NCBI GenBank assembly: GCA_028870275.1
Contig: JAGWPY010000046.1
Coordinates: forward strand, 1 to 38,154
DNA: 38,154 nucleotides
Direction of reading: 5' to 3'
From: Gammaproteobacteria bacterium
GTDB taxonomy: Bacteria; Pseudomonadota; Gammaproteobacteria; Steroidobacterales; Steroidobacteraceae
Shown piece after piece: positions 1 through 38,154 of this stretch. Every line of letters starts with the position of its first letter. The stretch's first letter is position 1. The notes under the pieces were generated by a model that ran no database searches, was not told the DNA's origin, and worked only from the letters and a program-made list of their open reading frames with translations. Made by a program: the position numbers and the translations under genes.

Positions 1-190
1 CCGGGCGCCCGGCGAACTCGACGGCTTCTCCTGGTACTGCGAACACTGCGGAGCCCGCCTCGACCTGCAGCGCATTGCGGTCGCCGACATCGAAAAGCAG
101 TTGCCCGGGATCTTCTCCCGCTTCTACGCCGATCTCGAGCGACGGACTTGCCGCCGATGCGGCGCGGTGCTGCAGGCGCCGGGCGGATGA
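1..190 (+). CDS. nbaC: 3-hydroxyanthranilate 3,4-dioxygenase, C-terminal end (partial)
   Basis: Only the last 62 codons are present, read in the frame starting at base 2 and ending in TGA at 188-190. The enzyme opens the ring of 3-hydroxyanthranilate to the precursor of quinolinate in the cytoplasm. The visible part carries the C-terminal module of bacterial forms: a first CxxC pair in YCEHC, then a second in CRRC near the end, which together bind a second, rubredoxin-like iron. The 3' end overlaps the kynureninase start by an ATGA junction, so the two are probably co-translated. The catalytic cupin half lies upstream of the window. The identification rests on the paired CxxC tail and on the two following kynurenine genes. 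Confidence 0.88.
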   Translation, partial: RAPGELDGFSWYCEHCGARLDLQRIAVADIEKQLPGIFSRFYADLERRTCRRCGAVLQAPGG

Positions 191-1437
191 ACGGCGAGGC
201 CGCGGTTCTCGACGCCGGTGACCCGCTCGCGCCGGTCGCGGAGGAATTCCATCACCCGCTCGATGCCGCCGGTCGACGGGCCGTCTATCTCTGCGGACAC
301 TCCCTAGGCCTGCAGCCGAAGGCTGCCGCGACCTACCTCGCCGAGGAACTCGCCGACTGGCGCGACCTCGGGGTGCGCGGCCATCACGTCGGGCGCCGTC
401 CCTGGATCGGCTATCACGAACGCCTTGCCGGACCGCTGGCCAGACTGGCTGGAGCCGCGCCCACAGAGGTGGTCGCGATGAATTCGCTGACCGTGAACCT
501 GCACCTTCTGCTGGTGAGCTTCTTCCGGCCGCAAGGCGATCGCCGCCGCATCCTGATCGAGCGGTCGGCCTTCCCGTCCGACCGGTATGCGATCGTCTCT
601 CAGCTCGAATTCCACGGCCTCGATGCGACACGCGACCTGATCGAGGTCGCACCGCGCCCGGGCGAGCGTTGTCTGCGCACCGAGGACCTGATCGAGGCGA
701 TCGAGCGCGAGGGCCCTCGTCTGGCGCTGGTGTTGTTGCCGGGCGTGCAGTACCTCACCGGTCAACGCCTGGATGTCGCGCCGCTGGCCGCCGCATGCCG
801 TGCCAACGGCGCCGCCTTCGGCCTCGATCTCGCCCATGCGATCGGCAACACGCCGCTTTCGCTGCACGACTGGAACGTCGATTTCGCGGTCTGGTGCAGC
901 TACAAGTACCTGAACGGCGGCCCCGGCGCGATCGGCGGCGGTTTCGTTCACGCGCGCCACGCACGCGATTCCGACCGACCGCGGTTCGCGGGCTGGTGGG
1001 GCCATGACAAGGCGTCGCGCTTCGCGATGGGACCGCAATTCCGGCCGATCCCCGGCGCGGAAGGCTGGCAACTCAGCAACCCGCCGGTCCTCGCGAGCGC
1101 ACCGCTCCTCGCGTCGCTGGAGATCTTCGAGCGCGCGGGCTTCGATCGATTGCGCGCGAAATCACTGGCGCAGAGCGCCTATCTGCGCGACTCGATCGAG
1201 CGATGCGCCCCCGGTCGCGTCGAGTTCCTGACGCCGGCGGAACCGCAGGCGCACGGCGCCCAGCTGAGCCTGCGGGTGCCGGGCGGCAGAGCCACGTTCG
1301 ACCGTCTGGGCGAAGCCGGCGTGATCGCCGACTGGCGCGAGCCTGACGTCCTGCGGCTCGCGCCGGCGCCGGCTTACAACTCCTTCGCCGATCTGGACCG
1401 GGCCGCCATCGCACTCGCCGGATCTCTGCCGAAGTGA
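187..1437 (+). CDS. kynU: kynureninase
   Basis: PLP-dependent hydrolase that cleaves 3-hydroxykynurenine (or kynurenine) to 3-hydroxyanthranilate (or anthranilate) and alanine. The product is 416 aa, normal for the family. The PLP-binding lysine is K240 in the motif SYKYLNGGPG, and an N-terminal YLCGHSLG motif typical of kynureninases is present. The frame is open further upstream, to 148, but the ATG at 187 is preferred because it overlaps the stop of the dioxygenase gene (ATGA) and gives a normal N-terminus. The stop in turn overlaps the kmo start (GTGA). Flanked by nbaC and kmo, it most likely serves NAD synthesis from tryptophan rather than anthranilate catabolism. Confidence 0.95.
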   Translation: MNGEAAVLDAGDPLAPVAEEFHHPLDAAGRRAVYLCGHSLGLQPKAAATYLAEELADWRDLGVRGHHVGRRPWIGYHERLAGPLARLAGAAPTEVVAMNSLTVNLHLLLVSFFRPQGDRRRILIERSAFPSDRYAIVSQLEFHGLDATRDLIEVAPRPGERCLRTEDLIEAIEREGPRLALVLLPGVQYLTGQRLDVAPLAAACRANGAAFGLDLAHAIGNTPLSLHDWNVDFAVWCSYKYLNGGPGAIGGGFVHARHARDSDRPRFAGWWGHDKASRFAMGPQFRPIPGAEGWQLSNPPVLASAPLLASLEIFERAGFDRLRAKSLAQSAYLRDSIERCAPGRVEFLTPAEPQAHGAQLSLRVPGGRATFDRLGEAGVIADWREPDVLRLAPAPAYNSFADLDRAAIALAGSLPK

Positions 1438-2822
1438 GCGCGAGCGGCGAACGCGTCGCGATTGCCGGCGCCGGCCCGACGGGCGCGCTGCTCGCGATCC
1501 TGCTGCAGCGCCGCGGCTATCGCGTCACGATCTACGATGCGCGACCCGATCCCCGGACCCACCCGGCCGAGACGGGCCGTTCGATCAACCTCGCGCTCGC
1601 GGCTCGCGGCATCGATGCCTTGCGACGCGTGGGAGTCTACGAGTCCTTGCGCGAGGCGATGGTGCCGATGCGCGGCCGCTTGATACACGATCGCAGCGGC
1701 GCCACCGCGCTACAGCCCTACGGCAGCCGTCCCGAGGAGATCATCCACTCGATCTCGCGCAGCCATCTCGGTCGGCTGCTGGTCGAGATCGCCGCCGATG
1801 GCGAGGGCGTCGAGATGCATTTCGAGCACCGGCTCGAGGCGGCGGATTTCGCCGCCGGAATCGCCCAGGTGCGCGACCTGCGCCGCGATGCACTGGTCGA
1901 GGTCCCGATGCGGCCGCTGATCGCCTGCGACGGCGGCGGTTCGCAGATGCGCCGCAGCCTCGCCGCCGCGCGACTGATCGACGCCGAGGAGCGAGACCTG
2001 GAGCATGGCTACAAGGAACTGACGATCCCCGCCGATGCGGGCGGTCGCTGGCGCATGCAGCGCGAGGCCTTGCACGTCTGGCCGCGCGGCGACCACATGT
2101 TGATCGCCCTGCCGAACCACGACGGAAGCTTCACCGCGACGCTGTTCCTCCCGAAACGCGGAGCACCGGGCTTCGACAGTCTCGGGGGCGACCTCGCGGT
2201 CGAGACCTTCCTGCAGAGCGAGTTCGCCGACGCCGCGGCGCTGATGCCCGACCGCCTCGCGGAATTCCGCGATCATCCGACCGGATTCCTCGGCACGGTG
2301 CATGCCGCGCCCTGGCATCATCGCGGCATGACCGCGCTGGTCGGCGATGCGGCGCACGCGATCGTGCCCTTCCATGGCCAGGGGATGAACTGCTGCTTCG
2401 AGGACTGCATCGCCTTCGATGCCTGCGTGGCCGCACACGTCGACTGGGAGTCGCGCTTCGCCGCGTTCTTCGCCCTGCGCAAGCCGAACACCGACGCCAT
2501 CGCGGCGATGGCCCTGGAGAACTACCGGGAGATGCGCGAATCGGTCGCCGACCCCCGATTCCAGCTGCAGAGCGCGCTCGCGCGCGAGCTCGAGCGGCTC
2601 CATCCGCGACGTTTCATCCCGCGTTACTCGATGGTCATGTTCCACTCCGAGATTCCATACGCGCTCGCGGCCCGCCGCGGCCTGGTGCAGGCTGGACTGC
2701 TTGCCGAACTCACCGAGGGACGTGCGCGGCTCGAGGAGATCGACTTCGGGGCCGCCGCGCGCCTGGTCGACTCCCGGCTCCCGCCGATCGATCAGGATCT
2801 GTCGAGCGTCACGAAACTGTAG
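1434..2822 (+). CDS. kmo: kynurenine 3-monooxygenase
   Basis: FAD-dependent aromatic hydroxylase that converts L-kynurenine to 3-hydroxykynurenine with NADPH and oxygen. The 462-aa length fits bacterial KMO. The N-terminal dinucleotide motif GAGPTG lies at residues 12-17. The second FAD motif GDAAH is at 304-308, followed by PFHGQGMN at 312-319. The start is GTG, overlapping the kynU stop as GTGA. It completes the three-step block kmo-kynU-nbaC, although the gene order does not follow the reaction order. Its last 31 bases overlap the 3' end of folA on the other strand, so the two transcripts converge without an intergenic terminator. Confidence 0.93.
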   Translation: MSASGERVAIAGAGPTGALLAILLQRRGYRVTIYDARPDPRTHPAETGRSINLALAARGIDALRRVGVYESLREAMVPMRGRLIHDRSGATALQPYGSRPEEIIHSISRSHLGRLLVEIAADGEGVEMHFEHRLEAADFAAGIAQVRDLRRDALVEVPMRPLIACDGGGSQMRRSLAAARLIDAEERDLEHGYKELTIPADAGGRWRMQREALHVWPRGDHMLIALPNHDGSFTATLFLPKRGAPGFDSLGGDLAVETFLQSEFADAAALMPDRLAEFRDHPTGFLGTVHAAPWHHRGMTALVGDAAHAIVPFHGQGMNCCFEDCIAFDACVAAHVDWESRFAAFFALRKPNTDAIAAMALENYREMRESVADPRFQLQSALARELERLHPRRFIPRYSMVMFHSEIPYALAARRGLVQAGLLAELTEGRARLEEIDFGAAARLVDSRLPPIDQDLSSVTKL

Positions 2823-3295
2823 GCGTGGGCATGGCGGGAGTCGCCGGCGTAGGTCTCCCGCCTCGTCTCCCGCCAGGCGGGATCGCGCCACTCGTCGAAT
2901 CGCGTATCGCCGTCCTCGACGCGCGTATGAACGAGCGTGAGGTGGATGCGGCGCGCATGCGGGAGGCAGAGCCGGTAGATTTCCCCGCCTCCGATCACCA
3001 TGAGCGGCCTTCCGGCGATCGCCGAGGCGCGCGCCTGTTCGAGGCTGCGCACGACCGTGCAGCCGGCGGGCGCATAGTCGGGCGCGCGACTGAGCACGAG
3101 ATTGAGCCGATCGGGAAGCGGCCGTCCGATCGAGTCTTGCGTACGGCGTCCCATCAGCACCGCGCAGCCGAGCGTGAGCGCCTTGAAGTGCTTCAGGTCC
3201 TGGGGCAGATGCCACGGCAGCGCGTTGCGGCGGCCAATGACGCCGTCCTCGGCCGCCGCGACCACGAGCTCGACCGGCGTCGCCTCCGCGCTCAC
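2792..3295 (-). CDS. folA: dihydrofolate reductase
   Basis: Reduces dihydrofolate to tetrahydrofolate with NADPH, recycling the dihydrofolate released by thymidylate synthase. The 167-aa product shows the classic DHFR core: DGVIG near residue 17, then LPWHLPQDL with W28 and the catalytic acidic D33, the GRRT and SIGRPLPDR segments, and the GGGEIY cofactor loop. The frame is open to 3322, but the GTG at 3295 is preferred because it overlaps the stop of the upstream LysR gene (GTGA). In many gammaproteobacteria folA lies directly behind thyA. Here a LysR gene and a SET gene separate them. The 3' end overlaps kmo by 31 bases. Confidence 0.95.
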   Translation of the reverse strand: MSAEATPVELVVAAAEDGVIGRRNALPWHLPQDLKHFKALTLGCAVLMGRRTQDSIGRPLPDRLNLVLSRAPDYAPAGCTVVRSLEQARASAIAGRPLMVIGGGEIYRLCLPHARRIHLTLVHTRVEDGDTRFDEWRDPAWRETRRETYAGDSRHAHAYSFVTLDRS

Positions 3296-4188
3296 GCGAC
3301 CCGGCATTCCCTGATGATCCACTGGGTGAGTTCCTGAAGGTCCTCGCGGTTGCGGTCCTCGGGTCTCTGCAGGATCACGTAGCTCTCATGGGTCTCGAGT
3401 TCCGCGTCGAACAGCTTGATCAGGCTGCCGGCCGTGAATCGGTCGGCGCTGAGCCGCGCCGGCACCATCGCCACGCCGACCCCCTGCTCCGCCGCACGCA
3501 CCACGGCGGACATCGTATCGAGACGGACCAGGCGATTCGGCTTGATCGGCTCGATGCCGAGGCCGTGAGCCCAGCGCTCCCAGGCCTCGCGCCGCTCCTC
3601 GTGAACCAGCAGAGTCTTGCCGTTCAGGTCCTCGTAGCGCCCAATCGGGTTCTCGGCCAGGAACGACGGCGAGCAGGCGACGATGAAATTCTGCGCGAAC
3701 AGTTCGTGGACCGTCAGACCCTCCCAGGGTCCGGATCCGACCACGATCGACAGATCGGCCTCGGGCGGATGGGTCTTGGGCGCCGAGAAGATCGTCTCGA
3801 TGCGTATATCGGTCTCCTCTCGTGCCTGCGAGAACGAGGCGAGACGCGGCAGGAGCATCTCGTTGGCGAAGAACGGCGGTACGTTCAGGCGGATGATCGT
3901 GCGGCCGTAGCGGATCTGCAGCTGTTCGGTGATCGATTCGAGTTTGGCGAAGATGTCGTTCAAGTGCTCGAGGTAGTGTGCTCCGGCATCGGTGAGATCG
4001 AGCGTGCGCACGCCCCGGGCGCCGCGTTCGAACAAGGTGACACCGAGCTGTTCCTCGAGCGCCTTGATCTGATGGCTGACCGCAGACGGCGTGACGAACA
4101 ACTCCTCGGCGGCGGCCTTGAAGCTCTTCAGCTTGGCGGCGACCTGGAAAGTCTTCAGAAACCGGAGCGACGGCAGGCGATGGGGCAC
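3292..4188 (-). CDS. LysR-family transcriptional regulator, GcvA-like
   Basis: A 298-aa regulator with an N-terminal winged helix-turn-helix (about residues 9-68, including SFKAAAEELFVTPSAVSHQI) and a C-terminal periplasmic-binding-protein-like effector domain (about 95-290). The N-terminal RLPSLRFLKTF segment is typical of the GcvA branch, whose E. coli founder controls the glycine-cleavage operon. The start is GTG. A TATAAT hexamer lies about 50 bases upstream, in the gap after the SET gene. Its stop overlaps folA, so it is likely co-transcribed with folate metabolism. Glycine/one-carbon control is therefore an attractive but unproven guess. No cognate target operon can be recognised here. 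Confidence 0.92.
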   Translation of the reverse strand: MPHRLPSLRFLKTFQVAAKLKSFKAAAEELFVTPSAVSHQIKALEEQLGVTLFERGARGVRTLDLTDAGAHYLEHLNDIFAKLESITEQLQIRYGRTIIRLNVPPFFANEMLLPRLASFSQAREETDIRIETIFSAPKTHPPEADLSIVVGSGPWEGLTVHELFAQNFIVACSPSFLAENPIGRYEDLNGKTLLVHEERREAWERWAHGLGIEPIKPNRLVRLDTMSAVVRAAEQGVGVAMVPARLSADRFTAGSLIKLFDAELETHESYVILQRPEDRNREDLQELTQWIIRECRVA

Positions 4189-4235
4189 GTTCGACCGGGA
4201 CCTCGTTCTTGGTGATTTCCGGCGGGTCGCCGCCG

Positions 4236-4241
4236 ATTATA
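4236..4241 (-). promoter_or_regulatory. candidate -10 element for lysR-folA
   Basis: A perfect TATAAT on the minus strand in the 58-base gap between the SET gene stop and the LysR start. The region 16-18 bases upstream has no good -35 match, so the promoter would rest on the -10 alone or on an activator, possibly the LysR protein itself. The predicted leader is about 40 bases. Confidence 0.42.
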
Positions 4242-4246
4242 GCCGC

Positions 4247-4825
4247 TCAGCGTCGGGCGGATTTGCGGCGGGCCGGCGATTTTCCGCGGGCCGGCGCTTT
4301 TCCGCGGGCGAGGCGACGTTTCGGCGGGCTCTTGCGCGGCTCGAGCATGCTGCCGCGGCAACTGAGCGCACCGCAACGGCAGGCGAAGACCTCGTCCACG
4401 TTCGGCGGATCGTCCGCGTCGCGCTGGATCTGGTAGTCGTAACAAAGTTCCTCGCCCGGCTCGATCGTGCGAATCGCCTCGACGTAGACCCGTCGTCGCT
4501 CGAGCGCGCTCTCGCAGTTCGGATCGCAGCCGTGATTGATGTAGCGCGCCTCGTTGCCGCCGACCCCGCCGTCGATCACCGTGCGCGCGTCCACCGTGAA
4601 CAGGAAGGTGTGGTTGTCGTCCGCGCTCTTGTGCTCGTAGCGCTCGTCGGCGGCGCTGTGCGAGATGCGCTCGCCGACATACTCGATGATCCGCGTGCCC
4701 TTGCGGATGCGTCGCAGCGCAAACACGCCGAAGCCATGGACGGCCGAATGCCGGACTTCGATCAGCGGAGCGCGGCGCGGGGATGTGTTCAAACGGCGAT
4801 TGGAGCCTTGATTGCGGGGTGGCAT
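4247..4825 (-). CDS. SET-domain protein lysine methyltransferase with histone-like basic tail
   Basis: A 192-aa SET-domain protein, expected to transfer methyl groups from S-adenosylmethionine to protein lysines. The core runs from about residue 22 to 135: HGFGVFA (30-36), the SAM-binding and pseudoknot motif INHGCDPNC (96-104) and GEELCYDY (124-131). A post-SET zinc motif CRCGALSC (149-156) follows. The last 30 residues are a low-complexity Arg/Lys/Ala/Pro/Ser tail with repeated GKAP, GKSP and RKS units. The ATG at 4825 lies inside thyA. A TTG at 4792 forms a TTGA overlap with the thyA stop and is an alternative start, giving 181 aa. Co-direction with lgt-thyA suggests co-transcription. The substrate is unknown. 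Confidence 0.9.
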
Positions 4826-5583
4826 CGATAGTCCAGGAAAGTGAAATCTTCGAAACGGTAGTCGAACACGGTCGGCGGACGACGGTTCAGCACGAGTCGC
4901 GGCAGCGGCAGCGGTTCACGCCCGAGCTGGGTGTGCACCGCCTCCAGGTGATTCAGGTAGACGTGGCAGTCGCCGCCGGTCCAGATGAATTCCCCGGGCT
5001 GCAGACCGCACTGGTCGGCGAGCATGTGGGTGAGCAACGCGTAGGAGGCGATGTTGAACGGCACGCCCAGGAACGCATCCGCGCTGCGCTGATAGAGCTG
5101 GCAGGACAGCCGACCGCCGGCCACGTGGAACTGGAACAGCGCATGACAGGGCTGCAGCGCCATCTTTCCGAGCTCGCCGACGTTCCAGGCGCTCACCACG
5201 ATCCGGCGGGAATCCGGGTCCGCGCGCAATTGTTCGACCACGCCCGCGATTTGATCGATCTGGCGGCCGTCGGCCGTCGGCCAGCTGCGCCATTGGCGCC
5301 CGTAGACCGGTCCCAGTTCACCGTCCGCATCGGCCCACTCGTCCCAGATGGTGACGCCGTGCTCGCGCAGGTACTTGACGTTCGTGTCGCCGCGAAGGAA
5401 CCAGAGCAGTTCGTGCACGACCGAACGCAGGTGCAGCCGCTTGGTCGTCACCAGCGGAAAGCCCGCAGCGAGATCGAAGCGCATCTGGTAACCGAACAGG
5501 CTCAGCGTTCCCGTGCCGGTACGATCGTCCTTGCGGTTGCCGGTGTCGAGGATGTGCCGCAGGAAGTCGAGGTATTGCCGCAT
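4789..5583 (-). CDS. thyA: thymidylate synthase
   Basis: Makes dTMP from dUMP using 5,10-methylene-tetrahydrofolate. The product is 264 aa, the same length as E. coli ThyA, and collinear with it: [19 protein letters not shown], the active-site PCHALFQF with C146, [18 protein letters not shown], and DYRFEDF near the end. The frame continues upstream to 5637, but MRQYLDFL at 5583 matches the family N-terminus. It lies 13 bases downstream of lgt, the usual lgt-thyA pair. The 3' end overlaps the SET gene by 3 or 37 bases, depending on the SET start. Confidence 0.98.
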
Positions 5584-5596
5584 CGGCCGCGCGGCG

Positions 5597-6454
5597 CTAG
5601 CGCAGTTCGAGCGGCTTGCGATTTCCGCTCGGCACATTGAGCCGGTAGGCCCTTGCCATCAGGATCGCGCCGATCACGATCATCGGAATCGTGAGCAGCA
5701 TGCCCATCGTGAGCCAGCCGCCGTAGAGGTAGCCGATGTTCGCGTCCGGGAGCCTGACCCACTCGACCGTGAATCGCGCCAGTCCATAGAGGATGAGGAA
5801 CAGTGCGCTCGGTGCAAGTCTCGGGCGCGGCTTGCTCGTGAACCACCAGAGCACCAGGAACAGGGTCAGTCCTTCGAGAGCGGCCTCGTAGAGCTGCGAG
5901 GGGTGCCGTCCGATCAGAACGCCCTGCGCGTTGGGCACGCCGAAGGCCCAGGGAAGATCGGTGGGCTTGCCCCAGAGCTCGCCATTGATGAAATTGCCGA
6001 GCCGTCCGGCCATCAGACCGATGCCCGGGAGCGGCGCGAGAAAGTCGAATACGTCGAGGATGTGCTTGCTCCGGCCGCGCGCGAACACGATCGCCGCGAC
6101 GATCACCCCGGTCAGTCCGCCGTGGAAGGACATGCCCCCGTCCCAGATCCGGAAGACGTTCAGCCAGTCCCTCGCCGTGGTGCCGGGCCCGTAGATCACC
6201 TCGTTGCCGTAAAAGATGCACCAGCCGAGCCGGCCACCGACGATCACGCCGATCGCGCAATAGAAGATGAGATCGTCGATGTCGAGACCGGTCCAGGTCG
6301 AGCCGGGACGTCGGGCACGATACCGGGCGAGTGCCCAGGCGGACGCGAAGCCCACCAGGTACATGATGCCGTACCAGTGCACGCGCAGGGGTCCGATGCC
6401 GAAGACCGGTCCGATGGAGATCGCGATCGGATCGATGTGTGGATAGACGAGCAT
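5597..6454 (-). CDS. lgt: prolipoprotein diacylglyceryl transferase
   Basis: Inner-membrane enzyme that adds diacylglycerol from phosphatidylglycerol to the lipobox cysteine of prolipoproteins. The 285-aa protein has about seven hydrophobic segments, a conserved H111 in the SFHGG motif, and the Lgt signature [13 protein letters not shown] at 150-162. The ATG at 6454 has no Shine-Dalgarno. A TAAACT hexamer ends only 8 bases before it, so the mRNA may be nearly leaderless if a promoter lies there. Otherwise it is read from rlmI, whose stop is 46 bases upstream. The neighbour thyA follows after 13 bases. Confidence 0.97.
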
Positions 6455-6462
6455 GGGCCGGC

Positions 6463-6468
6463 AGTTTA
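6463..6468 (-). promoter_or_regulatory. candidate -10 element close to the lgt start
   Basis: TAAACT (4 of 6 to consensus) on the minus strand, 8 bases before the lgt ATG. No clear -35 and no Shine-Dalgarno in between. It is reported because the same spacing recurs before several other genes in the window. Weak on its own. Confidence 0.28.
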
Positions 6469-6500
6469 CCCCAGCCGGTCGACCGCCGCGAACCTCGCGC

Positions 6501-7706
6501 TCACAGGAAGGCGGTCTCCACCCGGCAGAAATGCGCCTTCAGGTACCGCGTCTCCGCGATCGCCGGGTGCACCGGATGATCCGGTGCCTGTCCGCCGGTC
6601 TCGAGGATCGAAAGGCGCCGACGACTCGATCGCGCCGCTTTGGCGATCGCCTCCTGAAGATCGTCGGCACTCACGTGGTAGGAGCACGAACAGGACACCA
6701 GCATGCCGCCCGGGGCGAGCAGTTCGAGCGCCGCCTGATTCAGCCTTCGGTAGGCTGCGAGCGCCTTCGGAAGATCCTTCTTGCGCTTGGCGAACGCGGG
6801 CGGGTCGACGATGACCAGGTCGAATTGTCCGCCCTCGGCGGCGAGCGACGCCAGCACCTCGAAGGCGTCGCCGCGCCGCGTGGCGATCGAGAGACCGTTC
6901 GCACGGGCGTTGCCGAGGGCGAGTTCGAGCGCCCGGGCGGAGCTGTCGACGCACAGCACCTGCCCGGCGCCGGCCCGCGCCGCGTTGACGCCCCACGCCC
7001 CCACGTAGCTGAATACGTCGAGCACACGATCGCCGCCGCGCACATAGCGGCGCATCGCCCGTCGATTCGCCGCCTGATCGTAGAACCAGCCGGTCTTCTG
7101 CCCCTCGCGCAGCGGCGCCGTGAATTTCAGGTCCGCCTCGACGAGTTCGACCGCCTCGACCGGCTCCCCGCCAGCCCACTCGACGTAGCTCGACAGGCCC
7201 TCGAGCTCGCGTCCCGAGCCGTCGTTCTTGTAGAGCAACCGCTCGATCGGCAACACCGAGAACAACGCCGCCTCGAATGGCGCCCGCAGACGCTCCATGC
7301 CCGCGGTGCCGATCTGGGCGACGCAGGTGCCGCCGAACCGGTCGACGACCAGCCCGGGCAGACCGTCGGACTCCCCGTGCACCAGGCGGTAATGCGCTGT
7401 GGCGTGGATCCTCTCGCGCATCGCCAGTGCACGGCGCAGCCGCTCGGCGAACCAGGCCTCGTCCGGCGCCTTCCAGCTTTCCAGAAGCCGGGCGCAGATC
7501 AGCGAATTCGGATTGACGTAGGCGAGGCCCAGGGGACGGTCGTTGTGTGCGAGCACCCTCGCGATGTCGCCGGGCGCGAAGCGGCCAAGGGGCGTCTGCG
7601 CCGCATCGACCTCGTTGCTGAACACCCAAAGATGGCCCGCGAGCAGGCGGCGATCCTCGTTGCGTTTCAGACGCAATGCGGGCCATTGCGCGGGGTCTGC
7701 GGTCAT
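6501..7706 (-). CDS. rlmI: 23S rRNA m5C methyltransferase, RlmI family
   Basis: SAM-dependent RNA cytosine-5 methyltransferase; the E. coli enzyme modifies C1962 of 23S rRNA. The 401-aa protein has an N-terminal PUA domain (about residues 8-80), the family motif GQKTGWFYDQ (202-211), the SAM-binding strand VLDVFSYVGAWG (228-239), DPPAF (301-305), and SCSCS (338-342), which includes the catalytic cysteine (C341 by alignment to the E. coli SCS motif). The start MTADP at 7706 is the first ATG in frame. It heads a minus-strand series rlmI-lgt-thyA-SET and is divergent from the DUF255 gene, with only 61 bases between the starts. Confidence 0.95.
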   Translation of the reverse strand: MTADPAQWPALRLKRNEDRRLLAGHLWVFSNEVDAAQTPLGRFAPGDIARVLAHNDRPLGLAYVNPNSLICARLLESWKAPDEAWFAERLRRALAMRERIHATAHYRLVHGESDGLPGLVVDRFGGTCVAQIGTAGMERLRAPFEAALFSVLPIERLLYKNDGSGRELEGLSSYVEWAGGEPVEAVELVEADLKFTAPLREGQKTGWFYDQAANRRAMRRYVRGGDRVLDVFSYVGAWGVNAARAGAGQVLCVDSSARALELALGNARANGLSIATRRGDAFEVLASLAAEGGQFDLVIVDPPAFAKRKKDLPKALAAYRRLNQAALELLAPGGMLVSCSCSYHVSADDLQEAIAKAARSSRRRLSILETGGQAPDHPVHPAIAETRYLKAHFCRVETAFL

Positions 7707-7729
7707 CGGCGTTCCGGGGGTCGATCGGC

Positions 7730-7735
7730 TATAGT
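7730..7735. promoter_or_regulatory. candidate shared -10 region between rlmI and the DUF255 gene
   Basis: TATAGT on the plus strand sits in a CTATAG palindrome (7729-7734), so TATAGC is read on the minus strand. It is the only AT-rich spot in the short divergent region and could serve either gene. No convincing -35 element is visible on either strand. Confidence 0.25.
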
Positions 7736-7767
7736 GGCCCGCATTCTAACCGACCCGGGTGCGCGCC

Positions 7768-9903
7768 ATGCACCGCAATCGACTCCACGCCGAAACCAGC
7801 CCCTATCTGTTGCAGCACGCACACCAGGCCGTCGAATGGTATCCGTGGTGCGACGAGGCTTTCGAGCGCGCCGCGGCCGAGAACAGGCCGCTGCTCCTGT
7901 CGATCGGCTATTCGGCCTGTCACTGGTGTCACGTGATGGCCGAGGAGTCCTTCGAGGATCCGCGGATCGCGGCGCTGATGAACGACCGATTCGTCAACGT
8001 GAAGGTCGACCGCGAGGAGCGGCCGGATGTCGATCGCATCTACCAGATCGCCCAGCAGCTCATCACGCGCGCACCCGGCGGCTGGCCGCTCACGATGTTC
8101 CTCGACCCCGTCGGCCGTCACGCCTTCTTCGGCGGCACTTATTTCCCGCGGGAAGCGCGCCACGGGCTGCCGGCCTTCGCCGACCTTCTGGAGCGTGTCG
8201 CGCAATATTTCGCCGAGCACCGCGCCGAGATCGCCGCGCAGGCGGCTCCGCTACGCGAGGCTTTCGCCGAGGTGCTCGGCGGCACGGCGGCGCCGGACGG
8301 CGCTGCCGACCCGGCGCCGATCGAAGCCGCGCGCGCCGCGCTCGCCGCCAGATTCGACGGCGAGTTCGGCGGCTTCGGCCAGGGCATGAAGTTTCCACAG
8401 ACCGCTCACCTCGAACGCGCGCTGCGCCATTGGCGCGCGAGCGCAACTTCGGACTCGCCGGACCTCGATGCGCTCTACATCGCCACCTTGAGCCTCACCC
8501 GCATGGCCGAAGGCGGCCTGCAGGACCAGGTCGGCGGCGGCTTTCATCGCTACTGCATCGACCGTGGCTGGCAGATCCCGCATTTCGAGAAGATGCTCTA
8601 TGACAATGCGCTGCTCCTGCCGCTCTATGCCGAGGCCCACCTCGCGACCGGCGACCCGGCGTTTGCGCGGACCGCGACCGCCACCGCCGAATGGGCCCTG
8701 CGGGAGATGCGCTCGGCCGAGGGCGCCTTCCACGCCAGTCTCGACGCGGACTCCGGCGGCGGCGAGGGGCGTTACTATCTGTGGGATCGCGACCAGGTCG
8801 CGCAGCTGCTGTCGCCGCGGGAATATGCCGCATTCGCGGCCCGGTTCGGACTGGACGGACCGGCGAACTTCGAAGACGCCTGGCATCTGAGCGCCGTCGC
8901 GTCGATCGAGGCGATCGCCGACCGGTCCGGCGAGGACGCACAGCAGGTCGAACGGTCGATCGAGGCGGCGCGGCGCAAGCTGCTGACCGAACGCGGCACG
9001 CGCCCGCGACCCGCGACCGATACGAAGGCCCTGACGGCCTGGAACGCGCTGATGGTGAAAGGCCTCGCCTATGCCGCACGCGTCCTTCAGCGCGAGGATT
9101 TCGCGCAGGCCGCGACCGACGCCGCTGATTTCATCGCCAACCGGTTGTGGCGGGACGGTCGGCTGCTCGCGAGCTACGCGGGCGGCCAGGCCCGCCTCCC
9201 CGCCTACCTCGACGATCACGCCTTCCTGCTCGATGCCCTGCTCGAACTCCTGCAACTGCGTTGGCGACCGGGCGACTGGCGATCGGCGGTCGCGCTCGCC
9301 GATCTGCTGATCGAGCGCTTCGAGGATCCCGGGCTCGGTGGCTTCTTCTTCACCGCCTCGGACCAGGCGAGCCCGATCTACCGCGTCAAGGCGTTCGCCG
9401 ACGAGTCCCTACCCTCGGGCATCGCCGTGGCAGTAACGGGGCTGCTGCGCATCGGTCACCTCTCGGGCGAGCGACGTTATCTGGAAGCCGCGAGGCGCGC
9501 GCTCTCCGCGGCGCGCCCGCTGATGCTCGCGCAGCCGGATGCCCACATGAGCCTGGTGAACGCGCTGCATCGCGAACTCGATCCACCGGTGGTGGTGATC
9601 GTCCGCGGTCCCGACGAGGACCTCGCGCGCTGGATGCGCGAACTCGGCCGCGTGTACTCGCCGGCGCAGATGGTGCTCGGAATTCCCGACGGCGCGCTCG
9701 ATCTGCCCGGCTGTTTCGCCGACAAGCGCGCAGGCCCGGTCACCCGCGCCTACCTGTGTCGCGGCCCGGTCTGTTCGGCGCCGGTCGAGGATCTCGTGGA
9801 GATGATGCGGTTGCTGCGCGATCAGAACGCGCCGGCGGGACCCGGGAATTCGACCGGACTCTCGAAGCCATCGGCCGACACCGAGGCGACCCCGAAGAAG
9901 TAA
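7768..9903 (+). CDS. thioredoxin-domain DUF255 protein (YyaL/SPATA20 family)
   Basis: A 711-aa member of the DUF255 family. The N-terminal thioredoxin-like domain (about residues 1-165) begins with the family hallmark SPYLLQHA and carries a CHWC redox motif (C51, C54). The remaining ~530 residues form an alpha-helical toroid like N-acylglucosamine 2-epimerase. The biological role of the family is unsettled. The ATG at 7768 gives the conserved N-terminus; a GTG at 7759 is in frame but unnecessary. The last 82 bases overlap the 3' end of the M28 peptidase gene on the other strand. The corresponding C-terminal residues are low-complexity (Pro, Ser, Thr, Lys), consistent with a readily extended tail. 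Confidence 0.93.
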
Positions 9904-11213
9904 TCGTCGATGTTGATTCCTCGCAGGGTGAACCGGGTTCGATCGCCGGCGAAGCGGTGCATCTGCCATTGCGGCGCCGTCGTCTCCCGCCACCAGACCC
10001 GATAGCCCGCCGCTCCCGTCGCGGCCTGCCAGCGCAGGGTCGTGTCCGCGGTCACCGCTCCGGAGATGGCCACCGCGGCCGGCGGCGCCGGCGCCCAAGC
10101 GAGACTCGCGAGCGTGATCGCATTGAGGCGCGTGACCTGGGCCAGATAGGGGAAATCGACCCCGCCGATCACGTCGCCGTAATGGATGCCGTTTTCGATC
10201 CGCACGTCCTGGTGCTGACGGGTGTAGTTTTCCTCGGCCTCGGTCACCCGCACGGCCGGGAAACCGGCTGCGAGCATCGGCACCTGATCGCCGCCGCGAT
10301 CGTAGCGGTCGGTCCGATAGATCATGCGCACCTGCAGGTTCGACAGCACCTCGGGGGCGAGCCTCGCCATGTAGCGCGCCAGGTTGCGCGATGGGCTGTC
10401 GACCTCGCCGCCATTGTAGCGTCGCATGGCCGCCTGCTGCTCCGTCTCGGTGCTCTTCGTGCCCTCCGAGAACACCCGGACGTGCGTGTTGTCGATCACA
10501 CCATCCTGGCCGTGGATGTTGCCGACGATGTCATTGTTCAGCTGCGCCTCGACCCGCCAGCCGCGTGCGCGTGCCGTGGCCGCGAGAAGTTTGCCACCGT
10601 ACAGTCCCTGCTCCTCTCCGGAAAGCACCGCGTAGACGATCGTGGCCGCGAACCGGTGCCGTGAGAGCACCCGGGCCGCCTCGAGCACCGCGGCGACGCC
10701 CGAGCCGTCGTCGTCCGCGCCGGGCGCATCCGCGGTGGCGTTCATCACGTCGCTGACTCGCGAATCGAGATGCGCCGAGATCACCACCACACGCCCCGGA
10801 TCGGTCAGGCCGCGCTGAACGCCGAGCTCGTCCACGATGCGGGTCGGCTTCGTGAACCGCTTGCCCGCGACCACTTGCGGAATGCTTTCGACCACCAGGC
10901 AGCCGCCGCACGCGGCGCCGATGCGCTCGAATCGCGCGCGCACCCAGCGTCTCGCGGCGCCGATGCCGCGGACCTTCGAATCGGTCAGCGAAGCCGTGTG
11001 TCGCGTGCCGAAGCCGACCAGTCGTTCGAGCGTGCGCTGCAGCTGCTCTGGATCGACGTTGGCGGCGATCTCGCCGAGCGCCGCCTGTGCTCGGTCGCGC
11101 GAAACGGGACCGAGCCTGTTCGCGTTCGTGGCCGCAGGGCCGATGTCGGGGGTGCCTGCCGCGGCGGCCGAGGCCGCTGCGACGCAGAGGAACGCTGCCG
11201 CCAGTTGACGCAT
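9822..11213 (-). CDS. secreted M28-family metallopeptidase with C-terminal FN3-like domain
   Basis: A 463-aa zinc peptidase, probably periplasmic or secreted: the first 19 residues form a Sec signal peptide (hydrophobic, Ala-rich, ending before GTPD). Di-zinc M28 residues are visible: HLD with H148 and D150, GADDDGSG with D167, SGEE with E200/E201, NND with D228, and H334 in RQHQD. Residues from about 375 resemble a fibronectin-III-type beta module ([19 protein letters not shown]). The ATG at 11213 is preferred because it gives the signal peptide. The upstream HIT gene ends 49 bases earlier. It is the last gene of a long minus-strand series, and its 3' end overlaps the DUF255 gene by 82 bases. 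Substrate unknown; aminopeptidase activity is likely. Confidence 0.92.
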
Positions 11214-11262
11214 GTCGAAACCGCTCGTTGGCGCGCGGGATCGCGCGGACTCGCGCGGCAGC

Positions 11263-11715
11263 TTAAGCGAGGCTCGCGCCGCCGTGCAACGTGGCGGCGA
11301 GGCGCCGGCGCAGTTCACCGTGCAGCGTCTCGGAGTAGGCTGGAACCGCGGTCCAGTCGAACGCCCAGGGTTGCCAGGCACGGGTCGCCTCGGGCTCGTC
11401 GTCTCGCCGCGGGAACAGGTGGGCGTGCAGCGCGGGCTCCTGATTGCCGAACATCGCATAGTTGATGCGGGTGGCGCCCGTGACCGCGAGCAACGCATCG
11501 CCGACCTGCGCCATTGCGGCGAGGAACCGTGATCGGTCGGTGTGCGTCAGCGCGTTCAGGTGCGGCACGACCGGGTCCGGCAGCAGCAGACAGTACCCGG
11601 GAAAGACCTGGCGCTCGCCGAACACCACCCAGCCGGCCGCGAGGCGCGCGACGCAACCGGGATGATCGCCGGTTCGGCAGCGCTCGACCAGCCGGTGAAT
11701 GGCCGTGCCACTCAA
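11263..11715 (-). CDS. HIT-family protein
   Basis: A 150-aa histidine-triad-like protein. The characteristic segment is LHAHLFPR, with H97 and H99; the third triad position is Phe, so it is a degenerate HIT motif and catalysis is uncertain. The block RINYAMFGNQEPALHAHL matches a conserved proteobacterial HIT subgroup. Nucleotide hydrolase or transferase activity is possible. The only plausible start is TTG at 11715, preceded by a GGGGG stretch 6 bases upstream that can serve as a Shine-Dalgarno. It lies 19 bases after the MepK-like gene and 49 bases before the M28 gene. Confidence 0.84.
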   Translation of the reverse strand: MSGTAIHRLVERCRTGDHPGCVARLAAGWVVFGERQVFPGYCLLLPDPVVPHLNALTHTDRSRFLAAMAQVGDALLAVTGATRINYAMFGNQEPALHAHLFPRRDDEPEATRAWQPWAFDWTAVPAYSETLHGELRRRLAATLHGGASLA

Positions 11716-11734
11716 ACGCGCCCCCGCTGGCGGC

Positions 11735-12340
11735 TCAACCGTGCCAGGTGCGGAACGCGCCGGTGTCGAGGTGCACGAAATTGGAGGCGCGGTAGTAGCC
11801 GACCCCGCCGCGACGCAGGGCGAGGGCCGCTTCGGCGAGGCGCGCGCAGTCGACCTGTGGCAGGCGGATGTCGATCGCCCGTCCCTTCATGTGGAAGCTG
11901 TGGAGGGCGACGCCCCGGGTCGTGGCCCGCAGCATCGCGTTGGTCTGCGGCGAACGATAGCCGGAGATGACCTCGAACCGAGGGTCGGCGCCGAACCGCA
12001 GCGCCACCGCATGCAGGTAGTCCATCAGCCGCGGATCGATCGGATGACGCTCGTCGTTGCGGAAGTCGCGCAGCAGATTTTCGATCGAGTTCATCGCGGT
12101 CGGCACGTAGGTGCGGTCGCGGAAGAAGGTCACGTCGAGCTCTTCGCCGGTGTGCAGATTGGCGAACGCGATCCGCTTCGGCTCGGCGCCCGGATCGGAA
12201 CTCGGCTCGGCGCTCGGCGGCACCGGCATGGCGCTCTGCAGCATCGCGGCGCGTGCGGGCCGGGGCACCGCGCCGAGTCCGGCCGCCGCCGCGACCGCGG
12301 CACCGCCGAGACGCAGAAAATCCCTGCGCTTGAGGCTCAT
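11735..12340 (-). CDS. DUF882 / MepK-like murein endopeptidase with Tat signal
   Basis: A 201-aa exported protein of the YcbK/MepK type (peptidase M15 fold). The twin-arginine signal is MSLKRRDFLRLGG, followed by an Ala-rich hydrophobic stretch ending near ARA (29-31). Zinc-binding residues fit H150 and D157 in HMKGRAID and H190 in FVHLD. E. coli MepK cuts 3-3 crosslinks in peptidoglycan, so a periplasmic cell-wall role is likely. The ATG overlaps the decarboxylase stop (ATGA). Its very strong Shine-Dalgarno lies inside the glutamate codons that end the upstream gene. The product resembles E. coli YcbK in signal type and motifs, but orthology is not proven. Confidence 0.9.
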   Translation of the reverse strand: MSLKRRDFLRLGGAAVAAAAGLGAVPRPARAAMLQSAMPVPPSAEPSSDPGAEPKRIAFANLHTGEELDVTFFRDRTYVPTAMNSIENLLRDFRNDERHPIDPRLMDYLHAVALRFGADPRFEVISGYRSPQTNAMLRATTRGVALHSFHMKGRAIDIRLPQVDCARLAEAALALRRGGVGYYRASNFVHLDTGAFRTWHG

Positions 12341-13542
12341 GTCTCCTCCTCCTCGATCACCTGGCCGCGGTCGACTGCGATCACGCTGGCCTTTGGAAAG
12401 AAATTGAACTCGGTGGCCGACGCCCAGGTGTAGGCGCCCATCGACCGGCCGACCACCAGGTCGCCGATCTCCAGCAATGGCAGGGCGATGTCCTCGTCGA
12501 TCACGTCGATGCTGTCGCAGGTCGGACCCGCGAGCACCGAGCGCTGCCTCTCGCCGGTCCGCTCGAGCGCCTCAATCGGGTATTCGGCGTGATCGAACAG
12601 CCGGCCGCTGTAGGACCCGTACAGTCCATCGTCGAGATAATACCACCATCGTCCGTCGCGTTTGGCGCGGCCCATCACACTCGCGACCGCGATCCCAGCG
12701 GGCGCGACCACGAAACGGCCCGGTTCGGCGATCGCGCGGACCCCTTGCGGCAGCCGGGCTAGCGCGCCGCACAACGGTGCGCAGAACTCCTCGATCGGCA
12801 TTGCGGCGCGGCGGTAGTCGACTGGAAAACCGCCGCCGATATCGAGCAGGTCGCAGCGCTCGCCGCGGGTGGCGGCCGCCTCGAGCAGACGCGTGCAGGC
12901 TTCGATCGCCGCGACGTGCATCCCGGGACCGCCGGCCTGCGAGCCGACGTGAAACGAGAAGCCGCGCACGCCGATGCCGAGCGAGCGGGCGAACTCGACC
13001 AGCGCGAGCGCGTCCTCTGGGTCGCAGCCGAATTTGCGCGACAGATCGCAGACCGCCTCGGCGCTGCGGAAGGCGACGCGGATCAGCAGACGCGCGCGAT
13101 GGCGGTGCTTGGCGAATTTACGGATCTCGTCCGGGTTGTCCGCCACGAAAGTCTCGATCCCATAGGCGAGCGCCGTGCGGATGTCCGATTCGCGTTTGAT
13201 CGGATGCGTATGGATGCAGCGGCCGGGTTCGATGTGCGCACGGCGCACCAGGTCGATCTCGCCGTCGGTCGCCAGGTCGAAGCATGCGCCCGCATCGCGC
13301 AGCACGCGCACCACGGCCGGGTGGGGCATCGGCTTCAACGCGAAGTGCAGCACGACTCCGGGCAGAGCCGCCTCGAGCCGCCGGTACTGGGCGCGCACAC
13401 GCTGCGCATCGATCACCAGGAGCGGGGAGCCGTAGGTCGCCGCCAGTCTGCGCAGCCCATCGGCCGACGCAGGATCGAATCCCGCCGGGGCGCTCACTTC
13501 CTCCACGGCGGTGCCCGCCGCTTGCGCAGGGCGGCACACCAT
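12337..13542 (-). CDS. fold-III PLP-dependent ornithine/lysine decarboxylase
   Basis: Decarboxylates ornithine to putrescine (possibly also lysine to cadaverine) in the cytoplasm. The 401-aa protein has the alanine-racemase-type PLP barrel: PLP lysine K70 in FALKPMPHP, H198 in GFSFHVGSQ, GGGFP (236-240) and EPGR (273-276). The C-terminal active-site cysteine C342 is in GPTCDSIDVI, with Y371 in GAYTWAS. The FDH triplet near 316-318 matches the substrate-binding Asp of ornithine decarboxylases, favouring this over diaminopimelate decarboxylase. The ATG at 13542 shares one base with the Sua5 stop (TGATG); the longer upstream frame lies inside Sua5. The C-terminus is EEEET. Ornithine versus lysine preference cannot be settled by eye. 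Confidence 0.92.
   Translation of the reverse strand: MVCRPAQAAGTAVEEVSAPAGFDPASADGLRRLAATYGSPLLVIDAQRVRAQYRRLEAALPGVVLHFALKPMPHPAVVRVLRDAGACFDLATDGEIDLVRRAHIEPGRCIHTHPIKRESDIRTALAYGIETFVADNPDEIRKFAKHRHRARLLIRVAFRSAEAVCDLSRKFGCDPEDALALVEFARSLGIGVRGFSFHVGSQAGGPGMHVAAIEACTRLLEAAATRGERCDLLDIGGGFPVDYRRAAMPIEEFCAPLCGALARLPQGVRAIAEPGRFVVAPAGIAVASVMGRAKRDGRWWYYLDDGLYGSYSGRLFDHAEYPIEALERTGERQRSVLAGPTCDSIDVIDEDIALPLLEIGDLVVGRSMGAYTWASATEFNFFPKASVIAVDRGQVIEEEET
12343..12353 (-). promoter_or_regulatory. strong Shine-Dalgarno of the MepK-like gene, embedded in the upstream coding sequence
   Basis: AGGAGGAGGAG on the minus strand, 2-7 bases before the ATG at 12340. The same bases encode the run of Glu codons that ends the decarboxylase, whose TGA overlaps the ATG. 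It fixes the start choice and suggests strong, coupled initiation. Confidence 0.8.
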
Positions 13543-14531
13543 CAATCGGCTTCCGGGTCGTGCGGACATCCACCGAGCCCGCAGGCGCGCAGCAGGCGGT
13601 CGTTGACCGCTGTCCAGCGCTCCTCCTGCGGCGGGGTCTGCACGAGGATGCGCACGCACCCGGCGCGGTCCAGCGCGCGCAGGTTCGAATACAGATCGTG
13701 GGCGTAGCTTTCGGCCTTGCGGCCGGCGTTGATCCAGGTCATCAGGCGGCGCGCCCGCAGAGGCGCTCGCATCGCGAGCACGGCGACCTTCTCGCCGCGC
13801 GCGGCGAATTCGCCGGCGCGCGCCTCGAGTTCATCGAGCGCGACCAGTTCGACCGGCGTGAGCGGAGCGTAGTGCACGCTCCGGTCACCGGGCGCACGCG
13901 GCGCATCGCCGGCCTCGGCGAGCTCGCCGACCACCTCGGTCAGCTGCGAACGCGTGATCTGTCCGGGACGCAGCAGACGCGCGGTCCCGTCGAGGCAGGC
14001 GACGATGGTCGACTCCAGTCCGATCGGCGACTCGCCGCCATCGAGCACGAAGGGCGCCGCGTCGCCGAACTCCTCGCGCACGTGTTCCGCGCGGGTCGGG
14101 CTCAAGCGGCCGTAGCGGTTCGCCGAGGGCGCCGCGATGCCGCCGCCGAACGCGGTCAGCAACTGCTGCGCGACCGGATGCGAGGGCACGCGCACGCCCA
14201 CGCTGTCCTGGCCACCGGTGACGACCTCGTCGACCTCGGCCGCCTTCGGCAGGATCAGGGTCAGCGGGCCAGGCCAGAATCGCGCGGCCAGGCGTTCCGC
14301 GGCCGGCGGGATCTCGCGCACCCAGCGGTGCAGGTACCGCGGGTTGTCGAGGTGCACGATCACCGGATGGTCCGCAGGCCGTCCCTTCAGCGCAAAGATC
14401 CTGGCCACGGCGGCCGCATCGGCCGCATTCGCGCCGAGCCCATAGACGGTCTCGGTCGGGAAGGCGACCAGCCGCCCGGCGCGCAGCACTTCGACCGCCG
14501 TCTCGATCTCGGATTGAGTTGCCCTGACCAC
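13542..14531 (-). CDS. sua5: L-threonylcarbamoyladenylate synthase, Sua5 type
   Basis: Makes threonylcarbamoyl-AMP from threonine, bicarbonate and ATP, the first step of the t6A37 tRNA modification. The 329-aa length shows both the YrdC catalytic domain and the C-terminal Sua5 domain, unlike the short TsaC of enterics. Motifs: PTETVYGLG, KGRP with the KxR pair, VGVRVPSHP, APSANRYGRLSPT and GLESTIV, then a linker followed by the Sua5 domain from about residue 215. The start is GTG at 14531 with no clear Shine-Dalgarno; it follows the protease gene by 40 bases. Its stop overlaps the decarboxylase start by one base. Confidence 0.95.
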   Translation of the reverse strand: MVRATQSEIETAVEVLRAGRLVAFPTETVYGLGANAADAAAVARIFALKGRPADHPVIVHLDNPRYLHRWVREIPPAAERLAARFWPGPLTLILPKAAEVDEVVTGGQDSVGVRVPSHPVAQQLLTAFGGGIAAPSANRYGRLSPTRAEHVREEFGDAAPFVLDGGESPIGLESTIVACLDGTARLLRPGQITRSQLTEVVGELAEAGDAPRAPGDRSVHYAPLTPVELVALDELEARAGEFAARGEKVAVLAMRAPLRARRLMTWINAGRKAESYAHDLYSNLRALDRAGCVRILVQTPPQEERWTAVNDRLLRACGLGGCPHDPEAD

Positions 14532-14571
14532 AACGGGGATGATATCAAGCGCCCGGCTCGACGCCCGCGTG

Positions 14572-17418
14572 TCAGCGTTCGGCGACCGCGCCGACGTCCA
14601 GCGGGTCGAGATCGACCCGGCGCCAGCGACCGTCCGCGCCCCGCAGTACTTCGTAGCTCGGCCAGTAGTGCTGGTCGAGCTTCAGCGTGATCACGTCCAC
14701 CTGGCCATTCCAGGTCACGGTCTTCAGGCGCACCGACGAGCGGTCCGTCTTGTGCTCCACGGCGCGCAGGAACGCATCGAGGTCCGCCACTGGCCGGCCA
14801 TCGACCTCGGTGATCCGCCTTCCGGCGAACAAGCCATAGTGGGCGGCGGGCGAGCCGAAGTAGAAGAACGAGACGAACACCCCATTCGGCGCGATGCCAC
14901 GCTGGATCGCCAGCGCCCGGTTCGGGGCCTGCAGCGTCGCTCCGGCCCAGATCAGCAGCCGGTCGATGCCTCGCCCGTTGAGCGGCACCGTGGCGAGGTC
15001 GAAGGTCCGTTGCGCGCCGTTGCGCCAGACCGTGACGCGGGCATGGGTCTGCTGCGCGGCCCGCTCGACCTCGCGAAATCGGTTCACGACCCGCCCGTCG
15101 ATCGCGAGCAGCAGATCCCCCGGCTCGAGCACGCGCGCCTCCGGCGAACCGGCGGCGAGCCGCTCGATCGTGAGCACCTGACGCCGCTGCGGCGAGTGCG
15201 CCTGAAGGCGGTTCACCCAGGCGTCGGACAGTCCGAACCGACGCGCGTCGGCGAGCGAATCCACGCCGAACTCCGCTTCCAGCGAATAGATCGGCCGCCC
15301 CGCAGTAACGTCGCGCACCATTTCGGTGACCAGATCCGCGGGAATGCCGTGATTGGCTTGCTCGATGCCCTGCGCGGTCTCATAGGCGAAACTCGACCAG
15401 AGCGCGCGCACCTCGCCGCGCGCATCGGCGATCACGCCGTCGTAGTCGGCGGGCGGATTGACGAGATCCACGGCCTCGAGATTGCTGTCGCGGAAGCGCA
15501 AGGTGCGGGACAGCGGGAACGACAGGACGTCGAGACCGGCCACCTGGGTCTTCTGCGAGACGATCTTCGCGTCGCTGCGCTGCCCGACGACCCAGACGTC
15601 GTCGCCCGCGGCGAGCGGACGCGTGTCGAAGCTCGCGGCACGGACCGGCGTCGTGCCGATCAGTCGTGGGTCATAGGAGATCACCGCGAGATTGTGCAGC
15701 GGGTGGATGAACACGACCTTGCCCGGCACCTCGACCGTATCGGCGAAGGTGATACGGACATCGCCGAGCGCGACCGGAACGGTATTGCGGTCGGTGACGA
15801 CCAGTCCGCGCCTGGCATCGACGATCACGCCGGTGCCGTGATAATGGCGTTCGGTCACGCCGGACACCGAGTAGGGCATGTCGAATTCGATCGACACCAG
15901 CGACGGCGCCAGGCGGTCGATGCGCGGGTCGCCGGTGTGCGCGAACCGGGTCGAGGCCGGCTGCGGCGGCTCGGGCGCCGGACCGGCAGGCAGCCTGCGG
16001 CAAGGCCAGGTGCCCAGCCGATCGTCGCGCACGCAGTCGCGGGCCGGAAACCAGCGTCGGTCCATGCGGATCACCTTGACCTGCACGGCCCGCGGATCCT
16101 GCAGCGTCACGTAGCGCACGGTCGCTCGCGCGCCGTCGGCGAGTCCGGCGAGCGCCGCCGAGAACTGCGCCAGATCGTCGATGCGGCGGCCCGCGAATCG
16201 GGTGATCAGCGCTCCCCGCGGAATCCCTGCGCTGTCGAACACGTAGCCCGGGTCCGCGACGTAGACGCCGCGGATCGGTCGATGGAAGCTGCGCGCCTCC
16301 TCGTAGGAGAGCGTGTTGACCACCGCCTCGCCGAATTCCAGGTAGCGCGCCGGGGTAATCGCGTCGAGATCGCCGACCTCGAGCGTCGCCTTGAGCTTCC
16401 TCACGCCCCGCTCGACCTCGATGTTCACCGGTCGGCCGACGCGGGCATCGAGCACCTTCTCGAGGGAGAAGAATTCGGGAATGGGCTGGCCATCGATCGC
16501 GATCAGGATGTCACCGGGCTGAAGGAAGCGGTCGGCCGGCGATCCGGGCTGAACGTCGCCGACCACCAGCATGCCGGTGAGGTCCGGGAACCGCTCGCGC
16601 ATGCGCTTCTCGGTCTCCGGGTCGAGCCCGAGCCGCCCCAATTCGTCGTAGGGGGTGTACCGGAAGACCGTCTCCAGGGTTCCGCGCGGCACCGGCTGGC
16701 CCGCCTCGATGTAGCGCAGCGCCCTTACGACCTGCGGCAAGGGGAAATAGAAACTCGAGGCCGCGCCGGTCGCCCCGCCCGCGTTGAGCGCGACCACGTG
16801 GCCGTCGATGTCGATGACCGGGGATCCCGACGACCCTCCCGAGGTGGAGGAGGCGGCCTGGTAGTAGAACGTGTTGAAGTCGTTGTACTTGCCGAAGCCG
16901 TAGTCCGGCGCCTCTCGGTCCAGCCGCGCGAGCGTACCCGCGAGGATCGACAGCTGTTCGCCGGCGTCGTTGCCGACCACGCGGATTTCGCGTCCGACCA
17001 CGGCGGCGGCCGGGTCGAGAGTCAGCTGCGCCGGCTTGATGAAATGCAGCCGACTCGGGTCGTAGCGGAAGATACCGAAGTCGTGCACCGGATCCCGGTA
17101 GACCGGGTAAAGGGGCACCTCTTCGCGGTTCTGGAAGATCGCCTGCGCGACCACCGGTCCGGGCGTCACCACGTGCCGGTTGGTGAGGATCAGGCCGCGC
17201 TTCGCATCGATCACGAAGCCGGTCGCCTGTGCGGTCTCGTTCCATTCCGTGTCGAATGCGCGCGGCACGTCGATCTGGATCGAGACGACCCCCGATGCGA
17301 TGTGCTCCAGGGTCTTCGCCCAACGCTCCTCGGAGCCGCACTCGGCTGCCGCGCAACCGGCGCGGGCGGAACCGGCCGCGCAAGCGGCAACGAGGATCAA
17401 GGCGAGGAGACGCGGCAT
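14572..17418 (-). CDS. exported double HtrA-like serine protease/PDZ protein (Nma111-like)
   Basis: A 948-aa protein with two HtrA-like halves, the layout of fungal Nma111/Ynm3. A Sec signal peptide (residues 1-20, ending ARA) directs it to the periplasm. The first protease domain has an intact triad: H82 in TNRHVV, D113 in VHDFGI and S197 in GSSGSP. PDZ domains follow from about 300 to 520. The second protease-like domain (from about 545) has lost its triad: TDRNTV replaces the His motif, LHNLAV replaces the Asp motif, and YDGVIADARG stands at the Ser site. More PDZ-like segments follow. The ATG at 17418 has an AGAGGG Shine-Dalgarno. It probably acts in envelope protein quality control. Confidence 0.9.
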   Translation of the reverse strand: MPRLLALILVAACAAGSARAGCAAAECGSEERWAKTLEHIASGVVSIQIDVPRAFDTEWNETAQATGFVIDAKRGLILTNRHVVTPGPVVAQAIFQNREEVPLYPVYRDPVHDFGIFRYDPSRLHFIKPAQLTLDPAAAVVGREIRVVGNDAGEQLSILAGTLARLDREAPDYGFGKYNDFNTFYYQAASSTSGGSSGSPVIDIDGHVVALNAGGATGAASSFYFPLPQVVRALRYIEAGQPVPRGTLETVFRYTPYDELGRLGLDPETEKRMRERFPDLTGMLVVGDVQPGSPADRFLQPGDILIAIDGQPIPEFFSLEKVLDARVGRPVNIEVERGVRKLKATLEVGDLDAITPARYLEFGEAVVNTLSYEEARSFHRPIRGVYVADPGYVFDSAGIPRGALITRFAGRRIDDLAQFSAALAGLADGARATVRYVTLQDPRAVQVKVIRMDRRWFPARDCVRDDRLGTWPCRRLPAGPAPEPPQPASTRFAHTGDPRIDRLAPSLVSIEFDMPYSVSGVTERHYHGTGVIVDARRGLVVTDRNTVPVALGDVRITFADTVEVPGKVVFIHPLHNLAVISYDPRLIGTTPVRAASFDTRPLAAGDDVWVVGQRSDAKIVSQKTQVAGLDVLSFPLSRTLRFRDSNLEAVDLVNPPADYDGVIADARGEVRALWSSFAYETAQGIEQANHGIPADLVTEMVRDVTAGRPIYSLEAEFGVDSLADARRFGLSDAWVNRLQAHSPQRRQVLTIERLAAGSPEARVLEPGDLLLAIDGRVVNRFREVERAAQQTHARVTVWRNGAQRTFDLATVPLNGRGIDRLLIWAGATLQAPNRALAIQRGIAPNGVFVSFFYFGSPAAHYGLFAGRRITEVDGRPVADLDAFLRAVEHKTDRSSVRLKTVTWNGQVDVITLKLDQHYWPSYEVLRGADGRWRRVDLDPLDVGAVAER

Positions 17419-17467
17419 GTGATTCCCTCTGCGCGGAGCGCACGCTCCGCTTCGTTCCGATCGGCGC

Positions 17468-17845
17468 TCAGAGCGCGAACCGATCTGACAAGACGAGCAG
17501 CCAGACGGTTCCGAGAAGCACGAAGCTGAGCAGCACCGCCGCCGACCCCATGTCCTTGGCCATCCCGGCCAGCGGGTGGCGTTCCGCACCGCTGCGGTCG
17601 ACCGCGGCCTCGAGCGCGCTGTTCAGCAACTCGACGATCAGCACCAGGAGCACCGGCGCGATCAGCAGCGCCCGTCGCACGCCGTCGCCGCCCAGCCGCA
17701 GGCCGATCGCGATCAGCAGCACGGACAGGGCGACTTCCTGGCGGAATGCCGCCTCTTCGCGCCACGCGTGCCGAAGCCCCTGCAGCGAGTAGCCGAATGC
17801 GCGCACCAGGCGCGTGATCCCGGTCGGTTTGTCCCTGAGGGTCAT
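17468..17845 (-). CDS. dgkA: diacylglycerol kinase
   Basis: Small inner-membrane kinase that phosphorylates diacylglycerol to phosphatidic acid, recycling lipid released by membrane-derived oligosaccharide or lipoprotein synthesis. The 125-aa length matches the family (E. coli 122). The N-terminal amphipathic HAWREEAAFRQE contains the conserved acidic residues. The signature VELLNSALEAAVDR and AKDMGSAAVLL follow, with three hydrophobic segments. It lies 21 bases after the SUI1 gene and 49 bases before the protease. With these and the cell-wall genes downstream it forms an envelope-biased operon. Confidence 0.96.
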   Translation of the reverse strand: MTLRDKPTGITRLVRAFGYSLQGLRHAWREEAAFRQEVALSVLLIAIGLRLGGDGVRRALLIAPVLLVLIVELLNSALEAAVDRSGAERHPLAGMAKDMGSAAVLLSFVLLGTVWLLVLSDRFAL

Positions 17846-17866
17846 CCGGGTGGCGCCGCGAACCGC

Positions 17867-18214
17867 TCAGCCACCGGACCGCTTCGCGGACCAGCCGAGC
17901 TTTTGGAGTTCGGCGACGATCGTGTCACGGTGCTCTCCCTGGATCTCGATCACTCCGTCGCGCACCGTGCCGCCCGATCCGCAGCGCTTCTTCAACCGCT
18001 GCGCGATCGCGTCGAGCTCCTGCGGCGCCAGCGCGAGACCGCTCACCGTGGTCACGCCCTTGCCGGCGCGACCCTTGGTCTCGCGGCCGACCCGTGGCTT
18101 CAGCGGTCCAACCGCACCGGGCGCTCCCCGCGGGCATACGCAGTCGCGTGCCGCTCTGCGGCAATTGGGGCACAGGGGCCCGACCCCCGTCGAATAGACG
18201 AGCCTGTCGCTCAT
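17867..18214 (-). CDS. yciH: SUI1/YciH-family translation factor with N-terminal Cys cluster
   Basis: A 115-aa eIF1-like protein expected to bind the small ribosomal subunit and affect start-codon selection. The C-terminal SUI1 fold is clear: GKGVTTVSGL, LKKRCGSGGTV, DGVIEIQGEHRD and LGWSAKRSGG. Unlike E. coli YciH, residues about 15-27 carry a CPNC..DCVC cluster that may bind zinc. The ATG at 18214 (MSDRLVYST) matches the family. A second in-frame ATG at 18223 overlaps a CATAAT hexamer that ends 7 bases before 18214, so transcripts from that -10 could start only at 18214. It heads the long minus-strand series and is divergent from ispG. Confidence 0.93.
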   Translation of the reverse strand: MSDRLVYSTGVGPLCPNCRRAARDCVCPRGAPGAVGPLKPRVGRETKGRAGKGVTTVSGLALAPQELDAIAQRLKKRCGSGGTVRDGVIEIQGEHRDTIVAELQKLGWSAKRSGG

Positions 18215-18221
18215 GCGCGGC

Positions 18222-18227
18222 ATTATG
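18222..18227 (-). promoter_or_regulatory. candidate -10 element 7 bases before the SUI1 gene
   Basis: CATAAT (5 of 6) on the minus strand, with 7 bases to the ATG at 18214 and no Shine-Dalgarno between. If used, the mRNA begins at or next to the start codon. No good -35 is visible. Confidence 0.4.
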
Positions 18228-18244
18228 CCGGGTAACGTCGTCGC

Positions 18245-18272
18245 GTGATATCGACGCCGGGCGCGGTAGAAT
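18245..18272 (+). promoter_or_regulatory. candidate sigma-70 promoter of ispG
   Basis: GTGATA (18245-18250, 4 of 6) and TAGAAT (18267-18272, 5 of 6) with a 16-base spacer. The predicted start is near 18279, at the base of a small hairpin, leaving a leader of about 33 bases. Confidence 0.5.
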
Positions 18273-18277
18273 GGCGT

Positions 18278-18295
18278 CGGGGCAAGTTCGCCCCG
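18278..18295 (+). other. hairpin at the predicted 5' end of the ispG mRNA
   Basis: CGGGGC (18278-18283) pairs with GCCCCG (18290-18295) around a 6-base loop. It coincides with the predicted transcript start and could protect the 5' end; no regulatory ligand is suggested. Confidence 0.35.
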
Positions 18296-18311
18296 GCAAC
18301 CCCGCGTACCC

Positions 18312-19528
<1,217 letters not shown>

Positions 19529-19532
<4 letters not shown>

Positions 19533-19858
19533 GCGAGCTGTTCGAAAAGCGTTGCGTACCCTGTGAGGGCGGCGTGCAACCGCTCGACCGCGCGGCGGCC
19601 GAGGTTCTGCTCGCCCGCCTGCACCCGGATTGGCGGCTCGCCGAGGACGCACGCAGCCTGAATCGGTCGTACAAGTTCCGCGATTTCTTCCGGGCGATGA
19701 GTTTCGCGAACGCGGTCGCTCACGTCGCCAACGTCGAGGACCACCACCCGGACCTCGAAGTCGGCTACGGCTATTGCCGGATCGCCTATCGCACTCATTC
19801 GATCGGCGGTCTATCCGAGAACGATTTCATCTGCGCGGCCAAGATCGACCGTCTTTGA
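19529..19858 (+). CDS. phhB: pterin-4a-carbinolamine dehydratase
   Basis: Dehydrates 4a-hydroxytetrahydrobiopterin, recycling the cofactor of aromatic amino acid hydroxylases. The 109-aa length is normal. The motif [12 protein letters not shown] carries the conserved His pair of the active site, and [15 protein letters not shown] precedes it. The start overlaps the ispG stop (ATGA), so it is translated with ispG. No phenylalanine hydroxylase gene is in the window, so the pterin partner is unknown. It converges with the ubiI-like gene, with 10 bases between stops. Confidence 0.93.
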
Positions 19859-19868
19859 CCCGCCGCGC

Positions 19869-21095
19869 CTAGCCGCGTCCGCGCAGCATCCGAGGAAGGT
19901 CGCCGCTCGTGCCGAGGGCCCGCGCCGCGAACCAGCGCCGCAATGGTCCGATCGAACCGACCACCTCGAGGCCCGCGCCGCGCAGCGTCGACAGCCGCGA
20001 ATCGGCGTTCGAGAACAGTCGATCCAGGCCGTCGAAGGCCGCCGAGGACGGCCCGATCTCGCTGCGCCGCCAGCGCTCGTAGCGGCGCAGCACCCGCAGG
20101 TCGCCGAATGCGGCGGCGCCGCCAGCGTCCTCGAGCACCTCGACGAATGCCGCGCAATCCATCAACCCGAGGTTGAGCCCCTGCCCCGCGAGCGGATGCA
20201 CGACGTGCGCGGCGTCGCCGAGCAGCGCGAACCGCTCGCCCGCGAGGCACTCCGCCGTCCGCAGACGCAGCGGGAACGCGGCGATCGCGCTCGCGACTTG
20301 CGTGCGGCCGAGCACGCCGGCGCTCGCCTCGTCGAGCGCCGCGGCGAGCGCGCCGGGCTCGAGCGACCGCAGCCTCGCGGCTTCGCGATGACACACGCTC
20401 CAGACGATCGAGGATCGTCCATCGGCGAGCGGCAGGAACGCGAGCGGCCCGCTCGCGAGGAACCGCTGCCAGGCCGTGCGGCGATGCTCGCTTTGCGTGC
20501 GCACGTGGAACACCAGCGCATCCTCTCCGTAGTCGTGACCGGAAGTGCGCACGCCGAGCAGTTCGCGCACTGGCGATTGCGCGCCGTCCGCCGCGGCGAT
20601 GAGTCGGGCGCCCAAGTCGCGGCCATCGTCGAGGCGCACCCGTACGGCGCCCTCGTCGACCGTGATCGCACGCACGCCGGCCTCGATCATCGTGATGCCC
20701 GCTTCCCGGGCGGCCTGCAACGCATGCCATTTGAGCGAGCGGCCGTCGACGATGCAGCCGAGATCGGGCTCACCGAGTTCGGCACAGTCGAAACTCAGGG
20801 AGCGGCGCCCGCCCGGCTCGCCGCTCGCGTCCCAGACGCACATGTGTTCGTAGGGACTGATGCGCTCGCGCGGCAGCCGCTGCCAGACGCCGGCGGCGCG
20901 CAATAGCCGCCGCGATGCGTGGTTGAGCGCGAATACCCTGAGGTCCCAGTCCGCACCGTCGCCTTCACGCGCGAATCGGGGATCGATGACGGCGATACGC
21001 GCCGGAGCGCTCACCCGTCGCGCAGCCAGCAGACTCGCCGCCACGGTGCCGACGGGCCCGGCCCCGGCGAAGACCACGTCGAATTCCTGTCTCAT
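19869..21095 (-). CDS. ubiI: ubiquinone biosynthesis FAD monooxygenase, UbiI/VisC-like
   Basis: FAD-dependent hydroxylase of the UbiH/UbiF/UbiI family acting on the polyprenyl-phenol ring in ubiquinone synthesis. The 408-aa protein has GAGPVG near the N-terminus, AADGAQSPVR in the middle and the second FAD motif GDAAHVVHPLAGQGLNLGLMD. The GDAAH form with PLAGQG resembles UbiI more than UbiH, so C5 hydroxylation is the likely step; regiospecificity cannot be proven from sequence. The ATG overlaps the ubiH stop (ATGA). It is the last gene of ygfB-pepP-ubiH-ubiI, the arrangement known from E. coli. Confidence 0.9.
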   Translation of the reverse strand: MRQEFDVVFAGAGPVGTVAASLLAARRVSAPARIAVIDPRFAREGDGADWDLRVFALNHASRRLLRAAGVWQRLPRERISPYEHMCVWDASGEPGGRRSLSFDCAELGEPDLGCIVDGRSLKWHALQAAREAGITMIEAGVRAITVDEGAVRVRLDDGRDLGARLIAAADGAQSPVRELLGVRTSGHDYGEDALVFHVRTQSEHRRTAWQRFLASGPLAFLPLADGRSSIVWSVCHREAARLRSLEPGALAAALDEASAGVLGRTQVASAIAAFPLRLRTAECLAGERFALLGDAAHVVHPLAGQGLNLGLMDCAAFVEVLEDAGGAAAFGDLRVLRRYERWRRSEIGPSSAAFDGLDRLFSNADSRLSTLRGAGLEVVGSIGPLRRWFAARALGTSGDLPRMLRGRG

Positions 21096-22321
21096 GCCAG
21101 GGGCACGCCGCGGGCGAGCTTCGGCACGCGGCCGCCCGCCCCGGTGCTGAGGCGCGACAACGCGCTCTTCGCCGGCGGCAGCAGATCGAAGGCGAGCAAG
21201 CCGAAGTTGCGTGCGCCCCTCACGATCGACAAAGGGTTGGAGAACGCTCGCACCAGGAGATCCGTGAATGCGATGACGGCACGCCGGTCACGGCGTCGCC
21301 AGGCCTCGTAGGCCTCGAGCCCGGCGGGCGCGCCACAATCGGTCCGGCCTTCGCCTCGGGCGTCCGCCAGCACCTCGGCGAGGCTCGCGACGTCGCGCAA
21401 ACCGAGGTTGAAACCCATCCCGGCGACCGGGTGCAGACTCTGGGCGGCGTTGCCGAGGATCACGCAGCGCTGCGCGCTGGTGCGCATCGCCCGCGTCAGG
21501 GCGAGCGGGTAGGCGACCCTGGCGCCAACCTTCAGGAACCGCCCGAGCCGCGTACCGAAGCGCTCCTCGACCATGGCGAGAAAAGCCGCGTCGTCGGCCG
21601 CGAGTACGTCCTCGAGATCGGCGCGGCGCACGGTCAGCACCAGCGTGCACCGCCCATCGGCGAGTGGCAGCAGAGCGAGCGGACCCGACTCGGTGAAGCG
21701 TTCGTAGGCGATGTGTTCGTGAAATCGCTGCGGCAGCACCGCGGTGATGACGGCGCTCTGCTCATAATCGCGCGTCTCGGCGGTCACGCCCACCGCCGTG
21801 CGCACCGCCGAGTGCACCCCGTCGGCGGCCACGACCAGGCGGGCCGAGATCTCGGCCGGCGCGCGTCCGGGTTCCGATACCCGCAGTTCGACCGCATTCG
21901 TGCCTGGCCGCACCTGTTCGAGCGTCGCGGGGCAGAACACGCGCATGCGGGCATCGGCGCCGATCCGCGCCCAAAGGGCCGCCCCGAGTGCGCGGTTCGG
22001 AACCACGTAACCGATCGCGGCGAGGCCGAGTTCGGCGGCGTCGATGCGCGCGAAACCGAAGCGGCCCCGATCCGAGACGTGGATGCGGCGGATGGCGGTG
22101 GCGGCGGATTCGACGCCGGGCCAGACCCCGATGGTCTCCAGGATGCGGCGGCTGCCGTTGGAGAGGGCCGTGGTGCGTTCGTCGAAGCTCGGCTGGGCGG
22201 CCGAGGCGTGCGGAACCGACTCGATCAGCGCCACGGCGAGGCCGAGAGGCTGCAAGGCCACGGCGAGGCTCGCGCCCACCATGCCCCCGCCGACGATCGC
22301 CACGTCGTAGGCTTCGGTCAT
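21092..22321 (-). CDS. ubiH: 2-octaprenyl-6-methoxyphenol hydroxylase
   Basis: FAD monooxygenase of ubiquinone synthesis, 409 aa. The N-terminal GGGMVG, a central AADGVHSAVR and the second FAD motif GNAAQSLHPVAGMGFNLGLRD are visible. GNAAQ in place of GDAAH is the UbiH signature and separates it from the neighbouring paralogue. The frame is open far upstream, inside pepP, but the ATG at 22321 overlaps the pepP stop (ATGA) and gives the expected N-terminus. With the UbiI-like protein and Coq7 elsewhere in the window, all three ring hydroxylations may be covered. Confidence 0.94.
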   Translation of the reverse strand: MTEAYDVAIVGGGMVGASLAVALQPLGLAVALIESVPHASAAQPSFDERTTALSNGSRRILETIGVWPGVESAATAIRRIHVSDRGRFGFARIDAAELGLAAIGYVVPNRALGAALWARIGADARMRVFCPATLEQVRPGTNAVELRVSEPGRAPAEISARLVVAADGVHSAVRTAVGVTAETRDYEQSAVITAVLPQRFHEHIAYERFTESGPLALLPLADGRCTLVLTVRRADLEDVLAADDAAFLAMVEERFGTRLGRFLKVGARVAYPLALTRAMRTSAQRCVILGNAAQSLHPVAGMGFNLGLRDVASLAEVLADARGEGRTDCGAPAGLEAYEAWRRRDRRAVIAFTDLLVRAFSNPLSIVRGARNFGLLAFDLLPPAKSALSRLSTGAGGRVPKLARGVPLA

Positions 22322-23634
22322 GCGGCCTGCACCATATCCTGCACGGCGTCCGGATCCTTCTCGAGCTCGCCCGTGAGCACCTCGGGACCCTGTCGGCCGA
22401 CCAGCACGTCGTCTTCGATGCGCACACCGATGTTCCAGAATTCCTTCGGCACCTTGGCCGAGGGCTTCACGTAGATGCCCGGTTCGACCGTCAGTGCCAT
22501 GCCCGGTTCCAGGACCCGCCATTCTCCACCGACCTTGTAGTCGCCGACGTCGTGCACGTCGATGCCCAGCCAGTGTCCGGTGCGATGGTTGAAGAACTGC
22601 CGATAGGCGCCCTCGCGGATCAGGCTCGCGGGTCGCCCGGCGAGCAGGCCGAGCTCCACGAGACCGTGAGTGATGACGCGGACGGCTTCCGTGTGCGGGT
22701 CGTCCCAGTGGTTGCCGGGACGGACCCGGTCGATCGCCGCGAGCTGGGCACGCAGCACCACTTCGTAGACCGCTCTTTGGGCCGGAGTGAAGCGGCCGCC
22801 GACGGGATACGTGCGGGTGACGTCCGCGGCGTAGCAGTCGAGTTCGCAGCCCGCGTCGAGCAGCAGGAGATCCCCCTCGCGCAACACCTGGTCGTTGTCG
22901 GCGTAATGCATGATGCACGCGTTGGCGCCACCAGCGACGATCGGGTGATAGGCGAGATCGGCGTTGTGCCGGCGGAACTCGTGGACCACCTCAGCCATCA
23001 CCTCGTACTCCATCCGTCCCGGCCGCGTGAACCGCATCGCCCGGCGGTGGGCGTCGACCGTGAGGGTCGCGGCGCGGCGCAGGCAGGCTTGTTCGGCGCG
23101 GCTCTTGTACAGGCGCATGTCGTCGAGCAGATGGGAGAGCGCGGCGATTTCCTGCGGCGCCTGCACTCCGTAGCGCGCCTGCACCCGCAGCGCGTTGACC
23201 CAGCCGAGGATGCGGGGATCGAATTCCTCGTTGGTCCCCATCGTGTAGTAGATCCTCGGCCTTCCCTCCATCAGCCCCGGCAGGATCTCCTCGACGTCGT
23301 CGATCGGGAAGGCGTCATCCGCGCCGTATCGCTCGACCGCCCCGGCGGGCCCTGAGCGCGGTCCGTCCCAGTCCTCGCGCGTGAGGTCGCGCTCGCGCAC
23401 GAACAGCAGGTACTCCCCCTGCGGACGCCCCGGGGCGAGCACCGCGACGGACTCGGGTTCGGGAAAGCCGGTCAGGTAGTGAAAATAGCTGTCCTGGCGG
23501 TAGGCATAGGGTAGATCGGCGTTGCGGGTGCGTACCGGGGCCGCGGGCAGGATCGCAATGGCGTCGCGCCCGAGCATGCGCATCAGCTGCCGGCGTCGCC
23601 GGCCGAACTCCTTGGCGTCCAACGCTGCGGTCAA
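22318..23634 (-). CDS. pepP: Xaa-Pro aminopeptidase P
   Basis: Dinuclear manganese peptidase that removes N-terminal residues preceding proline. The 438-aa protein shows metal ligands D260 and D271 (LLDAGCELDCYAADVTRTY), H354 (RTGHWLG), E384 (VEPGIY) and E407 (RIEDD), almost the same numbering as E. coli PepP. The start is TTG at 23634, forming a TTGA overlap with the ygfB stop. The first ATG downstream would cut off the conserved EFGRRRRQL segment, so TTG is preferred. It belongs to the ygfB-pepP-ubiH-ubiI operon. Confidence 0.96.
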   Translation of the reverse strand: MTAALDAKEFGRRRRQLMRMLGRDAIAILPAAPVRTRNADLPYAYRQDSYFHYLTGFPEPESVAVLAPGRPQGEYLLFVRERDLTREDWDGPRSGPAGAVERYGADDAFPIDDVEEILPGLMEGRPRIYYTMGTNEEFDPRILGWVNALRVQARYGVQAPQEIAALSHLLDDMRLYKSRAEQACLRRAATLTVDAHRRAMRFTRPGRMEYEVMAEVVHEFRRHNADLAYHPIVAGGANACIMHYADNDQVLREGDLLLLDAGCELDCYAADVTRTYPVGGRFTPAQRAVYEVVLRAQLAAIDRVRPGNHWDDPHTEAVRVITHGLVELGLLAGRPASLIREGAYRQFFNHRTGHWLGIDVHDVGDYKVGGEWRVLEPGMALTVEPGIYVKPSAKVPKEFWNIGVRIEDDVLVGRQGPEVLTGELEKDPDAVQDMVQAA

Positions 23635-24200
23635 TGCAGGCGCTGCCCGGAGGCCGGCGGATAGGCCTGATCCCGCATGGGAAGAAGCTCCTCGAACACC
23701 ACCTGGGCGGCGACGCGGATGAACTCGACGAGTTCCGCGTAGGCCTGTTCGTTGGAATCGTCTTCGACCGCTTCGTCGCCGGTCGCACGCGAGATCTCGC
23801 TGAAGTCGCGGACGATTTCACCGACGTCGCCGGACAGTCCCTGAAGGTCGGCGATGCGGCCGGTGCCGAGCCCGTACAGAAAGCCGGTGCACCAGAGCGC
23901 GAGCGCGTTGGTCCGCCCGTTCAGGGGTTGCTCGTCGTCGGGCAGCAGCGGCTCGAACTCCATGCCCTGTTCGCCGAACGAGCTCGCCGTCGCGGTGAAG
24001 ACCCGCTCGAGGACGGCCGCCGATTCCTCGCTGAGCACCGTATCGTCCGGCAGGATCTCGTTGACCCAGTCCTGCATGCGGTAGGGAGCCGTCGAACAGA
24101 GTGCGCCGCACAAGGATCCGTGGGCTTCCGCGGCATCCGCATGGCTGCCGGCGGCGGCCAGCACGTCCTCGAAGTCCTTGAAGCGGATGTCCGACATCAT
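23631..24200 (-). CDS. ygfB: UPF0149 family protein YgfB
   Basis: A 189-aa, acidic, mostly helical protein of the YgfB family. Conserved stretches: AEAHGSLCGALC near the N-terminus, LPLDDEQ-like LLPDDEQPLNGR and LWCTGFLYGLG in the middle, and YAELVEFIRVAAQ near the end. In Pseudomonas aeruginosa YgfB has been linked to control of ampDh3 and beta-lactam resistance; whether that applies here is unknown. Two adjacent ATGs (24200, 24197) can start it. A TATCAT hexamer lies 9 bases before the first and no Shine-Dalgarno is visible. It is divergent from the zapA operon. Confidence 0.93.
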   Translation of the reverse strand: MMSDIRFKDFEDVLAAAGSHADAAEAHGSLCGALCSTAPYRMQDWVNEILPDDTVLSEESAAVLERVFTATASSFGEQGMEFEPLLPDDEQPLNGRTNALALWCTGFLYGLGTGRIADLQGLSGDVGEIVRDFSEISRATGDEAVEDDSNEQAYAELVEFIRVAAQVVFEELLPMRDQAYPPASGQRLH

Positions 24201-24209
24201 GATGGAAAC

Positions 24210-24215
24210 ATGATA
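24210..24215 (-). promoter_or_regulatory. candidate -10 element for ygfB-pepP-ubiH-ubiI
   Basis: TATCAT (5 of 6) on the minus strand, 9 bases before the first ygfB ATG. The -35 is not convincing. It is paired back-to-back with the zapA-operon promoter in the same 77-base gap. Confidence 0.4.
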
Positions 24216-24240
24216 CTCCAGGGCGCGCGAAGCACGACCT

Positions 24241-24269
24241 TTGCATTGGGGTGGGCCGCATTCTATATT
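24241..24269 (+). promoter_or_regulatory. candidate sigma-70 promoter of the zapA operon
   Basis: TTGCAT (24241-24246) and TATATT (24264-24269) with an exact 17-base spacer. The -10 ends 8 bases before the ATG at 24278, so the transcript would have almost no leader. Confidence 0.5.
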
Positions 24270-24277
24270 GATGAGCC

Positions 24278-24508
24278 ATGAGCGAAGCCGCCGCGAAATC
24301 CGCCGTCGAACTCGAGCTGAAGCGGCTCGAACGGCGCCTCGAGGACCTGATCTCCACGGTCGGCCAGATCAAGGAGGAGAATCGCGCGCTCCGCCAGCGT
24401 CAGGAAGCCCTCACCAGCGAGCGCGCGAGCCTGCTGCAGAAGAACGAGCAGGTACGCGCGCGCGTAGAGGCGATGATCGGCCGGCTGAAGTCGATGGAAC
24501 AGCAATGA
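24278..24508 (+). CDS. TIGR02449-family coiled-coil protein
   Basis: A 76-aa, highly charged, heptad-rich protein (ELKRLERRLEDLISTVGQI onward) that forms one continuous coiled coil, the TIGR02449 type commonly found just upstream of zapA in gammaproteobacteria. A ZapB-like partner role in cell division is plausible from size and position but is inference. The stop overlaps the zapA start (ATGA). There is no Shine-Dalgarno before the ATG, and a promoter -10 lies 8 bases upstream. Confidence 0.88.
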   Translation: MSEAAAKSAVELELKRLERRLEDLISTVGQIKEENRALRQRQEALTSERASLLQKNEQVRARVEAMIGRLKSMEQQ

Positions 24509-24819
24509 GCGAAGGTTCGACGCGCGTCTCGGTGCGCATCCTCGAGAAGGAATATCAGATCAACTGCCCGGCCGAGGAGCGTTCCGCCCTGCTCGACTCG
24601 GCCGAATTCCTCAACGCCCGGATGCGCGAGATCCGCGACAGCGGCAAGGTCGTCGGCCTCGACCGGATCGCGGTAATCGCGGCGCTGAACATCGCCAACG
24701 AACTGTTGCGCGGCCGCCGTACGGACACCACGGTCGATTCGGAGATCGGCGGACGCTTGCGTATCCTGCGGGAGCGGGTAGAGTCTGCACTGGAGAAGGG
24801 GCAGCAGCTCGAATTCTGA
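24505..24819 (+). CDS. zapA: cell division protein ZapA
   Basis: A 104-aa FtsZ-associated protein that bundles FtsZ filaments at midcell. The N-terminal VSVRILEKEYQINCPAEE forms the globular part. The conserved LDRIAVIAALNIANELL leads into a C-terminal coiled coil (about residues 60-100). The ATG overlaps the upstream gene's stop. 6S RNA and fau follow directly, the arrangement also seen in E. coli. Confidence 0.94.
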   Translation: MSEGSTRVSVRILEKEYQINCPAEERSALLDSAEFLNARMREIRDSGKVVGLDRIAVIAALNIANELLRGRRTDTTVDSEIGGRLRILRERVESALEKGQQLEF

Positions 24820-24849
24820 CCGGCCGCTGCCCACGATGGATTCAAGGTT

Positions 24850-25040
24850 TGGCGCCGCCTGCGGTGTTCGATGCGGATCGGGTTACCTCTCGACCCTAAT
24901 TTGTAAACCCCAGGGGCCTTTGCTTGCTGGCAACATTGTGCAAGTCCGTCTCGAGCGGAAAGCCTTAATTGCCGCAGTGAGCCCCACCTGTTGCTCAGGT
25001 CGGGAGCAACGGTCCAAAACGGCACATGCGGGTGGCGCCA
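24850..25040 (+). ncRNA. ssrS: 6S RNA
   Basis: About 190 bases between zapA and fau, the classic position of 6S RNA, which binds sigma-70 RNA polymerase holoenzyme in stationary phase. The ends pair: GGCGCC at 24851-24856 with GGCGCC at 25034-25039, continued inward by GCCTGCGGTGT against ACATGCGGGT with a few wobbles. The central part contains the conserved GAGCGGAAAGCCTTAA-type block (about 24954-24969), matching the 3' side of the 6S bubble (AAGCCTTAA). Exact ends are estimated from the terminal stem. A weak promoter (TTCTGA, 17 bases, TGGATT) lies just upstream. Confidence 0.88.
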
Positions 25041-25062
25041 TCAGTTCCTCGATCGATCCCTC

Positions 25063-25671
25063 ATGACCCACGACAAATCGTCGCTGCGCGCGACGCTGCG
25101 GGAACGCCGGCGCGCGCTCCCTCCACATGACCATGCGGCCCGCTCGCGCCGGGCCGCCGCCGCACTCGCGGCCGAGCGCGGATTCAAGGCCGGCGCGCGT
25201 CTTGCGGCCTATCTTCCCGTCGCCTTCGAGCTCGACACTGCCGCGCTGCTCGCCGCCGCGCGCCGCCGTGGCGTACGGGTCTACGTCCCGGTGGTGATCG
25301 ACCGGCGCAGGCGGCGGATCGAATTCCGCCCGCTCGACGGCCGCCTGCGTCGCGGCGCGTACGGGATTCCGGTACCGGAGCGCGCCCATGCGGCGCTCGG
25401 CGCTCGATGGTTCGACCTGGTCGCGGTCCCGCTCGTCGGCGTCGATCGCCGGGGTCGGCGGCTCGGCATGGGTGGGGGCTATTACGATCGCGCGTTCGCG
25501 TTCCGCCGTCTGCGCCGCACCTGGCGCGGACCACGGCTCGTCGGGCTCGCCTTCGATTGCCAGCGCGTCGACTCGATCGGCGCTGAAGCCTGGGATCTCG
25601 GCCTCGATGCACTCGCGACCGAATCCGGATTGACCGACTTCGGTGGGCACCTCGACGGGGGGAAGCGATGA
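25063..25671 (+). CDS. fau: 5-formyltetrahydrofolate cyclo-ligase
   Basis: Converts 5-formyl-THF to 5,10-methenyl-THF with ATP (ygfA in E. coli). The 202-aa protein has the N-terminal basic LRATLRERRRALPP, FRPLDGRLRRGAYGIPVPE, and the signature GVDRRGRRLGMGGGYYDR. The ATG at 25063 is preferred; the longer frame runs into the 6S RNA. It directly follows 6S RNA, as in E. coli, where the two are co-transcribed. The stop overlaps the EVE-domain gene (ATGA). The protein is unusually Arg/Ala-rich, in line with local GC content. Confidence 0.95.
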   Translation: MTHDKSSLRATLRERRRALPPHDHAARSRRAAAALAAERGFKAGARLAAYLPVAFELDTAALLAAARRRGVRVYVPVVIDRRRRRIEFRPLDGRLRRGAYGIPVPERAHAALGARWFDLVAVPLVGVDRRGRRLGMGGGYYDRAFAFRRLRRTWRGPRLVGLAFDCQRVDSIGAEAWDLGLDALATESGLTDFGGHLDGGKR

Positions 25672-26132
25672 ACCATTGGCTGATGAAATCCGAACCGTCG
25701 ACATTCGGCATCGACGACCTGGCGGCGGCTCCGCGCAAGACCACCGGCTGGGACGGCGTACGCAATTTCCAGGTGCGCAACATGCTGCGCGACGAGTTCC
25801 GCAAGGGAGATCAGGCGTTCTTCTACCACTCGAGCTGCCCGGAGCCCGGCATCGCGGGCATCGTCGAGATCGTCGGGGAAGCCTATGCGGATCCGACGGC
25901 GCTCGATCGCAAGCATCCCCACTACGACCCCGTGGGAAGCGCCCAGGATCCTCGCTGGTATGCGGTCGACGTGCGCCTGGTGCGCAAGTTCGATCGTTTG
26001 ATCTCTCTCGATCTCTTGCGCGCTCATGCCGCCGGTGCCTTGCGCGACATGCTGATCCTGCGGCGGGGGAATCGGCTCTCGGTAACGCCGGTCACGCGAG
26101 AGGAATGGGAGTTCATCCTTTCGCTGAAGTGA
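25668..26132 (+). CDS. EVE-domain (PUA-like) protein
   Basis: A 154-aa EVE-domain protein of the YTH/PUA superfamily, a fold that binds modified bases in RNA or DNA. Family motifs: MKSEPSTFGIDDL at the N-terminus, WDGVRNFQVRNMLR, KGDQAFFYHS and GIAGIVEIVGEAYADPTA. It is the whole protein, so a stand-alone EVE, which often sits in housekeeping contexts. The start overlaps fau (ATGA). Function is unproven. It ends 113 bases before the micro-gene. Confidence 0.92.
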   Translation: MNHWLMKSEPSTFGIDDLAAAPRKTTGWDGVRNFQVRNMLRDEFRKGDQAFFYHSSCPEPGIAGIVEIVGEAYADPTALDRKHPHYDPVGSAQDPRWYAVDVRLVRKFDRLISLDLLRAHAAGALRDMLILRRGNRLSVTPVTREEWEFILSLK

Positions 26133-26182
26133 TCCAGCGCACGCCGCTACCACATCGGCATTGGAAAAGCATGACGTATTGC

Positions 26183-26210
26183 TTGTAATTTGGGTATTCG
26201 TGTATATACT
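26183..26210 (+). promoter_or_regulatory. sigma-70 promoter of the lysine-rich micro-gene
   Basis: TTGTAA (26183-26188, 4 of 6) and TATACT (26205-26210, 5 of 6) with a 16-base spacer, in the most AT-rich stretch of the region. The predicted start near 26217 gives a leader of about 29 bases that includes a GGAG Shine-Dalgarno at 26235-26238, 7 bases before the ATG. Confidence 0.65.
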
Positions 26211-26245
26211 CGGTCCCCGGACTAACCCGACAACGGAGTATTAAC

Positions 26246-26311
26246 ATGGCAGCGAAAGCGAAGAAGGCGAAGAAGAAGGTAGCCAAGAAGAAGGCCGCCA
26301 AGAAGAAGTAA
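26246..26311 (+). CDS. 21-residue lysine/alanine-rich histone-like micropeptide
   Basis: A 21-codon frame, ATG to TAA, encoding a peptide of 12 Lys, 7 Ala, one Val and the initiator Met, arranged as K-runs separated by A (ending KKAAKKK). It has every mark of a real gene: a good promoter, a GGAG Shine-Dalgarno at 7 bases, a stop, and a perfect hairpin terminator just after it. Eleven of 12 lysines use AAG. The composition matches the tail of histone H1-like or HU-tail proteins, so binding to DNA or RNA is likely. No family is claimed. It could also be a leader peptide, but no attenuator pairing with the terminator is apparent. Confidence 0.75.
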   Translation: MAAKAKKAKKKVAKKKAAKKK

Positions 26312-26327
26312 GCCTTCGTTAGGCTAC

Positions 26328-26360
26328 CGACTGTGCCCGCGCAAGCGGGCACAGTCGTTT
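26328..26360 (+). terminator. Rho-independent terminator after the micro-gene
   Basis: A perfect 13-base-pair stem (26328-26340 with 26345-26357) closed by a GCAA tetraloop and followed by TTTCT. It isolates the micro-gene from rpiA, which begins 17 bases later. Confidence 0.82.
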
Positions 26361-26376
26361 CTGGGGATCGGAATTG

Positions 26377-27036
26377 ATGCAGCCACGCGACAAGAAGAAA
26401 CTCGCCGCCTCGGCGGCCCTGCAATACCTCGAAGACGACATGCTCGTCGGCATCGGCACCGGATCGACCGTCGAGGAATTCCTGCTCGCCATCAAGGAAC
26501 GCGGCCTGAGGCTGCGGGGCGCGGTCTCGAGCTCGCGCGCCACGTCGGACCGGCTGCGCGCACTCGGCATCGAGGAATTCGCTCTGAACGACGTCGGCGA
26601 TCTGCCTCTCTACGTCGACGGCGCGGATGAAGCGACGCCGCAAGGCGCGCTGATCAAGGGGGGCGGCGCGGCGCTCACCCGTGAAAAGGTCGTCGCCGCC
26701 GCCTCCGCTCGCTTCGTCTGCATCATCGACGACAGCAAGCTGGTCGATGTGCTCGGACGCTTTCCGTTGCCCGTCGAGGTGATCCCGATGGCGCGCTCCT
26801 ACGTCGCGCGCCGGCTCGTCGGACTGGGCGGGCAACCGGTCTGGAGAGAAGGGGTCGTGACCGACAACGGCAACGTGATCCTGGACGTGCACAACCTGCG
26901 CATCGTCGATCCGCGGTCGCTGGAACAGGAAATCGACCGCATCGCGGGAGTGGTCACGGTCGGATTGTTTGCGCATCGCGGCGCGGACGAGATTCTCGTC
27001 GGCGGCGAACAGGGAGTGCGCCGGATCCTGCCCTGA
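26377..27036 (+). CDS. rpiA: ribose-5-phosphate isomerase A
   Basis: Interconverts ribose-5-phosphate and ribulose-5-phosphate in the pentose phosphate pathway. The 219-aa length matches the family. Motifs: GIGTGSTVE (phosphate binding), DGADE (catalytic Asp region) and [11 protein letters not shown]. The ATG at 26377 is preferred over a TTG one codon earlier; a GGGGA stretch lies upstream. It follows the micro-gene terminator closely and shows no separate -10, so it may depend on read-through or a promoter overlapping the hairpin. It converges with kup, 28 bases apart. Confidence 0.96.
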
Positions 27037-27064
27037 AGGCGGCGCCGGCGGGCGCGCTGCGCCG

Positions 27065-28939
27065 CTAGATCTCCACCCTCGTGCCGATCTCGACCACCCG
27101 TCCGGGCGGGAGCCCGTAGAAATCGGCCACCACCTGCGCATTGAGCGCCATCTGGATGAAGGCGCGCCGTCTCAACGGAGGCAGCTCGGAGCGTCGACCC
27201 GGGATCAATTCCTCGCGGCTGAGGAAGTAAGTCGTCCTTTCCGGGTCGAACGGGATGCCGTGACTCTCGGCGAGACGCAGGATTTCGACGATGTTCGGCT
27301 GGTCCATGAAGCCCATCTGCGCGACCAGCCGCACGATGCCCTCCCCGACCTCGGTCACCGTGAGCCGCTTGGTCGGCGAGATGCGCGGCTCCTCCCGGGT
27401 CACGATCGTGAGCAGGATCACCCGTTCGTGCATCACCCGGTTGAACTTGATGTTGTTGAGCAGCGCGCGTGGGATGCCCGAGGCCTTGGCGTCGAGGAAG
27501 ACCGAGGTGCCCGGCACCCGGACCGGCGGATCCCGCTTGAGGTCATCGAGGAAGTCACGCACCGGCTTCTGTTCGCGCAGCAGACGCGCATGCAGACTGG
27601 AGCGGCCGCGCTGCCAGGTCTGCATCAGCCAGTAGATCGTCAGGCCCGCACTGAGCGGCAGCCACCCACCTTCGCCGAGCTTGGTCAGGTTCGCGAGCAG
27701 GAAGGCGATGTCGACCACGAACAGCAGCGAGAGTCCCGCGCGCAGCGGCAGACTCTCGCGGCCGTACCGCGACTTGATCAGGCTGAGCGTGAGGGGAGTG
27801 ACGATGGTCATCGCACCGGACACGGCGAGTCCGTAAGCCCCGGCGAGCGCCGCCGAACTGCCGAAGCCCACGATCAGCGCGAGAGCGGCCGCCATCAGCA
27901 CCCAGTTCATCGACGGCACGTAGATCTGACCCGCATGTTCGGCCGATGAATGCTCGACCCGCAGTCGCGGCAGCAGCCCGAGGCTCACCGCGGTCTGGGT
28001 CACCGAAAACACCCCCGAGATGACCGCTTGCGACGCGATCACGGTCGCCGCGGTCGCGAGGCCGACGAGCGGAAGAAGAGCCCAGGACGGCGCCATCAGG
28101 TAGAACGGGTTGCTGATCGCGGCCGGGTTCTCGATGAGCAGCGCGCCCTGGCCGAAGTAGTTCATCACCAGCGCGGGCATCACGACGCTCACCCAGGCGA
28201 TGCGGATCGGATACTTGCCGAAATGCCCCATGTCGGCATAGAGCGCCTCGCCGCCGGTCACGGTGAGGAACACGCCGGCGAGCACGGCGAGCGCGCCGAT
28301 CTCGTGGCTGGCGAGCATGCGCAGACCGTGGATGGGATTGAGCGCGAACAGCACCCGTGGCTCGCGCAGGATCCAGTACACGCCCATCACGGCGAGCACA
28401 CCGAACCAGCCGAGCATCACCGGGCCGAACACGCTGCCCACCGAAGCGGTCCCATGCTTCTGGATCATGAACAGACCGACGAGCACCACCATCGTGATCG
28501 GCAGCACCGGGATCGACGAGGCCGGGGCGGCGATCTGCAGGCCTTCGACCGCGCTCAACACGGAAATCGCCGGAGTGATCGCCCCGTCGGCGAAGAACAG
28601 CGCCGCGCCGAGGATGCCGAGCATGCCGTAGAGTTTCTTGCGCGGACTGGCGCGATCGGTGTTCACGACCAGCGCGGTGAGAGCGAGCACGCCGCCCTCG
28701 CCCTTGTTGTCGGCATTGAGCACGACGGCCACGTACTTGAGCAGCACCACCAGGATCAGCGACCAGAAGATCAGCGACAGTACGCCAAGCACATTTTCGG
28801 CAGTGACCGCGAGATGCGCGCCGGTGAAGCATGAAGAGACGGCGTAGAGCGGGCTCGTGCCGATGTCACCGAACACGACCCCCAGGGCGCCCAGCGCGAG
28901 CAGCGCGAGGCGTGCACCCGAGTTGCGTTCGACGGACAT
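27065..28939 (-). CDS. kup: low-affinity potassium transporter Kup
   Basis: A 624-aa inner-membrane K+/H+ symporter. The N-terminal ~440 residues carry about 12 hydrophobic segments, beginning with GVVFGDIGTSPLYA, the family hallmark. NADNKGEGGVLAL and ALFFADGAITPAISV follow. The C-terminal ~180 residues are cytoplasmic. The ATG at 28939 has no strong Shine-Dalgarno. It lies downstream of tRNA-Gln on the same strand, with a strong hairpin between them. Confidence 0.97.
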   Translation of the reverse strand: MSVERNSGARLALLALGALGVVFGDIGTSPLYAVSSCFTGAHLAVTAENVLGVLSLIFWSLILVVLLKYVAVVLNADNKGEGGVLALTALVVNTDRASPRKKLYGMLGILGAALFFADGAITPAISVLSAVEGLQIAAPASSIPVLPITMVVLVGLFMIQKHGTASVGSVFGPVMLGWFGVLAVMGVYWILREPRVLFALNPIHGLRMLASHEIGALAVLAGVFLTVTGGEALYADMGHFGKYPIRIAWVSVVMPALVMNYFGQGALLIENPAAISNPFYLMAPSWALLPLVGLATAATVIASQAVISGVFSVTQTAVSLGLLPRLRVEHSSAEHAGQIYVPSMNWVLMAAALALIVGFGSSAALAGAYGLAVSGAMTIVTPLTLSLIKSRYGRESLPLRAGLSLLFVVDIAFLLANLTKLGEGGWLPLSAGLTIYWLMQTWQRGRSSLHARLLREQKPVRDFLDDLKRDPPVRVPGTSVFLDAKASGIPRALLNNIKFNRVMHERVILLTIVTREEPRISPTKRLTVTEVGEGIVRLVAQMGFMDQPNIVEILRLAESHGIPFDPERTTYFLSREELIPGRRSELPPLRRRAFIQMALNAQVVADFYGLPPGRVVEIGTRVEI

Positions 28940-28966
28940 GTGGTGTCGCGCTCCGGTCGGATCGTC

Positions 28967-28990
28967 GGGGGCCCACGAACGTGGGCCCCC
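28967..28990. terminator. perfect hairpin between tRNA-Gln and kup
   Basis: GGGGGCCCAC (28967-28976) pairs perfectly with GTGGGCCCCC (28981-28990) around a 4-base loop. On the minus strand it follows the tRNA 3' end by 7 bases but has no T-run after it. It may terminate the rplM-rpsI-tRNA transcript or stop 3' decay during tRNA maturation. Confidence 0.45.
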
Positions 28991-28997
28991 TTGGGTT

Positions 28998-29071
28998 TGG
29001 CTGGGGGACTAGGATTCGAACCTAGGTAAACGGAGTCAGAGTCCGTTGTCCTACCGCTAGACGATCCCCCA
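28998..29071 (-). tRNA. tRNA-Gln (anticodon CTG)
   Basis: A 74-base cloverleaf on the minus strand. The acceptor stem TGGGGGA pairs with TCCCCCA. The D-arm contains AGCGGTAGGAC. The anticodon stem ACGGA/TCCGT encloses loop CTCTGAC with anticodon CTG, reading CAG. The T-arm has GGTTCGAATCC. The CCA end is encoded. It lies 32 bases after rpsI, probably in the same transcript. Confidence 0.96.
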
Positions 29072-29103
29072 AGAAGAATCGCATCGCGAGGCCATCGGCG
29101 AGA

Positions 29104-29508
29104 TCAGCGCTTCGAGAACTGCGTTCCGCGACGCGCCTTGCGGCGGCCGACCTTCTTGCGCTCGACCTCGCGGGCATCGCGGGTCACGAATCCGGCCTTG
29201 CGCAGACTCGAGCGCATGGTCTCGTCGTATGCCATCAGCGCGCGCGTGATCCCGTGGCGGATGGCGCCCGCCTGCCCGGTGATGCCGCCGCCCTGAACGT
29301 GGACGTCGATGTCGAACTTGCCGTCCATCTCGATCGCCTGGAACGGCTGGCGGACGATCATGCGGCCCGTCTCGCGGCCGAAGAACTCGTCGAGGCTGCG
29401 GCCGTTGATCGTGACCTGGCCGGTACCCGGCGTCAGATAGACGCGTGCGCTCGAGGTCTTGCGGCGACCGGTGCCGTAGTAGGTGTTGGAAGCGATGTTC
29501 TGTGCCAT
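29104..29508 (-). CDS. rpsI: 30S ribosomal protein S9
   Basis: A 134-aa small-subunit protein (E. coli 130). Motifs: [18 protein letters not shown]-like [30 protein letters not shown], and the basic C-terminal tail ending [11 protein letters not shown] that reaches the P-site tRNA. The ATG at 29508 is chosen over the longer overlapping frame that runs into rplM. It lies 26 bases after rplM, the standard rplM-rpsI operon, and is followed by tRNA-Gln. Confidence 0.97.
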
Positions 29509-29534
29509 GCGTGAAGCGTTCCTGCGCTCGTCGT

Positions 29535-29966
29535 TCAGTTCAGTTCCAGCGGCTTCGGCTGCTGGGCCCGGTGCGGATGTTCCTGACCACCGAAGACGTG
29601 CAACTTGCGGTACATGCGTCGGCCGAGAGGACCCTTCGGCAGCATGCCTTTGATCGCGAACTCGATCGCGCGCTCCGGATGCTCCTGAAGCAGCTTCTCG
29701 AGCGAGATGCTCTTGAGGTTGCCCACATAGCCCGTGTGCCGGTGATAGAACTTGTCCTTGAGCTTCGACCCGGTCACGCGCACTGCAGCGGCGTTGATCA
29801 CGACGATGTGATCGCCGAGGTCCTGATGCGGCGCATAATTGGGCTTGTGCTTGCCCTTGAGGCGATGGGCCACCTGAGAAGCGAGACGCCCGAGCGTCTG
29901 ACCGGTGGCATCGACGACGAACCAGTCGCCGCGGGTTTCTTCGGGTTTTGAAAATACCGTGTACAT
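29535..29966 (-). CDS. rplM: 50S ribosomal protein L13
   Basis: A 143-aa large-subunit protein (E. coli 142). Motifs: [45 protein letters not shown] and [16 protein letters not shown]. The leader of about 95 bases contains a 7-base-pair hairpin that could serve L13 autoregulation, a mechanism known in E. coli. The promoter probably lies in the AT-rich island shared with coq7. Confidence 0.97.
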
Positions 29967-30008
29967 GGAACGTCTCTACAAGAAAGCGGATTGAGATCGC
30001 CGAAAGGC

Positions 30009-30032
30009 GCGAGAGTGTACAGAAGCTCTCGC
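30009..30032 (-). promoter_or_regulatory. leader hairpin upstream of rplM, candidate L13 operator
   Basis: GCGAGAG pairs with CTCTCGC around a 10-base loop (arms 30009-30015 and 30026-30032), inside the predicted rplM leader. Autogenous control of rplM-rpsI by L13 is known in E. coli; use of this hairpin for it is inference. Confidence 0.35.
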
Positions 30033-30069
30033 CCGCTCGCCAGTCCCACTCGCATCGGCCCGTTGATTC

Positions 30070-30081
30070 ATTATATATACT
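30070..30081. promoter_or_regulatory. bidirectional -10 island between rplM and coq7
   Basis: On the minus strand 30070-30075 reads TATAAT (toward rplM). On the plus strand 30076-30081 reads TATACT (toward coq7), 8 bases before its ATG. The two adjacent hexamers form one AT-rich patch in GC-rich surroundings. The -35 elements are weak on both sides. Confidence 0.5.
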
Positions 30082-30089
30082 CGAGGACC

Positions 30090-30731
30090 ATGGAACCGCG
30101 AACACACTCCCTCCTGGACCGATTGCTAGGAGAAATAGACAAGGCAATCAGGACCTTAGCCGCCCCCCAAGGTACCGGACGCCGGATCCCCGCGACCACC
30201 GAAGCCGATCCTGGGATCGACCAGAGCGAACGGCTCGAATCGCAGCGCCTGATGCGGGTCAATCACGCCGGCGAAGTTGCGGCTCAGGCGCTCTATCAGG
30301 GTCAGGCTCTGACGGCACGCGACCCTCAGGTGGCTGCCGCAATGCACAAAGCGGCGGTCGAGGAGGGCGATCATCTGGCGTGGTGCCGCGAGCGGATCGG
30401 CGAACTCGGCGGTCGCACCAGCGCTCTCGATCCGCTCTGGTATGCGGGCTCGTTCGCGATCGGAGCGGCCGCCGGGGCGCTGGGCGACCGGATCAGCCTC
30501 GGCTTCATCGCCGAGACCGAGCGACAGGTCGAAGCGCATCTACGCGACCATCTCGATCGGCTGCCGGCGACGGATCAGCGCAGCCGCGCGATCCTCGAAC
30601 AAATGCGGCACGACGAGATCACGCACGGCCGCATGGCCGAGGCGATGGGCGGTGCCGCCCTGCCCCTGCCCGTACGGGTCGGAATGCGGCTCGTCTCCCG
30701 CTTGATGACCAACGGCTCGTATTGGCTGTGA
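30090..30731 (+). CDS. coq7: 3-demethoxyubiquinol 3-hydroxylase, Coq7 type
   Basis: Di-iron hydroxylase for the C6 step of ubiquinone synthesis, replacing the flavoprotein UbiF of enterics. The 213-aa protein has the two repeats of a ferritin-like iron site: [17 protein letters not shown] with EEGDH, then [11 protein letters not shown] with MRHDEITHG. The ATG at 30090 is preceded by GAGGA only 2 bases away and by a TATACT ending 8 bases upstream, so the leader is very short. The longer open frame upstream crosses the promoter and is rejected. It is membrane-associated by family. Confidence 0.96.
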
Positions 30732-30764
30732 CTTGAGAAGAATGCTTGCGATACCGGGACTTAT

Positions 30765-30796
30765 GTAATAAAACGTCCGCGGGCATCGGTATTACA
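30765..30796. promoter_or_regulatory. inverted repeat upstream of the CRP-family gene
   Basis: TGTAATA (30765-30771) and TATTACA (30790-30796) form an exact 7-base inverted repeat, 18 bases apart, in the 95-base gap before the regulator gene. The first arm includes TGTAAT, a 5 of 6 match to a -10, so the repeat may overlap the promoter. It does not match a CRP site (TGTGA-N6-TCACA). Confidence 0.35.
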
Positions 30797-30826
30797 CGGT
30801 CCTTGCGATCCATCGAGGGAGAGAAC

Positions 30827-31591
30827 ATGGAAGAAGGCGCGAAAGCCTTGAGCGACATCCCGGCCATCAATCGCTTCCTGAGCTATTGCCGGATCCGCAC
30901 CGTCCCCTCCAAGACCGTCATCATCCACGCCGGCGATCTGCCCGACATCCTCTACTACATCATCAGCGGCTCGGTCGAAGTGATGATCGAGGACGAGGAC
31001 GGCAATGAAATGGTCCTCGCCTACCTGAACAAGGGCCAGTTCTTCGGTGAAATGGGCCTGTTCTACGAGCAACCGACCCGCAGCGCCTGGGTGCGCACTC
31101 GCCAGCAGTCGGAACTGGCCGAGATGACCTATCCGCGATTCCGGCAGATCGCAGCGGAAAGCCCCGGGTTGATCTTCGAACTCGCCACGCAGCTCGCCAC
31201 CCGTCTCGACCGCACCAACCGCAAGCTCGGCGACCTCGCGTTCGTCGACGTGACCGGCCGGGTCGCGCACGCGATCATGGATCTGTGCGGCGAGCCCGAT
31301 GCGATGACCCATCCGGAGGGCATGCAGATCAAGGTGAGCCGCCAGGAACTCTCGCGCCTGGTGGGCTGTTCGCGCGAGATGGCCGGTCGGGTACTCAAGG
31401 TTCTCGAGGAACAGGGCCTGTTGCGCGCGACCGGCAAGACCATCGTCGTCTTCAACGCGCGACCCAAGGTCAAGACCCGTCCGCTGGTCGTTCCGGTCAA
31501 GGGCGCCGCTCCCGCAGCCAAGGCCGCTCGCGCTCAGGCTCGCGACGAGGAAGACGACGAGGACGACGATTTCGACGACGACGACGAGTAG
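30827..31591 (+). CDS. CRP/Vfr/Clp-family transcription regulator with acidic C-terminal tail
   Basis: A 254-aa global regulator. Residues 1-211 are collinear with E. coli CRP. The cyclic-nucleotide pocket has G74-E75 (FFGEMGLF) and R85-S86. T130 is kept, but the next residue is N131 where E. coli has the inter-subunit adenine contact S128. The helix-turn-helix is at about 171-194 with the recognition helix CSREMAGRVLK, so CRP-type DNA sites are likely. An unusual extension follows: a basic Ala/Lys/Pro linker (213-239) and a tail (240-254) with 14 Asp/Glu in 15 residues. The ATG at 30827 has a GAGGGAGAG Shine-Dalgarno. Ligand (cAMP, c-di-GMP or none) is uncertain. Confidence 0.93.
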   Translation: MEEGAKALSDIPAINRFLSYCRIRTVPSKTVIIHAGDLPDILYYIISGSVEVMIEDEDGNEMVLAYLNKGQFFGEMGLFYEQPTRSAWVRTRQQSELAEMTYPRFRQIAAESPGLIFELATQLATRLDRTNRKLGDLAFVDVTGRVAHAIMDLCGEPDAMTHPEGMQIKVSRQELSRLVGCSREMAGRVLKVLEEQGLLRATGKTIVVFNARPKVKTRPLVVPVKGAAPAAKAARAQARDEEDDEDDDFDDDDE

Positions 31592-31598
31592 CGATCGG

Positions 31599-31626
31599 GA
31601 CCCGGGACCCGCGCGGGGCCTGGGTC
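31599..31626. terminator. candidate bidirectional terminator between the CRP gene and rpe
   Basis: A 12-base stem with one mismatch (31599-31610 with 31615-31626) around a GCGC loop, lying between the convergent stop codons. It is GC-rich and lacks T-runs, so efficiency is uncertain. Confidence 0.42.
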
Positions 31627-32305
31627 AGCCGGCGGAACGCCGGCCAACGTCGATCTGCGCCCTCATCGCGGCGATGGTCGCCGCATAATCGCCACTGCCG
31701 AAGATGGCCGATCCCGCCACGAATGCGTCGGCGCCGGCGCGGGCGATCTGCGCCGCATTGTCGACCTTGACCCCGCCGTCGATCTCCAGACGGACCGGTC
31801 GGCCGCTCGCCTCGATGCGCGCACGTGCGGCGGCCAGTTTGGCGAGCGCCTGGGGAATGAATTTCTGCCCGCCGAATCCCGGATTCACCGACATGATCAG
31901 CACCAGATCGAGATCATCGATCAGATGGTCGAGCCAGTCGAGCGGCGTCGCCGGATTGAACACGAGGCCGGGCCGGCAGCCTAGGCTGCGGATCAGCTGC
32001 ACCGTACGGTGCGGGTGCTGCGACGCCTCGGGATGGAAACTGATGTAGGTGGCGCCCACCTTGGCGAAGTCGACGACGATCGGATCGACGGGCGAGACCA
32101 TCAGGTGCACGTCGATCGGCGCGGTCACCCCGGCCTTGCGCAGCGCCTCGCAGACCAGGGGGCCGATCGTCAGGTTGGGCACGTAGTGATTGTCCATCAC
32201 GTCGAAATGGACCCAATCGGCGCCGCCGCGCAGCACCGCATCGACCTCCTCGCCGAGTCGGGCGAAATCGGCGGAGAGGATCGAAGGTGCGATCACGGCG
32301 TCCAT
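31625..32305 (-). CDS. rpe: ribulose-phosphate 3-epimerase
   Basis: Interconverts ribulose-5-phosphate and xylulose-5-phosphate. The 226-aa TIM-barrel protein starts with [34 protein letters not shown] (metal-binding His and catalytic Asp), [16 protein letters not shown] and EIDGGV follow. It lies 13 bases after djlA on the same strand. With rpiA elsewhere in the window, it supplies the non-oxidative pentose phosphate branch. Confidence 0.97.
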
Positions 32306-32318
32306 CGTAAGGGCGAGT

Positions 32319-33104
32319 CTAGCGCATGCCGCGGGCCGCGCGAATCTGCTCGTAGGCCTCCTGGATGCGCTGCGTCTTCTCCTTGGCCATGCGCATCATC
32401 GATTCCGGCAGACCCTGCGCGAACAGCTTGTCGGGATGGTGACGACTCATCTGCCGGCGGTAGGCCTTGGTGACCTCGCGGTCGCTCGAGCCGGGATCGA
32501 CCTCCAGTTCCGCATAGCAGTGCGCGAGCGGCTCTGCCGAGCGCCCCCCCGGCGTCGTCCGGGCCCGCGCTCGCGCAGCGCGCAGCGCCGCCTCGATGCG
32601 CACGAATTCCAGCCCGCCGATGCCGAGCCGATCGGCGACGCGCGTGAGGATCGCGCGCGCCGGCGGCGACAGGTCGTTGCCGTCGAGCGCCGCCCGCAGC
32701 TGCAGCTCGACGAACGTGGTCAGCAGGTCGTGCCTCGGCGCGCACGCCTCGTAGAGACGCAGCGCGGCCGCCTCGGCGTCGTATTGCCGCGCCTTGCCCG
32801 CGCGGAAATGGTCGATCGCCGCAGCCACTTCTTCCGGGCCCAGCGCGAGTTCGCGCATCAGACGCCGTGCCGCGTCGATTTCGGCCTCGGACACCCGGCC
32901 ATCCGCCTTGGCGACGTGGCCCATCATCTCGAAGGTGGTGCGGAAGAACAGCGCCGCGACCGGCGGGGTCGTCGGTGCGCCCGGCCGGACGCCCGCGTCG
33001 CGATCGAACAGCTCGCCGATGAACGCGCCGATCAGCGCGCCCCAGAGGCTGCGGGTGAGCAGCAGTCCGACCAGCGCCCCGAGAAACTTTCCCTTCCATG
33101 CCAT
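32319..33104 (-). CDS. djlA: membrane-anchored J-domain co-chaperone DjlA
   Basis: A 261-aa inner-membrane co-chaperone for DnaK. The N-terminal transmembrane segment (about residues 7-30, Gly-rich) begins [17 protein letters not shown] TerB-like helical domain follows (about 45-180, with [19 protein letters not shown]). The C-terminal J domain (about 195-261) has the HPD tripeptide in SRHHPDKL. The ATG at 33104 is chosen by comparison with E. coli DjlA. The longer frame runs into the purC promoter region. Divergent from purC. Confidence 0.95.
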
Positions 33105-33110
33105 TCGCGT

Positions 33111-33139
33111 TTGACCAGACCGTTCGGCGCCGCCAGAAT
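33111..33139 (+). promoter_or_regulatory. sigma-70 promoter of purC
   Basis: TTGACC (33111-33116, 5 of 6) and CAGAAT (33134-33139, 4 of 6) with an exact 17-base spacer. The predicted start near 33146 leaves a leader of about 14 bases before the ATG at 33160. No PurR-like operator was recognised. Confidence 0.6.
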
Positions 33140-33159
33140 GTTCCCGCCCTCGATCCCCC

Positions 33160-34086
33160 ATGGTACCAGCAGCCGGAACACTCCCAGTGGAACCTCTCCC
33201 GCACCTGCCGCCGTTGTTCGAGTCGAATCTGCGCAGCCTGCCGAAGATCCATCAGGGCAAGGTGCGCGACATCTATGCCATCGACGACCAGCACATGCTG
33301 ATCGTGACGACCGACCGGCTGTCGGCCTTCGACGTGATCCTGCCCGATCCGATTCCGGACAAGGGCGCGGTGCTGAACCGCATCTCCTCGTTCTGGTTCG
33401 CCCGTACCGCCTCGATCGTGCCAAACCATCTGGCCGCTCTGCGGCTCGAGGAAGTGATCGCCGATCCCGAGGAACGGCGGCTGCTCGCGGGGCGCTCGAT
33501 GATCGTCAGGCGCCTGCGCGCGCTGCCGGTCGAGGCGGTGGTGCGCGGTTATCTGATCGGTTCGGGATATCGCGACTATCAGGCGCACGGCGCGGTCTGC
33601 GGAATCGCCCTGCCGCCGGGACTCGCGCTCGCCGACCGGCTGCCCGAGCCGATCTTCACGCCGGCTTCGAAGGCGCCCGCGGGCCAGCACGACGAGAACG
33701 TCGATTTCGAGACGATCGCCGCCGCCGTCGGCCGCGAGACCGCCGCAGAGATCCGCAGGACCGCGCTCGCGATCTACGCGTTCGCCGCCGAGCACGCCAG
33801 AGCCCGCCGCATCATCATCGCCGACACCAAGTTCGAGTTTGGGCTCGACTCCGCTGGCCGCCTGACGCTGATCGACGAGGTGCTCACCCCGGACTCCTCG
33901 CGGTTCTGGCCGATGGACTCCTACCGCCCCGGCATCAGCCCGCCGAGCTTCGACAAGCAGTACGTGCGCGACTACCTCGAATCGCTCCATTGGGACAAGA
34001 AGCCGCCCGCGCCTCGCCTGCCCGCCGAGGTGATCGAGCGGACCAGCGCCAACTATCGTCGCGCGCTCGAGCTTCTCACCGCTTGA
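33160..34086 (+). CDS. purC: phosphoribosylaminoimidazole-succinocarboxamide synthase
   Basis: Makes SAICAR from CAIR, aspartate and ATP in purine synthesis. At 308 aa it belongs to the long (yeast ADE1-like) class rather than the ~237-aa enteric form. Motifs: [45 protein letters not shown] and [13 protein letters not shown]. The ATG at 33160 fits the promoter; a GTG at 33187 is an alternative, and neither has a Shine-Dalgarno. It is followed by the YihY gene after 65 bases. purE and purK lie about 3.4 kb further on. Confidence 0.96.
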
Positions 34087-34151
34087 GCATCGCGCACCGG
34101 GGAAGGCCGCCCGGCTCGCCAGGATCGACCCGGCCGCGTGAGGCTCCCAGC

Positions 34152-35453
34152 ATGCGCTCCGCACTCCAGCGTCTCGAGTTCGCACTGTACGTGCGCTCCC
34201 GCGGGCTGCCACCGCCCTGGGGTCCGCTGTTGCGCCTGCTGCGCTATCCGGCCGCGCTGGTGCGCGACTGGCTTGCGGGCGAATTGAACGTGCGCGCGAT
34301 GAGCCTCGCCTACACCACCCTGCTGTCGATCGTGCCGCTGATCGCCTTCAGTTTCTCGATACTCAAGGGCCTCGGTGCGAACGCCCACCTCGCCGAGATC
34401 CTCGAGGAATTCTTCCGGCCGATGGGCGGCGCCGCCGCACAGATCAGCCGCAGCGTGATGCAGTTCGTGCGCAACATGCGCGGCGACGTGCTCGGCTCGA
34501 TCGGTCTCGCCTTCCTCGTCTATACCGTGGTCGCGACGATCAACAAAGTCGAGTCGAGCTTCAATTTCGTCTGGCGGATCGCCCGGCCGCGCAGCCTCGC
34601 CCGGCGCTTCGGCGAATACCTGAGCGCGGTGATCGTCGGCCCGGTGCTGCTCGCGGCTGCCTTCGGGGTACTCGCCTCGGCGCACGACAGCCCGCTGTCG
34701 CGCTGGCTCGGCACCCTTCTGCCGCTCACCTGGACGTTCTCGCTGCTCGGCAAGGCATTGCCCTACGCCGTGGTGACCACGGCCTTCACCCTGATGTACG
34801 CGCTGATCCCGAACACCCGTGTGCGTTGGTCCGCAGCCGTGGCCGGCGGCCTCGGCGCAGGTGCGCTCTGGGCCTTGATCGGCCGGATCTTCACGGCTTT
34901 CATCCTCTATTCTTCCCAGCTCGTCGCGGTCTACACGAGTTTCGCCGTGGTGCTCGCGACCCTGATCTGGGTCTATCTCAACTGGCTGGTGCTGCTGATC
35001 GGCGCGCAGCTGTCGTTTTATGTGCAGAACCCCCAGTACCTGCATTCGGGACGGATGGTCGCTCCGCTCGCCGGCAGCGCCCGGGAACAGGCCGCCGTCG
35101 CGATCATGCTGCTGATCGGCCGGGACTACGCCCGCGGCGAAGGACACTGGAGCGCCGGTGCGCTCGCCGACGCGCTCGACCTGCCGGGATCGGCGCTCGC
35201 ACCGGTCGTCGCGGCCCTGGAACGGAGCGGACTGCTGATCGCGACCGAGAGCGCCACCCTGCTGCCCGCCCGGGACGTACGTAAGATCGGACTCGCCGAG
35301 ATCATCGATGCGGTTCGCGAGCCGGACGCGGCCCGAGCGGCTCTGCAAACCCGTCTCCCGGAGGCCGCCGCGGAACTGTCCCGGCGAGTCGAGCAGGCCT
35401 TGCACGAACCTCTGGCCGGACTCTCGCTCAACGACCTGATCGGGCGGGATTGA
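34152..35453 (+). CDS. YihY/UPF0761 family membrane protein with C-terminal winged-helix-like domain
   Basis: A 433-aa integral membrane protein of the family formerly misnamed ribonuclease BN. The membrane part (about residues 35-290) has about six hydrophobic helices with MSLAYTTLLSIVPLIAF, VESSFNFVWRIARPRS, ALIPNTRVRW and YLNWLVLLIGAQLSFY. A soluble C-terminal region (about 310-430) reads as a winged-helix-like fold (WSAGALADALDLPGSALAPV), an extension seen in some family members. The ATG at 34152 gives the expected N-terminus; the much longer frame upstream is an artefact through purC and djlA. Transport or lipid-related function is unproven. Confidence 0.93.
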   Translation: MRSALQRLEFALYVRSRGLPPPWGPLLRLLRYPAALVRDWLAGELNVRAMSLAYTTLLSIVPLIAFSFSILKGLGANAHLAEILEEFFRPMGGAAAQISRSVMQFVRNMRGDVLGSIGLAFLVYTVVATINKVESSFNFVWRIARPRSLARRFGEYLSAVIVGPVLLAAAFGVLASAHDSPLSRWLGTLLPLTWTFSLLGKALPYAVVTTAFTLMYALIPNTRVRWSAAVAGGLGAGALWALIGRIFTAFILYSSQLVAVYTSFAVVLATLIWVYLNWLVLLIGAQLSFYVQNPQYLHSGRMVAPLAGSAREQAAVAIMLLIGRDYARGEGHWSAGALADALDLPGSALAPVVAALERSGLLIATESATLLPARDVRKIGLAEIIDAVREPDAARAALQTRLPEAAAELSRRVEQALHEPLAGLSLNDLIGRD

Positions 35454-35498
35454 GGCGCTTTCGAGGTGCCGGAAGGGACCTGAACGCCGCCGCACCGC

Positions 35499-35517
35499 CC
35501 GGGCCGAGAGGGCCCGG
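35499..35517. terminator. candidate hairpin between the convergent YihY gene and pmbA
   Basis: CCGGGCC (35499-35505) pairs with GGCCCGG (35511-35517) around GAGAG, in the 69-base gap between converging stops. No T-run on either side. Confidence 0.33.
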
Positions 35518-35522
35518 CCGCG

Positions 35523-36875
35523 TCACTCGCCGGCGATCGTCATCTGTTCGATCAGCATCGAACCGACGCGCACACCGCCGCGCGAATCGACGTCGTCGCC
35601 GGCCGCGGAGATCCCCTGGAGCATTTGCGCCAGATTGCCGGCGATGGTGATCTCGGCGACCGGATGCGCGATCTCGCCGCGTTCGACCCAGAACCCGGCT
35701 GCGCCGCGCGAGTAGTCGCCGGTCACCGTGTTGACGCCCTGTCCCATCAGCTCGGTGACGTACAGTCCCGTGCCGAGCGCGGCGAGCATCGCCTCGAAAC
35801 CGCCCTTGACGGTCGGTCGCACCAGGAGATTGTGCGCGCCGCCCGCATTGCCGGTGGTCCGCAGTCCGAGTTTCCGCGCCGAATAGCTCGACAACAGGTA
35901 GCCGGTGAGCACTCCGTCGTCGACGAGGGTGCGGTCGCGGGTCGCGACCCCCTCGTCGTCGAACGGGGCGCTCGCCATCGCCCGCGGGATGTGCGGCCGC
36001 TCCTCGATCACGAAACCGGCCGGAAAGACCCGCCGGCCGACCGCATCGAGCAGGAAGGAGGCCTTACGGTACTGGCTCGCGCCACGAATCGCCGCCGCGA
36101 AATGGCCGACGAGCCCGCGTGCGAGCTCGGGCGCGAACAGCACCGGTGCCCGCCGGGTGCCGAGCTTTCGCGGTGCCAGACGCGCGATCGTCCGCCGGGC
36201 GGCCTCGCGGCCCACTGACTCGCCGCTCGACAGTTCGCGCCAGTCGCGCGCACTGGTGTACCAGTAGTCGCGCTGCATCTCCTCGCCCGCGCCCGCGAGC
36301 ACGACGCAGCTCAGCGTGTGCGAGGTCGTCGGGTATCCGCCCACGAAGCCGTGCGAATTGCCGTAGATGTGCAGACCCTGATGGGTCCCGAGGCTCGCGC
36401 CCTCCGAATTGTTGATCCGCGCATCAAAGGCGAGCGCGGCCGCCTCGCAGGACCGCGCGATCTCGATCGCCTCGTCGGCACCGAGGCTCCAGGGGTGGGA
36501 GAGATCCAGATCCGGTGTCGAGCCGGCCATCAAAGCGGCGTCCGCGAGACCGGCGCAGGAGTCCTCCGCGGTGAACCGCGCGATGCTGCAGGCCTTGGCG
36601 ACGGTGGCGTGCACCGCCTCGGTGGAGAAGTCCGCGGTACTCGCCGATCCCTTGCGTCCGCCGAAATACACCGTGACCCCGAGGCTGCGATCGCGCTGAT
36701 GCTCGAGCGTCTCGACCTCGCCGAGCCGCACCGCGACCGACAGACCCGTATTCTGACTGACCACCGCCTCGGCCTGGGTGGCGCCGCGGTTCGCCGCCTC
36801 CCGCAGCGCAGCCGCAACGATCGCGGCGAGATCCTGGTCGCTCAATGTCACTACTTTGCCGGGAACGACGGCCAT
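35523..36875 (-). CDS. pmbA: metalloprotease PmbA (TldE)
   Basis: A 450-aa subunit of the TldD/TldE heterodimeric protease, which acts on microcin precursors and CcdA in E. coli. Family motifs: NTGLSVAVRLGEVETLEHQ, SLGVTVYFGGRKGSAST, NSEGASLGTHQG, TGNAGGAHNLLV and LYVTELMGQGVNTVTGDYS. TldE lacks the catalytic HExxxH of TldD, and none is seen here, so the active subunit TldD must be elsewhere. The ATG at 36875 has an AGGAG Shine-Dalgarno 7 bases upstream; the longer frame is rejected. Divergent from yjgA, the arrangement known from E. coli. Confidence 0.96.
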   Translation of the reverse strand: MAVVPGKVVTLSDQDLAAIVAAALREAANRGATQAEAVVSQNTGLSVAVRLGEVETLEHQRDRSLGVTVYFGGRKGSASTADFSTEAVHATVAKACSIARFTAEDSCAGLADAALMAGSTPDLDLSHPWSLGADEAIEIARSCEAAALAFDARINNSEGASLGTHQGLHIYGNSHGFVGGYPTTSHTLSCVVLAGAGEEMQRDYWYTSARDWRELSSGESVGREAARRTIARLAPRKLGTRRAPVLFAPELARGLVGHFAAAIRGASQYRKASFLLDAVGRRVFPAGFVIEERPHIPRAMASAPFDDEGVATRDRTLVDDGVLTGYLLSSYSARKLGLRTTGNAGGAHNLLVRPTVKGGFEAMLAALGTGLYVTELMGQGVNTVTGDYSRGAAGFWVERGEIAHPVAEITIAGNLAQMLQGISAAGDDVDSRGGVRVGSMLIEQMTIAGE

Positions 36876-36956
36876 CGCATTCTCCTGTGGCGCCCGCGGG
36901 CGGTTCTCATCCGCCAGCCCCGTGGATTGTACCGGTCCGGGCTCGCCTCGGTCAGG

Positions 36957-36965
36957 TGGTAGCAT
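36957..36965 (+). promoter_or_regulatory. candidate extended -10 before yjgA
   Basis: TGGTAGCAT, an extended -10 (TGn plus TAGCAT, 4 of 6), ending 7 bases before the ATG at 36973. No Shine-Dalgarno between. The same TGGTA start and 7-base gap occur before purE. Confidence 0.38.
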
Positions 36966-36972
36966 GTACGGC

Positions 36973-37491
36973 ATGGCGAAACATCGAGACGCACCGGGAT
37001 CGGAAGACGCGCCGCGCGAGCGGCCGAGCAAGAGCGCGCGCAAGCGGGAAGCCGACGAGCTCCAGGCGCTCGGCGTACAGCTCGCCTCGCTGCCGTCGGG
37101 CGAGCTCGCGGCCCTGGATCTGCCCGAGAATCTCCAGGCCGCGCTCGGCGAACTGAATCGCCTGGAATCGCACGGCGCGCAACTGCGCCAGCGCCAGTAC
37201 ATCGGCCGGTTGATGCGCGAAATCGACCCGGAACCGCTGCGCGAGCGCCTCGCCGCGAAACGTCGCGACCACGACCGCGAGGTACGCGCGTTTCAGCAGA
37301 TCGAGCGTTGGCGGGACCGCCTGTTGAGCGGCGACACGACGGCTCTCGAGGAGCTGCTCGCGAGGCATTCCTCGGTCGATCGCGACCGCGTCGAACGGTT
37401 GCTCGAGGAATCGTCGCGCGAACGCGCGGCGGGAAGGGCCCCGGCGGCCGCGCGAGCGCTGTTCGCGTATCTCAAACAATCTCTGGCATAG
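36973..37491 (+). CDS. darP: ribosome-associated protein YjgA (DarP, DUF615)
   Basis: A 172-aa, charged, helical protein of the DUF615 family; the E. coli member helps late 50S subunit assembly. Motifs: SKSARKREADELQALG near the N-terminus, ALDLPENLQAALGELNRLESHGAQLRQ in part, RQYIGRLMREID and LLARHSSVDRDRVERLL. An in-frame ATG at 36964 would add three residues, but it overlaps the proposed -10. It lies 21 bases before purE. Divergent from pmbA. Confidence 0.94.
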   Translation: MAKHRDAPGSEDAPRERPSKSARKREADELQALGVQLASLPSGELAALDLPENLQAALGELNRLESHGAQLRQRQYIGRLMREIDPEPLRERLAAKRRDHDREVRAFQQIERWRDRLLSGDTTALEELLARHSSVDRDRVERLLEESSRERAAGRAPAAARALFAYLKQSLA

Positions 37492-37496
37492 GGCTT

Positions 37497-37505
37497 TGGT
37501 ACACT
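37497..37505 (+). promoter_or_regulatory. candidate extended -10 before purE
   Basis: TGGTACACT, an extended -10 (TGn plus TACACT, 4 of 6), ending 7 bases before the ATG at 37513, with no Shine-Dalgarno between. It lies in the 21-base gap after yjgA, so purE may be read both from here and from yjgA. Confidence 0.4.
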
Positions 37506-37512
37506 CGTTCCC

Positions 37513-38004
37513 ATGAAACCGCTGGTCGGCATCATCATGGGTTCGACTTCCGACTGGGAGACGATGCAGGGCGCCGCCGAGACGCTCGAGGCCCTCGGCG
37601 TCCCGCACGAAGTACGCGTCGTCTCCGCGCATCGGACCCCCGACCTGTTGTTCGAATACGCGGCCGGCGCACGGGCACGCGGCCTCCAGGCGATCATCGC
37701 CGGCGCCGGCGGCGCGGCGCACCTGCCCGGCATGACCGCCGCCAAGACCTCGGTGCCGGTGCTCGGCGTTCCAGTGCAGTCCAAGACCCTCAACGGACTC
37801 GATTCGCTGCTCTCCATCGTGCAGATGCCCGCGGGCGTACCGGTGGCCACTTTCGCGATCGGCTCGGCCGGAGCGAAGAACGCCGCGCTGTTCGCCGCCG
37901 CGATCATCGCGCTGGACTCGGCGCAGGTGCGTGCGGCGCTCGAGCGGTTCCGCGAATCCCAGACCGCGGCCGTGCTCGCGCGGCCGGATCCGCGGACGCC
38001 GTGA
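37513..38004 (+). CDS. purE: N5-carboxyaminoimidazole ribonucleotide mutase
   Basis: Class I PurE: converts N5-CAIR to CAIR in purine synthesis, working with PurK. The 163-aa protein has [20 protein letters not shown] with the catalytic His, [13 protein letters not shown], and [20 protein letters not shown] typical of the class I enzyme. The stop overlaps the purK start (GTGA), giving the standard purE-purK pair. Confidence 0.97.
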
Positions 38005-38154
38005 GCGCCCGCTCGTTCGGACGCGTCGGCATCGTCGGCGCGGGTCAACTCGGCAGGATGATGGCGCTCGCCGGGGTCCCGCTCGGATTGCGCTGCACGT
38101 TTCTGGACCGCACGGCCGACACGCCCGGCGCACAGGTCGCTCCGACCCTGCTCG
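38001..38154 (+). CDS. purK: N5-carboxyaminoimidazole ribonucleotide synthase, N-terminal part (partial)
   Basis: The first 51 codons of PurK, starting at GTG 38001 that overlaps the purE stop. The enzyme makes N5-CAIR from AIR, bicarbonate and ATP. The visible part is the N-terminal Rossmann-like segment with [13 protein letters not shown], followed by [14 protein letters not shown]. The gene runs off the window. Identification is secure from motif and position. Confidence 0.94.

Follow-up and report, generated by a model that had tools for sequence, protein, structure and literature searches.

A putative 21-residue lysine-rich micropeptide gene upstream of rpiA in a Steroidobacteraceae genome, and its probable kinship with histone H1-like genes

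Gene content of the region

The window, by which we mean the whole stretch of 38,154 nucleotides analysed here, comes from a gammaproteobacterium of the family Steroidobacteraceae. The features surrounding the micropeptide frame are listed in Table 1. The gene order is that of divergent ygfB (UPF0149) and pepP, followed by zapB, zapA, the 6S RNA gene, fau, the EVE-domain gene, the micropeptide frame and rpiA.

Table 1. Positions of genes and sequence features in the micropeptide region
Feature	Position	Strand	Basis or remark
zapB	24278..24508	+	PF06005, 32.6 bits against a cut-off of 31.5
zapA	24505..24819	+	PF05164
6S RNA (ssrS)	24853..25038	+	Rfam RF00013, 76.1 bits
fau/ygfA, 5-formyltetrahydrofolate cyclo-ligase	24991..25671 (open frame; ATG 25063 likelier start)	+	TIGR02727
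EVE-domain gene, upstream of micropeptide	25668..26132	+	PF01878
-35-like hexamer TTGTAA	26183..26188	+	Read directly; within TTGCTTGTAATTT, a stretch common to many relatives
-10 hexamer TATACT, core GTATATACTC	26205..26210	+	16-nt spacer from TTGTAA
Leader CCGGACTAACCCGACAACGGAG...	26217..26245	+	GGAG Shine-Dalgarno at 26235-26238
Micropeptide ORF, MAAKAKKAKKKVAKKKAAKKK-stop, 21 aa	26246..26311	+	Direct reading; codon pattern; distribution
13-bp GCAA-loop hairpin, probable partial terminator	26328..26357	+	Perfect stem; weak U-tract TTTCT
rpiA	26374..27036 (TTG 26374 or ATG 26377)	+	PF06026 and NCBIfam rpiA models
Kup-type potassium transporter	27065-28939	minus	PF02705
tRNA-Gln (CTG)	28998-29071	minus	Downstream of rpiA

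The array zapB-zapA-ssrS-fau-EVE, often with rpiA, is a known EVE neighbourhood of beta- and gammaproteobacteria, which its authors, in the parts of their paper available here, tie to a switch between proliferative modes (PMC7641849). The window carries this same array together with the divergent ygfB and pepP. Between EVE and rpiA, where the window has a lysine-rich gene, those parts of the paper mention none; the terms "lysine-rich" and "small protein" are absent from its main text, and "histone" occurs in the parts available only in connection with other proteins.

Promoter, leader and coding frame

An earlier note on this DNA described a TTGTAA-16-TATACT promoter, a GGAG Shine-Dalgarno at 7 nt from the ATG, a 21-codon Lys/Ala frame and a 13-bp GCAA-loop hairpin, and on direct reading every one of these elements lies where it had been placed. 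The promoter matches the sigma-70 consensus at nine of 12 positions. Since this is the single sigma-70-type site found between 25400 and 27400, where shuffled sequences give an expectation of 0.4, the match by itself is weak evidence and not significant. The 150-nt transcript folds with a z-score of -4.65 relative to shuffles. The encoded 21-mer contains 12 Lys and 7 Ala residues, three KKK blocks and no acidic residue; AAG is used for 11 of the 12 Lys codons, and the longest A-run in the frame is 3. What exceeds chance is the conservation of the frame, the promoter core and the hairpin, and the case for the predicted gene therefore rests on comparison.

In its own genome, which is 86% complete, CGGACTAACC is present once, i.e., a second copy was not found. 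A search of the same genome with one long ortholog returned nothing, which says little because this query also missed three of five genomes with known orthologs. The 21-mer matched no family in Pfam or NCBIfam, and no chain in a PDB sequence search (E up to 10; with a short low-complexity query this is a weak test); one long ortholog likewise gave no PDB chain at E up to 1. A plasmid or phage origin was considered and rejected, the 211-bp stretch being without a match in plasmid and phage collections.

Conservation in close relatives

When 60 relatives were searched at the DNA level, 49 had a match, most of the matches within the order being AAG-rich stretches only. Genomes of the same genus and family matched in 34 of 36 cases, and the two exceptions (G014 and G028) are 71% and 74% complete. 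The relative loci that were read keep a constant order: a promoter core GTGTATATACTC or near to it, a leader CGGACTAACCC...GGAG, a Lys/Ala frame, the hairpin and rpiA.

Named genome contigs were scanned for promoter, leader and ATGGC only, with nothing required after ATGGC, and at least 119 loci were recovered. Their recorded taxonomy includes 10 Steroidobacteraceae and single Nevskiaceae or Pseudomonadales, most others being given just as Proteobacteria or Gammaproteobacteria; a few record titles among the listed loci (Klebsiella, Janthinobacterium and Planktophila MAGs) look mislabelled. Among the 119 matches listed, the frame is complete in 115 and cut by the sequence end in the other 4. 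These 115 frames are 14-26 aa long in 113 cases, with 61 aa in L248 and 40 aa in L227, which spans an NN gap and was retained in the counts. They end in TAA (77), TAG (26) or TGA (12), with KKK before the stop in 114. An rpiA motif lies downstream in 108 of the 119 matches listed (10 are too short to tell, and L246 has none) and an EVE motif upstream in 88 (12 too short, 19 without). The hairpin core follows in 110 of the 115 loci, the other five retaining 0-75 nt after the stop, and the loop of 81 of these 110 is of the GNRA type (GCAA 37, GAAA 31, GTAA 13). The frame is thus kept in close relatives, where its loss had been named by the earlier note as an argument against a gene.

Several metagenome contigs (L018, L020, L021, L022, L037, L038, L154 and L237) end at or inside the gene, as if assemblers were breaking at the repeat or the hairpin, and strain-level length variation may be hidden in this way.

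Selection on the coding frame

Eighty distinct ORF DNAs provided 418 close pairs of equal length with 1-6 differences. Because the pairs share ancestry and are not independent, their 1361 synonymous and 159 non-synonymous codon differences (random placement of the same base changes gives 536 and 975) are to be read as a strong pattern and not as a p-value. The numbers of variable sites at the first, second and third codon positions are 3, 2 and 12 for frames of 16 aa (28 frames), 0, 0 and 8 for 17 aa (12 frames), 8, 9 and 17 for 21 aa (25 frames), and 11, 11 and 17 for 22 aa, the skew of this last group of only 6 frames being the weakest. Leader and 3′ spacer lengths occur in all phases. From this and the codon pattern, the product under selection would most simply be the peptide. 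The comparison supports selection on the protein, and in this respect the micro-gene of the earlier note gains strong backing from both the codon pattern and the conservation of the frame.

The same locus across the order

Sampling was anchored on rpiA, so as to avoid choosing genomes by the gene itself. Within the order rpiA was present in 133 of 147 genomes, and the DNA upstream of it was read in 126 genomes, 124 belonging to the order and 2 from outside, with seven members of the window's family picked by DNA similarity. Under a strict rule, a lysine-rich frame occurs upstream of rpiA in 102 of the 126. An adjacency script placed 98 of the 102 next to rpiA; G038 and G080 fail it only through the sequence end, their coordinates placing rpiA next. 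G148 (a stop inside a continuing repeat) and G156 (a frame not adjoining rpiA) were dropped, which leaves 100 genes from 13 families of the order and the two genomes outside. These range from 15 to 209 aa, start with MA in 96 cases, and hold two acidic residues in total.

In the window's family (f1) the product is 15-26 aa long in all 31 genomes. Elsewhere in the order the lengths in aa are 107-150 (f2), 195 (f3), 150-169 (f4), 181-194 (f5), 47-158 (f6), 79-201 (f7), 140 (f9), 111 (f10), 109-180 (f11), 180 (f14), 20-174 (f15) and 96-209 (f16), and the two genomes outside the order have 74 and 97 aa; the 73 aa of G141, which is cut by a contig end, are a minimum. Inspection by eye of the 24 genomes with no strict match found a cut, N-masked or frame-shifted gene in 8 (f8 among them) and absence in 15, namely 7/7 genomes of f12, 3/3 of f13, four of f6 and one of f7; G044 cannot be judged. 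The gene, being absent from 15 of 126 genomes, is therefore dispensable in some lineages.

A TATACT-type core precedes 93 of 99 genes, compared with 577 of 19,800 random windows (three of the six genes lacking it are in f11, two in f16 and one outside the order), and a GCCCG...CGGGC hairpin core is present at 89 of 99 loci, compared with 2160 of 20,000 random windows. Among the best 28 rpiA loci outside the order, a lysine-rich gene precedes rpiA in L271 and L296 and lies on the opposite strand in L294; none was seen in the remaining 25, L287 offering only a spurious 12-aa frame.

We define the class of this locus by a same-strand position immediately ahead of rpiA, a TATACT-type core and a leader with GGAG, along with at least 0.38 basic residues, an MA start, a basic end and almost no acidic residues. 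The window gene has every one of these features of position, promoter and leader, and composition. The long lysine-repeat proteins encoded before rpiA (e.g., L036, L129 and L082) resemble it in position, TATACT-type core, GGAG leader and basic end. They differ in being 47-209 aa long with many repeats, against 14-26 aa in the window's family, and the details of the leader differ between families. As low-complexity sequence cannot prove homology, the kinship rests on position, promoter and leader; on these grounds the micropeptide is a putative member, by position and regulation, of the H1-like gene of the locus before rpiA.

The likeness to an isolated histone H1-like tail that the earlier note drew from composition is supported by this comparison, because other families encode, at this same locus, histone-H1-like proteins of lysine repeats that reach 209 residues. 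Orthologs of that length leave little support for the ribosome-stalling poly-Lys leader which it had offered instead. The micropeptide gene is an H1-like gene added to the known zapAB-6S-fau-EVE-rpiA cluster.

Short forms and the direction of length change

Family f15 includes ten genomes with 20-57 aa, nine of them with 20-35 aa. In the RpiA tree, which is rough and built from one gene (18 of 71 inner branches are starred, f1 is not recovered as one clade and the outgroup rows lie apart), the f15 rows fall in a starred clade away from f1. Forcing all 24 short-form rows (15 from f1 and 9 from f15) into one clade is rejected (p-AU 0.00144), and forcing the f15 short forms together is not rejected (p 0.598); G148 and G156 are in the tree but were left out of the clade test, and the RpiA rows of G015 and G063 are absent from the trees. 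These results support two short-form groups that, on RpiA sequences, would not be one clade, although a single shortening followed by re-expansion is possibly also compatible with the rejected clade.

Since most families are long, we infer by parsimony that change ran from long to short; the expression of the short gene is likewise deduced from sequence. The 61-aa gene of L248 has the promoter and leader of the short forms with an rpiA motif downstream, and is intermediate between the long and short forms.

The hairpin and transcription of rpiA

The window stem-loop alone has a folding energy of -28.6 kcal/mol, and it is missing from the output of a terminator scan with a threshold of 5 T in 8. 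Of the terminator claimed by the earlier note, the perfect 13-bp GCAA-loop stem stands, but only TTTCT follows it and the scan passes it over, so that "partial terminator" fits better. The hairpin ends 16 nt (TTG start) or 19 nt (ATG start) before rpiA, which leaves no room for another promoter between them. Given this and the weak U-tract, rpiA is probably reached by read-through of the hairpin, to judge by the anatomy of the region. The gene can hence not be called self-contained, as had been proposed, with so weak a terminator immediately ahead of rpiA and a position inside a conserved cluster.

Many relatives (e.g., L027 and L113) have a second hairpin between the stop and the terminator, which is lacking in the window's genus. 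The pairing GGTAGCC/GGCTACC in the minimum free energy structure of the window transcript is missing in relatives such as L004; this pairing and one of the leader with the rpiA region were both set aside, as neither is kept in the relatives read by eye. In family f12, all seven genomes read (L118, L128, L134, L135, L143, L150 and L317) lack the gene; by eye, each has a TATAAT box a short way upstream of rpiA, as though rpiA were transcribed from a separate promoter in this family.

Known H1-like proteins

According to the parts consulted of PMC2848022, chlamydial Hc2 is a DNA-binding protein of 165-237 aa whose length is set by lysine-rich repeats; these are variable in number, as they are in the long orthologs at the rpiA locus. 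The HC2 family (PF07382) is characterized by long tandem lysine-rich repeats, whereas the window peptide has 21 aa and three KKK blocks. When 11 other members of the locus were compared with PF07382, two long orthologs scored 37.4 and 32.9 bits, under the 40-bit cut-off, and nine did not score. We do not file the micropeptide as HC2, because the 21-mer is unmatched and the two long orthologs stay below the cut-off. With NF038053 (hist_H1_lk_Burk, cut-off 80 bits) the 21-mer gave no hit, and the best other member reached 21.7 bits.

AlgP of Pseudomonas aeruginosa has a disordered lysine/alanine-rich H1-like tail, binds DNA, associates with polyphosphate granules and is linked to their spacing (PMC9239181, in the sections available). 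The likeness lies in this tail. AlgP is numbered to residue 352 and has an alpha-helical N-terminal domain and KPAA repeats, of which the 21-mer has neither. By analogy with such proteins, the micropeptide probably works like an H1 tail. A literature search found no description of the gene; most subscription papers were outside its reach, so novelty is unproven.

Proposed function and alternatives

The explanation that we favour, with reasonable rather than high confidence, is that the free 21-residue polycation is a shortened form of the histone-H1-like lysine-repeat protein found in the same place in related families, ahead of rpiA and often behind an EVE gene, and that it serves as a small disordered counter-ion for a polyanion. 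Contraction of the repeat would have left two to four KKK blocks between the MA start and the KKK-stop end. The peptide would be expressed under its own promoter, with the zapAB and 6S RNA genes nearby, and would neutralise and bridge a polyanion, in the first place nucleoid DNA, with structured RNA or polyphosphate as alternatives. Its disorder and polycationic nature are predicted from composition and kinship. By comparison with known H1-like proteins, DNA is the most likely ligand, closely followed by RNA and polyphosphate. The multivalency of 21 residues is far below that of a 150-residue tail, and the peptide might have another job.

It is unlikely, in our opinion, that the frame and hairpin form a regulatory leader of rpiA, an attenuator in which translation of the Lys codons sets read-through. 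The weak U-tract and the closeness of the hairpin to rpiA would suit such a device, and so would the TATAAT boxes of the seven f12 genomes without the gene. So too would the longest T-run after the stem core, which is at most 3 at 24 of 31 loci of the window's family but at least 4 at 41 of 48 long-form loci with a hairpin (at most 3 at 7; nine further long-form loci have no hairpin by the rule used). In the f15 short forms, however, T-runs are at least 4 in 7 of 10 and at most 3 in 3 of 10, so a short product is not tied to a weak U-tract. The distance from stop to hairpin core is 22-23 nt at 16 of 109 loci and 40-80 nt at the other 93, a variation ill-suited to ribosome-timed attenuation. 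Orthologs of up to 209 aa are no leader, the amino acids of the frame are under constraint, and from general knowledge Lys codons are not the end-product codons of the pathway to be regulated; we know of no link between lysine and ribose-5-phosphate isomerase. Leaky read-through is itself compatible with the shortened H1-like peptide. Very unlikely is a non-coding RNA or slippage signal with an AAG-rich frame arisen by chance. The leader and hairpin are indeed conserved, and 42 of the family's 78 short frames contain an A-run of 5 or 6. The window frame, however, has no A-run over 3, and the third-position bias and the survival of the frame through changes of length stand against this reading, which the codon pattern largely refutes. 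Slippage, which the earlier note had raised for the AAG-rich codons, finds little support in A-runs that are not conserved, and we set it aside for this locus if not for every frame.

That the gene is the functionless stub of a decaying long gene is more improbable still. Repeat proteins readily lose units and some genomes lack the gene altogether, but the codon pattern, its presence in all 31 genomes of the window's family (7 had been selected on DNA similarity) and the occurrence of short forms in two families that do not make up one clade all argue against decay. A polycation associated with ribosomes or RNA instead of the nucleoid is rather unlikely. Its size and charge would suit RNA binding, and the locus contains 6S RNA as well as an EVE gene, binding of modified bases being ascribed to the EVE domain (PMC7641849, in the parts available); against it stands the weak PDB test, in which the 21-mer found no chain. 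As regards the ligand, the present comparison of sequences does not separate RNA from DNA.

Going beyond the shortened H1-like peptide itself, we put forward tentatively, and with some doubt, that H1-like tails have shrunk at least twice independently to free genes of 14-28 residues, that about three KKK blocks would be the working unit, and that the peptide, a diffusible counter-ion, would belong to a growth-state switch in which it is produced along with 6S RNA and ZapAB and, through read-through, with RpiA. The natural products of this one locus span 14 to 209 residues, and these length variants are a test set for how short a working histone-like tail can be. The gene gives the impression of a histone tail pared down to a minimum, yet kept by selection. 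It is of a type that annotation would be expected to miss, and trypsin-based proteomics as well, since nearly every second residue is followed by a trypsin cleavage site.

Other lysine-rich proteins in relatives

Three genomes of the same genus (L299, L301 and L302) encode elsewhere another lysine-rich protein of approximately 115-125 aa (MAKK...KAKRP...), which could be the main H1-like protein there and carry the H1-like role. H1-like lysine-rich tails also occur in relatives on proteins which we take, from their sequences, to be adenylate kinase (L300, L306, L307 and L312), topoisomerase I (L310) and ribosomal protein bL21 (L309 and L311).
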